This document shows positions 1 through 34,975 of a DNA stretch of 34,975 nucleotides, piece by piece. Below the pieces are notes generated by a model, which was not told where the DNA came from, did no database searches, and saw only the letters and a program-made list of their open reading frames with translations. Source of the DNA: Nitrospirota bacterium (GTDB lineage Bacteria; Nitrospirota; Nitrospiria; Nitrospirales; Nitrospiraceae); contig JACZQN010000009.1 of assembly GCA_022545705.1 (NCBI GenBank), positions 1 to 34,975 of the forward strand, read 5' to 3'. Position numbers and translations under genes: made by a program. Positions within the stretch are counted from its first letter, which is position 1, and every line of letters starts with the position of its first letter.

Positions 1-83
1 TCTCCCTGCTCAACACCACCCCAGTAGTGAGCGCACCCGAGACAGACAGTTCCGAGGAAGGCGATAATGATTGCCACTCGCAT
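1..83 (-). CDS. Probable lipoprotein, N-terminal part only (runs off window)
   Basis: The minus strand opens with ATG at 83 and stays open for 27 codons to the window edge. The translation begins MRVAIIIAFLGTVCLGC followed by AHYWGG, a short hydrophobic signal sequence ending in Leu-Gly-Cys, so a lipoprotein signal is likely, although Cys at -3 is not canonical for a lipobox. A GAGGT Shine-Dalgarno-like stretch lies just upstream of the ATG. The mature protein is outside the window, so no function can be given. Confidence 0.45.
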   Translation of the reverse strand, partial: MRVAIIIAFLGTVCLGCAHYWGGVEQG

Positions 84-159
84 GATGACCTCGCTTACGG
101 CACATCAATCCCCCCTACGTGGTTCAACCCCGTTGGATGACGGAAAGCCTAGCCCGCCC

Positions 160-181
160 GTGGGGAGGTGTCAAGGGTTGG
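160..181 (+). repeat. Left copy of an imperfect 22-bp direct repeat flanking the nuclease-like gene
   Basis: This copy matches 1401-1422 at 19 of 22 positions, all three differences being G/A. Its core is GTGGGGAG followed by TGTCAA and TTGG. It lies 74 bp beyond the 3' end of the PD-(D/E)XK-like gene; the other copy lies 68 bp upstream of its start. The repeats could mark the ends of an inserted module or simply be a dispersed repeat. Confidence 0.5.
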
Positions 182-255
182 GGAAGCGTGCCGTGTGTTG
201 CTCTCATCCTAGGCATCACCTGACCTCCATAACATGGAGCAGGTACCTAGACACT

Positions 256-1332
256 CTACAAAACATTAAATGCTCTACCGCACGCTAAACTTTTATTCTT
301 CAAATACCATGTCAAATTCGCTAGTCCATCATGGCCTTTAATTACCTTCTCAAAGATCTCTTCCCACGTTAAATGTAGAAACCGTTTCTTATACCTGGGC
401 TTTAATATCGAACGAATATTGCGCAGGATTGGCATGCTCTCGGGCTTCCCCCTTTTTACGTTCATGACATGCTGATTCCTCAAGTTCACCACATACCAAT
501 CGTCCGACCCTTCGAGCTTGGCCATCGAGGCAGCAAAGATGATATTTCTAAATAATTGTTCATAAAACAGTTTGGGCATCTTCTCGCCGTCGATGATCGT
601 TCGATAGTCGATGAGCGTATTCCTTCTGCAGTATCGCTCGAGAAGCCGATCCATTCGTTTGGGTTTTTCGCCTTCCCTCGCTTCTTTGTCCTCGGCGATA
701 GGGTTCTTGCTGCCAAATTTGGCTTCGATACAGATCACCACCTGTTTTGGGACAACAAGGATGATATCGGGCTCTGTCCCAAAAGGTTTGATATCGCCCT
801 CCAGATGCTGGCGGACTCTGTCAAGCGGTGGATATTTGGTAACCGTCCCATTCTTGAGATCAATCTTGCCACCCCAGAGATACAAGTCCACGTCATCGAC
901 AATCCTTCTCCTGGCTATATAACTCACTAAGTGCCTTAACGCATCGCCATTGGAGAGCAATTGAGCAAACACATTATAAGAGAGGGCGTCTTCGCTGTTT
1001 TCATAGCATAAGCGCTTGGATTCCAACTTGTTGCCATTGCGCAAGAAATTTTCAACGTAATGGTCGTTGTGGAACATCAAGTTGCGCTTCGTGGATGTTT
1101 CCAAGTCGCTTTTCGATGGACCGTTGTAGTAGACGAACCCATTGTTATGAACGCGAATCCCATGTTCTGGGCAAAATGGCACATATCTCATCTGTCCTTT
1201 ATATCGTTGAAATGGAGCTTTGTGCCGGTGAATATCGATCTGACAGTTTTTGACCGGACACCTGTCCCGGCTTAATTTGGTTTGGTGAAGGTCATTCCGA
1301 TAAAAGGAGATCGTGCAAGTGGATTTTGGCAT
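256..1332 (-). CDS. PD-(D/E)XK nuclease-superfamily-like protein with N-terminal zinc knuckle
   Basis: This 358-aa protein has no family name I recognise. The ATG at 1332 is chosen over a TTG six bases earlier because GAGG sits at proper spacing before it. An N-terminal C-x4-C ... C-x2-H pattern (C25, C30, C54, H57) looks like a zinc knuckle. Then comes a helix with SEDALSYNVF (Glu near 114), and a PD-(D/E)XK-like core: EPDIILV with Asp near 189, followed by VICIEAKFGS with Glu 203 and Lys 205. The order Glu-helix, PD, ExK is that of the nuclease superfamily and recalls restriction-endonuclease-like families such as PGN_0703; the nuclease role is inferred. No methyltransferase or antitoxin partner is visible. 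The gene is clearly AT-richer than the core genes, lies between imperfect direct repeats and borders a decayed recombinase, all signs of transfer. It could be a defence or homing-type nuclease. Confidence 0.65.
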   Translation of the reverse strand: MPKSTCTISFYRNDLHQTKLSRDRCPVKNCQIDIHRHKAPFQRYKGQMRYVPFCPEHGIRVHNNGFVYYNGPSKSDLETSTKRNLMFHNDHYVENFLRNGNKLESKRLCYENSEDALSYNVFAQLLSNGDALRHLVSYIARRRIVDDVDLYLWGGKIDLKNGTVTKYPPLDRVRQHLEGDIKPFGTEPDIILVVPKQVVICIEAKFGSKNPIAEDKEAREGEKPKRMDRLLERYCRRNTLIDYRTIIDGEKMPKLFYEQLFRNIIFAASMAKLEGSDDWYVVNLRNQHVMNVKRGKPESMPILRNIRSILKPRYKKRFLHLTWEEIFEKVIKGHDGLANLTWYLKNKSLACGRAFNVL

Positions 1333-1400
1333 CTTCAACCTCGTGCGATAGGTAGCCTTTGGAGGCGCGCTGTTCCCTCATGTGTGAAGTGTAGCGCCGG

Positions 1401-1422
1401 GTGGGGAGATGTCAAAGATTGG
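1401..1422 (+). repeat. Right copy of the imperfect 22-bp direct repeat
   Basis: This is the partner of 160-181 (19/22 identical), in the same orientation. The bases just before it also share a TAGC-rich word with the left copy, so the similarity may extend a little outward. No perfect target-site duplication is visible. Confidence 0.5.
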
Positions 1423-1485
1423 ATGTTGAGGGGCGGGCTGTTGCAACACCCCAGAAAACCCCTTAAAGCTCCAGAAAAACGCTGA

Positions 1486-1530
1486 AAAAGTCTTTTAAAA
1501 GTGCTTCAGAAGTCCTTTCAGAAGTCTTTC
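1486..1530. repeat. Four tandem 11-12 bp near-palindromic units
   Basis: The units are AAAAGTCTTTT (1486-1496), AAAAGTGCTTC (1497-1507), AGAAGTCCTTTC (1508-1519) and AGAAGTCTTTC (1520-1530). The first is a perfect palindrome around a central T; the others are degenerate versions. The period is close to one DNA helical turn, so the A-tracts and any half-sites fall on one face. This could be a protein-binding array, a curved DNA segment, or part of a dispersed repeat. Confidence 0.55.
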
Positions 1531-1660
1531 AACAACGCGTCTAGAAACCCCTGGGGCTCATCTGCTATCCAAGTATCGAATGTACAGTCCGTGCGGGAGG
1601 TGTCACCGCCGCGTTAGATGGGCAAGAGTGAGGCGGGGGAATCTGGCTGGCCAGACGCTG

Positions 1661-1685
1661 GCCCTCGCCACGGAAAGGCGAGGGC
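1661..1685. repeat. Perfect 9-bp inverted repeat (hairpin)
   Basis: GCCCTCGCC (1661-1669) pairs with GGCGAGGGC (1677-1685) around a 7-nt loop. No T-run follows on either strand, so it is not a standard terminator. It stands alone in the gene-poor stretch between the nuclease-like gene and the recombinase remnant. Confidence 0.5.
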
Positions 1686-1963
1686 CGTACGTCGTTGAGC
1701 CTGTGCTTTGTTTGTGCTCCCTCTGTGCAGGAATAGATCGAATCTATGGAATCAGTCGAACCGATGGAATCGATCCAAGTACGCGATCTCGAATAAAAAA
1801 CGGGGAAACCGTCGCGAAATCAAGCCAGAGCGTAAATCGACCTAATCGCTCTTTTAAGGCGAGGGCCCGGGACTTGGGTGCGAAGAGAGGCTTAGCTGTT
1901 TCAGCCCACGAAAGGGAAGGTTAGGTTTTTCCTCCAGAAGAGGTCGAAACATTTCCCAACCGC

Positions 1964-2371
1964 TCAGCCCATTTGCGTTCCCAACTGCGATGCCAGATAA
2001 TTTGGAAGAGTGAAGGTAGCCTCTGGTGGGGATGCGTAACAGAAGTTGCGAAATTCGTCCAGTACAGGGAGCCAATTTGAACAAGAAGCCATTTTGACCA
2101 CCAGGTCGAATGGCTGTTTGTATACAGGCGTTAGATTTTTTCCATCCAGCAAAAAGTTCGAGTAGACCGTATCCAGGATTTCTCGCTTTCGTTTATCATC
2201 CATGGATTTGTATAGAAGAACACAGCTATTTGCGAGTTCGAGTGTCTTGCAGACCAGGGGAAAATAATTCGCGGCGCGCATGCGGTGAGCCTGGATATAG
2301 CGGATCCGGGCCGACCCCTGGCGCCAAGGGGTCTTCGGGGCTATCCTCGTGAAGAGTAGGTGGACTCTCAT
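1964..2371 (-). pseudogene. Serine recombinase, C-terminal remnant
   Basis: The minus-strand frame carries a stretch typical of the C-terminus of large serine recombinases: an Asn-Tyr-Phe helix, then KSMDDKRKREILDTVYSNF, LDGKNLTPVYKQPFDL and, near the end, WLPVLDEFRNF. Family members have the same order: a helix ending in a Lys/Arg-rich loop, the SN-x-x-L-x-(D/G)-x-K-L strand, KKPFDL, then a W-L-P-x-L-D-x-F-R tail. The catalytic resolvase domain, the recombinase domain and the zinc ribbon are all missing, and the frame is open for only 135 codons, so it is a dead fragment. Residues before about position 30 show no homology. It marks an old integration or excision event next to the methyltransferase and nuclease-like genes. 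Confidence 0.65.
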
Positions 2372-2394
2372 GGTTGGTCAACGGGGGTATTTAG

Positions 2395-3069
2395 ATGCGA
2401 AAAACGTCGGAAGAAAAAAAGCATTTTCCTTCCAGCAAGCGTAATGCACAAAGAATATCATCCAAAGATTTTTGGGCCGATCGGTGGCAGAACCAAAATA
2501 CTCCATGGGATTTAGCAGGGCCTCACCCTCATCTTCAAATGGTAGTAGATCTTGCAAAAAAATTGGGTGGGCTATCGAAGGGAGCGAAGTTCTCGATTCC
2601 AGGTTGTGGGAGAGCCCACGATGGCGCACAGCTCGCAAAAGATGGGTATTTGGTCATCGCAGAAGACGTTGTTGAAAGGGCCATCGCAGAAGCGAAATCC
2701 CAGTACCAAAAACTGCCAGGTCTGACTTTAAGAACTGGCGATTTTTTCAATTGCCCAAAGGAGGACTTAGAGGCCTTCGATGCTATTTTTGATCGGGCAA
2801 TGATGTGCGCTTGCCCAAAAACAGAACACGCCGCTTTCGTTGACCAATGTGCGAAGCGTTTGAAAAAGGGCGGACTGTTTCTCACTCTGGCTTTTCAGGA
2901 ATTGAACCTTGATGCCGGGAAAGAAGGCCCTCCATATACCATATCCGAAGAGGAATTACGCACTCTGTTATCCAGGAATTTTGAGGTTTTATATACCGAG
3001 TTACGCAATGATGGTGCCACCGGAGTCGTCGTCAAAATGGAACTTCTATGCGTCGCAAGAAAGACTTAA
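2395..3069 (+). CDS. TPMT-family SAM-dependent methyltransferase
   Basis: This 224-aa protein matches the thiopurine S-methyltransferase family. FWADRWQNQNTPWDLAGPHP near residues 27-46 is the family's N-terminal signature. The SAM-binding motif I follows as FSIPGCGRAHDGAQLAKDG (about 66-84) with an acidic end (AED). FDAIFDRAMMCACPK, KRLKKGGLF and a C-terminal VKMELLCVARK strand complete a class I methyltransferase fold. Bacterial members methylate sulfur, selenium, tellurium or halide acceptors, or unknown small molecules; the substrate here cannot be read from sequence. GGGGG about nine bases upstream is a plausible ribosome site. The gene is AT-richer than its core neighbours and lies between recombinase remnants, so recent acquisition is likely. 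Confidence 0.85.
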   Translation: MRKTSEEKKHFPSSKRNAQRISSKDFWADRWQNQNTPWDLAGPHPHLQMVVDLAKKLGGLSKGAKFSIPGCGRAHDGAQLAKDGYLVIAEDVVERAIAEAKSQYQKLPGLTLRTGDFFNCPKEDLEAFDAIFDRAMMCACPKTEHAAFVDQCAKRLKKGGLFLTLAFQELNLDAGKEGPPYTISEEELRTLLSRNFEVLYTELRNDGATGVVVKMELLCVARKT

Positions 3070-3136
3070 CTCTATAGGCTCAAGTCACCGATATCCGTAG
3101 CGTAATGGTGACGAATACCCTAAGAAATTTCATAAG

Positions 3137-3172
3137 TCAGTTGCGAAGTTTGTCCAACCGGGGGAGGCGAAG
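3137..3172 (-). pseudogene. Possible second serine-recombinase C-terminal scar
   Basis: Read on the minus strand these bases give LRLPRLDKLRN and a stop. The remnant at 1964-2371 has NWLPVLDEFRN at the equivalent place. At the DNA level 3139-3156 matches 2044-2061 at 16 of 18 bases in the same orientation. This would place recombinase tails on both sides of the methyltransferase. The match is very short, and nothing recognisable continues beyond it, so it may be chance. Confidence 0.3.
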
Positions 3173-3243
3173 TGTAAGAAGGATTTGGTGAATAGGAGAA
3201 GCAGGGAATTTGGTGGCGACGCATTTGCAGCGAATCGTTGTCT

Positions 3244-4083
3244 TCACACTGCCAGCATTTCAATACGCCGTGTTTCCTCAGGGGTGAGTTCCAAGCTTTC
3301 GACTTGTAAGTCCTCTTTCATGTGTTGTTCGCTCGTCGTGCCTGTCAGCGGCAGCATCCCGATCTGCATGGCGAACCGAAAGATGACCTGCTGAGGCCCT
3401 GTCCCTAGGCGCTTTGCGATTCCCCGTATTTCCGGATCTCCGAACACTTGCCGGTTGGCCGTTAACAGCGAAAAGCCCTGATAGATAATGCCGTGGGCTT
3501 GGCAGATCTCCCTGACTTCTTTATCCCATGCGAGCACGGCATAACACCGGTTCTGCACCACCATGGGTTTGATGTCCGCTTTTGCGCAGAGCTGTGTGAG
3601 TTGGCCGGCATTGACGTTGCTGATGCCAATCATTTTGGTTCTTCCGGTCTTATAGATCCCTTCCATGGCAGCCCACACCTCCCAGTCCGCCTCTCCCAGT
3701 CCCACCCGCGAATACGGGCCGTGTAAGACATAGGAGTCCACGTACTCCGTCTGGAGGTGGGTCAGCGAGCTCTCGAAGGACTGATGAACCTGCGTGGTGA
3801 TATCTGCAGCGGCATCGTAGGGCGTTCTCTGGTCTTGGCCGTCGACCGATGTAAATTTGGTTTGCAGAAACAGCGTGTCCCGCTTGATCCCTTTGTTGTC
3901 GAGTGCACGCAGGGCCTCACCCACAAGGGCCTCACTGTAATGGATGAGCTGATTGGCCGTATCAATGGCCTTAAAGCCTGACGATACGGCTAATTGAACC
4001 AGTTGCGCGGTGGCTTCCTTCTTCCACGCGGTTCCATACAGAAAGGAAGGAATGCGTACGTTATTATAGGCCGTATAGTTCAT
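3244..4083 (-). CDS. Aldo/keto reductase
   Basis: This 279-aa protein is an NADPH-dependent aldo/keto reductase with a TIM-barrel fold. The expected active-site residues are visible: Asp41 in FKAIDTAN, Tyr49, Lys76 in LFLQTKF and His121 in DSYVLHGP. Tyr lies eight rather than five residues after Asp (DTANQLIHY), an arrangement I associate with the DTANQ-type subfamily. The cofactor-binding strand GISNVN and the C-terminal pattern PLTGTTSEQHMKEDL fit the family. Length is slightly short of the usual 280-320. GGGTGA stands at correct spacing before the ATG. It is alone on its strand before ilvE, and its substrate is unknown. It may reduce aldehydes or keto acids. Confidence 0.88.
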   Translation of the reverse strand: MNYTAYNNVRIPSFLYGTAWKKEATAQLVQLAVSSGFKAIDTANQLIHYSEALVGEALRALDNKGIKRDTLFLQTKFTSVDGQDQRTPYDAAADITTQVHQSFESSLTHLQTEYVDSYVLHGPYSRVGLGEADWEVWAAMEGIYKTGRTKMIGISNVNAGQLTQLCAKADIKPMVVQNRCYAVLAWDKEVREICQAHGIIYQGFSLLTANRQVFGDPEIRGIAKRLGTGPQQVIFRFAMQIGMLPLTGTTSEQHMKEDLQVESLELTPEETRRIEMLAV

Positions 4084-4363
4084 GCTGTTTCACCCACTCT
4101 GAATGACTGACCCACCACTATCAGAACGCGAGATTCCCTCTTGCCTCGAATGTTGACCCGGACGCACCCCGACCTTACACAGCGTTGCGCGATCAAGGGT
4201 ACAAAACTTGGCAGGTCATGGGCAATGGGTGGGCGACTACGCAGGTCTTCCCGGCCAATCCAGCATCTTCGTCTCGACGTTTGCCACCCGCGACACCACG
4301 GTCGCCGGCGTGGCATTAGTGTCTTTGTTGAACGCTTGGTGCCGAGCAGGGACAGGAAGATAC
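4084..4363. other. Intergenic stretch between aldo/keto reductase and ilvE
   Basis: About 280 bases without a convincing gene. Open frames on both strands run through it, but they either enter ilvE out of frame or show no family signature. No terminator with a T-run is visible. Confidence 0.4.
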
Positions 4364-5278
4364 TCAGATGCGGGTGAGCCACGCGTCGTGGGTGGGATCC
4401 TCGCCGCGGACGATGTCGAAAAAGGCCTTCTGCAAATCCCGCGTCACGGGACCGGGCGTCCCGTTGCCAATCCGCCGGCCATCCAGCTCTCGAACCGGCG
4501 CCACCTCCGCGGCCGTGCCGGTGAGGAACACTTCATCGGCGACGTACATCGCATCACGGGTAAAGCGCTCTTCCACGACCGGGATGTTCCGCTCGCGGGC
4601 GAGCTGCAGGATCGAGTTCCTGGTGATACCTTCTAAAATCGACGTGAGTGGCGGAGTGTTCAACCGACCCTTTTGGACGATGAACACATTTTCCCCCGTC
4701 CCTTCCGCCACGTAGCCTTCAGGATCCAGGAGAATCGCTTCGTCGTAGCCGTCGGCCTTGACCTCGCGCTTCGCCAGGATGGAGTTCACATAGTAACCAG
4801 TGATCTTCGCCCGGGTCATCGAGATATTGACATGATGCCGGGTGAAGGACGAGATCTTGGCCCTGATGCCCCTGGTCAAGGCCTCCTCTCCGAGATAGGT
4901 GCCCCACCGCCAGGCCGCAATGGCGAGACGGATTGGATTCTCCCCCGGATACAGCCCCATCGCGCCATCCGCGATATAGACCAACGGCCGGATATAGCAT
5001 GATTCCAGCCGATTGACCCGCACCGTCTCCACGATCGCATCCGCCACCTGCTTTTTGTCATACGGGATGGTCAGCATGGCAATGTGGGCGGAATCAAAGA
5101 GTCGGTCCACGTGCTCGGGAAGACGGAAGATCGCGGAGCCGTTCCGGCCTTGATAACAGCGGAGTCCTTCAAACGCGGCCAACCCGTAATGGAGGGAGTG
5201 CGTCAGCACGTGCACGGACGCATCCGCCCACTTCACGAATGTTCCATCCATCCAGATCTTGTCGCTTGCTTCCACCAC
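4364..5278 (-). CDS. ilvE: Branched-chain amino acid aminotransferase
   Basis: This is a fold-type IV PLP aminotransferase that performs the last step of valine, leucine and isoleucine synthesis. KIWMDGTFVKWADASVHVL and HSLHYGLAAFEGLRCY form the N-terminal signature. The PLP lysine is in MTRAKITGYYVNS, and the family motif GYVAEGTGENVF follows, as do LEGITR and FLTGTAAEVAPV. The frame is open upstream to an ATG at 5377, but that extension contains a near-consensus sigma70 promoter on the same strand (5334-5362), so its hydrophobic peptide is probably not translated. Starting at GTG 5278 (or GTG 5275) gives 304 aa, matching the usual 300-310. The ribosome site is poor, so the exact start is uncertain. 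The gene is divergent from the DUF4384-like gene. Confidence 0.92.
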   Translation of the reverse strand: MVEASDKIWMDGTFVKWADASVHVLTHSLHYGLAAFEGLRCYQGRNGSAIFRLPEHVDRLFDSAHIAMLTIPYDKKQVADAIVETVRVNRLESCYIRPLVYIADGAMGLYPGENPIRLAIAAWRWGTYLGEEALTRGIRAKISSFTRHHVNISMTRAKITGYYVNSILAKREVKADGYDEAILLDPEGYVAEGTGENVFIVQKGRLNTPPLTSILEGITRNSILQLARERNIPVVEERFTRDAMYVADEVFLTGTAAEVAPVRELDGRRIGNGTPGPVTRDLQKAFFDIVRGEDPTHDAWLTRI

Positions 5279-5333
5279 GGCGGCCCGAACCAGTGAGCAA
5301 AGAGCGTGAAAACCGATCGAGAGCAGTAAAGTC

Positions 5334-5362
5334 ACTATAGCAGCGCCCCACAGGGTCGTCAA
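5334..5362 (-). promoter_or_regulatory. Sigma70-type promoter for ilvE
   Basis: On the minus strand TTGACG (5357-5362) and TATAGT (5334-5339) are separated by exactly 17 bases. Transcription would begin near 5327, leaving about 50 nt of leader before GTG 5278. This decides against the longer ilvE reading frame. Confidence 0.65.
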
Positions 5363-5494
5363 GAATTTCAAGGACATCTGCCGAAGCAGTCGAGCTTCCC
5401 AAGGATGCGCCTCACGGGGCCAGCTTCGTGTGAAATTGACCGTTCTCAGACCCGGTGCTACTTTTTAGATGTCACCCCGTCACCTGCTCCGAGC

Positions 5495-6304
5495 ATGCAC
5501 AAGTCAGATCCAGCCAAAGCCAGAAGGATCACCCACCCCCAGGGGTTGTTTGATGAACCTGAAACGGGCCTCAAGTTGGCCCCATCAAGCCCGCAAACAG
5601 TCGAGCAGGAAGCTCCCGATGAAATCGCGGAGGCCGATGCCCCCACTCCACGACGAAGGCGTTGGATCGCGTTCGCCGGACCCGCGCTGGCCGTGCTCTT
5701 CGCGACAGGAGTGTTTGTCTGGCCATCCTTCAAATCCCACGTCTTTTCTCCGATCACCCTGCAACTGGCTGTGGTGCGAGTCACAGACAGCGGCCAGAGA
5801 ATCACGCTCCTGAATGAAGGCGATCTCGTCTCCAGGCAGGAAAGACTAGGGATCTTCGTCAACCCTGATGACACGCTGTTCCTGTACGTCTGGCACACCG
5901 ATTCAACCGGCAAGGTCATTCCGATTTTCCCGAATCACGATACCGCGGCACCGAAGAACCCTCTTGAGCCAAAACGCGCGCTTTGGCTCCTCTCTCCCAA
6001 GGGCCAAAGAGGCCTGGTTCGCTTGCCCAACACCCCCGGGCTCAAGAAGGTGACGGTTGTCGCCACGCCCAACCCACTGCACAGGCTCCATGATGGGTGG
6101 CGCCTGTTGTCCTGGATCGGCCTGGAGGGCTTACGCGATGAGGAAGACACCTTGAGCGATCCTCGCCAGTCATCGGCAAAGCTCAAGAGGGGACGAGACA
6201 CAGGGACGTTCATCCCGCCCGATCCAGGGACTTCCCCGCCCATTCGCTACCTCGAAGGCGACCCGAATGGGTTTTACTACGAGATCGAGTTCAAGCGCCT
6301 CTAG
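5495..6304 (+). CDS. Membrane-anchored protein with DUF4384-like domain
   Basis: Starting at ATG 5495 this gives 269 aa; an in-frame upstream codon at 5405 is possible but adds a low-quality extension. The N-terminal part is polar and Pro/Glu-rich, then RRRR precedes a single membrane helix (about 57-76). The C-terminal part is extracytoplasmic by the positive-inside rule. It contains LAVVRVTDSGQRITLLNEGD, FVNPDDTLFLYVWHTD, SGKVIPIFPN and KKVTVVATPNPL, resembling DUF4384, a beta-rich domain that often follows kinase or peptidase modules in envelope proteins. A final YLEGDPNGFYYEIEFKR ends the chain. No enzymatic motif is seen. It precedes the rplU promoter but is not obviously part of that operon. 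Function is unknown. Confidence 0.7.
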   Translation: MHKSDPAKARRITHPQGLFDEPETGLKLAPSSPQTVEQEAPDEIAEADAPTPRRRRWIAFAGPALAVLFATGVFVWPSFKSHVFSPITLQLAVVRVTDSGQRITLLNEGDLVSRQERLGIFVNPDDTLFLYVWHTDSTGKVIPIFPNHDTAAPKNPLEPKRALWLLSPKGQRGLVRLPNTPGLKKVTVVATPNPLHRLHDGWRLLSWIGLEGLRDEEDTLSDPRQSSAKLKRGRDTGTFIPPDPGTSPPIRYLEGDPNGFYYEIEFKRL

Positions 6305-6395
6305 GCTTCCGCCGCCGCTCGCTCATTGTCCAACATTCTCTGCGGGCGCAATCCGCTGACGAGTTCCGTGGTGCGCTCAGAGATGCCCAGCAGCC

Positions 6396-6425
6396 TTGAC
6401 GCTGCGCAAGTTTGTGTGATATAAG
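6396..6425 (+). promoter_or_regulatory. Promoter for the rplU-rpmA-obgE cluster
   Basis: TTGACG (6396-6401) and TATAAG (6420-6425) are 18 bases apart. The predicted start near 6432 gives a leader of about 20 nt to the rplU ATG, with a GGGGGAAG ribosome site in it. I see no attenuator or ribosomal-protein binding structure in so short a leader. Confidence 0.6.
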
Positions 6426-6452
6426 AGAAAATTCTGCTAGGGGGAAGCGAAT

Positions 6453-6767
6453 ATGTACGCGGTTGTAGAGACGGGGGGGAAGCAGTATCGGGTGGAGCCT
6501 GGTGACACGTTGAGCGTGGAGAAGGTCGCCGGCGAAGTCGGCAGCCTCCTGGAACTGAAGCAGGTCCGTCTCGTCCAAGGCGAGGACGGGCTCGTGGTGG
6601 GTCGTCCGTGGGTCGAACAGGCTTGCGTGACCGCAAAGATCATCAGACAGGGGCGCACGCGGTCCATCACGATCTTCAAAAAGAAGCGCCGCAAAAATTA
6701 TCGCCGCACGAAAGGTCATCGCCAAGCATTCACCCAGCTTCAGATCACTGATATCAAGACTGCATAG
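6453..6767 (+). CDS. rplU: 50S ribosomal protein L21
   Basis: This 104-aa protein has the full L21 pattern. It starts MYAVVETGGKQYRVEPGD, continues with KQVRLVQGEDGLVVGRPWVE, and ends in KKKRRKNYRRTKGHRQ and ITDI, the rRNA-binding basic loop. Its length equals the normal 103-105 aa. A strong GGGGGAAG site lies seven to eight bases before ATG. It opens the conserved rplU-rpmA-obgE order and is followed by rpmA after a 26-nt gap. Confidence 0.98.
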   Translation: MYAVVETGGKQYRVEPGDTLSVEKVAGEVGSLLELKQVRLVQGEDGLVVGRPWVEQACVTAKIIRQGRTRSITIFKKKRRKNYRRTKGHRQAFTQLQITDIKTA

Positions 6768-6793
6768 CCTGAGGACACCAAGGGGGGCGGTAC

Positions 6794-7057
6794 ATGGCAA
6801 CCAGCAGAGGCGGGGGGGGATCACGGAATGGTCGAGACAGTAACCCTCAATACTTGGGGGTCAAGGCGTATGGTGGTGAACGTGTGACGGCCGGCAGCAT
6901 TCTGGTCCGGCAGAGGGGCACAAAACTGCACCCCGGGTTCAACGTCGGTCTCGGACGGGATCACACGCTCTTCGCCCGCATTGCCGGGATCGTGAAATAC
7001 GAGGGAGAAAGAGCCCGCCGGAGAGTCAGCGTGTACCCAAAGCCACCGATTTCCTGA
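6794..7057 (+). CDS. rpmA: 50S ribosomal protein L27
   Basis: This 87-aa protein carries the L27 signature [16 protein letters not shown], then [18 protein letters not shown] and [16 protein letters not shown]. The N-terminus is MATSRGGGG instead of the common AHKKGGG, so the flexible arm that reaches the peptidyl-transferase centre has lost two lysines and the histidine but keeps the glycine run. A GGGGGGC ribosome site is present. It is cotranscribed with rplU. Confidence 0.97.
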
Positions 7058-7224
7058 GGCCGACCGCCGTCCTCACACGCCTGACCCATCGACACTTGTC
7101 ACCTCGCTATCCGCTGTCCGCAGCCCTGGAATCCTCACCAGCGGAACCGCCACTTCGCGATTCCTTTTCTACTGCGAAGCCATTTTGAACACTCTGGGAT
7201 TTTAGGGGAGCGTGAGGGTTTGTG

Positions 7225-8247
7225 ATGTTTGTGGATGAGGTCCGGATCTTCGTCAAAGCCGGCCGGGGAGGCGACGGGGTGTGCAGCTTTCGACGAGAGA
7301 AGTACGTCCCCCGTGGAGGCCCGGACGGCGGGGACGGGGGGAACGGGGGGAACGTGATCGTGCTCGCTACGCGCCGTTACAGCACGCTTCTGGACCTCCG
7401 CTACCAGCAGCATTACGAGGCACAACCGGGGAAATCGGGCGGAGGCTCGAATCGGCGTGGGCGCACCGGAAAGGACGTCATGATCCATGTCCCCGTCGGC
7501 ACGTTGGTTGCCGATGATGCGACGGGAGAAATCGTGGCAGATCTTATCGCTGATGGGCAGTCGCACGTTGCCGCCCGTGGCGGACGAGGCGGACGGGGCA
7601 ACGCACGGTTCGCCACTTCGACCAACCGGGCCCCGACTCAGGCCAAGCCCGGGACGCCGAGCGAGAAACGGTGGCTGCGACTTGAGCTGAAATTGCTGGC
7701 CGATGTCGGGCTGGTCGGTCTTCCCAATGCCGGCAAGTCCACCCTCATCTCGGCCATCTCCTCAGCGCACCCCAAGATCGCCGACTATCCTTTCACAACC
7801 CTCACTCCCAAGCTGGGGGTCGTGTCCTGGTCTGATGCCCGTAGCTTCGTGGTGGCCGATATTCCCGGGCTGATCGAAGGAGCCCACGAGGGGAAAGGGC
7901 TTGGCATGCAGTTTCTCCGACACATCGAGCGGACTACATTTCTTCTCCATCTTGTCGATATCTCGGAGTGGTCGTCAGGTGATCCCGTGGTCAGCTTCGA
8001 AGTCATGCGAAAGGAACTCATGGCCTATGGCCCTTCCCTGGAATCCCGACCTTTTGCCGTGGTCGGGACCAAGCTGGATATCAAGGGTGACGCACAGCGA
8101 CTTGGGCGCTTGCGGGTGTATTGCAAGCGACACCGCCTGCGACTCTTCCCCATCTCCGCTGTCACACGCAAAGGGCTCGACGCCCTCGTCCATTTCGTCG
8201 GTGAACAGGTCGACTCCCTGAGGGCGCCGTGCGCGACAGCCTCCTAA
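7225..8247 (+). CDS. obgE: Obg-family GTPase, ribosome assembly factor
   Basis: The 340-aa protein begins MFVDEVRIFVKAGRGGDG, the glycine-rich Obg fold (about 1-158), followed by the G domain with P-loop GLPNAGKST (165-173), DYPFTT switch I, DIPGLIEGAHEGKGLG (G3), GTKLDIKG (G4) and SAVTRKG (G5). It lacks the extra C-terminal OCT domain of some species. ATG 7225 is preferred over GTG 7222 because GAGGG at 7214-7218 is six bases away. Obg proteins act in 50S maturation and stress/growth control, which fits the neighbouring ribosomal genes. The last 19 bases overlap proB, so translation of the two may be coupled. Confidence 0.97.
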   Translation: MFVDEVRIFVKAGRGGDGVCSFRREKYVPRGGPDGGDGGNGGNVIVLATRRYSTLLDLRYQQHYEAQPGKSGGGSNRRGRTGKDVMIHVPVGTLVADDATGEIVADLIADGQSHVAARGGRGGRGNARFATSTNRAPTQAKPGTPSEKRWLRLELKLLADVGLVGLPNAGKSTLISAISSAHPKIADYPFTTLTPKLGVVSWSDARSFVVADIPGLIEGAHEGKGLGMQFLRHIERTTFLLHLVDISEWSSGDPVVSFEVMRKELMAYGPSLESRPFAVVGTKLDIKGDAQRLGRLRVYCKRHRLRLFPISAVTRKGLDALVHFVGEQVDSLRAPCATAS

Positions 8248-9350
8248 AAGAAGCCCGCCGCCTCGTGATCAAGGTGGGAAGCAGCCTGGTCGCTTCCCGG
8301 GAATCGGGCCTGAGACCGGACCGCATCGAGCGAATTGCAGAAGATCTCTCGAGCATCAAGCGCTCCGGACGCGAAGTGCTCCTCGTGTCATCGGGCGCGA
8401 TCGTCTCCGGTCTCCAGAAGCTTGGCCTCAGCGCCTACCCGAAGAGCCTGCCCGTCAAGCAGGCCTCGGCTGCTGTCGGGCAAAGCCGCCTCATGTGGGC
8501 ATACGAGAAGGCATTCGAGCAACTCGGGGAGCAGGTCGCCCAGGTTCTCCTCACCCATCAGGACCTGGAGGACCGCCGGCGTTTTCTCAACGCGCGGCAC
8601 ACGCTCACCACGCTTATCGAATTCGGGATTATCCCCGTGATCAATGAAAACGACACCGTCGCGGTCGAGGAAATCCGGTTCGGAGATAACGATAATTTAG
8701 CCGCACAAGTGGCCCATTTGGCGGATGCCGACTTGCTGGTCATTCTGTCCGACGTGGACGGTCTCTTTACCGAAGACCCCCGCCAGAATGCCTCCGCGAC
8801 CCTCATCCCTTTGGTCACGGAGATCACGAAGGACATCGAACGGCTCGCCGGCTCACCGCGGACCTTCGAGGGCACAGGCGGCATGAGCACCAAGATCCAG
8901 GCCGCCAAGACAGTGGCGCAATACGGGGTTGCGACGCTGATCATCAACGGAGAGCAGCCCGGGTTGCTCCCGGCCGTGTTCAACGGCGCGCCGGCAGGCA
9001 CTTTCTTCCAGCCTCGCAGCCATCGGATGGCCAGCCGGAAGCATTGGATTGCGTTCACGGTGCGGGCCAAAGGCCAGATCGTGCTCGACGGAGGCGCGGT
9101 GGAGGCGCTGGTCCGCCGCGGCAAAAGCCTGCTGCCATCGGGGATCCTGGAGGTGGACGGGGACTTCGGTCCAGGCGATGCTGTGGCCTGCGTGGACCAG
9201 GAGCGGAAGGAAGTGGCGAAGGGGTTGGTGAATTTCTCCGCGGACACGCTCCGCAAGATGAAGGGACTCAAGACAGCCGACATTCAGAAAGCAATGGGTC
9301 CGCAGGAGTACGAGGAAGCGATTCACAGGGACAACCTAGTGGTGTTATGA
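8229..9350 (+). CDS. proB: Glutamate 5-kinase
   Basis: The 373-aa protein catalyses ATP-dependent phosphorylation of glutamate, the first step of proline synthesis. RLVIKVGSSLV marks the start of the amino-acid kinase fold, LLVSSGAIVSG and LLTHQDLEDRRRFLNAR follow, then PVINENDTVAVEEIRFGDND, LLVILSDVDGL and GTGGMSTKIQAAKTV. The last about 100 residues are a PUA domain (HWIAFTVRAKGQIVLDGGA, GDAVACVD, GLVNFSA). The GTG start lies inside the end of obgE, 19 bases before its end. Length is the usual 367-375. Confidence 0.97.
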   Translation: MRDSLLKEARRLVIKVGSSLVASRESGLRPDRIERIAEDLSSIKRSGREVLLVSSGAIVSGLQKLGLSAYPKSLPVKQASAAVGQSRLMWAYEKAFEQLGEQVAQVLLTHQDLEDRRRFLNARHTLTTLIEFGIIPVINENDTVAVEEIRFGDNDNLAAQVAHLADADLLVILSDVDGLFTEDPRQNASATLIPLVTEITKDIERLAGSPRTFEGTGGMSTKIQAAKTVAQYGVATLIINGEQPGLLPAVFNGAPAGTFFQPRSHRMASRKHWIAFTVRAKGQIVLDGGAVEALVRRGKSLLPSGILEVDGDFGPGDAVACVDQERKEVAKGLVNFSADTLRKMKGLKTADIQKAMGPQEYEEAIHRDNLVVL

Positions 9351-9399
9351 ACGATGTCTGGTAACCCGTGGCTGAAGAATGGAACCCCAGGGCTGGCCG

Positions 9400-9473
9400 A
9401 TCAGGACTGAGGACTGAGTGCTGCGGTCCGAGGCTCGGTCCTCAGTCCTCAGCCCTCATACCTGAGTCCTGAT
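9400..9473. repeat. Inverted repeat of iterated GGACTGA words before nadD
   Basis: The gap between proB and nadD is filled with AGGACTGAGGACTGAG and its complement. Outer arms 9400-9408 and 9465-9473 pair over 9 bp, and inner arms 9407-9418 and 9441-9452 pair over 12 bp. The element ends on the base before the nadD ATG. A related copy lies at 33581-33640. There is no T-run, so it is not a normal terminator; it looks like a small dispersed element. Confidence 0.7.
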
Positions 9474-10166
9474 ATGCGTATCGGCTTGTTTGGTGGCACC
9501 TTCAATCCCATCCATAATTGCCACCTGGTCATCGCCGCGCAGACTCGGGATCGTCTGGGCCTCGATCGTATCGTCTTCATCCCCTCCGGAGATCCCCCAC
9601 ACAAGGCATCGGACACCCTGGCTCCGGCTCGTCATCGAATCGAGATGGTGCGGCGTGGGATTGCCGATGATCCATCTTTTTCGGTCTCTGACGTCGAAGT
9701 CCGCCGCGCGACCAAGTCATACTCGTTCGAAACGGTGCAAACCTTCCGCACGGAGTATGGCGCCGAGGCAGAGCTGTTTTTTATTGTTGGACTCGATGCC
9801 TTTCTCGAGTTCCCAACCTGGAAGCAGGCGTCGGAATTACTCCACTCGTGCCATTTCGTCGTGGTTTCACGCGAGGGCCATTCGTTTGCCTCGCTGGCCG
9901 GCTTCCCGCTGCTTCCGACGATTGCCCCCAACTCGTTGGGGGCCCTGGATTCCCGTGATCGAGACCGGCTTGACATTCCGCTGCGCGGAGGCAGGATGAT
10001 CATCTTTCTCGGGCTTCCTCCCTGCCCGGCCTCCGCATCAGAGATCCGAAGTCGGTTCAAGTCTGGCCTCGGCGCGGCAGCTTTGTTGCCGGCCCCAGTC
10101 GAATCTTATATAATGCAGCTTGGGCTGTATCAGGAGGGTCCCGATCGTACCAGCGTCAAAGGCTAG
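9474..10166 (+). CDS. nadD: Nicotinate-nucleotide adenylyltransferase
   Basis: This 230-aa enzyme adenylates nicotinate mononucleotide in NAD synthesis. It opens MRIGLFGGTFNPIHNCHL, the nucleotidyltransferase GGTFxPxHxxH motif, with Cys where Gly is usual. IVFIPSGDPPHK binds substrate, RHRIEMVRRGI and SYSFETVQTFR follow, IVGLDAFLEFPTWK is the family GxDxxxxxxxW region, and PASASEIRSRFKSG is the C-terminal adenylation (ISST-like) motif. The ribosome-binding region lies inside the 9400-9473 inverted repeat and has no strong Shine-Dalgarno, so translation may be structure-sensitive. Its 3' end overlaps the start of rsfS. Confidence 0.95.
   Translation: MRIGLFGGTFNPIHNCHLVIAAQTRDRLGLDRIVFIPSGDPPHKASDTLAPARHRIEMVRRGIADDPSFSVSDVEVRRATKSYSFETVQTFRTEYGAEAELFFIVGLDAFLEFPTWKQASELLHSCHFVVVSREGHSFASLAGFPLLPTIAPNSLGALDSRDRDRLDIPLRGGRMIIFLGLPPCPASASEIRSRFKSGLGAAALLPAPVESYIMQLGLYQEGPDRTSVKG
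10086..10114 (+). promoter_or_regulatory. Possible internal promoter for rsfS
   Basis: TTGCCG (10086-10091) and a perfect TATAAT (10109-10114) are 17 bases apart inside the end of nadD. A start near 10121 would place AGGAGG at 10132-10137 in a short leader. Confidence 0.4.
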
Positions 10167-10566
10167 AGCGCTCGCTATTGCCACGGCGTCCCTTGAGAAG
10201 AAGGCCGATGACGTCGTGGTGCTTTCTGTCGCCAAGCTGACCTCCGTTACAGATTACCTCGTCGTGTGTTCCGCAGAAACTGATCGTCAGGTCCGTGCCA
10301 TCGCGGCCCACGTCGACAGCACCCTTTCCGTCAAGCGCGTCTTTCCCCTCAGCACCGAAGGCGCATCGACAGGGCAATGGATCCTGATCGACTACGGCGA
10401 CGTCGTGGCCCATATTTTCCGCACCGACACCCGCCAGCATTACGCGCTTGAAAAACTCTGGAGCGACGCGCGGCGGGTCCGAGTCCCCGCCGACATGTCC
10501 TCTGCCCCGCTTGCTTCGCTACGCCCCGTGCGCAAACGGTCGACGCGCGCTCGTCAACACGGATAG
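10120..10566 (+). CDS. rsfS: Ribosomal silencing factor RsfS
   Basis: The protein (148 aa from TTG 10120) is a RsfS/DUF143 family member. The family blocks subunit joining by binding L14 on the 50S. ADDVVVLSVAKLTSVTDYLVVCSA, DRQVRAIAAHVD, TGQWILIDYGDVVAHIF and YALEKLWSDA are the conserved segments. A basic Arg-rich tail of about 25 residues is extra. The start is unclear: TTG 10120 has no ribosome site, whereas a perfect AGGAGG (10132-10137) lies six bases before an ATC codon at 10144, in frame. The order nadD-rsfS is widely conserved. It is followed after three bases by the LapAB-like gene. Confidence 0.93.
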   Translation: MGCIRRVPIVPASKARALAIATASLEKKADDVVVLSVAKLTSVTDYLVVCSAETDRQVRAIAAHVDSTLSVKRVFPLSTEGASTGQWILIDYGDVVAHIFRTDTRQHYALEKLWSDARRVRVPADMSSAPLASLRPVRKRSTRARQHG

Positions 10567-10569
10567 CGA

Positions 10570-11970
10570 ATGGTTCACCTATTGCTGACAGTCTTCGTGA
10601 TCATCGTCGTCAGCGTGCTCTACGGCTACTTTCATGAGCTGAACCCCGGATCGATCACCCTACGGCTCAGTCCGACCGCCGGGGTTGACCTCAGTCCCGC
10701 TTCCCTCGTCCTGATTTCGATGGCGGCCGGCGCGCTGCTCGTCACGCTGTTGGTTGGTATTCGCGAGGCCAAATTCTTCATCTTGAACTGGCGGAGCCTT
10801 CGTCTGCGCCGGCGGGAGGAGAAGGTGGAGGCGCTGTATCGTGAGGGGACCCACACCTATCTGTCAAAACGGATTCCCGAAGCGATCGCGCTGTTCCAGA
10901 AAGCGCTGGCGCTCGATCCCCACCACACTGATTCCTTGCTGTGGCTCGGCAACATCCACCGCGCGGAAAACAACTTCACGGAAGCGATCCGCTTACACCG
11001 CAAAGCGCGCAGTATTGCCGAGCACAACATTGAAGTCCTTCTGGCCCTCGCCAAAGACCTGGAAGGGGCCAAACGGTTTGAGGAGGCGCTGCAGACGTTG
11101 CAGGACATTCTCAAACTGGATCCAGCGAACCTGACCGCGTTGACGGGGAAGCGAGACCTGTACACGAGGTTGGAAAAATGGAGCGACGCGCTTGAAGTCC
11201 AGCACCGTCTCTTGAAGGCGAACCTCTCGGAGCCCGATCAGCGGACTGAAAACAGCACGTTGGTCGGGCTCACCTATGAAGTCGGGCGGCAAATGCTGGA
11301 ACGGGGACACTCGGACAAGGCCCGCCACTATTTCCGCGGCGCGATGAAACGGAACAAGCAGTTCTTGCCGGCCTATATCGGCCTCGGCGAGCTCCTCGTC
11401 AGGGAGGGGAAGACAAAGAATGCGGTGGGCATCCTCGAAAAGGTGTACGCGAAGACCCGTAATATCATCATCCTTCACCGCCTCGAGGAGTTGTATCTGG
11501 AGATGGGTGAACCAGGCGAGATTCTTCGCGTGTACCAGGAAGCGATCCGGCAGGATCCGCTCAACCCTGTGCTGAAATTCTATCTTGGAAAGCTGTACTA
11601 CCGGCTTGAGATGGTTGACGAAGCGTTTGACCTGCTTTCCAACCTGGAGGGAACCCAGGAGCACACGACCGACTTTCACAAAATCATGGCCAACCTGTAC
11701 CTCCGCAAGCAACAGATGGACCTCGCCGTGGAGGAGCTGAAAAAGGCGCTCGGGTATAAGAAGCGCGTGGTCGTGCCCTATGGCTGCACGCACTGCCAAC
11801 AGGAGTCAAGGGAGTGGGCGGGCCGCTGCCCCCAATGCGGCCTCTGGAACACCTACGTGGCCCTCCCCTGGGTCGATGGATCCAGCTCGCCACCTCCCCA
11901 GAACGATGGCGAGCTGGAGGCCCGTTCGATCCCCTACCACGGGCTCGCCTCGCCGTTTGAGACTGTGTGA
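10570..11970 (+). CDS. LapA-LapB fusion-like TPR protein with rubredoxin-type zinc ribbon
   Basis: This 466-aa inner-membrane protein has two N-terminal helices (about 3-22 and 43-66) flanking a short periplasmic loop with NPGSITLRLSP, like LapA (DUF1049). A basic linker, WRSLRLRRREEKVE, leads into about eight TPR units (residues 85-395, for example EAIALFQKALALDPHHTDSL). The C-terminus has a rubredoxin-like ribbon, Cys406, Cys409, Cys420 and Cys423 in GCTHCQQESREWAGRCPQCG, the hallmark of LapB/YciM. In E. coli LapA and LapB are separate neighbours controlling LpxC turnover and LPS assembly. The chain therefore looks like both in one. After the zinc ribbon is a 35-residue Pro/Ser-rich tail. 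The gene directly follows rsfS. The LPS role is inferred. Confidence 0.82.
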   Translation: MVHLLLTVFVIIVVSVLYGYFHELNPGSITLRLSPTAGVDLSPASLVLISMAAGALLVTLLVGIREAKFFILNWRSLRLRRREEKVEALYREGTHTYLSKRIPEAIALFQKALALDPHHTDSLLWLGNIHRAENNFTEAIRLHRKARSIAEHNIEVLLALAKDLEGAKRFEEALQTLQDILKLDPANLTALTGKRDLYTRLEKWSDALEVQHRLLKANLSEPDQRTENSTLVGLTYEVGRQMLERGHSDKARHYFRGAMKRNKQFLPAYIGLGELLVREGKTKNAVGILEKVYAKTRNIIILHRLEELYLEMGEPGEILRVYQEAIRQDPLNPVLKFYLGKLYYRLEMVDEAFDLLSNLEGTQEHTTDFHKIMANLYLRKQQMDLAVEELKKALGYKKRVVVPYGCTHCQQESREWAGRCPQCGLWNTYVALPWVDGSSSPPPQNDGELEARSIPYHGLASPFETV

Positions 11971-12052
11971 CGGAATCTCTCACGTATGAACGGAGCCAGC
12001 CGAACGCGCCACCATGTTCTGTACTTAACGATTCTCACAACGAGGGAGCCCC

Positions 12053-13090
12053 ATGACTATTTTCCTGGCATTCGCAGACAAAGCCCTTCGCGATGAGGAG
12101 CTGACACGCGCGGAGTGTCACGCTGTTCTCAGGACGTCCGATGAACACATCCTCGAACTGCTGGATGCGGCGTTCAAGGTGCGGGAGCGGTACTTCGGTC
12201 GGAAGGTCAGATTGCAGATGCTCTTGAATGCCAAGAGCGGCGCCTGCCAGGAAGATTGCCACTACTGCTCCCAATCCGCCGTCTCCACCGCGGATATCGA
12301 GCGGTACGGACTCCTGCCCAAGCACCAGATGCTCGAAGGCGCTCGGCGAGCCGCCTCGGCCAAGGCTCAGCGGTACTGTGTGGTCATCAGCGGGCGCAGC
12401 CCACTCGACCGAGAAATCGCCGAAATCGCGGAGGCGGTGAAGGCAATCAAACAGGAGATCCCTATCCAAGTATGTTGCTCACTCGGCTTGTTGAGCGAAG
12501 GCCAGGCCAGAACCCTCAAGGAGGCAGGGGTCAATCGCATCAATCACAACCTGAACACCAGTGAGGCGTATCACCCCATCATCTGCACGACTCACACGTT
12601 CCAGGACCGGTTGACCACGATCCGACACGCCAGAGCGGCTGGCCTGGAGATCTGCTCCGGGGGCGTTGTCGGTATGGGAGAAAGCGACGACGATATTATT
12701 GACCTCGCACTCGCGCTCCGAGGCGTGAAGCCCGACTCGATCCCTGTCAACATGCTTCATCCGGTCTCCGGCACTCCATTGGAGCACTGCCGGCAGCTCA
12801 CGCCGCAGCGCTGCCTCAAGGTGCTCTGTCTGTTCCGATTTCTTCACCCGCACACCGAAATTCGAGTCGCGGGTGGACGTGAGTTTAACCTCCGGACTCT
12901 CCAGCCACTGGCTCTCTACGCAGCCGATTCCCTCTTCGTGGGCGGGTATTTGACCACGCCTGGCCAGCCCGCGCCTGAGGCCTGGAAGATGATCTCCGAC
13001 CTCGGGTTCGAGATCGAAGTGGACTACCAACACCCTGCGGCCGCATCACCCGGGGTCACCGCCGGGACAGCGCCAGGGACCTATTCATAG
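12053..13090 (+). CDS. bioB: Biotin synthase
   Basis: This 345-aa radical-SAM enzyme inserts sulfur into dethiobiotin. LQMLLNAKSGACQEDCHYCSQ contains the CxxxCxxC cluster (Cys65, Cys69, Cys72). GVNRINHNLNTSEAYHP, ICSGGVVGMGES and EIRVAGGREFNLR (the Arg of the 2Fe-2S site) complete the family pattern, with VGGYLTT near the end. A GAGGGAG ribosome site lies a few bases before ATG. No other bio genes are in the window. The 3' end overlaps the convergent permease gene by 10 bases, so the two transcripts collide. Confidence 0.97.
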   Translation: MTIFLAFADKALRDEELTRAECHAVLRTSDEHILELLDAAFKVRERYFGRKVRLQMLLNAKSGACQEDCHYCSQSAVSTADIERYGLLPKHQMLEGARRAASAKAQRYCVVISGRSPLDREIAEIAEAVKAIKQEIPIQVCCSLGLLSEGQARTLKEAGVNRINHNLNTSEAYHPIICTTHTFQDRLTTIRHARAAGLEICSGGVVGMGESDDDIIDLALALRGVKPDSIPVNMLHPVSGTPLEHCRQLTPQRCLKVLCLFRFLHPHTEIRVAGGREFNLRTLQPLALYAADSLFVGGYLTTPGQPAPEAWKMISDLGFEIEVDYQHPAAASPGVTAGTAPGTYS

Positions 13091-15681
13091 CGCAGCCCCT
13101 CAGCGACCGGCTGGTGGGCAGCCCAGCGCGCCGGGAAATACCCTGCGGCAAGCGCGACCGTCACCGCAAGCACGACCGCCTCAACGAGCAGCGTGATGGG
13201 CAGCGTCCACTGAATGGTCCAGCCAAACGATTGTTTGTTAATGACTTCGACCAGCAGGATCGAGAGCAGGATCCCCCCCAGTACCCCAAGCAGCGCGCCG
13301 AGCACACCGAGATACCCCGCCTCCCACAGCACGAGCCGTCTGATCTGCCTGGCGCTCGCCCCGACCGCCCGCAGCGTTGCCAGCTCCCGCTGACGTTCGA
13401 GCACCGAGGTCAACATCGTGTTGATGATGCCCAGCAAGGCGATGACTACAGCGATCACCTCGAGGGCATAGGTGACGGTAAAAGTCCGATCGAAAATGGC
13501 CAGCACTTCCGCCTTGATCTCAGCATTGCTGATCAGGGCAAGGTGCTCTTCAGGCCCTACCGTGTCCTCGACACGACGCCGCACGGCGCCCGCATCCGCC
13601 CCGGGCGATAGATAGACGGGAATCACGGTCATCGTGTCATCATCCCATCGCGCTCGGTACAAGGCCCCATCCATCACCACCTTGCCGCCATCGGTCGCAT
13701 AGTCATAGAAGACACCCAACACCGGGAAGGATGCCTCGCCCGATGGCGTCATCAAGACGAGCGAGGATCCCGGACTGACGCCCAGGGTTCTGGCCAGCAC
13801 CTCGGAGACGATGACCCCTTGTTCGTCCACGGTCCGGTTGAGTGTGGTTTCCGAATCGCCGGCCGTGAAGAGGTACCGGCTCCATGTGGCATGGACCCGC
13901 AAGTCTCGCGCCACCAGCGACACTGGTTGGCCCTGGACTTCGATGGTGAGCTGCCGGTACGTATCCACCGCCGCAACCCCGGGGATCGCGGCAACCGCAT
14001 CTGCCCAGGACAGAGGAATCCGGTTGGCCAGCGTGCCGCGCTGATCTCCCACCGGCCAAGAGCGCGGAGTGATGACCAGGTCGGCCATGATGGTTTGGTT
14101 GATCCACTCTTCAACCGTGAGCCGGAAGCTTTGAATCATGATTCCCACCCCGACCATGATCGCGACCCCGACCAACAGCGCGGAGATCGTGACGGCGTTC
14201 CGGCCCGGCGCCCGCGCGACCTGGTCCGCGGCAATGCGGCTCAGGGCTCCGACTCCACCGGGCCTCTTGTCTGCTCGCCAGGCTACACGGACCATCGGGC
14301 CAGCCCCTCGCACCATGAGCGGTGCCAGGCAGGCTAGGCTCAGCAGCAAACACAGCGCCGAGGCATACCCAAACAGCGGGATCCCACCCACAGGCCCGGG
14401 TAACGCGAGGGCCCCCGCCAACCCCAACCCCGCACACCCGACCCACGCGAGCGGGCCGGCGCGAACCGTCTGGATGACCTCATACTCGCCGGGCGCGAGG
14501 GCACGCGCGGGGGCAGTTCGGCTTGCCGCGAGGCTTGGGGCGAGCCCTCCCATGATGGACACCGCCACGCCCAGCCCCACCCCCTCCAGAGCAATCCTCA
14601 GTGGGAGGTCACCGATGCCGACCGCTGCCATGGGCACGGTGACATAGAGATCGGAGACCGTCCGACCCAGGAGGGAGACAAGGCTGTTGGCCAACACAAA
14701 CCCGAACGCGCTCCCGACCACGCCGCCGATGAGACCCATGAAGGTCGCCTCACCCATAAACAACGCGGCCAAGCCACCGCGCGACATGCCGAGAGCCCGG
14801 CACATGCCGATTTCTCGACGGCGCTGCACCACGGCATAGGAAACTGTGTTGTACACCAGGAGCAGCCCGACCAGGAGGCCGACCGCGCTCAACGTCGTGA
14901 GGTTGAGTTGAAAGGCCCTGACCATCCGCTCGACTTGCGCGTTCCGGTGAGCGGGACGACGGACGGTCAGCCACGGCGGGAGTGCCCGTGTCAATTCTTG
15001 AGCGACTTCGTCAACGGGACGAGCCGGATCGCTCACGATGTCAATTCGGTCCAAGCGACCGACGGCACCGAACAGAGCCTGCGCAGCCGCAATGTCCATG
15101 ACTGCCAGGGTGTCCCACACGGAGGAAACCCCGGCGTTGGAGTCAATCACGCCCGCGACGACGACTCGGTACACTCGCGTTCCCACCAGGAGCTCGAGGG
15201 GACTCCCCTCTGCCAAGTTCCATTCGGCGGCCAGCCGTTGCCCGAGGAAGAGAGCGGTCCGTGACAACAGCTGGTCGAGGGAGGCCCGGGGCTCATCCCC
15301 CACTCGAATCCGGAGTGCTTGGAGGTCAGCGGCCTCCAGCAGATCCAGCCCCATCACGCGTAACGCTTTGCCGCGATGGGGCCCTGTGGCGACCACAGCT
15401 CCTACTTCCAGGATCGGCGCTGCGGAAAGGACGTCAGGATGAGCAAGGAGGTCGGCGATCACCAACTCGTCCAACCCGAGTTCACCGCCAGAGACCTCCA
15501 AGGTCGCCCTTCCAGCGACTGTCAGAACCGCCTCCTCGAAGGACCGCAGTACGTCCAGATTGGCCGTCCGCATCGCGACCGAGACTGAGACACCAAGGGC
15601 CACGCCAACGATGGTCATAGCCGTTCGGACGGGCCGTTCTGCGAGGTGACCGCGGCTGAGCAACGCCAATGCTCTCAGCAT
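13081..15681 (-). CDS. FtsX/MacB-type ABC transporter permease, two-module
   Basis: This 866-aa permease has the architecture of YbbP-like proteins. An N-terminal helix (RTAMTIVGVALGVSVSVAM, about 19-37) is followed by an extracytoplasmic MacB-like core (about 40-255). Then comes the first FtsX module (LLVGLLLVYNTVSYAVVQRRREIGMCRALG), a middle helix group with NAVTISALLVGVAIMVGVGI, a second periplasmic core, and the second FtsX module near the C-terminus (VIALLGIINTMLTSVLERQRELATLRAVGAS). The REIG/RELATLRA motifs are where the ATPase docks. These transporters move lipids, lipoproteins or peptides, or do mechanotransmission, rather than import. The matching ATPase is probably 17010-17684, separated by two genes. 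The start codon has only a weak ribosome site. Confidence 0.9.
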   Translation of the reverse strand: MLRALALLSRGHLAERPVRTAMTIVGVALGVSVSVAMRTANLDVLRSFEEAVLTVAGRATLEVSGGELGLDELVIADLLAHPDVLSAAPILEVGAVVATGPHRGKALRVMGLDLLEAADLQALRIRVGDEPRASLDQLLSRTALFLGQRLAAEWNLAEGSPLELLVGTRVYRVVVAGVIDSNAGVSSVWDTLAVMDIAAAQALFGAVGRLDRIDIVSDPARPVDEVAQELTRALPPWLTVRRPAHRNAQVERMVRAFQLNLTTLSAVGLLVGLLLVYNTVSYAVVQRRREIGMCRALGMSRGGLAALFMGEATFMGLIGGVVGSAFGFVLANSLVSLLGRTVSDLYVTVPMAAVGIGDLPLRIALEGVGLGVAVSIMGGLAPSLAASRTAPARALAPGEYEVIQTVRAGPLAWVGCAGLGLAGALALPGPVGGIPLFGYASALCLLLSLACLAPLMVRGAGPMVRVAWRADKRPGGVGALSRIAADQVARAPGRNAVTISALLVGVAIMVGVGIMIQSFRLTVEEWINQTIMADLVITPRSWPVGDQRGTLANRIPLSWADAVAAIPGVAAVDTYRQLTIEVQGQPVSLVARDLRVHATWSRYLFTAGDSETTLNRTVDEQGVIVSEVLARTLGVSPGSSLVLMTPSGEASFPVLGVFYDYATDGGKVVMDGALYRARWDDDTMTVIPVYLSPGADAGAVRRRVEDTVGPEEHLALISNAEIKAEVLAIFDRTFTVTYALEVIAVVIALLGIINTMLTSVLERQRELATLRAVGASARQIRRLVLWEAGYLGVLGALLGVLGGILLSILLVEVINKQSFGWTIQWTLPITLLVEAVVLAVTVALAAGYFPARWAAHQPVAEGLRYE

Positions 15682-15730
15682 CGTTCACGCGAATATCAGG
15701 GTTCTGCGTAATGGTTCTTGCGGATACATA

Positions 15731-15760
15731 TTTACAGACCAGGGGGAAGTCTGCTAGAGT
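15731..15760 (+). promoter_or_regulatory. Promoter for the LuxR-type HTH gene
   Basis: TTTACA (15731-15736) and TAGAGT (15755-15760) are 18 bases apart, ending 23 bases before the ATG at 15784. It lies in the short divergent gap shared with the permease gene. Confidence 0.45.
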
Positions 15761-15783
15761 GAATGTACTAACGCGGGTGATTG

Positions 15784-16065
15784 ATGGCCAAGCGACGTAA
15801 AAGCCACAAGAAAGGACGGGGAGGGCGGCCCGGAGGGGGAAACGCCGTCAGCCGCACGGTGACCCCGCGGCAAAAGGAAATTCTTCGTCTGGTCGCCCAG
15901 GGACTGACGAACCGCGAAATTGCGCACAACCTGAAAATCAGCGTTCGGACCGTCGAGGTGCACCGGTTTAACTTGATGCGCCGCTTAAAGGTGCGCAACG
16001 TGGCCCAACTGCTGCGTCAGGCTCTTCTCCTGCGTCTCTTGCCGAAGAGTTTCTTGACGAGATAG
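15784..16065 (+). CDS. Stand-alone LuxR-type HTH DNA-binding protein
   Basis: The 93-aa protein has a very basic, glycine-rich N-terminus (KRRKSHKKGRGGRPGGG) and a single GerE/LuxR helix-turn-helix. VTPRQKEILRLVAQGLTNREIAHNLKISVRTVEVHR is split as TPRQKEIL, GLTNREIA and SVRTVEVH, with the recognition helix at about 51-62. No receiver or autoinducer domain is present, so it is a minimal regulator, similar to GerE in design. The basic arm could add nonspecific DNA contacts. ATG 15784 is preferred over TTG 15781. It is divergent from the permease and convergent with pyrD, so it may regulate the transporter locus; that is inference. Confidence 0.85.
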   Translation: MAKRRKSHKKGRGGRPGGGNAVSRTVTPRQKEILRLVAQGLTNREIAHNLKISVRTVEVHRFNLMRRLKVRNVAQLLRQALLLRLLPKSFLTR

Positions 16066-16071
16066 CTGCTC

Positions 16072-16998
16072 TCAGAGCTCTTTGAGCTTCCCCACGCAGG
16101 CTGAGGCCGAGTCGTACCCCTTCTTTCCAAGCACCACGGCCAACTCGGATTCCAGCCGCTCGAACACGCCGGTTCCCTCTTCCACGAACGCGGTCCCGAC
16201 CTGAACGGCTGAGGCTCCACACAGCAGGTGCTCAAAGGCATCACCCCCCGAGGCGATGCCGCCCGTCCCGATGATGGGCACCCGGCCTCCGAATAACTTC
16301 CAGAACGCGCGCACGTTGGCGAGTGCCATCGGTTTAATCAGTGGGCCTCCGAGGCCCCCAAACCCTCCCTTGGGCTTGATCACCACAGATTCCTTCTCGA
16401 GGTCCACGACCAGGCCATTCCCAACCGAATTGATCACGGAGAGAAACTCCACACCGACTCGATCAAGAATCTGCGCCATCTTGTCCTGGTGGGCTGGATC
16501 GAAATAGGGAGGCAGCTTCACGCCCATCGGCGTCGTCACGACTTTGCGAACACGCTTCAAGAGACGCTCCGTAACATCCGCATCGTACCCGATCTGCGGC
16601 TCGCCGGGAATGTTGGGGCAGGATAAGTTGACCTCGATGAGATCTGGCTTGCTGGCGTTGATCGCTGTCGCGATCGTGACGAAATCCTCTTCACCGAACC
16701 CCGCGACGCTGGCCACGATGGGTTTGCCGAATCTGCGGAGCTCAGGAATGAGCGCGGCATAGGCGCGGTATCCCAGGTTGGGCAACCCCATTGAATTGAT
16801 GGACCCGTTCGTAAAGGCATAGTACCGGGGTTCGGGATTCCCCTGGCGCGGCTCGAGCGTCATGGACTTTGTGACGATCGCTCCGGCCTGTGACCGGCCC
16901 AGCGTTTCAAGCTCTTCGCGGGTCACGCACCGCGCCCCCGCTGCATTCATGAAGCAGCTCGGGAAACGGACGCCTGCAATGCTCGTGGTGAAATCCAT
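16072..16998 (-). CDS. pyrD: Dihydroorotate dehydrogenase, class 1A type
   Basis: The 308-aa flavoprotein oxidises dihydroorotate to orotate in pyrimidine synthesis. The signature IEVNLSCPNIPGEPQIGYD has the catalytic Cys127. FMNAAGARC and VTKSMTLEPRQGNPEPRYY at the N-terminus, GVKLPPYFD, NSVGNGL and IGTGGIASGGDAFEHLLCGASAVQVGTA complete the TIM barrel and FMN site. Cys as base and absence of an N-terminal membrane helix mark class 1; the NLSCPN-PG-PQ-YD pattern resembles class 1A (fumarate-using, soluble), although a 1B enzyme without its PyrK partner cannot be excluded. A TGAGGAG site lies seven bases before ATG, and the ABC ATPase gene ends 11 bases upstream, so they are co-transcribed. 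Confidence 0.9.
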   Translation of the reverse strand: MDFTTSIAGVRFPSCFMNAAGARCVTREELETLGRSQAGAIVTKSMTLEPRQGNPEPRYYAFTNGSINSMGLPNLGYRAYAALIPELRRFGKPIVASVAGFGEEDFVTIATAINASKPDLIEVNLSCPNIPGEPQIGYDADVTERLLKRVRKVVTTPMGVKLPPYFDPAHQDKMAQILDRVGVEFLSVINSVGNGLVVDLEKESVVIKPKGGFGGLGGPLIKPMALANVRAFWKLFGGRVPIIGTGGIASGGDAFEHLLCGASAVQVGTAFVEEGTGVFERLESELAVVLGKKGYDSASACVGKLKEL

Positions 16999-17009
16999 AG
17001 GGTGGCTCC

Positions 17010-17684
17010 TCAGGTGGCCCGAGCATCCAACTGGCCATCGCGCATCATGTGAACCGTGTCAGCCTGTCGCGCGGCGTCGGGACTGTGTGTCACCAGGATA
17101 ATGGCCTGCCCGAATCGTTTCGGCAAAGACCTCAAGAGAGCGATAATCTCGCTTCCCCTCGTCGAATCCAGATTCCCGGTTGGCTCGTCTGCGAGGATCA
17201 CCTGGGGACGGTGGACCAGCGCTCGGGCAATGGCCACGCGTTGCTGCTCGCCTCCCGATAATTCGCCCGGCCGATGTTTCGCTCGAGCCTGCATCCCGAC
17301 CACATCCAGATGCTCCGCAACGCGATCACGCACCGGTGAGCCCCCTTCACCTTTCAAAAGCAGCGGCAATGCCACATTTTCTTCAGCCGTGAGACTGGGG
17401 ATGAGATGAAAGGACTGAAAGACCATTCCGATCAACTCCCTTCTGATCGTCGTCCAGTCCGTATCCGTAAAATTCTTTGCAGACCGACCGCCGAGAATTA
17501 TTTCCCCTGAGGTCGGCGCATCCAGACCGGCGACGAGATGAAGGAGCGTACTCTTCCCGCATCCACTCGGCCCCATCAAGGCACAAAACTCACCCTGCGA
17601 CACACTGAGGCTGACATCCCGGAGGGCCGTGACCACGGCACCCCCCCGATCGTAGGATTTGGAAACATGATCGAGCCTGACCAC
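17010..17684 (-). CDS. LolD/MacB-type ABC transporter ATPase
   Basis: The 224-aa ATPase starts at GTG 17684: AGGGTGG is six bases upstream, and the open frame beyond it shows no homology. Walker A is GPSGCGKST (38-46), the Q-loop is in GMVFQSFHL (Gln90), the signature is LSGGEQQR (142-149), Walker B is VILADE (162-167) and the switch His is H200. [12 protein letters not shown]-like ending fits the LolD/YbbA/MacB group, which partners FtsX-type permeases. A matching permease is encoded at 13081-15681 on the same strand, and no other permease lies nearby. It precedes pyrD with an 11-base gap. Confidence 0.93.
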
Positions 17685-17959
17685 GCCGAGCCACCCTGAG
17701 CATCCCGCGCGGTGCTCACCTGACAGCCTGGTGACGATGGCGCCCCCAGGGCGATCACATTCCCATGAGACACCCTGGCATACCCAGCCCGCCACGCTTG
17801 TCGGAGCCGCGCGAATCTCGTATACCATACCCCCTTGCAAGCTCACAACCGATGCTTCATGATCTTGACACCCTTGCGGCGATTACCTTACAAGACAACG
17901 CGGGTTGTCCCGAAGTCGGTTCTGGTCAACGGGCACCAGAGCCTATCCCAAAAGGACCC

Positions 17960-18694
17960 ATGTTTCCCCTGGTCTCTGGCATTCGGCGATTCTTGCATGT
18001 CATCTTACCGGTCAACTGTGCGGGCTGCGGGAAGAGCCTATCGGACGATCCGATCCCCTTTTTCTGCCAGTCCTGTTGGGCAAGCATTCGGCTGCTTCGC
18101 GGTCCCGCCTGCCCCAGATGCGGTCGTCAGTTCGCCTCCCCGATGACGTTGAAGCACAGTCCCTCGCATCTGTGCGCTGTGTGCCGGAGGCGCCGCCCGT
18201 CCTACACACAAGCCTGGTCATCCTACGCGTACGAGCCGCCATTGCAAGAAGCCATTCGGCTGTTCAAGTACCGGCGGAAGGTGGTGCTCGCAGATGCGCT
18301 GGGGGAGCTCTGGTCAAGTTCGTGGCATGATGTCCCGGCCATTGATGTGCTGATCCCGGTTCCCCTGCACCCGGCTCGGTTGAGGGAGCGCGAATTTAAC
18401 CAGTCGCTGTTGCTGGCGGATCGATTGAACCGCCGCTTGCATCTGCCGATCTCACACGATAACCTCGTCCGCGTTCGGGCGACAAAACTCCAAAGCGAGC
18501 TGCCCCGCGCAGCTCGGCTCAAAAACCTCCGTGGAGCCTTTGCTGTGCGAAGACCCGGTGAGGTCGCCAGCAAACGGGTGTTGCTTGTGGACGACGTGTT
18601 GACCACAGGGACGACAGTGAACGAATGCGCGAAGGCGCTCCGTAAGGCGGGCTCGGGCGATGTCTATGTCGTCACGTTAGCGAGAACCGTTTGA
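17960..18694 (+). CDS. ComF family protein, amidophosphoribosyltransferase-like
   Basis: From ATG 17960 the protein has 244 aa, the normal ComF size; the frame is open farther upstream but AAAAGGA sits just before this ATG. The N-terminus has double zinc-ribbon cysteines C20, C23, C36, C39 and C51, C54, C72, C75. The C-terminal phosphoribosyltransferase fold carries LIPVPLHPARLREREFNQS and the PRPP loop VLLVDDVLTTGTT (207-219). ComF proteins assist DNA uptake in naturally transformable bacteria; the enzymatic role is unsettled. It is followed after 20 bases by the FmdB-like gene. No com operon is seen, so competence is only a suggestion. Confidence 0.92.
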   Translation: MFPLVSGIRRFLHVILPVNCAGCGKSLSDDPIPFFCQSCWASIRLLRGPACPRCGRQFASPMTLKHSPSHLCAVCRRRRPSYTQAWSSYAYEPPLQEAIRLFKYRRKVVLADALGELWSSSWHDVPAIDVLIPVPLHPARLREREFNQSLLLADRLNRRLHLPISHDNLVRVRATKLQSELPRAARLKNLRGAFAVRRPGEVASKRVLLVDDVLTTGTTVNECAKALRKAGSGDVYVVTLARTV

Positions 18695-18714
18695 CGAACA
18701 AGTACTGAACCCTC

Positions 18715-19059
18715 ATGCCGATTTACGAATATCGCTGCGCAGACTGTGGGAAACGGAGTAGCGTGCTCAGCCTGAGCCTCAGCTCCACGCCGACCCCAGC
18801 CTGCAAACATTGCCGCAGCCTTCGCCTCGAGCGCCTCATGTCACGGTTCGCGGCTCCAAAGTCCGAAGACGCCCGCCTTGAATCACTCGCCGACCCCAGC
18901 AACTTCGGCAACCTCGATGAAAATGACCCCCAGAGCATGGCGCGATGGATGAAAAAGATGGGTCGGGAAATGGGCGAGGATGTCGGTGAGGACTTTGAGG
19001 AGGCGCTGGACGAAGCCGGGGCCGAAGGCGGAGAATCGGACGGCACTGACCTAGACTGA
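18715..19059 (+). CDS. FmdB-family zinc ribbon protein
   Basis: The 114-aa protein begins MPIYEYRCADCGKR and has the second Cys pair in CKHC (residues 30-33), the zinc ribbon of FmdB/CxxC-CxxC putative regulators. The middle is LERLMSRFAAPKSEDARLESLAD, and the C-terminal half is strongly acidic (EMGEDVGEDFEEALDEAGAE). Family members are small proteins of unknown function, often near formamidase or other metabolism genes. It starts 20 bases after comF, so the two are likely cotranscribed. Confidence 0.9.
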   Translation: MPIYEYRCADCGKRSSVLSLSLSSTPTPACKHCRSLRLERLMSRFAAPKSEDARLESLADPSNFGNLDENDPQSMARWMKKMGREMGEDVGEDFEEALDEAGAEGGESDGTDLD

Positions 19060-19082
19060 CATCTATTGGCAACAATATTCGC

Positions 19083-19111
19083 TTGACAACGTGCGAGCCT
19101 CATCCTAGGAT
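19083..19111 (+). promoter_or_regulatory. Promoter for the HTH-mraZ-rusA cluster
   Basis: TTGACA (19083-19088) is a perfect -35 and TAGGAT (19106-19111) a fair -10, with 17 bases between. Transcription would start near 19118, about 44 nt before the HTH gene. No clear MraZ-type operator repeats are seen around it. Confidence 0.55.
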
Positions 19112-19161
19112 AGCCACGTAGCTTCCCCTATCACGCTTGGACCGGCCAGACGTGACTGATC

Positions 19162-19362
19162 ATGCCGCAATCAGTCAAGGACGAACTGCTCACCGTAGCC
19201 GAGACATGCCGCTATCTCAAGATTGCTCCTCGGACATTGTACCGGTACATTCAGAACCAGCGATTGCCGGCGTTCAAATTGGGAAAGGAGTGGCGTTTCG
19301 TACGCTCGGATCTCGTGCAGTGGCTCCGTCAGCGTCCCAGGGTCCGTCGGCGGCGAGCGTAA
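19162..19362 (+). CDS. Excisionase-type helix-turn-helix protein
   Basis: The 66-aa protein is a single winged-HTH of the excisionase/MerR-like HTH_17 type: LLTVAETCRYLKIAPRTLYRYI, then RLPAFKLGKEWRFVRSDLVQWL. Such proteins bind DNA as excisionases or small regulators. A basic RQRPRVRRRRA tail follows. There is no integrase next to it, so a phage role is not evident. It ends 15 bases before mraZ and shares its promoter, so it may regulate that gene. Confidence 0.9.
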   Translation: MPQSVKDELLTVAETCRYLKIAPRTLYRYIQNQRLPAFKLGKEWRFVRSDLVQWLRQRPRVRRRRA

Positions 19363-19377
19363 TCAGGAGGCCCTCAC

Positions 19378-19818
19378 ATGTTTGCTGGTGAGTATCTGTG
19401 CAAACTCGATGAGAAAGGCCGGTTTATTGTCCCCAGTCCTATGCGGGAACGACTGGAAGCCGCCGGGAACAGCGTGATTTTTCTCAAGGGGGCTGAACAA
19501 TCTCTCTGGGTCTATCCGATGGCGGAATGGGAGAAGGTCCTCGAACGCACGAAGACCAAACTCGACGAGGAACAGAGCCGACTGTTCATGCATTTCGTGG
19601 TGTCTGAGGCAGGCACCTCTGACGTGGATCGGGCGGGACGGATCCTGATCCCTGGGCGCCTCCGGAAGCTGGTCCCCGTAGACGAGGAGCAGGAGATCAT
19701 CCTGGTCGGCCTCTACAACCACATGGAAGTATGGAATCCCGCCGAGTGGCGGCGATACTTGGGCCAGGCTGAAGACAAGTACGAACAAAACCTCAGCAAG
19801 ATCCTCAATCTGCTCTAA
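19378..19818 (+). CDS. mraZ: MraZ, transcriptional regulator of the division cluster type
   Basis: The 146-aa protein carries the two SpoVT/AbrB-like domains of MraZ: MFAGEYLCKLDEKGRFIVPSPMR-type start (residues 1-50), and SDVDRAGRILIPGRLRKL in the second (about 80-98). MraZ binds DNA upstream of the dcw (cell division and wall) cluster in most bacteria and is usually followed by rsmH (mraW). Here it is followed by a RusA-like gene and preceded by an excisionase-type HTH, with no rsmH, ftsL or murein genes in view. A CAGGAGG ribosome site lies just upstream. It may be an orphan paralogue or the single copy displaced from the cluster. Confidence 0.92.
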   Translation: MFAGEYLCKLDEKGRFIVPSPMRERLEAAGNSVIFLKGAEQSLWVYPMAEWEKVLERTKTKLDEEQSRLFMHFVVSEAGTSDVDRAGRILIPGRLRKLVPVDEEQEIILVGLYNHMEVWNPAEWRRYLGQAEDKYEQNLSKILNLL

Positions 19819-19827
19819 CCCGAGAAG

Positions 19828-20484
19828 GTGCCACGCCCATCCCGGATAGGCCGCCCGCGAGAGCAAGTCGTTCCTCTTCGCCTCACATCGTACCGGCCTC
19901 CTGATGGTGCGCAAGATCCCGCTCGAGCCCACGTGGGCAGTCCAGCGGGTGAGGCGCTCCGAAATTACCTCCGTCGCGGCCGCCCCGCGCGGCCAGGTTA
20001 TGTACCTATCGCCTCGACGTGGCCACCCGTCGCTCCTGCTTTGAGTTCATCCGAGCGCCTCGTCATCAGCTTGCCGGTACCGCCGAGCATCAACCACCAA
20101 TACGCCACGGTGAACGGCCGTCGCGTGCTGTCAGCGGTGGGGCGACGGTACAAAGCCTTCGTGGCTCAACAGATCTTGGTCCTCCTGGCACGGTTGCCTC
20201 AGCGAGAGGCCCTGCTTCGTTCGTTGCATGCCCACTATCTCGCCTTATCGATTCATTTTCACTTCAGGTCGCCGCTGCGTCGCGATGTGGACAGCGGCCT
20301 GAAAATCACGCAAGACGCTCTCTGCGAGGCACTAGGAATCAACGATAATCGCGTGGTTGAAATCCACCTTCACAAGGTTCTCGGCGTCAAGCATCCCTAC
20401 ATCGAGGTCTCACTCTGCCCTTCAGCGACACACCAGGCTTCCATACTACCCCGTACGAAGCGCACCGCTCCCTCACGAGGCTGA
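19828..20484 (+). CDS. RusA-like Holliday junction resolvase
   Basis: The C-terminal 150 residues form a RusA-type fold: VISLPVPPSINHQYATVNGRR (from about 79), an FRSPLRRDVDSGLKITQDALCEALGINDNRV segment (split as RRDVDSGLK and TQDALCEALGINDNRV) with the catalytic Asp pattern, then VVEIHLHK. RusA enzymes cut Holliday junctions and are often prophage-derived. The GTG at 19828 gives 218 aa, long for the family (about 120-150); the first 70 residues look low-quality, and a TTG at 20041 would give a normal size. The gene starts nine bases after the mraZ stop, so they are probably cotranscribed. Confidence 0.82.
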   Translation: MPRPSRIGRPREQVVPLRLTSYRPPDGAQDPARAHVGSPAGEALRNYLRRGRPARPGYVPIASTWPPVAPALSSSERLVISLPVPPSINHQYATVNGRRVLSAVGRRYKAFVAQQILVLLARLPQREALLRSLHAHYLALSIHFHFRSPLRRDVDSGLKITQDALCEALGINDNRVVEIHLHKVLGVKHPYIEVSLCPSATHQASILPRTKRTAPSRG

Positions 20485-20641
20485 GTCTCCCTCCTTGCCC
20501 TGCCTCAACCCGATCCTGAACCGGCTCCCGGTCCCGAACCGCCACCTCTCAAACCGGCTCCAGAATCTCCCCCATAACTCCCACCTCCTGCCGAGAAATC
20601 TGCAACGCCTGCTCTCCCACCGAAACTCGAGAAGGCGCACC

Positions 20642-21099
20642 GTTGACGAGCACCACGTCACACCCGACCATTCGGGGTATCCAAAGACCATCCGCCGGAA
20701 TAGAACTGCTGAGGCCAGTCGAATCGTGATGGTCGTCGATCGGTAGGACGAGCTCCTTACAGGACAGCTTGGGGTACCCCCACTGCCTTCGCAGGAGGCC
20801 CTCAGCCAGCTTGATAAGGATGTCCGAGTAAACGGCCGGACTTGACTACGGTCTCGCGCCTCGTCCGGTTAGTCGGGGTGCATCCGCTCTATAGCCTGAT
20901 CATGGTGAACAACGGTGAGCGCGGGATTGTGACTTCCATGACCCCCGGCAAACTTTATCAGCCGGTGGTCACGCTGATTCAAGACCCAGACGGGAAGTCC
21001 TACACACCGCCTATTGCTGTGGGCCTCTCCGATGAAGCGGAAGAAGCAGGCGCCCAGCTCTGGGCACATCAAGGCGAGAGCCAAAGGATGGACGACTAA
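20642..21099 (+). pseudogene. HD-GYP domain phosphodiesterase, decayed C-terminal part
   Basis: In the frame of 20642 the translation reads DEHHVTPDHSGYPK, TAEASRIVMVVDR, an in-frame TAG (20744-20746), then DELLTGQL and SQEALSQLDKDV. This matches the HD-GYP order HHE-x-DGSGYP, ARI-x-x-VAD-x-YDAL, and the ALxxL helix; the stop replaces the Tyr of YDEL. A frameshift then leads into the frame of 20842: VSRLVRLVGVHPLYSLIMVNNGERGIV and PVVTLIQDPDGKSY, the beta-barrel tail that follows HD-GYP domains. The N-terminal HD helices and any receiver or PilZ part are missing; 20485-20640 is Pro-rich and unrecognisable. A functional copy would have degraded cyclic di-GMP. The 85-codon tail may still look like an intact gene to a gene finder. 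Confidence 0.65.
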
Positions 21100-21144
21100 C
21101 AGGGACCGGAATCCTGGAGGTCTGCTCCCAGACTCACACACACA

Positions 21145-21177
21145 ACAGGCCGTCCCACCCGTGGGCGGACGGCCTGT
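21145..21177. terminator. Hairpin between converging transcripts
   Basis: ACAGGCCGTCC (21145-21155) pairs perfectly with GGACGGCCTGT (21167-21177) over 11 bp. It lies 49 bases after the stop of the minus-strand lipoprotein gene and downstream of the decayed HD-GYP gene. On the minus strand TTGTGTGTGTG follows, only moderately T-rich, so a bidirectional terminator is plausible but not certain. Confidence 0.45.
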
Positions 21178-21225
21178 CTTCAAGTACTCGCTTCTACGCA
21201 GGCGGACGACCTGACCGGCGTCAGG

Positions 21226-21942
21226 CTACTGCGCAACGCTAATCCGGTCCCTAATCGCGTCGAACGTCACCTTGGGAACGACGTTCTTCGCCACCAGCTC
21301 CCCCTTAATCCGGTAGGGCCGATTCTTGACCACTTTATCAGCTACTTCTTTCGTCAAGCCTAAGAACAGCACCATATCGTTTGCCGACGCCTTATTCACA
21401 TTGATCGGCGCCAGACCAGGCTGTGAAGTTTGTCCTGCCGACCCCACCTTGGGCCTAGCGGGAGGCTGAGGAGCCGTTGGTGGAGTGATCGCTGCGGGTG
21501 GTCGCGCCGGAGCCACGGGCTGGGGCTGTTTCTTCAGCTCCTTCTTGTAGCGGGCCACCATTTTGTTGAGAGCCTTGTTCCGCTTTTTCAGCCTCTCGTG
21601 CGCCTTGTACAGAGTCCGATAATGCGTTGACAGACCCTTCGTCCGCTCGACCAATTCCTTGAGTCTCCCCTCCGTAGTCGCTCGTTCCTTGTCACGGCTG
21701 TCTTTAATCCGCTGCAATTCCGCCTTCGCCAACTCCACATCGACAGCTAACTCCTCGTTCTGGTTCCAGAGGCCTTTTACTTCCTGCTTCAACGCGTTCT
21801 TCTGCGTCTGCACCCGCTCCAAATTGGCTTTCGCGTCTTCCGCCTCCATAACGGATTTATCGTATAGGCCTTTCGAAACGACACATCCGCCGGATACCAC
21901 CGCGGCTATCAGGATCACGCCGATTGTCACATCCCTCCTCAT
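21226..21942 (-). CDS. Coiled-coil lipoprotein with ComEA-like helix-hairpin-helix end
   Basis: The 238-aa protein starts with a lipoprotein signal peptide, IGVILIAAVVSGGC, with lipobox Cys20. A long Lys/Glu-rich coiled coil follows (about 25-140, for example KANLERVQTQKNALKQEVKG). Next is a Pro/Ala linker (PARPPAAITPPTAPQPPARP, about 144-165). The C-terminus, INVNKASANDMVLFLGLTKEVADKV and KGELVAKNVVPKVTFDAI, is a helix-hairpin-helix of the ComEA type, which can bind DNA. So the protein is membrane-anchored with a potential DNA- or ligand-binding tip. No com pilus genes are near, but comF is in the window. The exact role is unknown. Confidence 0.8.
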   Translation of the reverse strand: MRRDVTIGVILIAAVVSGGCVVSKGLYDKSVMEAEDAKANLERVQTQKNALKQEVKGLWNQNEELAVDVELAKAELQRIKDSRDKERATTEGRLKELVERTKGLSTHYRTLYKAHERLKKRNKALNKMVARYKKELKKQPQPVAPARPPAAITPPTAPQPPARPKVGSAGQTSQPGLAPINVNKASANDMVLFLGLTKEVADKVVKNRPYRIKGELVAKNVVPKVTFDAIRDRISVAQ

Positions 21943-22214
21943 TCAGCCCTCCCTGTATCTGTTCACGTGTCCGTAGAGGTCAAGCGCCCCTTCTCCTCTT
22001 TTTTAATCATGTGTAGTTCATCAACTGCATTTTGTCAACAGGTCCAACGATTTACACACTCGGCCAGTGCGACTCGGGAACGCCCGGGCGACTATTCCTC
22101 ACCATGCGTAGCCTTGACTCAGCAACGAGAGTCTGTGATCATGCCGCCTGCCGCACGACGGATCAACGCAGCGACCGGCTTCCCTCACTCTCAAGAAACA
22201 CCGTAGTGCTGCCT

Positions 22215-23111
22215 ATGGACAAGTGGGGAGCCGAGCTTGCCCTCCTGTTGGGGATCGTGGAGGGCCTCACCGAATTTCTGCCAATCTCCTCGACTGGACA
22301 TCTTATCATCGTTGGGCACTTGCTCGGCTTTACAGGAGCTGTGGCAACGAGTGTGGAGATTTCCATCCAACTCGGTGCAATCCTGGCAGTCATCGCCTAT
22401 GAGCGACAAAAGTTGGCCCTGTTCCTGTCCCATTCTTTCCAGGAACTCGCTGCGTTCCGAGCCATGACGCGCGACCGCCGCCCGGGCGGCCCTGGAGCGA
22501 CCCGAGAGGGATGGCGAGCGGCTCTACACCGATCAGCCAGCGAACACCGGAACCTGTGGTTCTTCATCGGGCTCGCCTCAGCGTTCTTACCTGCCGCTGT
22601 TGTGGGGCTCCTCACTCGTAGCTGGATCGAAACCTATCTGTTTACTCCACAGACGGTCGCGGCATCGCTCATCATCGGGGGCCTTATCATCTTGGGAGTC
22701 GAGTCCTTGGCGGATCGCGTTCGCTTCAGCCAACTAGATCAAATCAGGATCCCAACCGCGCTTTGGGTCGGGCTTGCGCAATGCGCCGCCCTCATCCCTG
22801 GCGTGTCGCGTTCCGGTGCAACGATTATCGGCGGACTGTTGGCGGGTATGGACCGCAGGCTGGCCACCGAATACTCGTTCTTCCTAGCCCTGCCCACGAT
22901 GATTGCCGCGACGGTGTACAAGACACTTCAATCCACAGACCTTCTGACAAGCGAGGATTTCCTCGCTCTGGCGCTGGGAATGCTCGTGGCCTTTCTGGTC
23001 GCTTGGGCGGTCATCGCGGTGTTCTTAGCCTTCGTCAAACGACACACATTGCACATCTTCGCCTACTACCGCATCCTGCTCGGAGTCGCGGTCCTGTTCG
23101 TGTTTCAGTAA
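22215..23111 (+). CDS. uppP: Undecaprenyl-diphosphate phosphatase
   Basis: The 298-aa integral membrane protein recycles the C55 carrier lipid for wall and polysaccharide synthesis. ATG 22215 starts the conserved sequence; upstream residues in the open frame are unrelated. Motif EGLTEFLPISSTGHL (residues 16-30, with Glu16, Glu20, His29) and motif PGVSRSG (195-201, with Arg199) are the two active-site loops. Eight or so membrane helices are visible. A polar insert of about 35 residues (ELAAFRAMTRDRRPGGPGAT and on) after the third helix makes it longer than E. coli UppP (273 aa). Confidence 0.95.
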   Translation: MDKWGAELALLLGIVEGLTEFLPISSTGHLIIVGHLLGFTGAVATSVEISIQLGAILAVIAYERQKLALFLSHSFQELAAFRAMTRDRRPGGPGATREGWRAALHRSASEHRNLWFFIGLASAFLPAAVVGLLTRSWIETYLFTPQTVAASLIIGGLIILGVESLADRVRFSQLDQIRIPTALWVGLAQCAALIPGVSRSGATIIGGLLAGMDRRLATEYSFFLALPTMIAATVYKTLQSTDLLTSEDFLALALGMLVAFLVAWAVIAVFLAFVKRHTLHIFAYYRILLGVAVLFVFQ

Positions 23112-23169
23112 TCCCGGTCACGGTTCTCCTACTTCTACCAGAACGCGGATCGCGCTCGATCGGAACCAG

Positions 23170-23224
23170 GGCAAATAGCAAAATCAAACGTGAGACATTC
23201 TGGTTGCCACTTTTGCCTTTTGCC
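23170..23224. repeat. Imperfect inverted repeat of TTTTGCC words
   Basis: GGCAAATAGCAAAA (23170-23183) pairs with TTTTGCCTTTTGCC (23211-23224) at 12 of 14 positions. Another CTTTTGCC follows at 23231-23238. The construction, short words iterated and inverted in a gene gap, is like the GGACTGA elements elsewhere in the window. Confidence 0.5.
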
Positions 23225-23273
23225 TTTTCACTTTTGCCTTTAGCCCGCATTATTTATGCCGGTTCGTCGCGTT

Positions 23274-23303
23274 CCACCCGTTGCTCCGCTTTGCAACGGG
23301 TGG
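23274..23303. repeat. Perfect 11-bp hairpin
   Basis: CCACCCGTTGC (23274-23284) pairs with GCAACGGGTGG (23293-23303) around an 8-nt loop. It lies between convergent uppP and lspA but has no T-run. It may stabilise an mRNA end or be part of a mobile-element relic. Confidence 0.55.
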
Positions 23304-23468
23304 TCAGTACGTTGACCGAGCGAGCGGCGAGTCCGCCCGCCTGCACGCCGCGGCAGCCGCATGCAGGCTGGTCGCAGCAGCGAATGGGCGATTGCAGTAG
23401 AAGCGTTCATGAATCATGCGGGTTGGGTGAGGACGGATGGGGTGCTCGCAACAAGACATACGTCGCAC

Positions 23469-23984
23469 CTACGATCGTTCCTGCTGGATGGCGACGTTGG
23501 TTTCTCGTTTCTCGAACGCGAGATGGAGAATGAGGACAAAGACTCCGACGCTGATGGCTGCATCGGCCACATTGAAGGCAGGCCAGTGGTAGCCTTTGAT
23601 CGAGAAGTCCAGAAAATCGATCACCTCCCCCAGACGCACGCGATCCAGTAAGTTGCCGATCGCCCCACCAAGAATCCCGGCCACGCTCAACTGCCCGACC
23701 CAGTCATCCTCGCGAAGACGCAAAAAGATCATCCCAAGGAGCAGAAGCGCTAAGATCGAGGTGACCCCAAAGAAGAGCAGGCGGAACTCATGACTGCTGG
23801 AGGCCAGCAGGCCAAAGGCTGCCCCTGGGTTTCTGATGTACGTGAGGCTGAAGAAATCCTGAAGCACCGAAATGGACTCATGCAAACGCATGGTCTGCAT
23901 GATGTACGCCTTGGTGGCTTGGTCCAAGGTCGTGATCCCCACGCCCACGACAGCCAGGCTGATATAGCGCGCCGCCGGTCGCAT
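23469..23984 (-). CDS. lspA: Lipoprotein signal peptidase (signal peptidase II)
   Basis: Starting at ATG 23984 gives 171 aa with four membrane helices. Asp123 in LGEVIDFLDF and Asp141 in FNVADAAIS are the catalytic pair, and YIRNPGAAFGLL (49-60) is the conserved Asn/Gly loop. The ATG overlaps the ileS stop (TGATG), so translation is coupled; the frame is open upstream but lies inside ileS. ileS-lspA is a common operon. The substrates would include the lipoproteins encoded at 1-83 and 21226-21942. Confidence 0.96.
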   Translation of the reverse strand: MRPAARYISLAVVGVGITTLDQATKAYIMQTMRLHESISVLQDFFSLTYIRNPGAAFGLLASSSHEFRLLFFGVTSILALLLLGMIFLRLREDDWVGQLSVAGILGGAIGNLLDRVRLGEVIDFLDFSIKGYHWPAFNVADAAISVGVFVLILHLAFEKRETNVAIQQERS

Positions 23985-26836
23985 CAGCGGATCGCCTCCA
24001 CACAGCGATCGCACAACGCCGGGTGCTCCGCATTGCCCCCCACCGACTCGCGATAGTTCCAGCACCGTTCGCACTTCAAGCCGGCAGCCTTGACGACATC
24101 CTGAACCGCACATCCTGCTCCAGGCGAACTCACCAACATCCCTTCCGTCGGGATCTGTTCAACGGGATGTAATTCAACCTGGGAAACAATGAAGAAGCTG
24201 GCCAAATCGAGGGTCGTGAGCAAATCATGGATCGGGTGTGTCGCCTGCAGAAGAACACGGGCCTCCAGAGACGAACCAATGAGTTTTTCACGACGCCTCA
24301 TCTCCAGCGCTGATTGCACTACGGTTCGGACAGAAAGCATTCGCTCCCAACGTTCCATGAGAGCCGTATCTGACCACCTCGGATCCGGCTCTGGAAACGA
24401 TGCCAGATGGACGCTCGGCACATTCGGATGCTCGCGCACGCTTTCTGGCAACATCCGCCAGATCTCATCGGCAGTAAAGCTCAGGATCGGCGCCATCAAC
24501 TTCGTGAGCGTCACCAGTATCTCCAGCAGCACGGTCTGAGATCCACGCCGCGGTGGGGAGTCCCTATGAAACGTATACAGCCGGTCTTTTAAGATGTCCA
24601 GGTACACCGCACTCATATCCACCGAGCAGAAATTGTTCAGCTCGTGAAAAATCGCATGAAACTCGAACTCCTCGTATGCCTGTCTGACGCGTCGGGCCAG
24701 CTTTGCTAGTTGAAGGAGTGCCCAACGGTCCAATTCTGGCAGTTGCGCATAGGGAATCCGATGAACGGATGGATCGAAGTCATAGAGATTGCTCAGCAGA
24801 AAGCGACACGTGTTCCTGATCTTGCGATACGCTTCCACAAGTTGGTTCAGGATTTCCGGCGAGATTCGCAGGTCCTCGCGGTAGTCCTGGGCGGCGACCC
24901 ACAGCCTCAGGATGTCTGCGCCGGACTGCTTGATGACCTCCTGGGGCGTGACCACATTGCCCGCCGACTTGGACATCTTTTTGCCCGCTCCGTCCACCAC
25001 AAAGCCATGCGTGAGCACGGAGCGGTAGGGTGCCTGCCCGTCCGTCGTGACCGCCGAAAGCAACGCGCTGTGGAACCACCCCCGATGTTGGTCCGACCCC
25101 TCGAGATAGAGGTCAGCCGGCCACCACGGTTCCTTCCGTTTCTCGCCCCATCGCTTGAGGACCGCCGCGTGGCTCACGCCTGATTCAAACCACACGTCGA
25201 GAATGTCGCGCTCTTGTTCAAAGGCCTGCCCGCCGCACTTCGGACAAGTCGTTCCCTTCGGCATCAGGTCCACCGCCGGTTTCTGGAACCACGCGTCGGC
25301 GCCCTCCTTGGCGACCAACTCCACGAGATACTCGATCACGCCGGGATCGTTCACGACGTGGCGGCACGCCGTGCAGGTAAAGGCGGGAATCGGCGTCCCC
25401 CACACCCGTTGGCGGGAAAGACACCAATCCGGGCGGTTCGCGATCATGCCGTAGATTCGTTCGCGTCCCCACGGAGGAATCCACCGGACGCGATCGATTT
25501 CGTTCAGCGCTTGGGCACGCAACTGGTTGGTCTCCATCGAGACAAACCATTGTTCTGTCGCCCGAAAGATCACGGGGTTCTTGCAGCGCCAACAGTGGGG
25601 ATAGGAGTGCGTCGTCGTACTGTGACTCAGCAGCAACCCCTTCTCGTTTAACTTGTCAATGAGGCCCGGATTGGCCTTGAAGACATGCTGCCCGGCGAAC
25701 TCCCTGAAAGAATCTGTGAAGCGCCCCGCATCATCCACCGGCACGAACATTTCGAGCGGCTGCGAGATGAGGCCCTCGTACTGAGGCGACTGATATTTCT
25801 GCGCCAAGAGGTAGTCGTCGTGCCCATGGCCCGGCGCGATATGGACGCACCCGGTTCCCTGCTCCAGTGTCACGAACTCCCCGAGCGTGACCGGAGAAGG
25901 TCGTTCCGAGAATGGACGGCGGCAGTCCAGCCCTTCAAACCCGTCACGCCCCTTTTTCACACCCAGCACGACATACTCAGACCATCGGCAGGCTTTGGCC
26001 ACCGCCTCGACCAGCTTGTGCGCGATCACGAAGATCTCGCCCTTGACCTCCACGAAAGCATAGTCAATGTCCGGATGGAGGCACAGGGCTTGGTTCGCGG
26101 GCAATGTCCACGGTGTGGTCGTCCAGATCACCACGGAGATCGGACGTTGCTCCTTGTGTGCAAGGTCGAACCCGTTCGGCAACTTGCCGGCCACCGGAAA
26201 CTTGACGTAAATAGAGGGCGACGTGTGGTTTTCATACTCCACCTCGGCTTCGGCCAACGCGGTCTGGTCAACGGTACACCAGAGCACCGGCTTCAAGCCT
26301 CTATAGACACCCCCCCTGGCGACAAACTTGCCAAACTCACGAAGGATCGTCGCCTCATACGCGGGATCCATCGTGAGATAAGGATGCTCCCAGTCCCCGA
26401 GGACACCCAAACGACGGAACTCATCCCGCTGGATTCGGACATACTTCTCGGCGTAATCCCGACAGAGTTTGCGGATCGCGAGCTTGTTGAGGTTCTTCTT
26501 TTTCTCGCCCAACTCCTTGAGGACCTGGTGCTCGATCGGCAGCCCATGACAATCCCAGCCGGGGACAAACGGGACCCGGCATCCGGCCATCGTCTTGGAC
26601 TTGATGATGATGTCCTTTAGGATCTTGTTCAGGGCGTGGCCGATGTGAATGCGGCCGTTTGCATACGGAGGGCCATCGTGCAGGAGATAGAGAGGCCGTC
26701 CATTGCCCGCCTGCTGGATGCGCTCGTAGAGCCGCTCGCGTTCCCACCATGCGAGCAATTCCGGCTCCCGCTGCGGCAGATTGGCTTTCATCGGGAAGTC
26801 CGTCCGGGGCAGGTTGAGCGTTGCTTTATAATCCAT
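23984..26836 (-). CDS. ileS: Isoleucyl-tRNA synthetase
   Basis: This 950-aa class I synthetase has the HIGH motif as HIGH at 64-67 (GRIHIGHALNK), the KMSKS loop at 620-624, and a C-terminal zinc ribbon (Cys922, Cys925, Cys942, Cys945). The editing domain carries VIWTTTPWTLPANQALC. WDCHGLPIEH, TWWP-type ADLYLEGSDQHRGWF and the anticodon-binding helices are all present. Length and zinc ribbon fit the bacterial (type 1) IleRS. It lies between nadA and lspA on the same strand. Confidence 0.98.
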   Translation of the reverse strand: MDYKATLNLPRTDFPMKANLPQREPELLAWWERERLYERIQQAGNGRPLYLLHDGPPYANGRIHIGHALNKILKDIIIKSKTMAGCRVPFVPGWDCHGLPIEHQVLKELGEKKKNLNKLAIRKLCRDYAEKYVRIQRDEFRRLGVLGDWEHPYLTMDPAYEATILREFGKFVARGGVYRGLKPVLWCTVDQTALAEAEVEYENHTSPSIYVKFPVAGKLPNGFDLAHKEQRPISVVIWTTTPWTLPANQALCLHPDIDYAFVEVKGEIFVIAHKLVEAVAKACRWSEYVVLGVKKGRDGFEGLDCRRPFSERPSPVTLGEFVTLEQGTGCVHIAPGHGHDDYLLAQKYQSPQYEGLISQPLEMFVPVDDAGRFTDSFREFAGQHVFKANPGLIDKLNEKGLLLSHSTTTHSYPHCWRCKNPVIFRATEQWFVSMETNQLRAQALNEIDRVRWIPPWGRERIYGMIANRPDWCLSRQRVWGTPIPAFTCTACRHVVNDPGVIEYLVELVAKEGADAWFQKPAVDLMPKGTTCPKCGGQAFEQERDILDVWFESGVSHAAVLKRWGEKRKEPWWPADLYLEGSDQHRGWFHSALLSAVTTDGQAPYRSVLTHGFVVDGAGKKMSKSAGNVVTPQEVIKQSGADILRLWVAAQDYREDLRISPEILNQLVEAYRKIRNTCRFLLSNLYDFDPSVHRIPYAQLPELDRWALLQLAKLARRVRQAYEEFEFHAIFHELNNFCSVDMSAVYLDILKDRLYTFHRDSPPRRGSQTVLLEILVTLTKLMAPILSFTADEIWRMLPESVREHPNVPSVHLASFPEPDPRWSDTALMERWERMLSVRTVVQSALEMRRREKLIGSSLEARVLLQATHPIHDLLTTLDLASFFIVSQVELHPVEQIPTEGMLVSSPGAGCAVQDVVKAAGLKCERCWNYRESVGGNAEHPALCDRCVEAIR

Positions 26837-26914
26837 GGAGAGGGATTGGTGTGGCCGGGATGCACGGACCGGCGCTGAGCCATGCGGAACGTGTTTGCAA
26901 CTGGACGCCAGCCG

Positions 26915-28018
26915 CTAGCTCACCGCCATCATGCGGTCGAGTGCGAGCTTCGCCCAGACTTTCTCATCATCTGGCACGAGGATGTGGTTGACCACGTGTC
27001 CCTCGGCCAGGTTTTCCATGGCCCAGCAGAGATGGGGGGCGTCAATGCGGAACATGGTCGCGCATTGACAGACCGTCGAGGACAGGAAAAATACCCGCTT
27101 GTCAGGCTGTTTGCGCTTCAGCCGGTTGACCAGATTCAGCTCGGTTCCCACGGCCCACATGGTCCCGGGCGGAGCCGCGGCTACCGTTCGAATGATGAAT
27201 TCCGTGGAGCCAACGAGGTCAGCCCGGCTCACAACCTCCTCATGGCACTCAGGGTGCACGATGATCTTCACGTCTGGGTACTGCTTCCGGAAATAGTCCA
27301 CGTGTGCTGGCTGGAACATCTGGTGGACGCTACAGTGCCCCTTCCACAAGAGCAGCCGCGCCTTCCGGATCGCCTCCACACTGTTGCCGCCATTTGGCTG
27401 GAAGGGATCCCAGACGACCATCTGCTCCCGGGGAAGACCCATTTTATTGGCGATGTTCCGCCCAAGGTGCTCGTCGGGAAAGAACAAAATCTTCTCGCGG
27501 CGAGCCCAGGCCCACTCCATCACGGCTCTGGCGTTCGACGAGGTACAGGTGATGCCCTCATGCTCGCCACAGAACGCTTTCAGGACCGCCGCTGAGTTCA
27601 CATAGACCGCCGGCGTGACGGTCTCTTCGACCGGGAGAATCCGCGCCAGGGCCTCCCAACACTCATCCACCTGTTCGATCGCAGCCATGTCGGCCATTGA
27701 GCAGCCAGCCGCCATGTCCGGAAGAATGACGGTCTGGTTCGACCGACTCAGGATGTCGGCGGTCTCGGCCATGAAATGGACCCCGCAGAAGATGACGTAC
27801 GGGCGCTCGGCATGCTCCGCCGCAAGCTTGGCGAGCAGGAGCGAATCTCCTTGGAAATCGGCGTGCTCGATGACTTCGTCCCGCTGGTAATTGTGTCCCA
27901 GCACCATCACTCGATCGCCGAGCTCCCGCTTTGCTTCCACCGTGCGCGCGTACAGCTCCTCGGCGGAGAGAGTCTGGTAGTCGGTGACCGATCGCTGAAT
28001 CGCGTCCAAGCCGTTCAC
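26915..28018 (-). CDS. nadA: Quinolinate synthase
   Basis: The enzyme joins iminoaspartate and DHAP into quinolinate in NAD synthesis and holds a 4Fe-4S cluster. Starting at GTG 28018 gives 367 aa. Candidate cluster ligands are Cys106 (AAGCSMAD), Cys229 (KGHCSVH) and Cys317 or Cys319 (SSTVCQCATM). LGHNYQRDEVIEHADFQGDS, VIFCGVHFMAETADIL, FFPDEHLGRNIA and IIVHPECHEEVV are family hallmarks. The frame is open to 28093, but that GTG lies at or upstream of the transcription start predicted from the 28097-28126 promoter, and the extra 25 residues are Arg-rich and unlike the family. The gap to ileS is 78 bases. No nadB or nadC is present; nadD is elsewhere in the window. Confidence 0.96.
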   Translation of the reverse strand: MNGLDAIQRSVTDYQTLSAEELYARTVEAKRELGDRVMVLGHNYQRDEVIEHADFQGDSLLLAKLAAEHAERPYVIFCGVHFMAETADILSRSNQTVILPDMAAGCSMADMAAIEQVDECWEALARILPVEETVTPAVYVNSAAVLKAFCGEHEGITCTSSNARAVMEWAWARREKILFFPDEHLGRNIANKMGLPREQMVVWDPFQPNGGNSVEAIRKARLLLWKGHCSVHQMFQPAHVDYFRKQYPDVKIIVHPECHEEVVSRADLVGSTEFIIRTVAAAPPGTMWAVGTELNLVNRLKRKQPDKRVFFLSSTVCQCATMFRIDAPHLCWAMENLAEGHVVNHILVPDDEKVWAKLALDRMMAVS

Positions 28019-28096
28019 TCCTTCTCGCTCCCGCGTCGCTCCGGTTCGCCTCAGACGACGGAGGATACGCGGCGCGGGCCTCACGCTATGCACGCC

Positions 28097-28126
28097 ATTT
28101 TACGCTACTTTCTTGACGACAATCAA
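28097..28126 (-). promoter_or_regulatory. Promoter for nadA-ileS-lspA
   Basis: On the minus strand TTGATT (28121-28126) and TAAAAT (28097-28102) are 18 bases apart. Transcription would start near 28090, leaving about 70 nt of leader before the chosen nadA start. Confidence 0.5.
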
Positions 28127-28215
28127 CGGACGCGTACGCCACAGGTGTCTCTATCCGAGTATTGGCCACGGAGTGGCTGGCCCTGGTCCCTTGCACAACT
28201 GGACACGGATGGCGG

Positions 28216-28245
28216 TTGACAACCGAAAAACCCACGGTGTACGAT
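28216..28245 (+). promoter_or_regulatory. Promoter for the TPP-controlled thiC-thi4 transcript
   Basis: A perfect TTGACA (28216-28221) and TACGAT (28240-28245) are 18 bases apart. The start near 28252 is just at the beginning of the riboswitch. Confidence 0.65.
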
Positions 28246-28254
28246 CTGTCTGGA

Positions 28255-28342
28255 TAGCTAGGGGAGCCTGAAGGCTGAGAGTCCGGTTCACCGGACGACC
28301 CTCCGAACCTGACCTGGATAATACCAGCGTAGGGAAGCGGCA
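28255..28342 (+). promoter_or_regulatory. TPP riboswitch (THI element)
   Basis: The thi-box core is evident: CTAGGGGAGCC, then GGCTGAGA, a variable hairpin GTCCGGTTCACCGGAC, GACCCTCCGAACCTGACCTG and GATAATACCAGCGTAGGGAAG. The CUGAGA and GAACCUGA segments are the thiamin pyrophosphate-binding parts. With the intrinsic terminator at 28370-28400 directly before thiC, ligand binding most likely causes premature termination. Confidence 0.97.
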
Positions 28343-28369
28343 GCAGGAGTCGGAACGCGAGATGACCTG

Positions 28370-28400
28370 AGCCGCACCACTACCTGGTGCGGCTTTTTTT
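28370..28400 (+). terminator. Riboswitch expression-platform terminator
   Basis: AGCCGCACCA (28370-28379) pairs with TGGTGCGGCT (28385-28394) around a 5-nt loop, followed by seven T (28394-28400). It stands between the TPP aptamer and thiC, so it is the off-state of the switch. Read-through would occur when TPP is low. Confidence 0.93.
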
Positions 28401-28418
28401 ATGCTCACAACAATCTGA

Positions 28419-30320
<1,902 letters not shown>

Positions 30321-30328
30321 CCGTCATT

Positions 30329-30421
30329 CGTTAAACGTTAGTCGCCCATCGCGAGGACAGGATTCCGCAAGCACACTCCTTTTCACTTCAATGTCTCGCG
30401 ATTAACGGTTCACGTTTAACG
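30329..30421. repeat. Nested inverted repeat between thiC and thi4
   Basis: Outer arms CGTTAAACGT (30329-30338) and ACGTTTAACG (30412-30421) are perfect complements; inner arms ATCGCGAG (30348-30355) and CTCGCGAT (30395-30402) are too. Nine unpaired bases separate outer and inner arms on each side. The thi4 ribosome site AGGAG follows at once. A long stem-loop in the mRNA would result, affecting thi4 translation or mRNA stability. Confidence 0.65.
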
Positions 30422-30433
30422 TAGGAGCCGAAC

Positions 30434-31234
30434 ATGGGCAAACCAAGACCGGCGCCCTTGCGCGAACGCGATATCACCCGGCAGATTGCGCGGGAATATT
30501 ACAAAGAGTTCGACCAACTGATTGAGAGCGACGTGATCATTGTGGGGGCTGGTCCCTCCGGGCTGATCTGTGCCAGAGATCTTGCGGCCATGGGCTTCCG
30601 CACACTGATCGTCGAGCAAGCGCTCGCGTTGGGTGGAGGGTTCTGGTCGGGCGGCTATCTGATGAATAAGGCGACGATCTGCGCCCCAGCCAACGAGATC
30701 CTGGAAGAACTTGGTGTCCCCTGCAAGCAGGTGAAAGACTGCGAGGGCATGTACATCGTGGACCCGCCGCACGCCACCGGCGCTCTCATCGCTGCCGCCT
30801 ACAAAGCAGGCGCCAGGACTATGAACCTCACGCGCGTGCTGGACCTGATTCTGAGGCAGGAGGGGCAACTTGAGGGTGTCGTCGTCAACAACACGACGGC
30901 GGAGATGGCTGGGCACGATGTGGTGCACGTGGACCCGATCGCGCTGGAGAGCAAGGTGGTGGTGGATGCCACCGGACACGACGCTGTGGTGGTCGAGCTC
31001 CTCCATCGTCGCAATCTGTACGAAAGGGTGCCCGGCAATGGCGCGATGTGGGTGTCCCGTTCTGAGGAGCAGGTCATAGAGCAAACCGGGGAGGTGTACC
31101 CGAACTGTTTTGTGATAGGATTGGCCGTCGCGGCGGTGTTCGGCACCCCGCGCATGGGGCCGGCTTTCGGCTCGATGCTGCTATCGGGCCGGTACGGCGC
31201 TGAGTTGATCAAAAACAAGTTGAAGCAACAGTGA
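30434..31234 (+). CDS. thi4: Thi4-type thiazole synthase, probably sulfide-dependent
   Basis: The 266-aa flavoprotein-like enzyme makes the thiazole half of thiamin from NAD and glycine. DVIIVGAGPSGLICARDL is the dinucleotide-binding motif, then IVEQALALGGGFWSGGYLMNK, EELGVPCKQV and VVDATGHDAVVVELL, FVIGLAVAAVFGTPRMGPAFGSM-like end (split as FVIGLAVAAVFGTPRMGP and FGSMLLSGR). The residue that is the sulfur-donating Cys in yeast Thi4 (DVC... context) corresponds to His165 in VVHVDPIAL, as in archaeal Thi4, which uses external sulfide and turns over many times. It follows thiC in the TPP-controlled unit. The canonical thiG/thiH/thiS route is not seen here. Confidence 0.92.
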   Translation: MGKPRPAPLRERDITRQIAREYYKEFDQLIESDVIIVGAGPSGLICARDLAAMGFRTLIVEQALALGGGFWSGGYLMNKATICAPANEILEELGVPCKQVKDCEGMYIVDPPHATGALIAAAYKAGARTMNLTRVLDLILRQEGQLEGVVVNNTTAEMAGHDVVHVDPIALESKVVVDATGHDAVVVELLHRRNLYERVPGNGAMWVSRSEEQVIEQTGEVYPNCFVIGLAVAAVFGTPRMGPAFGSMLLSGRYGAELIKNKLKQQ

Positions 31235-31490
31235 AGCGGATTGGGCGTGGCCCCTCCGGGCTTCACCGAGCGTGCGCAGACCTGACGCTCCTAACCGTCG
31301 CGTCGCGCACCCTTCCGGAATTCCCGCGGCCGCGCTCGTTCCGACCGCGGTCCCTTGGTCAGTTCCGGCATGCCTTCTCGCCGAAGCCTCGGTGTGCACC
31401 CCGCTCCTTCGGCGAAGGTCGCGTCAAGCCCTGCCACGACCTGATGGCGGGCGCGTTGGAAGACGATTGCATAGAAAGGTGAAGTTGGGC

Positions 31491-32006
31491 ATGGATCTCC
31501 AGGATTTTCTACTCCAGGGTGAAGGCCGCGAGGAGGAAAAAAAGGAGGCCTGGCGCTATTTTCAGGAGGCCTATGAGCGTCAGATGAAAGGCGACCTTGA
31601 GGAGGCGGAGAACCTCTACAAGCGTTCGATTGGGCACTATCCCACCGCTGAGGCTTACACGTTCCTGGGCTGGACTTACAGCTTTATGGGCCGATTGGAT
31701 GAGGCAATTGAGGAATGTCGCCGCGCCATTAAGGTGGACCCCGACTTCGGCAATCCGTACAACGATATCGGCGCCTACTTGATCGAGAAGGGGCAGTTCG
31801 ACGACGCCATTCCCTGGTTCCAACAGGCCATGGAGGCCAAACGCTATGAAAGTCCAGCGTTCCCCCACCTGAACCTTGGCCGCGTGTACGAGCGCAAGTT
31901 GCAGTGGGACAAAGCCATCGAGTGCTACAAGGAAGCGTTGACTCTGAGTCCGAACTATGTGCTGGCCAAGCGCGCGCTCGGGCGGGTCCTCGGCATGCTT
32001 AACTGA
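31491..32006 (+). CDS. TPR protein
   Basis: The 171-aa soluble protein consists of about four TPR units: EAYERQMKGDLEEAENLYKRS, AEAYTFLGWTYSFMGRLDEAIEEC (as YTFLGWTYSF and GRLDEAIE), NPYNDIGAYLIEKGQFDDAIPWF and HLNLGRVYERKLQWDKAIECY. Start is ATG 31491, with AAAGGTGAAG upstream; the longer open frame is unlike any protein. An acidic N-terminal arm (GEGREEEKKEA) precedes the repeats. TPR proteins hold complexes together; the partner is unknown, but the next two genes (receiver-like, YgfZ-like) lie on the same strand at short spacing. Confidence 0.88.
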   Translation: MDLQDFLLQGEGREEEKKEAWRYFQEAYERQMKGDLEEAENLYKRSIGHYPTAEAYTFLGWTYSFMGRLDEAIEECRRAIKVDPDFGNPYNDIGAYLIEKGQFDDAIPWFQQAMEAKRYESPAFPHLNLGRVYERKLQWDKAIECYKEALTLSPNYVLAKRALGRVLGMLN

Positions 32007-32047
32007 TTTCACAACTGGGTTAGGGGCAAGCGGCAAGGAGAACACAC

Positions 32048-32443
32048 ATGGATAACGAGAAGAAAGCTGTGCTGGTCGCCGTCAGCGACATCTTCTTCTA
32101 CACCAAAATCCGCGACGCGCTGCTCCCGAAAGGTTACGTCCTCGAGCGCATACGCACCCAGGACGAGGTCCCGGCAAAAGCGGCCAGCCTCCACCCCACC
32201 GCGATGATCCTCAACATGAATGACGAAACGCTTGATGCATTCAAAGCCCTGGAGCAGATGAAGGGTGATGCCAGCTTGAACACGATACCCATCCTGGCCT
32301 TTGCCAATCACGAAGAGGTCGAGACGTGGAGGCGAGCCAGGGAACTGGGCGTGAACAAGATCGTGTCGCGCAACGAGTTCTCATCCCGGATGAGAGATCT
32401 ACTGGAGGACATGCTCAGCAGTCAGCCCTCATCCAAAAGCTGA
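32048..32443 (+). CDS. Receiver-like protein lacking the phospho-acceptor Asp
   Basis: The 131-aa protein has the alternating alpha/beta fold of a CheY-type receiver: KKAVLVAVSDIFFYTKIRDAL, PTAMILNMNDETLDAF, IPILAFANHEEVETW and VNKIVSRNEFSSRM. The position of the phosphorylated Asp is Asn56 (ILNMN), the acidic pair before it is not obvious, and the conserved Thr/Ser after strand 4 is Ala (LAFAN). A Lys near VNKIV may correspond to the last family residue. It is thus a pseudo-receiver or a divergent domain. No output domain follows. It is 41 bases after the TPR gene. The function is unclear. Confidence 0.75.
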   Translation: MDNEKKAVLVAVSDIFFYTKIRDALLPKGYVLERIRTQDEVPAKAASLHPTAMILNMNDETLDAFKALEQMKGDASLNTIPILAFANHEEVETWRRARELGVNKIVSRNEFSSRMRDLLEDMLSSQPSSKS

Positions 32444-32483
32444 ACGCTGATTACTGACAGCTTCTGTTTGCATAACAGTCACC

Positions 32484-33575
32484 ATGAAGCAATCACGTCT
32501 GCGTGAGCAACACATCAAGCTGGGAGCCGTGCTCGGCGAGGTAGCCGGGTGGGAGATGCCACGACACTATGGTGATCCTCCTGCGGAACTCGCGGCCGTG
32601 CGGAACGCAGTAGGTCTTGGGGACCTATCCCCCCGTGGCAGAGTGCGAGTGACCGGCGAGGATCGGATCAAGTGGCTCCAAAGCGTGATCAGCAACGATA
32701 TCCTGCCGTTGACAACGGGGAACGGGCTCTATTCGAGCCTGCTTACTCACAAGGGGAAAATGCTCTCCTATTTCCGGGTGTATGCCCTACCCGATTCGCT
32801 CATGCTGGAGGATGTCGGAGAGATCGGTGACACCACATTCCAAGCGCTGCGCAAGTTCCTGCTTTACGGCACCAAGGCCAAGCTGGAGAACTGCGCCGAG
32901 ACCTGGGGCCTTCTCCTCGTCAGCGGCCCGAAGGCGGCCGACCTCCTGAATGCCGCGTTCGCGGCTGACGTCAGCGGCCTCAACCCGTTGACGTTCATGA
33001 GCCAAGAAATTGGGGGGCAACAGACCATGCTCATCCGGACAGAGGAGACCGGGGACACAGACTTTGAGATTCTGATCCCCTCTGAGGGTCTGGGAGCAGC
33101 CTGGGAACGCCTCTGGGAGGTCGGGTCGCCGATGGGCCTGAGGCCGATTGGCACTGATGCGCGAGAAACCCTCCGCATTGAGGCGGGTCTGCCGAGGGTA
33201 GGAGTTGACTTAACCGAAGAGATTGTCCCACCTGAAGCCAACCTCGAAGGAATCGCCTTCAGCCTCACGAAGGGCTGCTACCCGGGCCAGGAGGTCGTCG
33301 CCCGGATGGACACCTATGGGAGTGTACGCCGCCGCATGGTGGGATTGGTCCTGCAGGATCCCGTGATCCCACCGAAGGGCGCAAAGCTATTCAGCGGGGA
33401 GCGAGAAGTGGGATGGGTGAGCAGCGCTACGCATTCACCTGCGCTGGATTGCTCGGTCGCCTTCGGTTTTCCCCTGCGCGACTTCACCACACCGGGGACC
33501 ACTCTCACCATTGACATCGATGGGCAGCGGCACAAGGCCGAAGTTCGAGCCCTCCCGTTCTATAACAAAGCCTAG
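32484..33575 (+). CDS. YgfZ/GcvT-like folate-binding protein
   Basis: The 363-aa protein has the GcvT-type fold: VRVTGEDRIKWLQSVISNDI, LLTHKGKMLSYFRVYALPD, then the YgfZ signature KGCYPGQEVVARM (Lys263, Cys265, Gln269) and a C-terminal barrel (VGLVLQDPVIPPKGAKLF). YgfZ/IBA57 proteins use tetrahydrofolate and the conserved Cys to assist iron-sulfur cluster enzymes. That fits a window rich in radical-SAM and Fe-S proteins (thiC, bioB, nadA). It is the last of the TPR-receiver-YgfZ series. The N-terminus resembles GcvT, but the KGCYPGQE motif favours YgfZ. Confidence 0.92.
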   Translation: MKQSRLREQHIKLGAVLGEVAGWEMPRHYGDPPAELAAVRNAVGLGDLSPRGRVRVTGEDRIKWLQSVISNDILPLTTGNGLYSSLLTHKGKMLSYFRVYALPDSLMLEDVGEIGDTTFQALRKFLLYGTKAKLENCAETWGLLLVSGPKAADLLNAAFAADVSGLNPLTFMSQEIGGQQTMLIRTEETGDTDFEILIPSEGLGAAWERLWEVGSPMGLRPIGTDARETLRIEAGLPRVGVDLTEEIVPPEANLEGIAFSLTKGCYPGQEVVARMDTYGSVRRRMVGLVLQDPVIPPKGAKLFSGEREVGWVSSATHSPALDCSVAFGFPLRDFTTPGTTLTIDIDGQRHKAEVRALPFYNKA

Positions 33576-33580
33576 ACGAA

Positions 33581-33640
33581 TCAGGACTGAGTGCTGAGGA
33601 TTGGGGGTCGAGCCTCAGTCCTGAGTCCTCAGACCTCATC
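33581..33640. repeat. Second GGACTGA-word inverted repeat
   Basis: TCAGGACTGAG (33581-33591) and CTCAGTCCTGA (33614-33624) are perfect 11-bp complements. The same words occur in the 9400-9473 element, so this is another member of that family. It separates ygfZ from a convergent hypothetical gene and has no T-run. Confidence 0.65.
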
Positions 33641-33649
33641 ACTGTTTTG

Positions 33650-34132
33650 TCACGTTTCCGGGTTGCGTGCCGCGATCAGTGCGTCGGCGAACCCGAGAAG
33701 GCTTTTCCGCTCATCGTCCTTCAGCGCCAGCAGGAGGTGAGTCTCTTCAGCATGCATGAGCCGTAAGCTGAGGAAGGGGTCCTCCTGTCGCTTCTCTCGG
33801 TTCTCCCACACCGCATCGATGACCTGCACCTTGTCCAGACTGCTCACCGAGACCACATCATAGCGGAAATACGAGTCACCGATCACCATGTCGAAGAGCA
33901 CGTTGCCCTTGGTGAGCACGATAAGATTGAACCGACCCTGGTCCTCATACCCTTCAGGGAGAAACTTGTTAACGTGGAGGCACACCACCTTTCTGACTCC
34001 CAGCGCCGCGTGAATCTGCGCCTTGAGCGCCGGGTAATCGATCTGCAAGGCCCTTTCATCAGGACCGGTCGCCTGCACGGCCGCCTCTCGAGCTATCTCG
34101 TAAACTTCCTCCGCTGTCATCGCATTCGCCAT
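33650..34132 (-). CDS. Conserved-looking hypothetical protein
   Basis: I do not recognise this 160-aa soluble protein. It starts MANAMTAEEVYEIAREAAVQ, has KVVCLHVNKFLPEGYEDQGRF-type strands (about 49-69), LIVLTKGNVLFDMVIGDSYF, a helix KVQVIDAVWENREKR and a final helix region with LLLALKDDERKSLLGFADAL. The N-terminal helix and central strands suggest a small alpha/beta domain; no catalytic motif is seen. AAGGAG lies nine bases before the ATG. It is convergent with ygfZ. The sequence quality and ribosome site indicate a real gene. Confidence 0.75.
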   Translation of the reverse strand: MANAMTAEEVYEIAREAAVQATGPDERALQIDYPALKAQIHAALGVRKVVCLHVNKFLPEGYEDQGRFNLIVLTKGNVLFDMVIGDSYFRYDVVSVSSLDKVQVIDAVWENREKRQEDPFLSLRLMHAEETHLLLALKDDERKSLLGFADALIAARNPET

Positions 34133-34555
34133 ACCGTGTTCTCCTTAACTAGATCGTCTCCCCTTACTCCCAGGGTCCCACACCCACCCAGGCACACATG
34201 GCGGGTCGCCGCAGAGGACGCTACGATAACGAGGAATCATGCAAGATTGCAAGGGGAGGCGTGCTTACCGGAACCACAGGTCGCCCCTCTAAGGGCTGGA
34301 CGGGGAAGGCCTGGTTTCGAGGAAGGTGTGCAACTCAGTAAGAGTGTCGCAAGCGCATGAATTGCCAAAGCCTGTAGTCTGAGCGCACGAAAAACCCAAC
34401 ACAATCGGTCAGATACAGCAACCGGGAACCCAACGTCAAGCGAGCGCTTCCGTGCTTCCTTGACAAGAGTACGCAGTGAGGTCGTTGCATTGCGGCAGTC
34501 AACTCTGGCATAGTTTGGCTGAAATTTCCCGTGTCATCAGTAGCGAGGGTTTCCC
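34133..34555. other. Intergenic stretch with divergent promoters expected
   Basis: No gene is recognised in these 423 bases. They separate two divergently transcribed genes, so both promoters should be here. TTGCAT (34485-34490) and CATAGT (34509-34514), 18 bases apart, are the best plus-strand candidate, with a perfect TTGACA at 34460-34465 lacking a good -10. Confidence 0.4.
34485..34514 (+). promoter_or_regulatory. Possible promoter for the zinc-knuckle gene
   Basis: TTGCAT (34485-34490) and CATAGT (34509-34514) with an 18-base spacer lie 41 bases before the GTG at 34556. The elements are only fair matches. Confidence 0.35.
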
Positions 34556-34756
34556 GTGAGCGAACAATCGTGTCTCATCCAGGGCTGCACCAATCGGGTT
34601 TACGCGCCGGCGGGGACCGGCTCCCTCTGCAAGGAGCATTTCCTGAACTTCCTCACATGGCGAAGAAGGAGAGGGACGGGAATGTTTCGGAAGTACGCCG
34701 CCATGACCATGGGCGAACGCGACGCGGTGGTACTCGAGTGGGGAAAAACGGCCTAG
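34556..34756 (+). CDS. Small zinc-knuckle protein
   Basis: The 66-aa protein starts at GTG 34556, with GAGGG about seven bases before. It has a Cys-rich knuckle: Cys6, Cys11, Cys25 and His28 in SCLIQGCTNRVYAPAGTG and SLCKEH, the C-x4-C ... C-x2-H pattern seen in many phage and HNH-associated knuckles. Then come a basic helix (TWRRRRG) and MTMGERDAVVLEWGKT. No catalytic domain is attached. A similar C-x4-C/C-x2-H arrangement is in the N-terminus of the nuclease-like protein at 256-1332. Function is unknown; nucleic-acid binding is a guess. Confidence 0.75.
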   Translation: MSEQSCLIQGCTNRVYAPAGTGSLCKEHFLNFLTWRRRRGTGMFRKYAAMTMGERDAVVLEWGKTA

Positions 34757-34815
34757 GTGGATTAACAGCTTCTTCAACATGATCGCCGAATGGCGCCCGC
34801 GAGAATCAGTGAAGG

Positions 34816-34861
34816 GTCACAGTGGAGGGTCAGGTCTTGTCACAGTGGAGGGTCAGGTCTT
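34816..34861. repeat. Two tandem 23-bp repeats downstream of a transposase end
   Basis: Copies at 34816-34838 and 34839-34861 are identical; each contains GTCACAGTGG and GTCAGGTCTT. In minus sense they follow directly after the stop codon of the transposase fragment, so they may be the repeats that a REP-associated transposase handles. Confidence 0.75.
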
Positions 34862-34865
34862 GCAA

Positions 34866-34975
34866 TCATACATGCTGCCGCTCGCTGCGGGCGAGGTGCC
34901 GGCTAACCGTCGCATAATGCACACCCAAATACGCAGCGATCTCAGCCAGACGATAGCCATAACGCCGATAGGCCA
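34866..34975 (-). CDS. Transposase C-terminal end (REP-associated tyrosine type), partial
   Basis: On the minus strand the frame runs in from the window edge to a TGA at 34866-34868. Its 35 residues contain YRRYGYRLAEIAAYLGVHYA and TVSRHLARSE, a helix-turn-helix that ends REP-associated tyrosine transposases (RAYT, IS200/IS605-like Y1 transposases). The catalytic HUH part would lie beyond the window, so completeness cannot be judged. Tandem repeats lie straight downstream. Another HTH-ending transposase or a regulator is possible. Confidence 0.6.
   Translation of the reverse strand, partial: AYRRYGYRLAEIAAYLGVHYATVSRHLARSERQHV

Follow-up and report, generated by a model that had tools for sequence, protein, structure and literature searches.

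The 466-residue protein encoded by an open reading frame at positions 10570..11970 of the window (plus strand, ATG start, stop codon included), the window being the whole analysed stretch of 34,975 nucleotides, joins a LapA-type membrane hairpin to a LapB-type tetratricopeptide repeat (TPR) body with a zinc ribbon. In Escherichia coli, LapA and LapB are separate chains with a part in controlling the production of outer-membrane lipid. The parts themselves are known; what appears to be new is their arrangement, which is kept across a phylum. Judged from its sequence, the fused protein is most likely an inner-membrane LpxC adaptor, and the presence of both parts in one chain suggests that they work together. 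A LapA-LapB fusion was not named in the titles and abstract openings of the open-licence literature, as far as the search listings reached.

Organisation of the fused protein

Hydropathy analysis placed the hydrophobic regions in windows 1–24 and 39–67, with an overlapping window at 54–72, and revealed no such region beyond residue 120. In the AlphaFold2 model (mean pLDDT 86.0, pTM 0.71), helix 2–24 is followed by a two-strand loop, a continuous helix (43–98), the TPR helix pairs and the ribbon. So, the two N-terminal helices with a LapA-like loop that run into TPRs and a ribbon, as described in the sequence-only reading, were recovered by the reading frame, hydropathy and the model in agreement.

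All features lie on the plus strand. The first membrane helix (residues 2–24, 10573..10641) was located by hydropathy and by the model, and the LapA_dom match found by profile search (residues 25–87, 10642..10830) covers the loop with Asn25, a predicted two-strand hairpin (29–32 and 38–41) and the second helix with Gly54. The single unbroken helix predicted by the model (residues 43–98, 10696..10863) joins the second membrane helix to the first helix of the TPR array. The nine helix pairs predicted for this array (residues ~84–393, 10819..11748), counted by hand on the helices of the model and supported by Pfam TPR matches and by the alignment with LapB, precede the LapB/rubredoxin-type zinc ribbon (residues 404–428, 11779..11853; Cys406, Cys409, Cys420 and Cys423), which was defined by profiles and alignment. 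The ribbon is followed by a variable linker (residues 435–452, 11872..11925; pLDDT below 50 from residue 436) and a conserved C-terminal tail (residues 453–466, 11926..11967) ending in SPFETV.

The LapA-type hairpin

The LapA_dom profile (PF06305) gave 18.9 to 23.2 bits on the window's protein, depending on the stretch submitted, and always remained below its cut-off of 28. At the level of the family, 34 of the 37 orthologous N-termini matched LapA_dom at E ≤ 0.01, against 3/37 each for HemY_N and DPM3, with no HemY_N match in the window's protein itself. The comparison of residues 1–80 with LapA therefore succeeded for the family, but not for the score of this single member. Asn25 and Gly54 are invariant in 37/37 fusion N-termini, and the equivalent Asn24 and Gly52 are invariant in 19 stand-alone LapA proteins. 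Moreover, the hydrophobic windows of Escherichia coli LapA (1–25 and 40–67) have the same spacing as those of the fusion. LapA/YciS thus resembles the fusion in helix spacing, in the invariant Asn before the loop and in the Gly of the second helix, and differs from it in that the TPR body stands in the fusion where LapA has its cytoplasmic end.

Alignment of the fusion N-terminus with stand-alone LapA by hhalign gave a probability of 96.5% (E 9e-10), whereas controls with one side reversed gave 3.8% and 4.2%. A permuted LapA profile still reached 85%; it is not a clean control, because one helix still aligns. The profile of the fusion N-terminus placed all 19 LapA sequences given to it above every reversed decoy (best decoy, 2.1 bits), the lowest being the LapA of the window's own genome (10.1 bits); E. 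coli LapA scored 21.7 bits, residues 1–60 of LapB 1.8 bits and residues 1–90 of HemY −0.2 bits. In the reciprocal test with the LapA profile, 36/37 fusion N-termini exceeded the best reversed decoy (4.0 bits), the window's protein doing so weakly (8.6 bits) and locus L120 falling below the decoy (3.8 bits). The other test of membership, a genetic or physical partnership with LapB, is provided by the shared chain. At the same time, LapA_dom matched 6/14 control genomes, five of them over the cut-off, with Bacillus subtilis and Corynebacterium glutamicum among the six, and the hairpin alone is therefore no marker of lipopolysaccharide (LPS).

The LapB-type body and zinc ribbon

The LapB model NF008757 matched residues 80–431 with 104.3 bits. 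This bore out the proposed likeness of residues 80–430 to LapB, but the equivalog cut-off of 363 bits is far away, and the claim made here is therefore of a LapB-type protein and not of an equivalog. Searched with the family profile, LapB chains are matched continuously, at most over its positions 73–428. The Zn_ribbon_LapB profile gave 24.4 bits on the window's protein against a cut-off of 25.7, and 29.7 bits, above the cut-off, in the genome search. The ribbon with Cys406/409/420/423 is exactly as had been claimed: these residues are invariant in 24/24 aligned orthologues, and the four-Cys motif is present in 38/38 close sequences, including that of the window.

In the structural comparison, the four best rows were all LapB: 7t6d (Z 22.7 over 369 residues, rmsd 10.8), 9up5 (Z 22.0, rmsd 4.3), 4zlh (Z 21.7, rmsd 4.4) and 8v24 (Z 21.4, rmsd 4.0), the last being the structure of a LapB-LpxC complex. 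The first row other than LapB was O-GlcNAc transferase (Z 19.8); the gap in this comparison of the predicted model is modest, as would be expected for TPR proteins. Generic TPR models equalled or surpassed those of LapB (TIGR02917, 4.3e-39, vs 2.1e-33 for the best LapB model over 37 members), and in the search of PDB by sequence, designed and other TPR proteins ranked above LapB. The case for LapB is therefore made by the order of the parts, including the ribbon, since sequence alone favours generic or designed TPR proteins.

Like LapB/YciM of E. coli (7t6d, 4zlh, 8v24), the fusion has nine TPRs, probably on the cytoplasmic side, followed by a C-terminal rubredoxin-type CxxC-CxxC ribbon, and its residues 49–437 align along the whole body with residues 1–388 of LapB in the superposition on 7t6d. 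Unlike LapB, it has a LapA-type loop, a tail past the ribbon and two membrane helices in place of the single N-terminal one, and it is therefore a variant of LapB.

How the two parts are joined

One helix of the fusion aligns with both the second helix of LapA and the only helix of LapB. The fusion is therefore not two whole proteins placed end to end, because one helix serves as both and there are two helices, not three. The idea of LapA and LapB in one chain holds in that a hairpin and a LapB-type body are joined across Nitrospirota, but must be amended in that the two proteins are not both present whole. As to the further claim that a natural fusion supports a direct LapA-LapB interaction, the support is circumstantial, and co-purification of the two proteins in E. 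coli has already been published (PMC7730581, PMC12444477).

The C-terminal tail

The Pro/Ser tail had been described as extra, and it does lie past the ribbon, but it is not just Pro/Ser: a conserved end follows a variable linker. Among 24 sequences, the mean top-residue frequency is 0.41 in linker 435–452 and 0.90 in tail 453–466, compared with 0.85 in the TPRs. The SPFETV terminus occurs in 37/38 close sequences, the remaining one being cut by its contig end, and was found in none of the 30 distant copies; the one member read from the sister family f3 ends in SPFEIV, and the one read from family f8 has no such motif. Judging by this pattern of conservation, SPFETV appears to be a terminal motif that is specific to this lineage and kept by selection.

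Orthologues and spread in Nitrospirota

The genome scan yielded 38 loci, 37 of which are full relatives with 62–76% identity; the 38th, a weak TPR match, was dropped. The records of the 37 bear the titles Nitrospira, Nitrospirae, Nitrospirota or Nitrospiraceae, with one exception titled Nitrosospira. Two of the orthologues are short, L016 through a late start and L047 through the end of its contig. The full profile matched 345/395 Nitrospirota genomes (E ≤ 1e-25). From 39 chosen genomes, 30 distant loci, one per genome, were read, with start codons picked by hand among in-frame candidates, and every one of the 30 copies begins with two helices and carries the four-Cys ribbon. The listing of the 345 matches ended at about E 1e-132, and the statement on N-terminal coverage refers to these 30 copies. 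The proposed survey across Nitrospirota thus found the fusion to be widespread in the phylum.

A looser search of genomes from family f2, which belongs to the window's order, gave only a short TPR match in G081 and none in G179, G191 and G137. These four genomes carry lpxC and LapA_dom matches without a fusion match, and a natural loss of the fusion is possible there, as far as these searches indicate.

Gene neighbourhood

The genes obg, proB, nadD, rsfS and the fusion follow one another in this order and in one direction, with obg at 7222–8247 of the window. ObgE has been reported to inhibit LpxA (PMC12444477). Directly upstream of the fusion lies rsfS (10120..10566, plus strand; PF02410, 103 bits), preceded by a frequent neighbour, the nadD-type nucleotidyltransferase gene (9474..10166, plus strand; PF01467). 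The rsfS gene is upstream of or near the fusion in 35/37 close loci, the contig ending just upstream in both loci without it, and in 29/30 distant loci; the nadD-type gene is upstream in 27/30 distant loci, within the stretch covered. Three bases separate the rsfS stop codon, which GGA immediately precedes, from the ATG of the fusion, an arrangement that suggests translational coupling of the two genes. A promoter and terminator scan gave nothing above chance. Elsewhere in the window, a reading frame of 299 residues (5405–6304), for which Pfam gave nothing at E ≤ 1e-5, is perhaps not a gene.

Partner genes in the genome and phylum

The sequence-only reading had counted separate lapA and lapB genes in the same genome as evidence against it. 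One half of this was found: the genome has a separate stand-alone LapA_dom gene (48.7 bits), but a second LapB was not detected by profile search in this genome, the completeness of which is given as 94.6%. The next-best LapB candidate (57 bits, profile positions 27–273 only, in a 307-residue frame) has no ribbon match, and the other two ribbon matches in the genome were rejected as radA-like reading frames, one of them cut by a contig end. Loci L003 and L004, two almost identical beginnings of radA, lie on separate contigs of one genome, one of them at a contig end, and this pair is possibly a strain variant or an assembly duplicate.

The window's genome also encodes one LpxC and one FtsH-type protease, and a search of it for YejM (PF11893) gave no match. 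Over the phylum, LapA_dom exceeded its cut-off in 279/395 genomes, and the best matches listed lie in frames of 63–339 residues, shorter than the fusion. The presence of LpxC does not track that of the fusion (329/345 genomes with the fusion and 44/50 without it; tables compared by eye). The C-terminus of LpxC was considered as a degron mark that might follow the fusion. With a non-polar end defined as at most one of D, E, K, R, H, N and Q in the last eight residues, and with L148 (no reading frame) and L150 (same genome as L149) left out, such ends were counted by hand in 27/46 fusion-bearing and 12/20 fusion-lacking genomes; there is no difference between the two groups.

Discussion

In E. 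coli, LapB is the adaptor that presents LpxC to FtsH, and exchange of its membrane helix lowers FtsH binding (PMC9356133); the same helix is held by YejM (PMC9356133, PMC13333357). The lapA gene shares a transcript with lapB, and the two proteins co-purify (PMC7730581, PMC12444477). Suppressor mutations in lapA act by blocking LapB synthesis (PMC7730581), and the genetics of LapA is therefore ambiguous; a 2025 review calls the influence of LapA on LapB unclear (PMC12444477).

The interpretation that we favour, with somewhat better than even confidence, is that the fused protein is the Nitrospirota form of LapB, in which a LapA-type hairpin replaces the single helix and the body holds LpxC and restrains LPS synthesis. 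Both ends of the protein would be cytoplasmic, the short loop of the hairpin would lie on the outer side of the inner membrane, and the second helix would pass as a rigid rod into the TPR coil. LpxC would be bound at the membrane by the TPR/ribbon body and either passed to FtsH or held back in its activity, which would keep LPS synthesis in check. Neither the co-occurrence of LpxC with the fusion nor the LpxC tails lent support to this role; YejM, the known partner of the LapB helix, gave no match in the window's genome, and a separate LapA-type gene is present there. The hairpin would play the part that LapA takes beside LapB in E. coli, as an aid to membrane docking or sensing, and SPFETV may be a binding peptide for a cytoplasmic partner of this lineage. 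A stronger version of this scheme makes the hairpin the built-in sensor of LapB, with the loop reading the state of LPS or lipid on the outer face of the inner membrane, the continuous helix relaying it to the LpxC-holding TPR body, and LapA of E. coli being the detached form. It leans on the possible absence of YejM from the phylum, a protein that was searched for, without a match, in the window's genome, and we consider this version improbable.

The other two-helix family that could account for the N-terminus is HemY, which shares with the fusion an N-terminal membrane part followed by TPRs. The protein would then be HemY-like, acting in a haem or other envelope pathway, and its likeness to LapA would be that of any hydrophobic hairpin to another. 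TIGR00540 (HemY) indeed aligns with residues 4–383 (75 bits), matches 35/37 members (best E 1.4e-30) and is the best NCBIfam match for residues 1–80 alone (15.4 bits), and HemY_N does match three N-termini. However, its cut-off of 142 is missed and NF008757 scores higher on the same protein; HemY_N falls far short of LapA_dom among the orthologues, the profile of the fusion N-terminus scores HemY below zero, and E. coli HemY has no match to the zinc ribbon, the four Cys of which are present in all 37 orthologues. HemY was rejected as the best fit, and we regard a HemY-like function as highly improbable. That the TPR/ribbon body serves some other client, e.g., in ribosome silencing or cell division rather than in LPS control, is brought to mind by the linkage to rsfS across the phylum and by the missing co-occurrence signal with LpxC. 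The neighbours obg, proB, nadD, rsfS and bioB belong, however, to unrelated pathways, and LapB is the best structural match of the whole body, which makes such a client distinctly unlikely.

More weight, though still doubtful, is given to a comparison with Ght, the LapB homologue of Neisseria, as a review describes it (PMC12444477). Like the fusion, Ght is of LapB type with doubtful FtsH control of LpxC. In this alternative, the protein would fasten LpxC to the inner membrane and stimulate LPS synthesis without FtsH proteolysis, the hairpin being no more than a firmer anchor. LapB homologues are described as occurring also alongside LpxC that lacks a C-terminal degron, and Ght has been reported to localise LpxC to the membrane (PMC12444477); in keeping with this, YejM gave no match in the window's genome and no LpxC tail pattern is linked to the fusion. 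Against it, an FtsH-type protease is present, and many LpxC tails of Nitrospirota are non-polar, which is compatible with a degron and no proof of one.

For the LapB family, the single chain suggests that the second helix of LapA can take over from the helix through which E. coli LapB binds FtsH and YejM. A natural single chain also sets the ratio of the LapA and LapB parts at one to one and fixes their positions relative to each other, and the fusion, kept across most of the phylum, is a ready construct for structural work.
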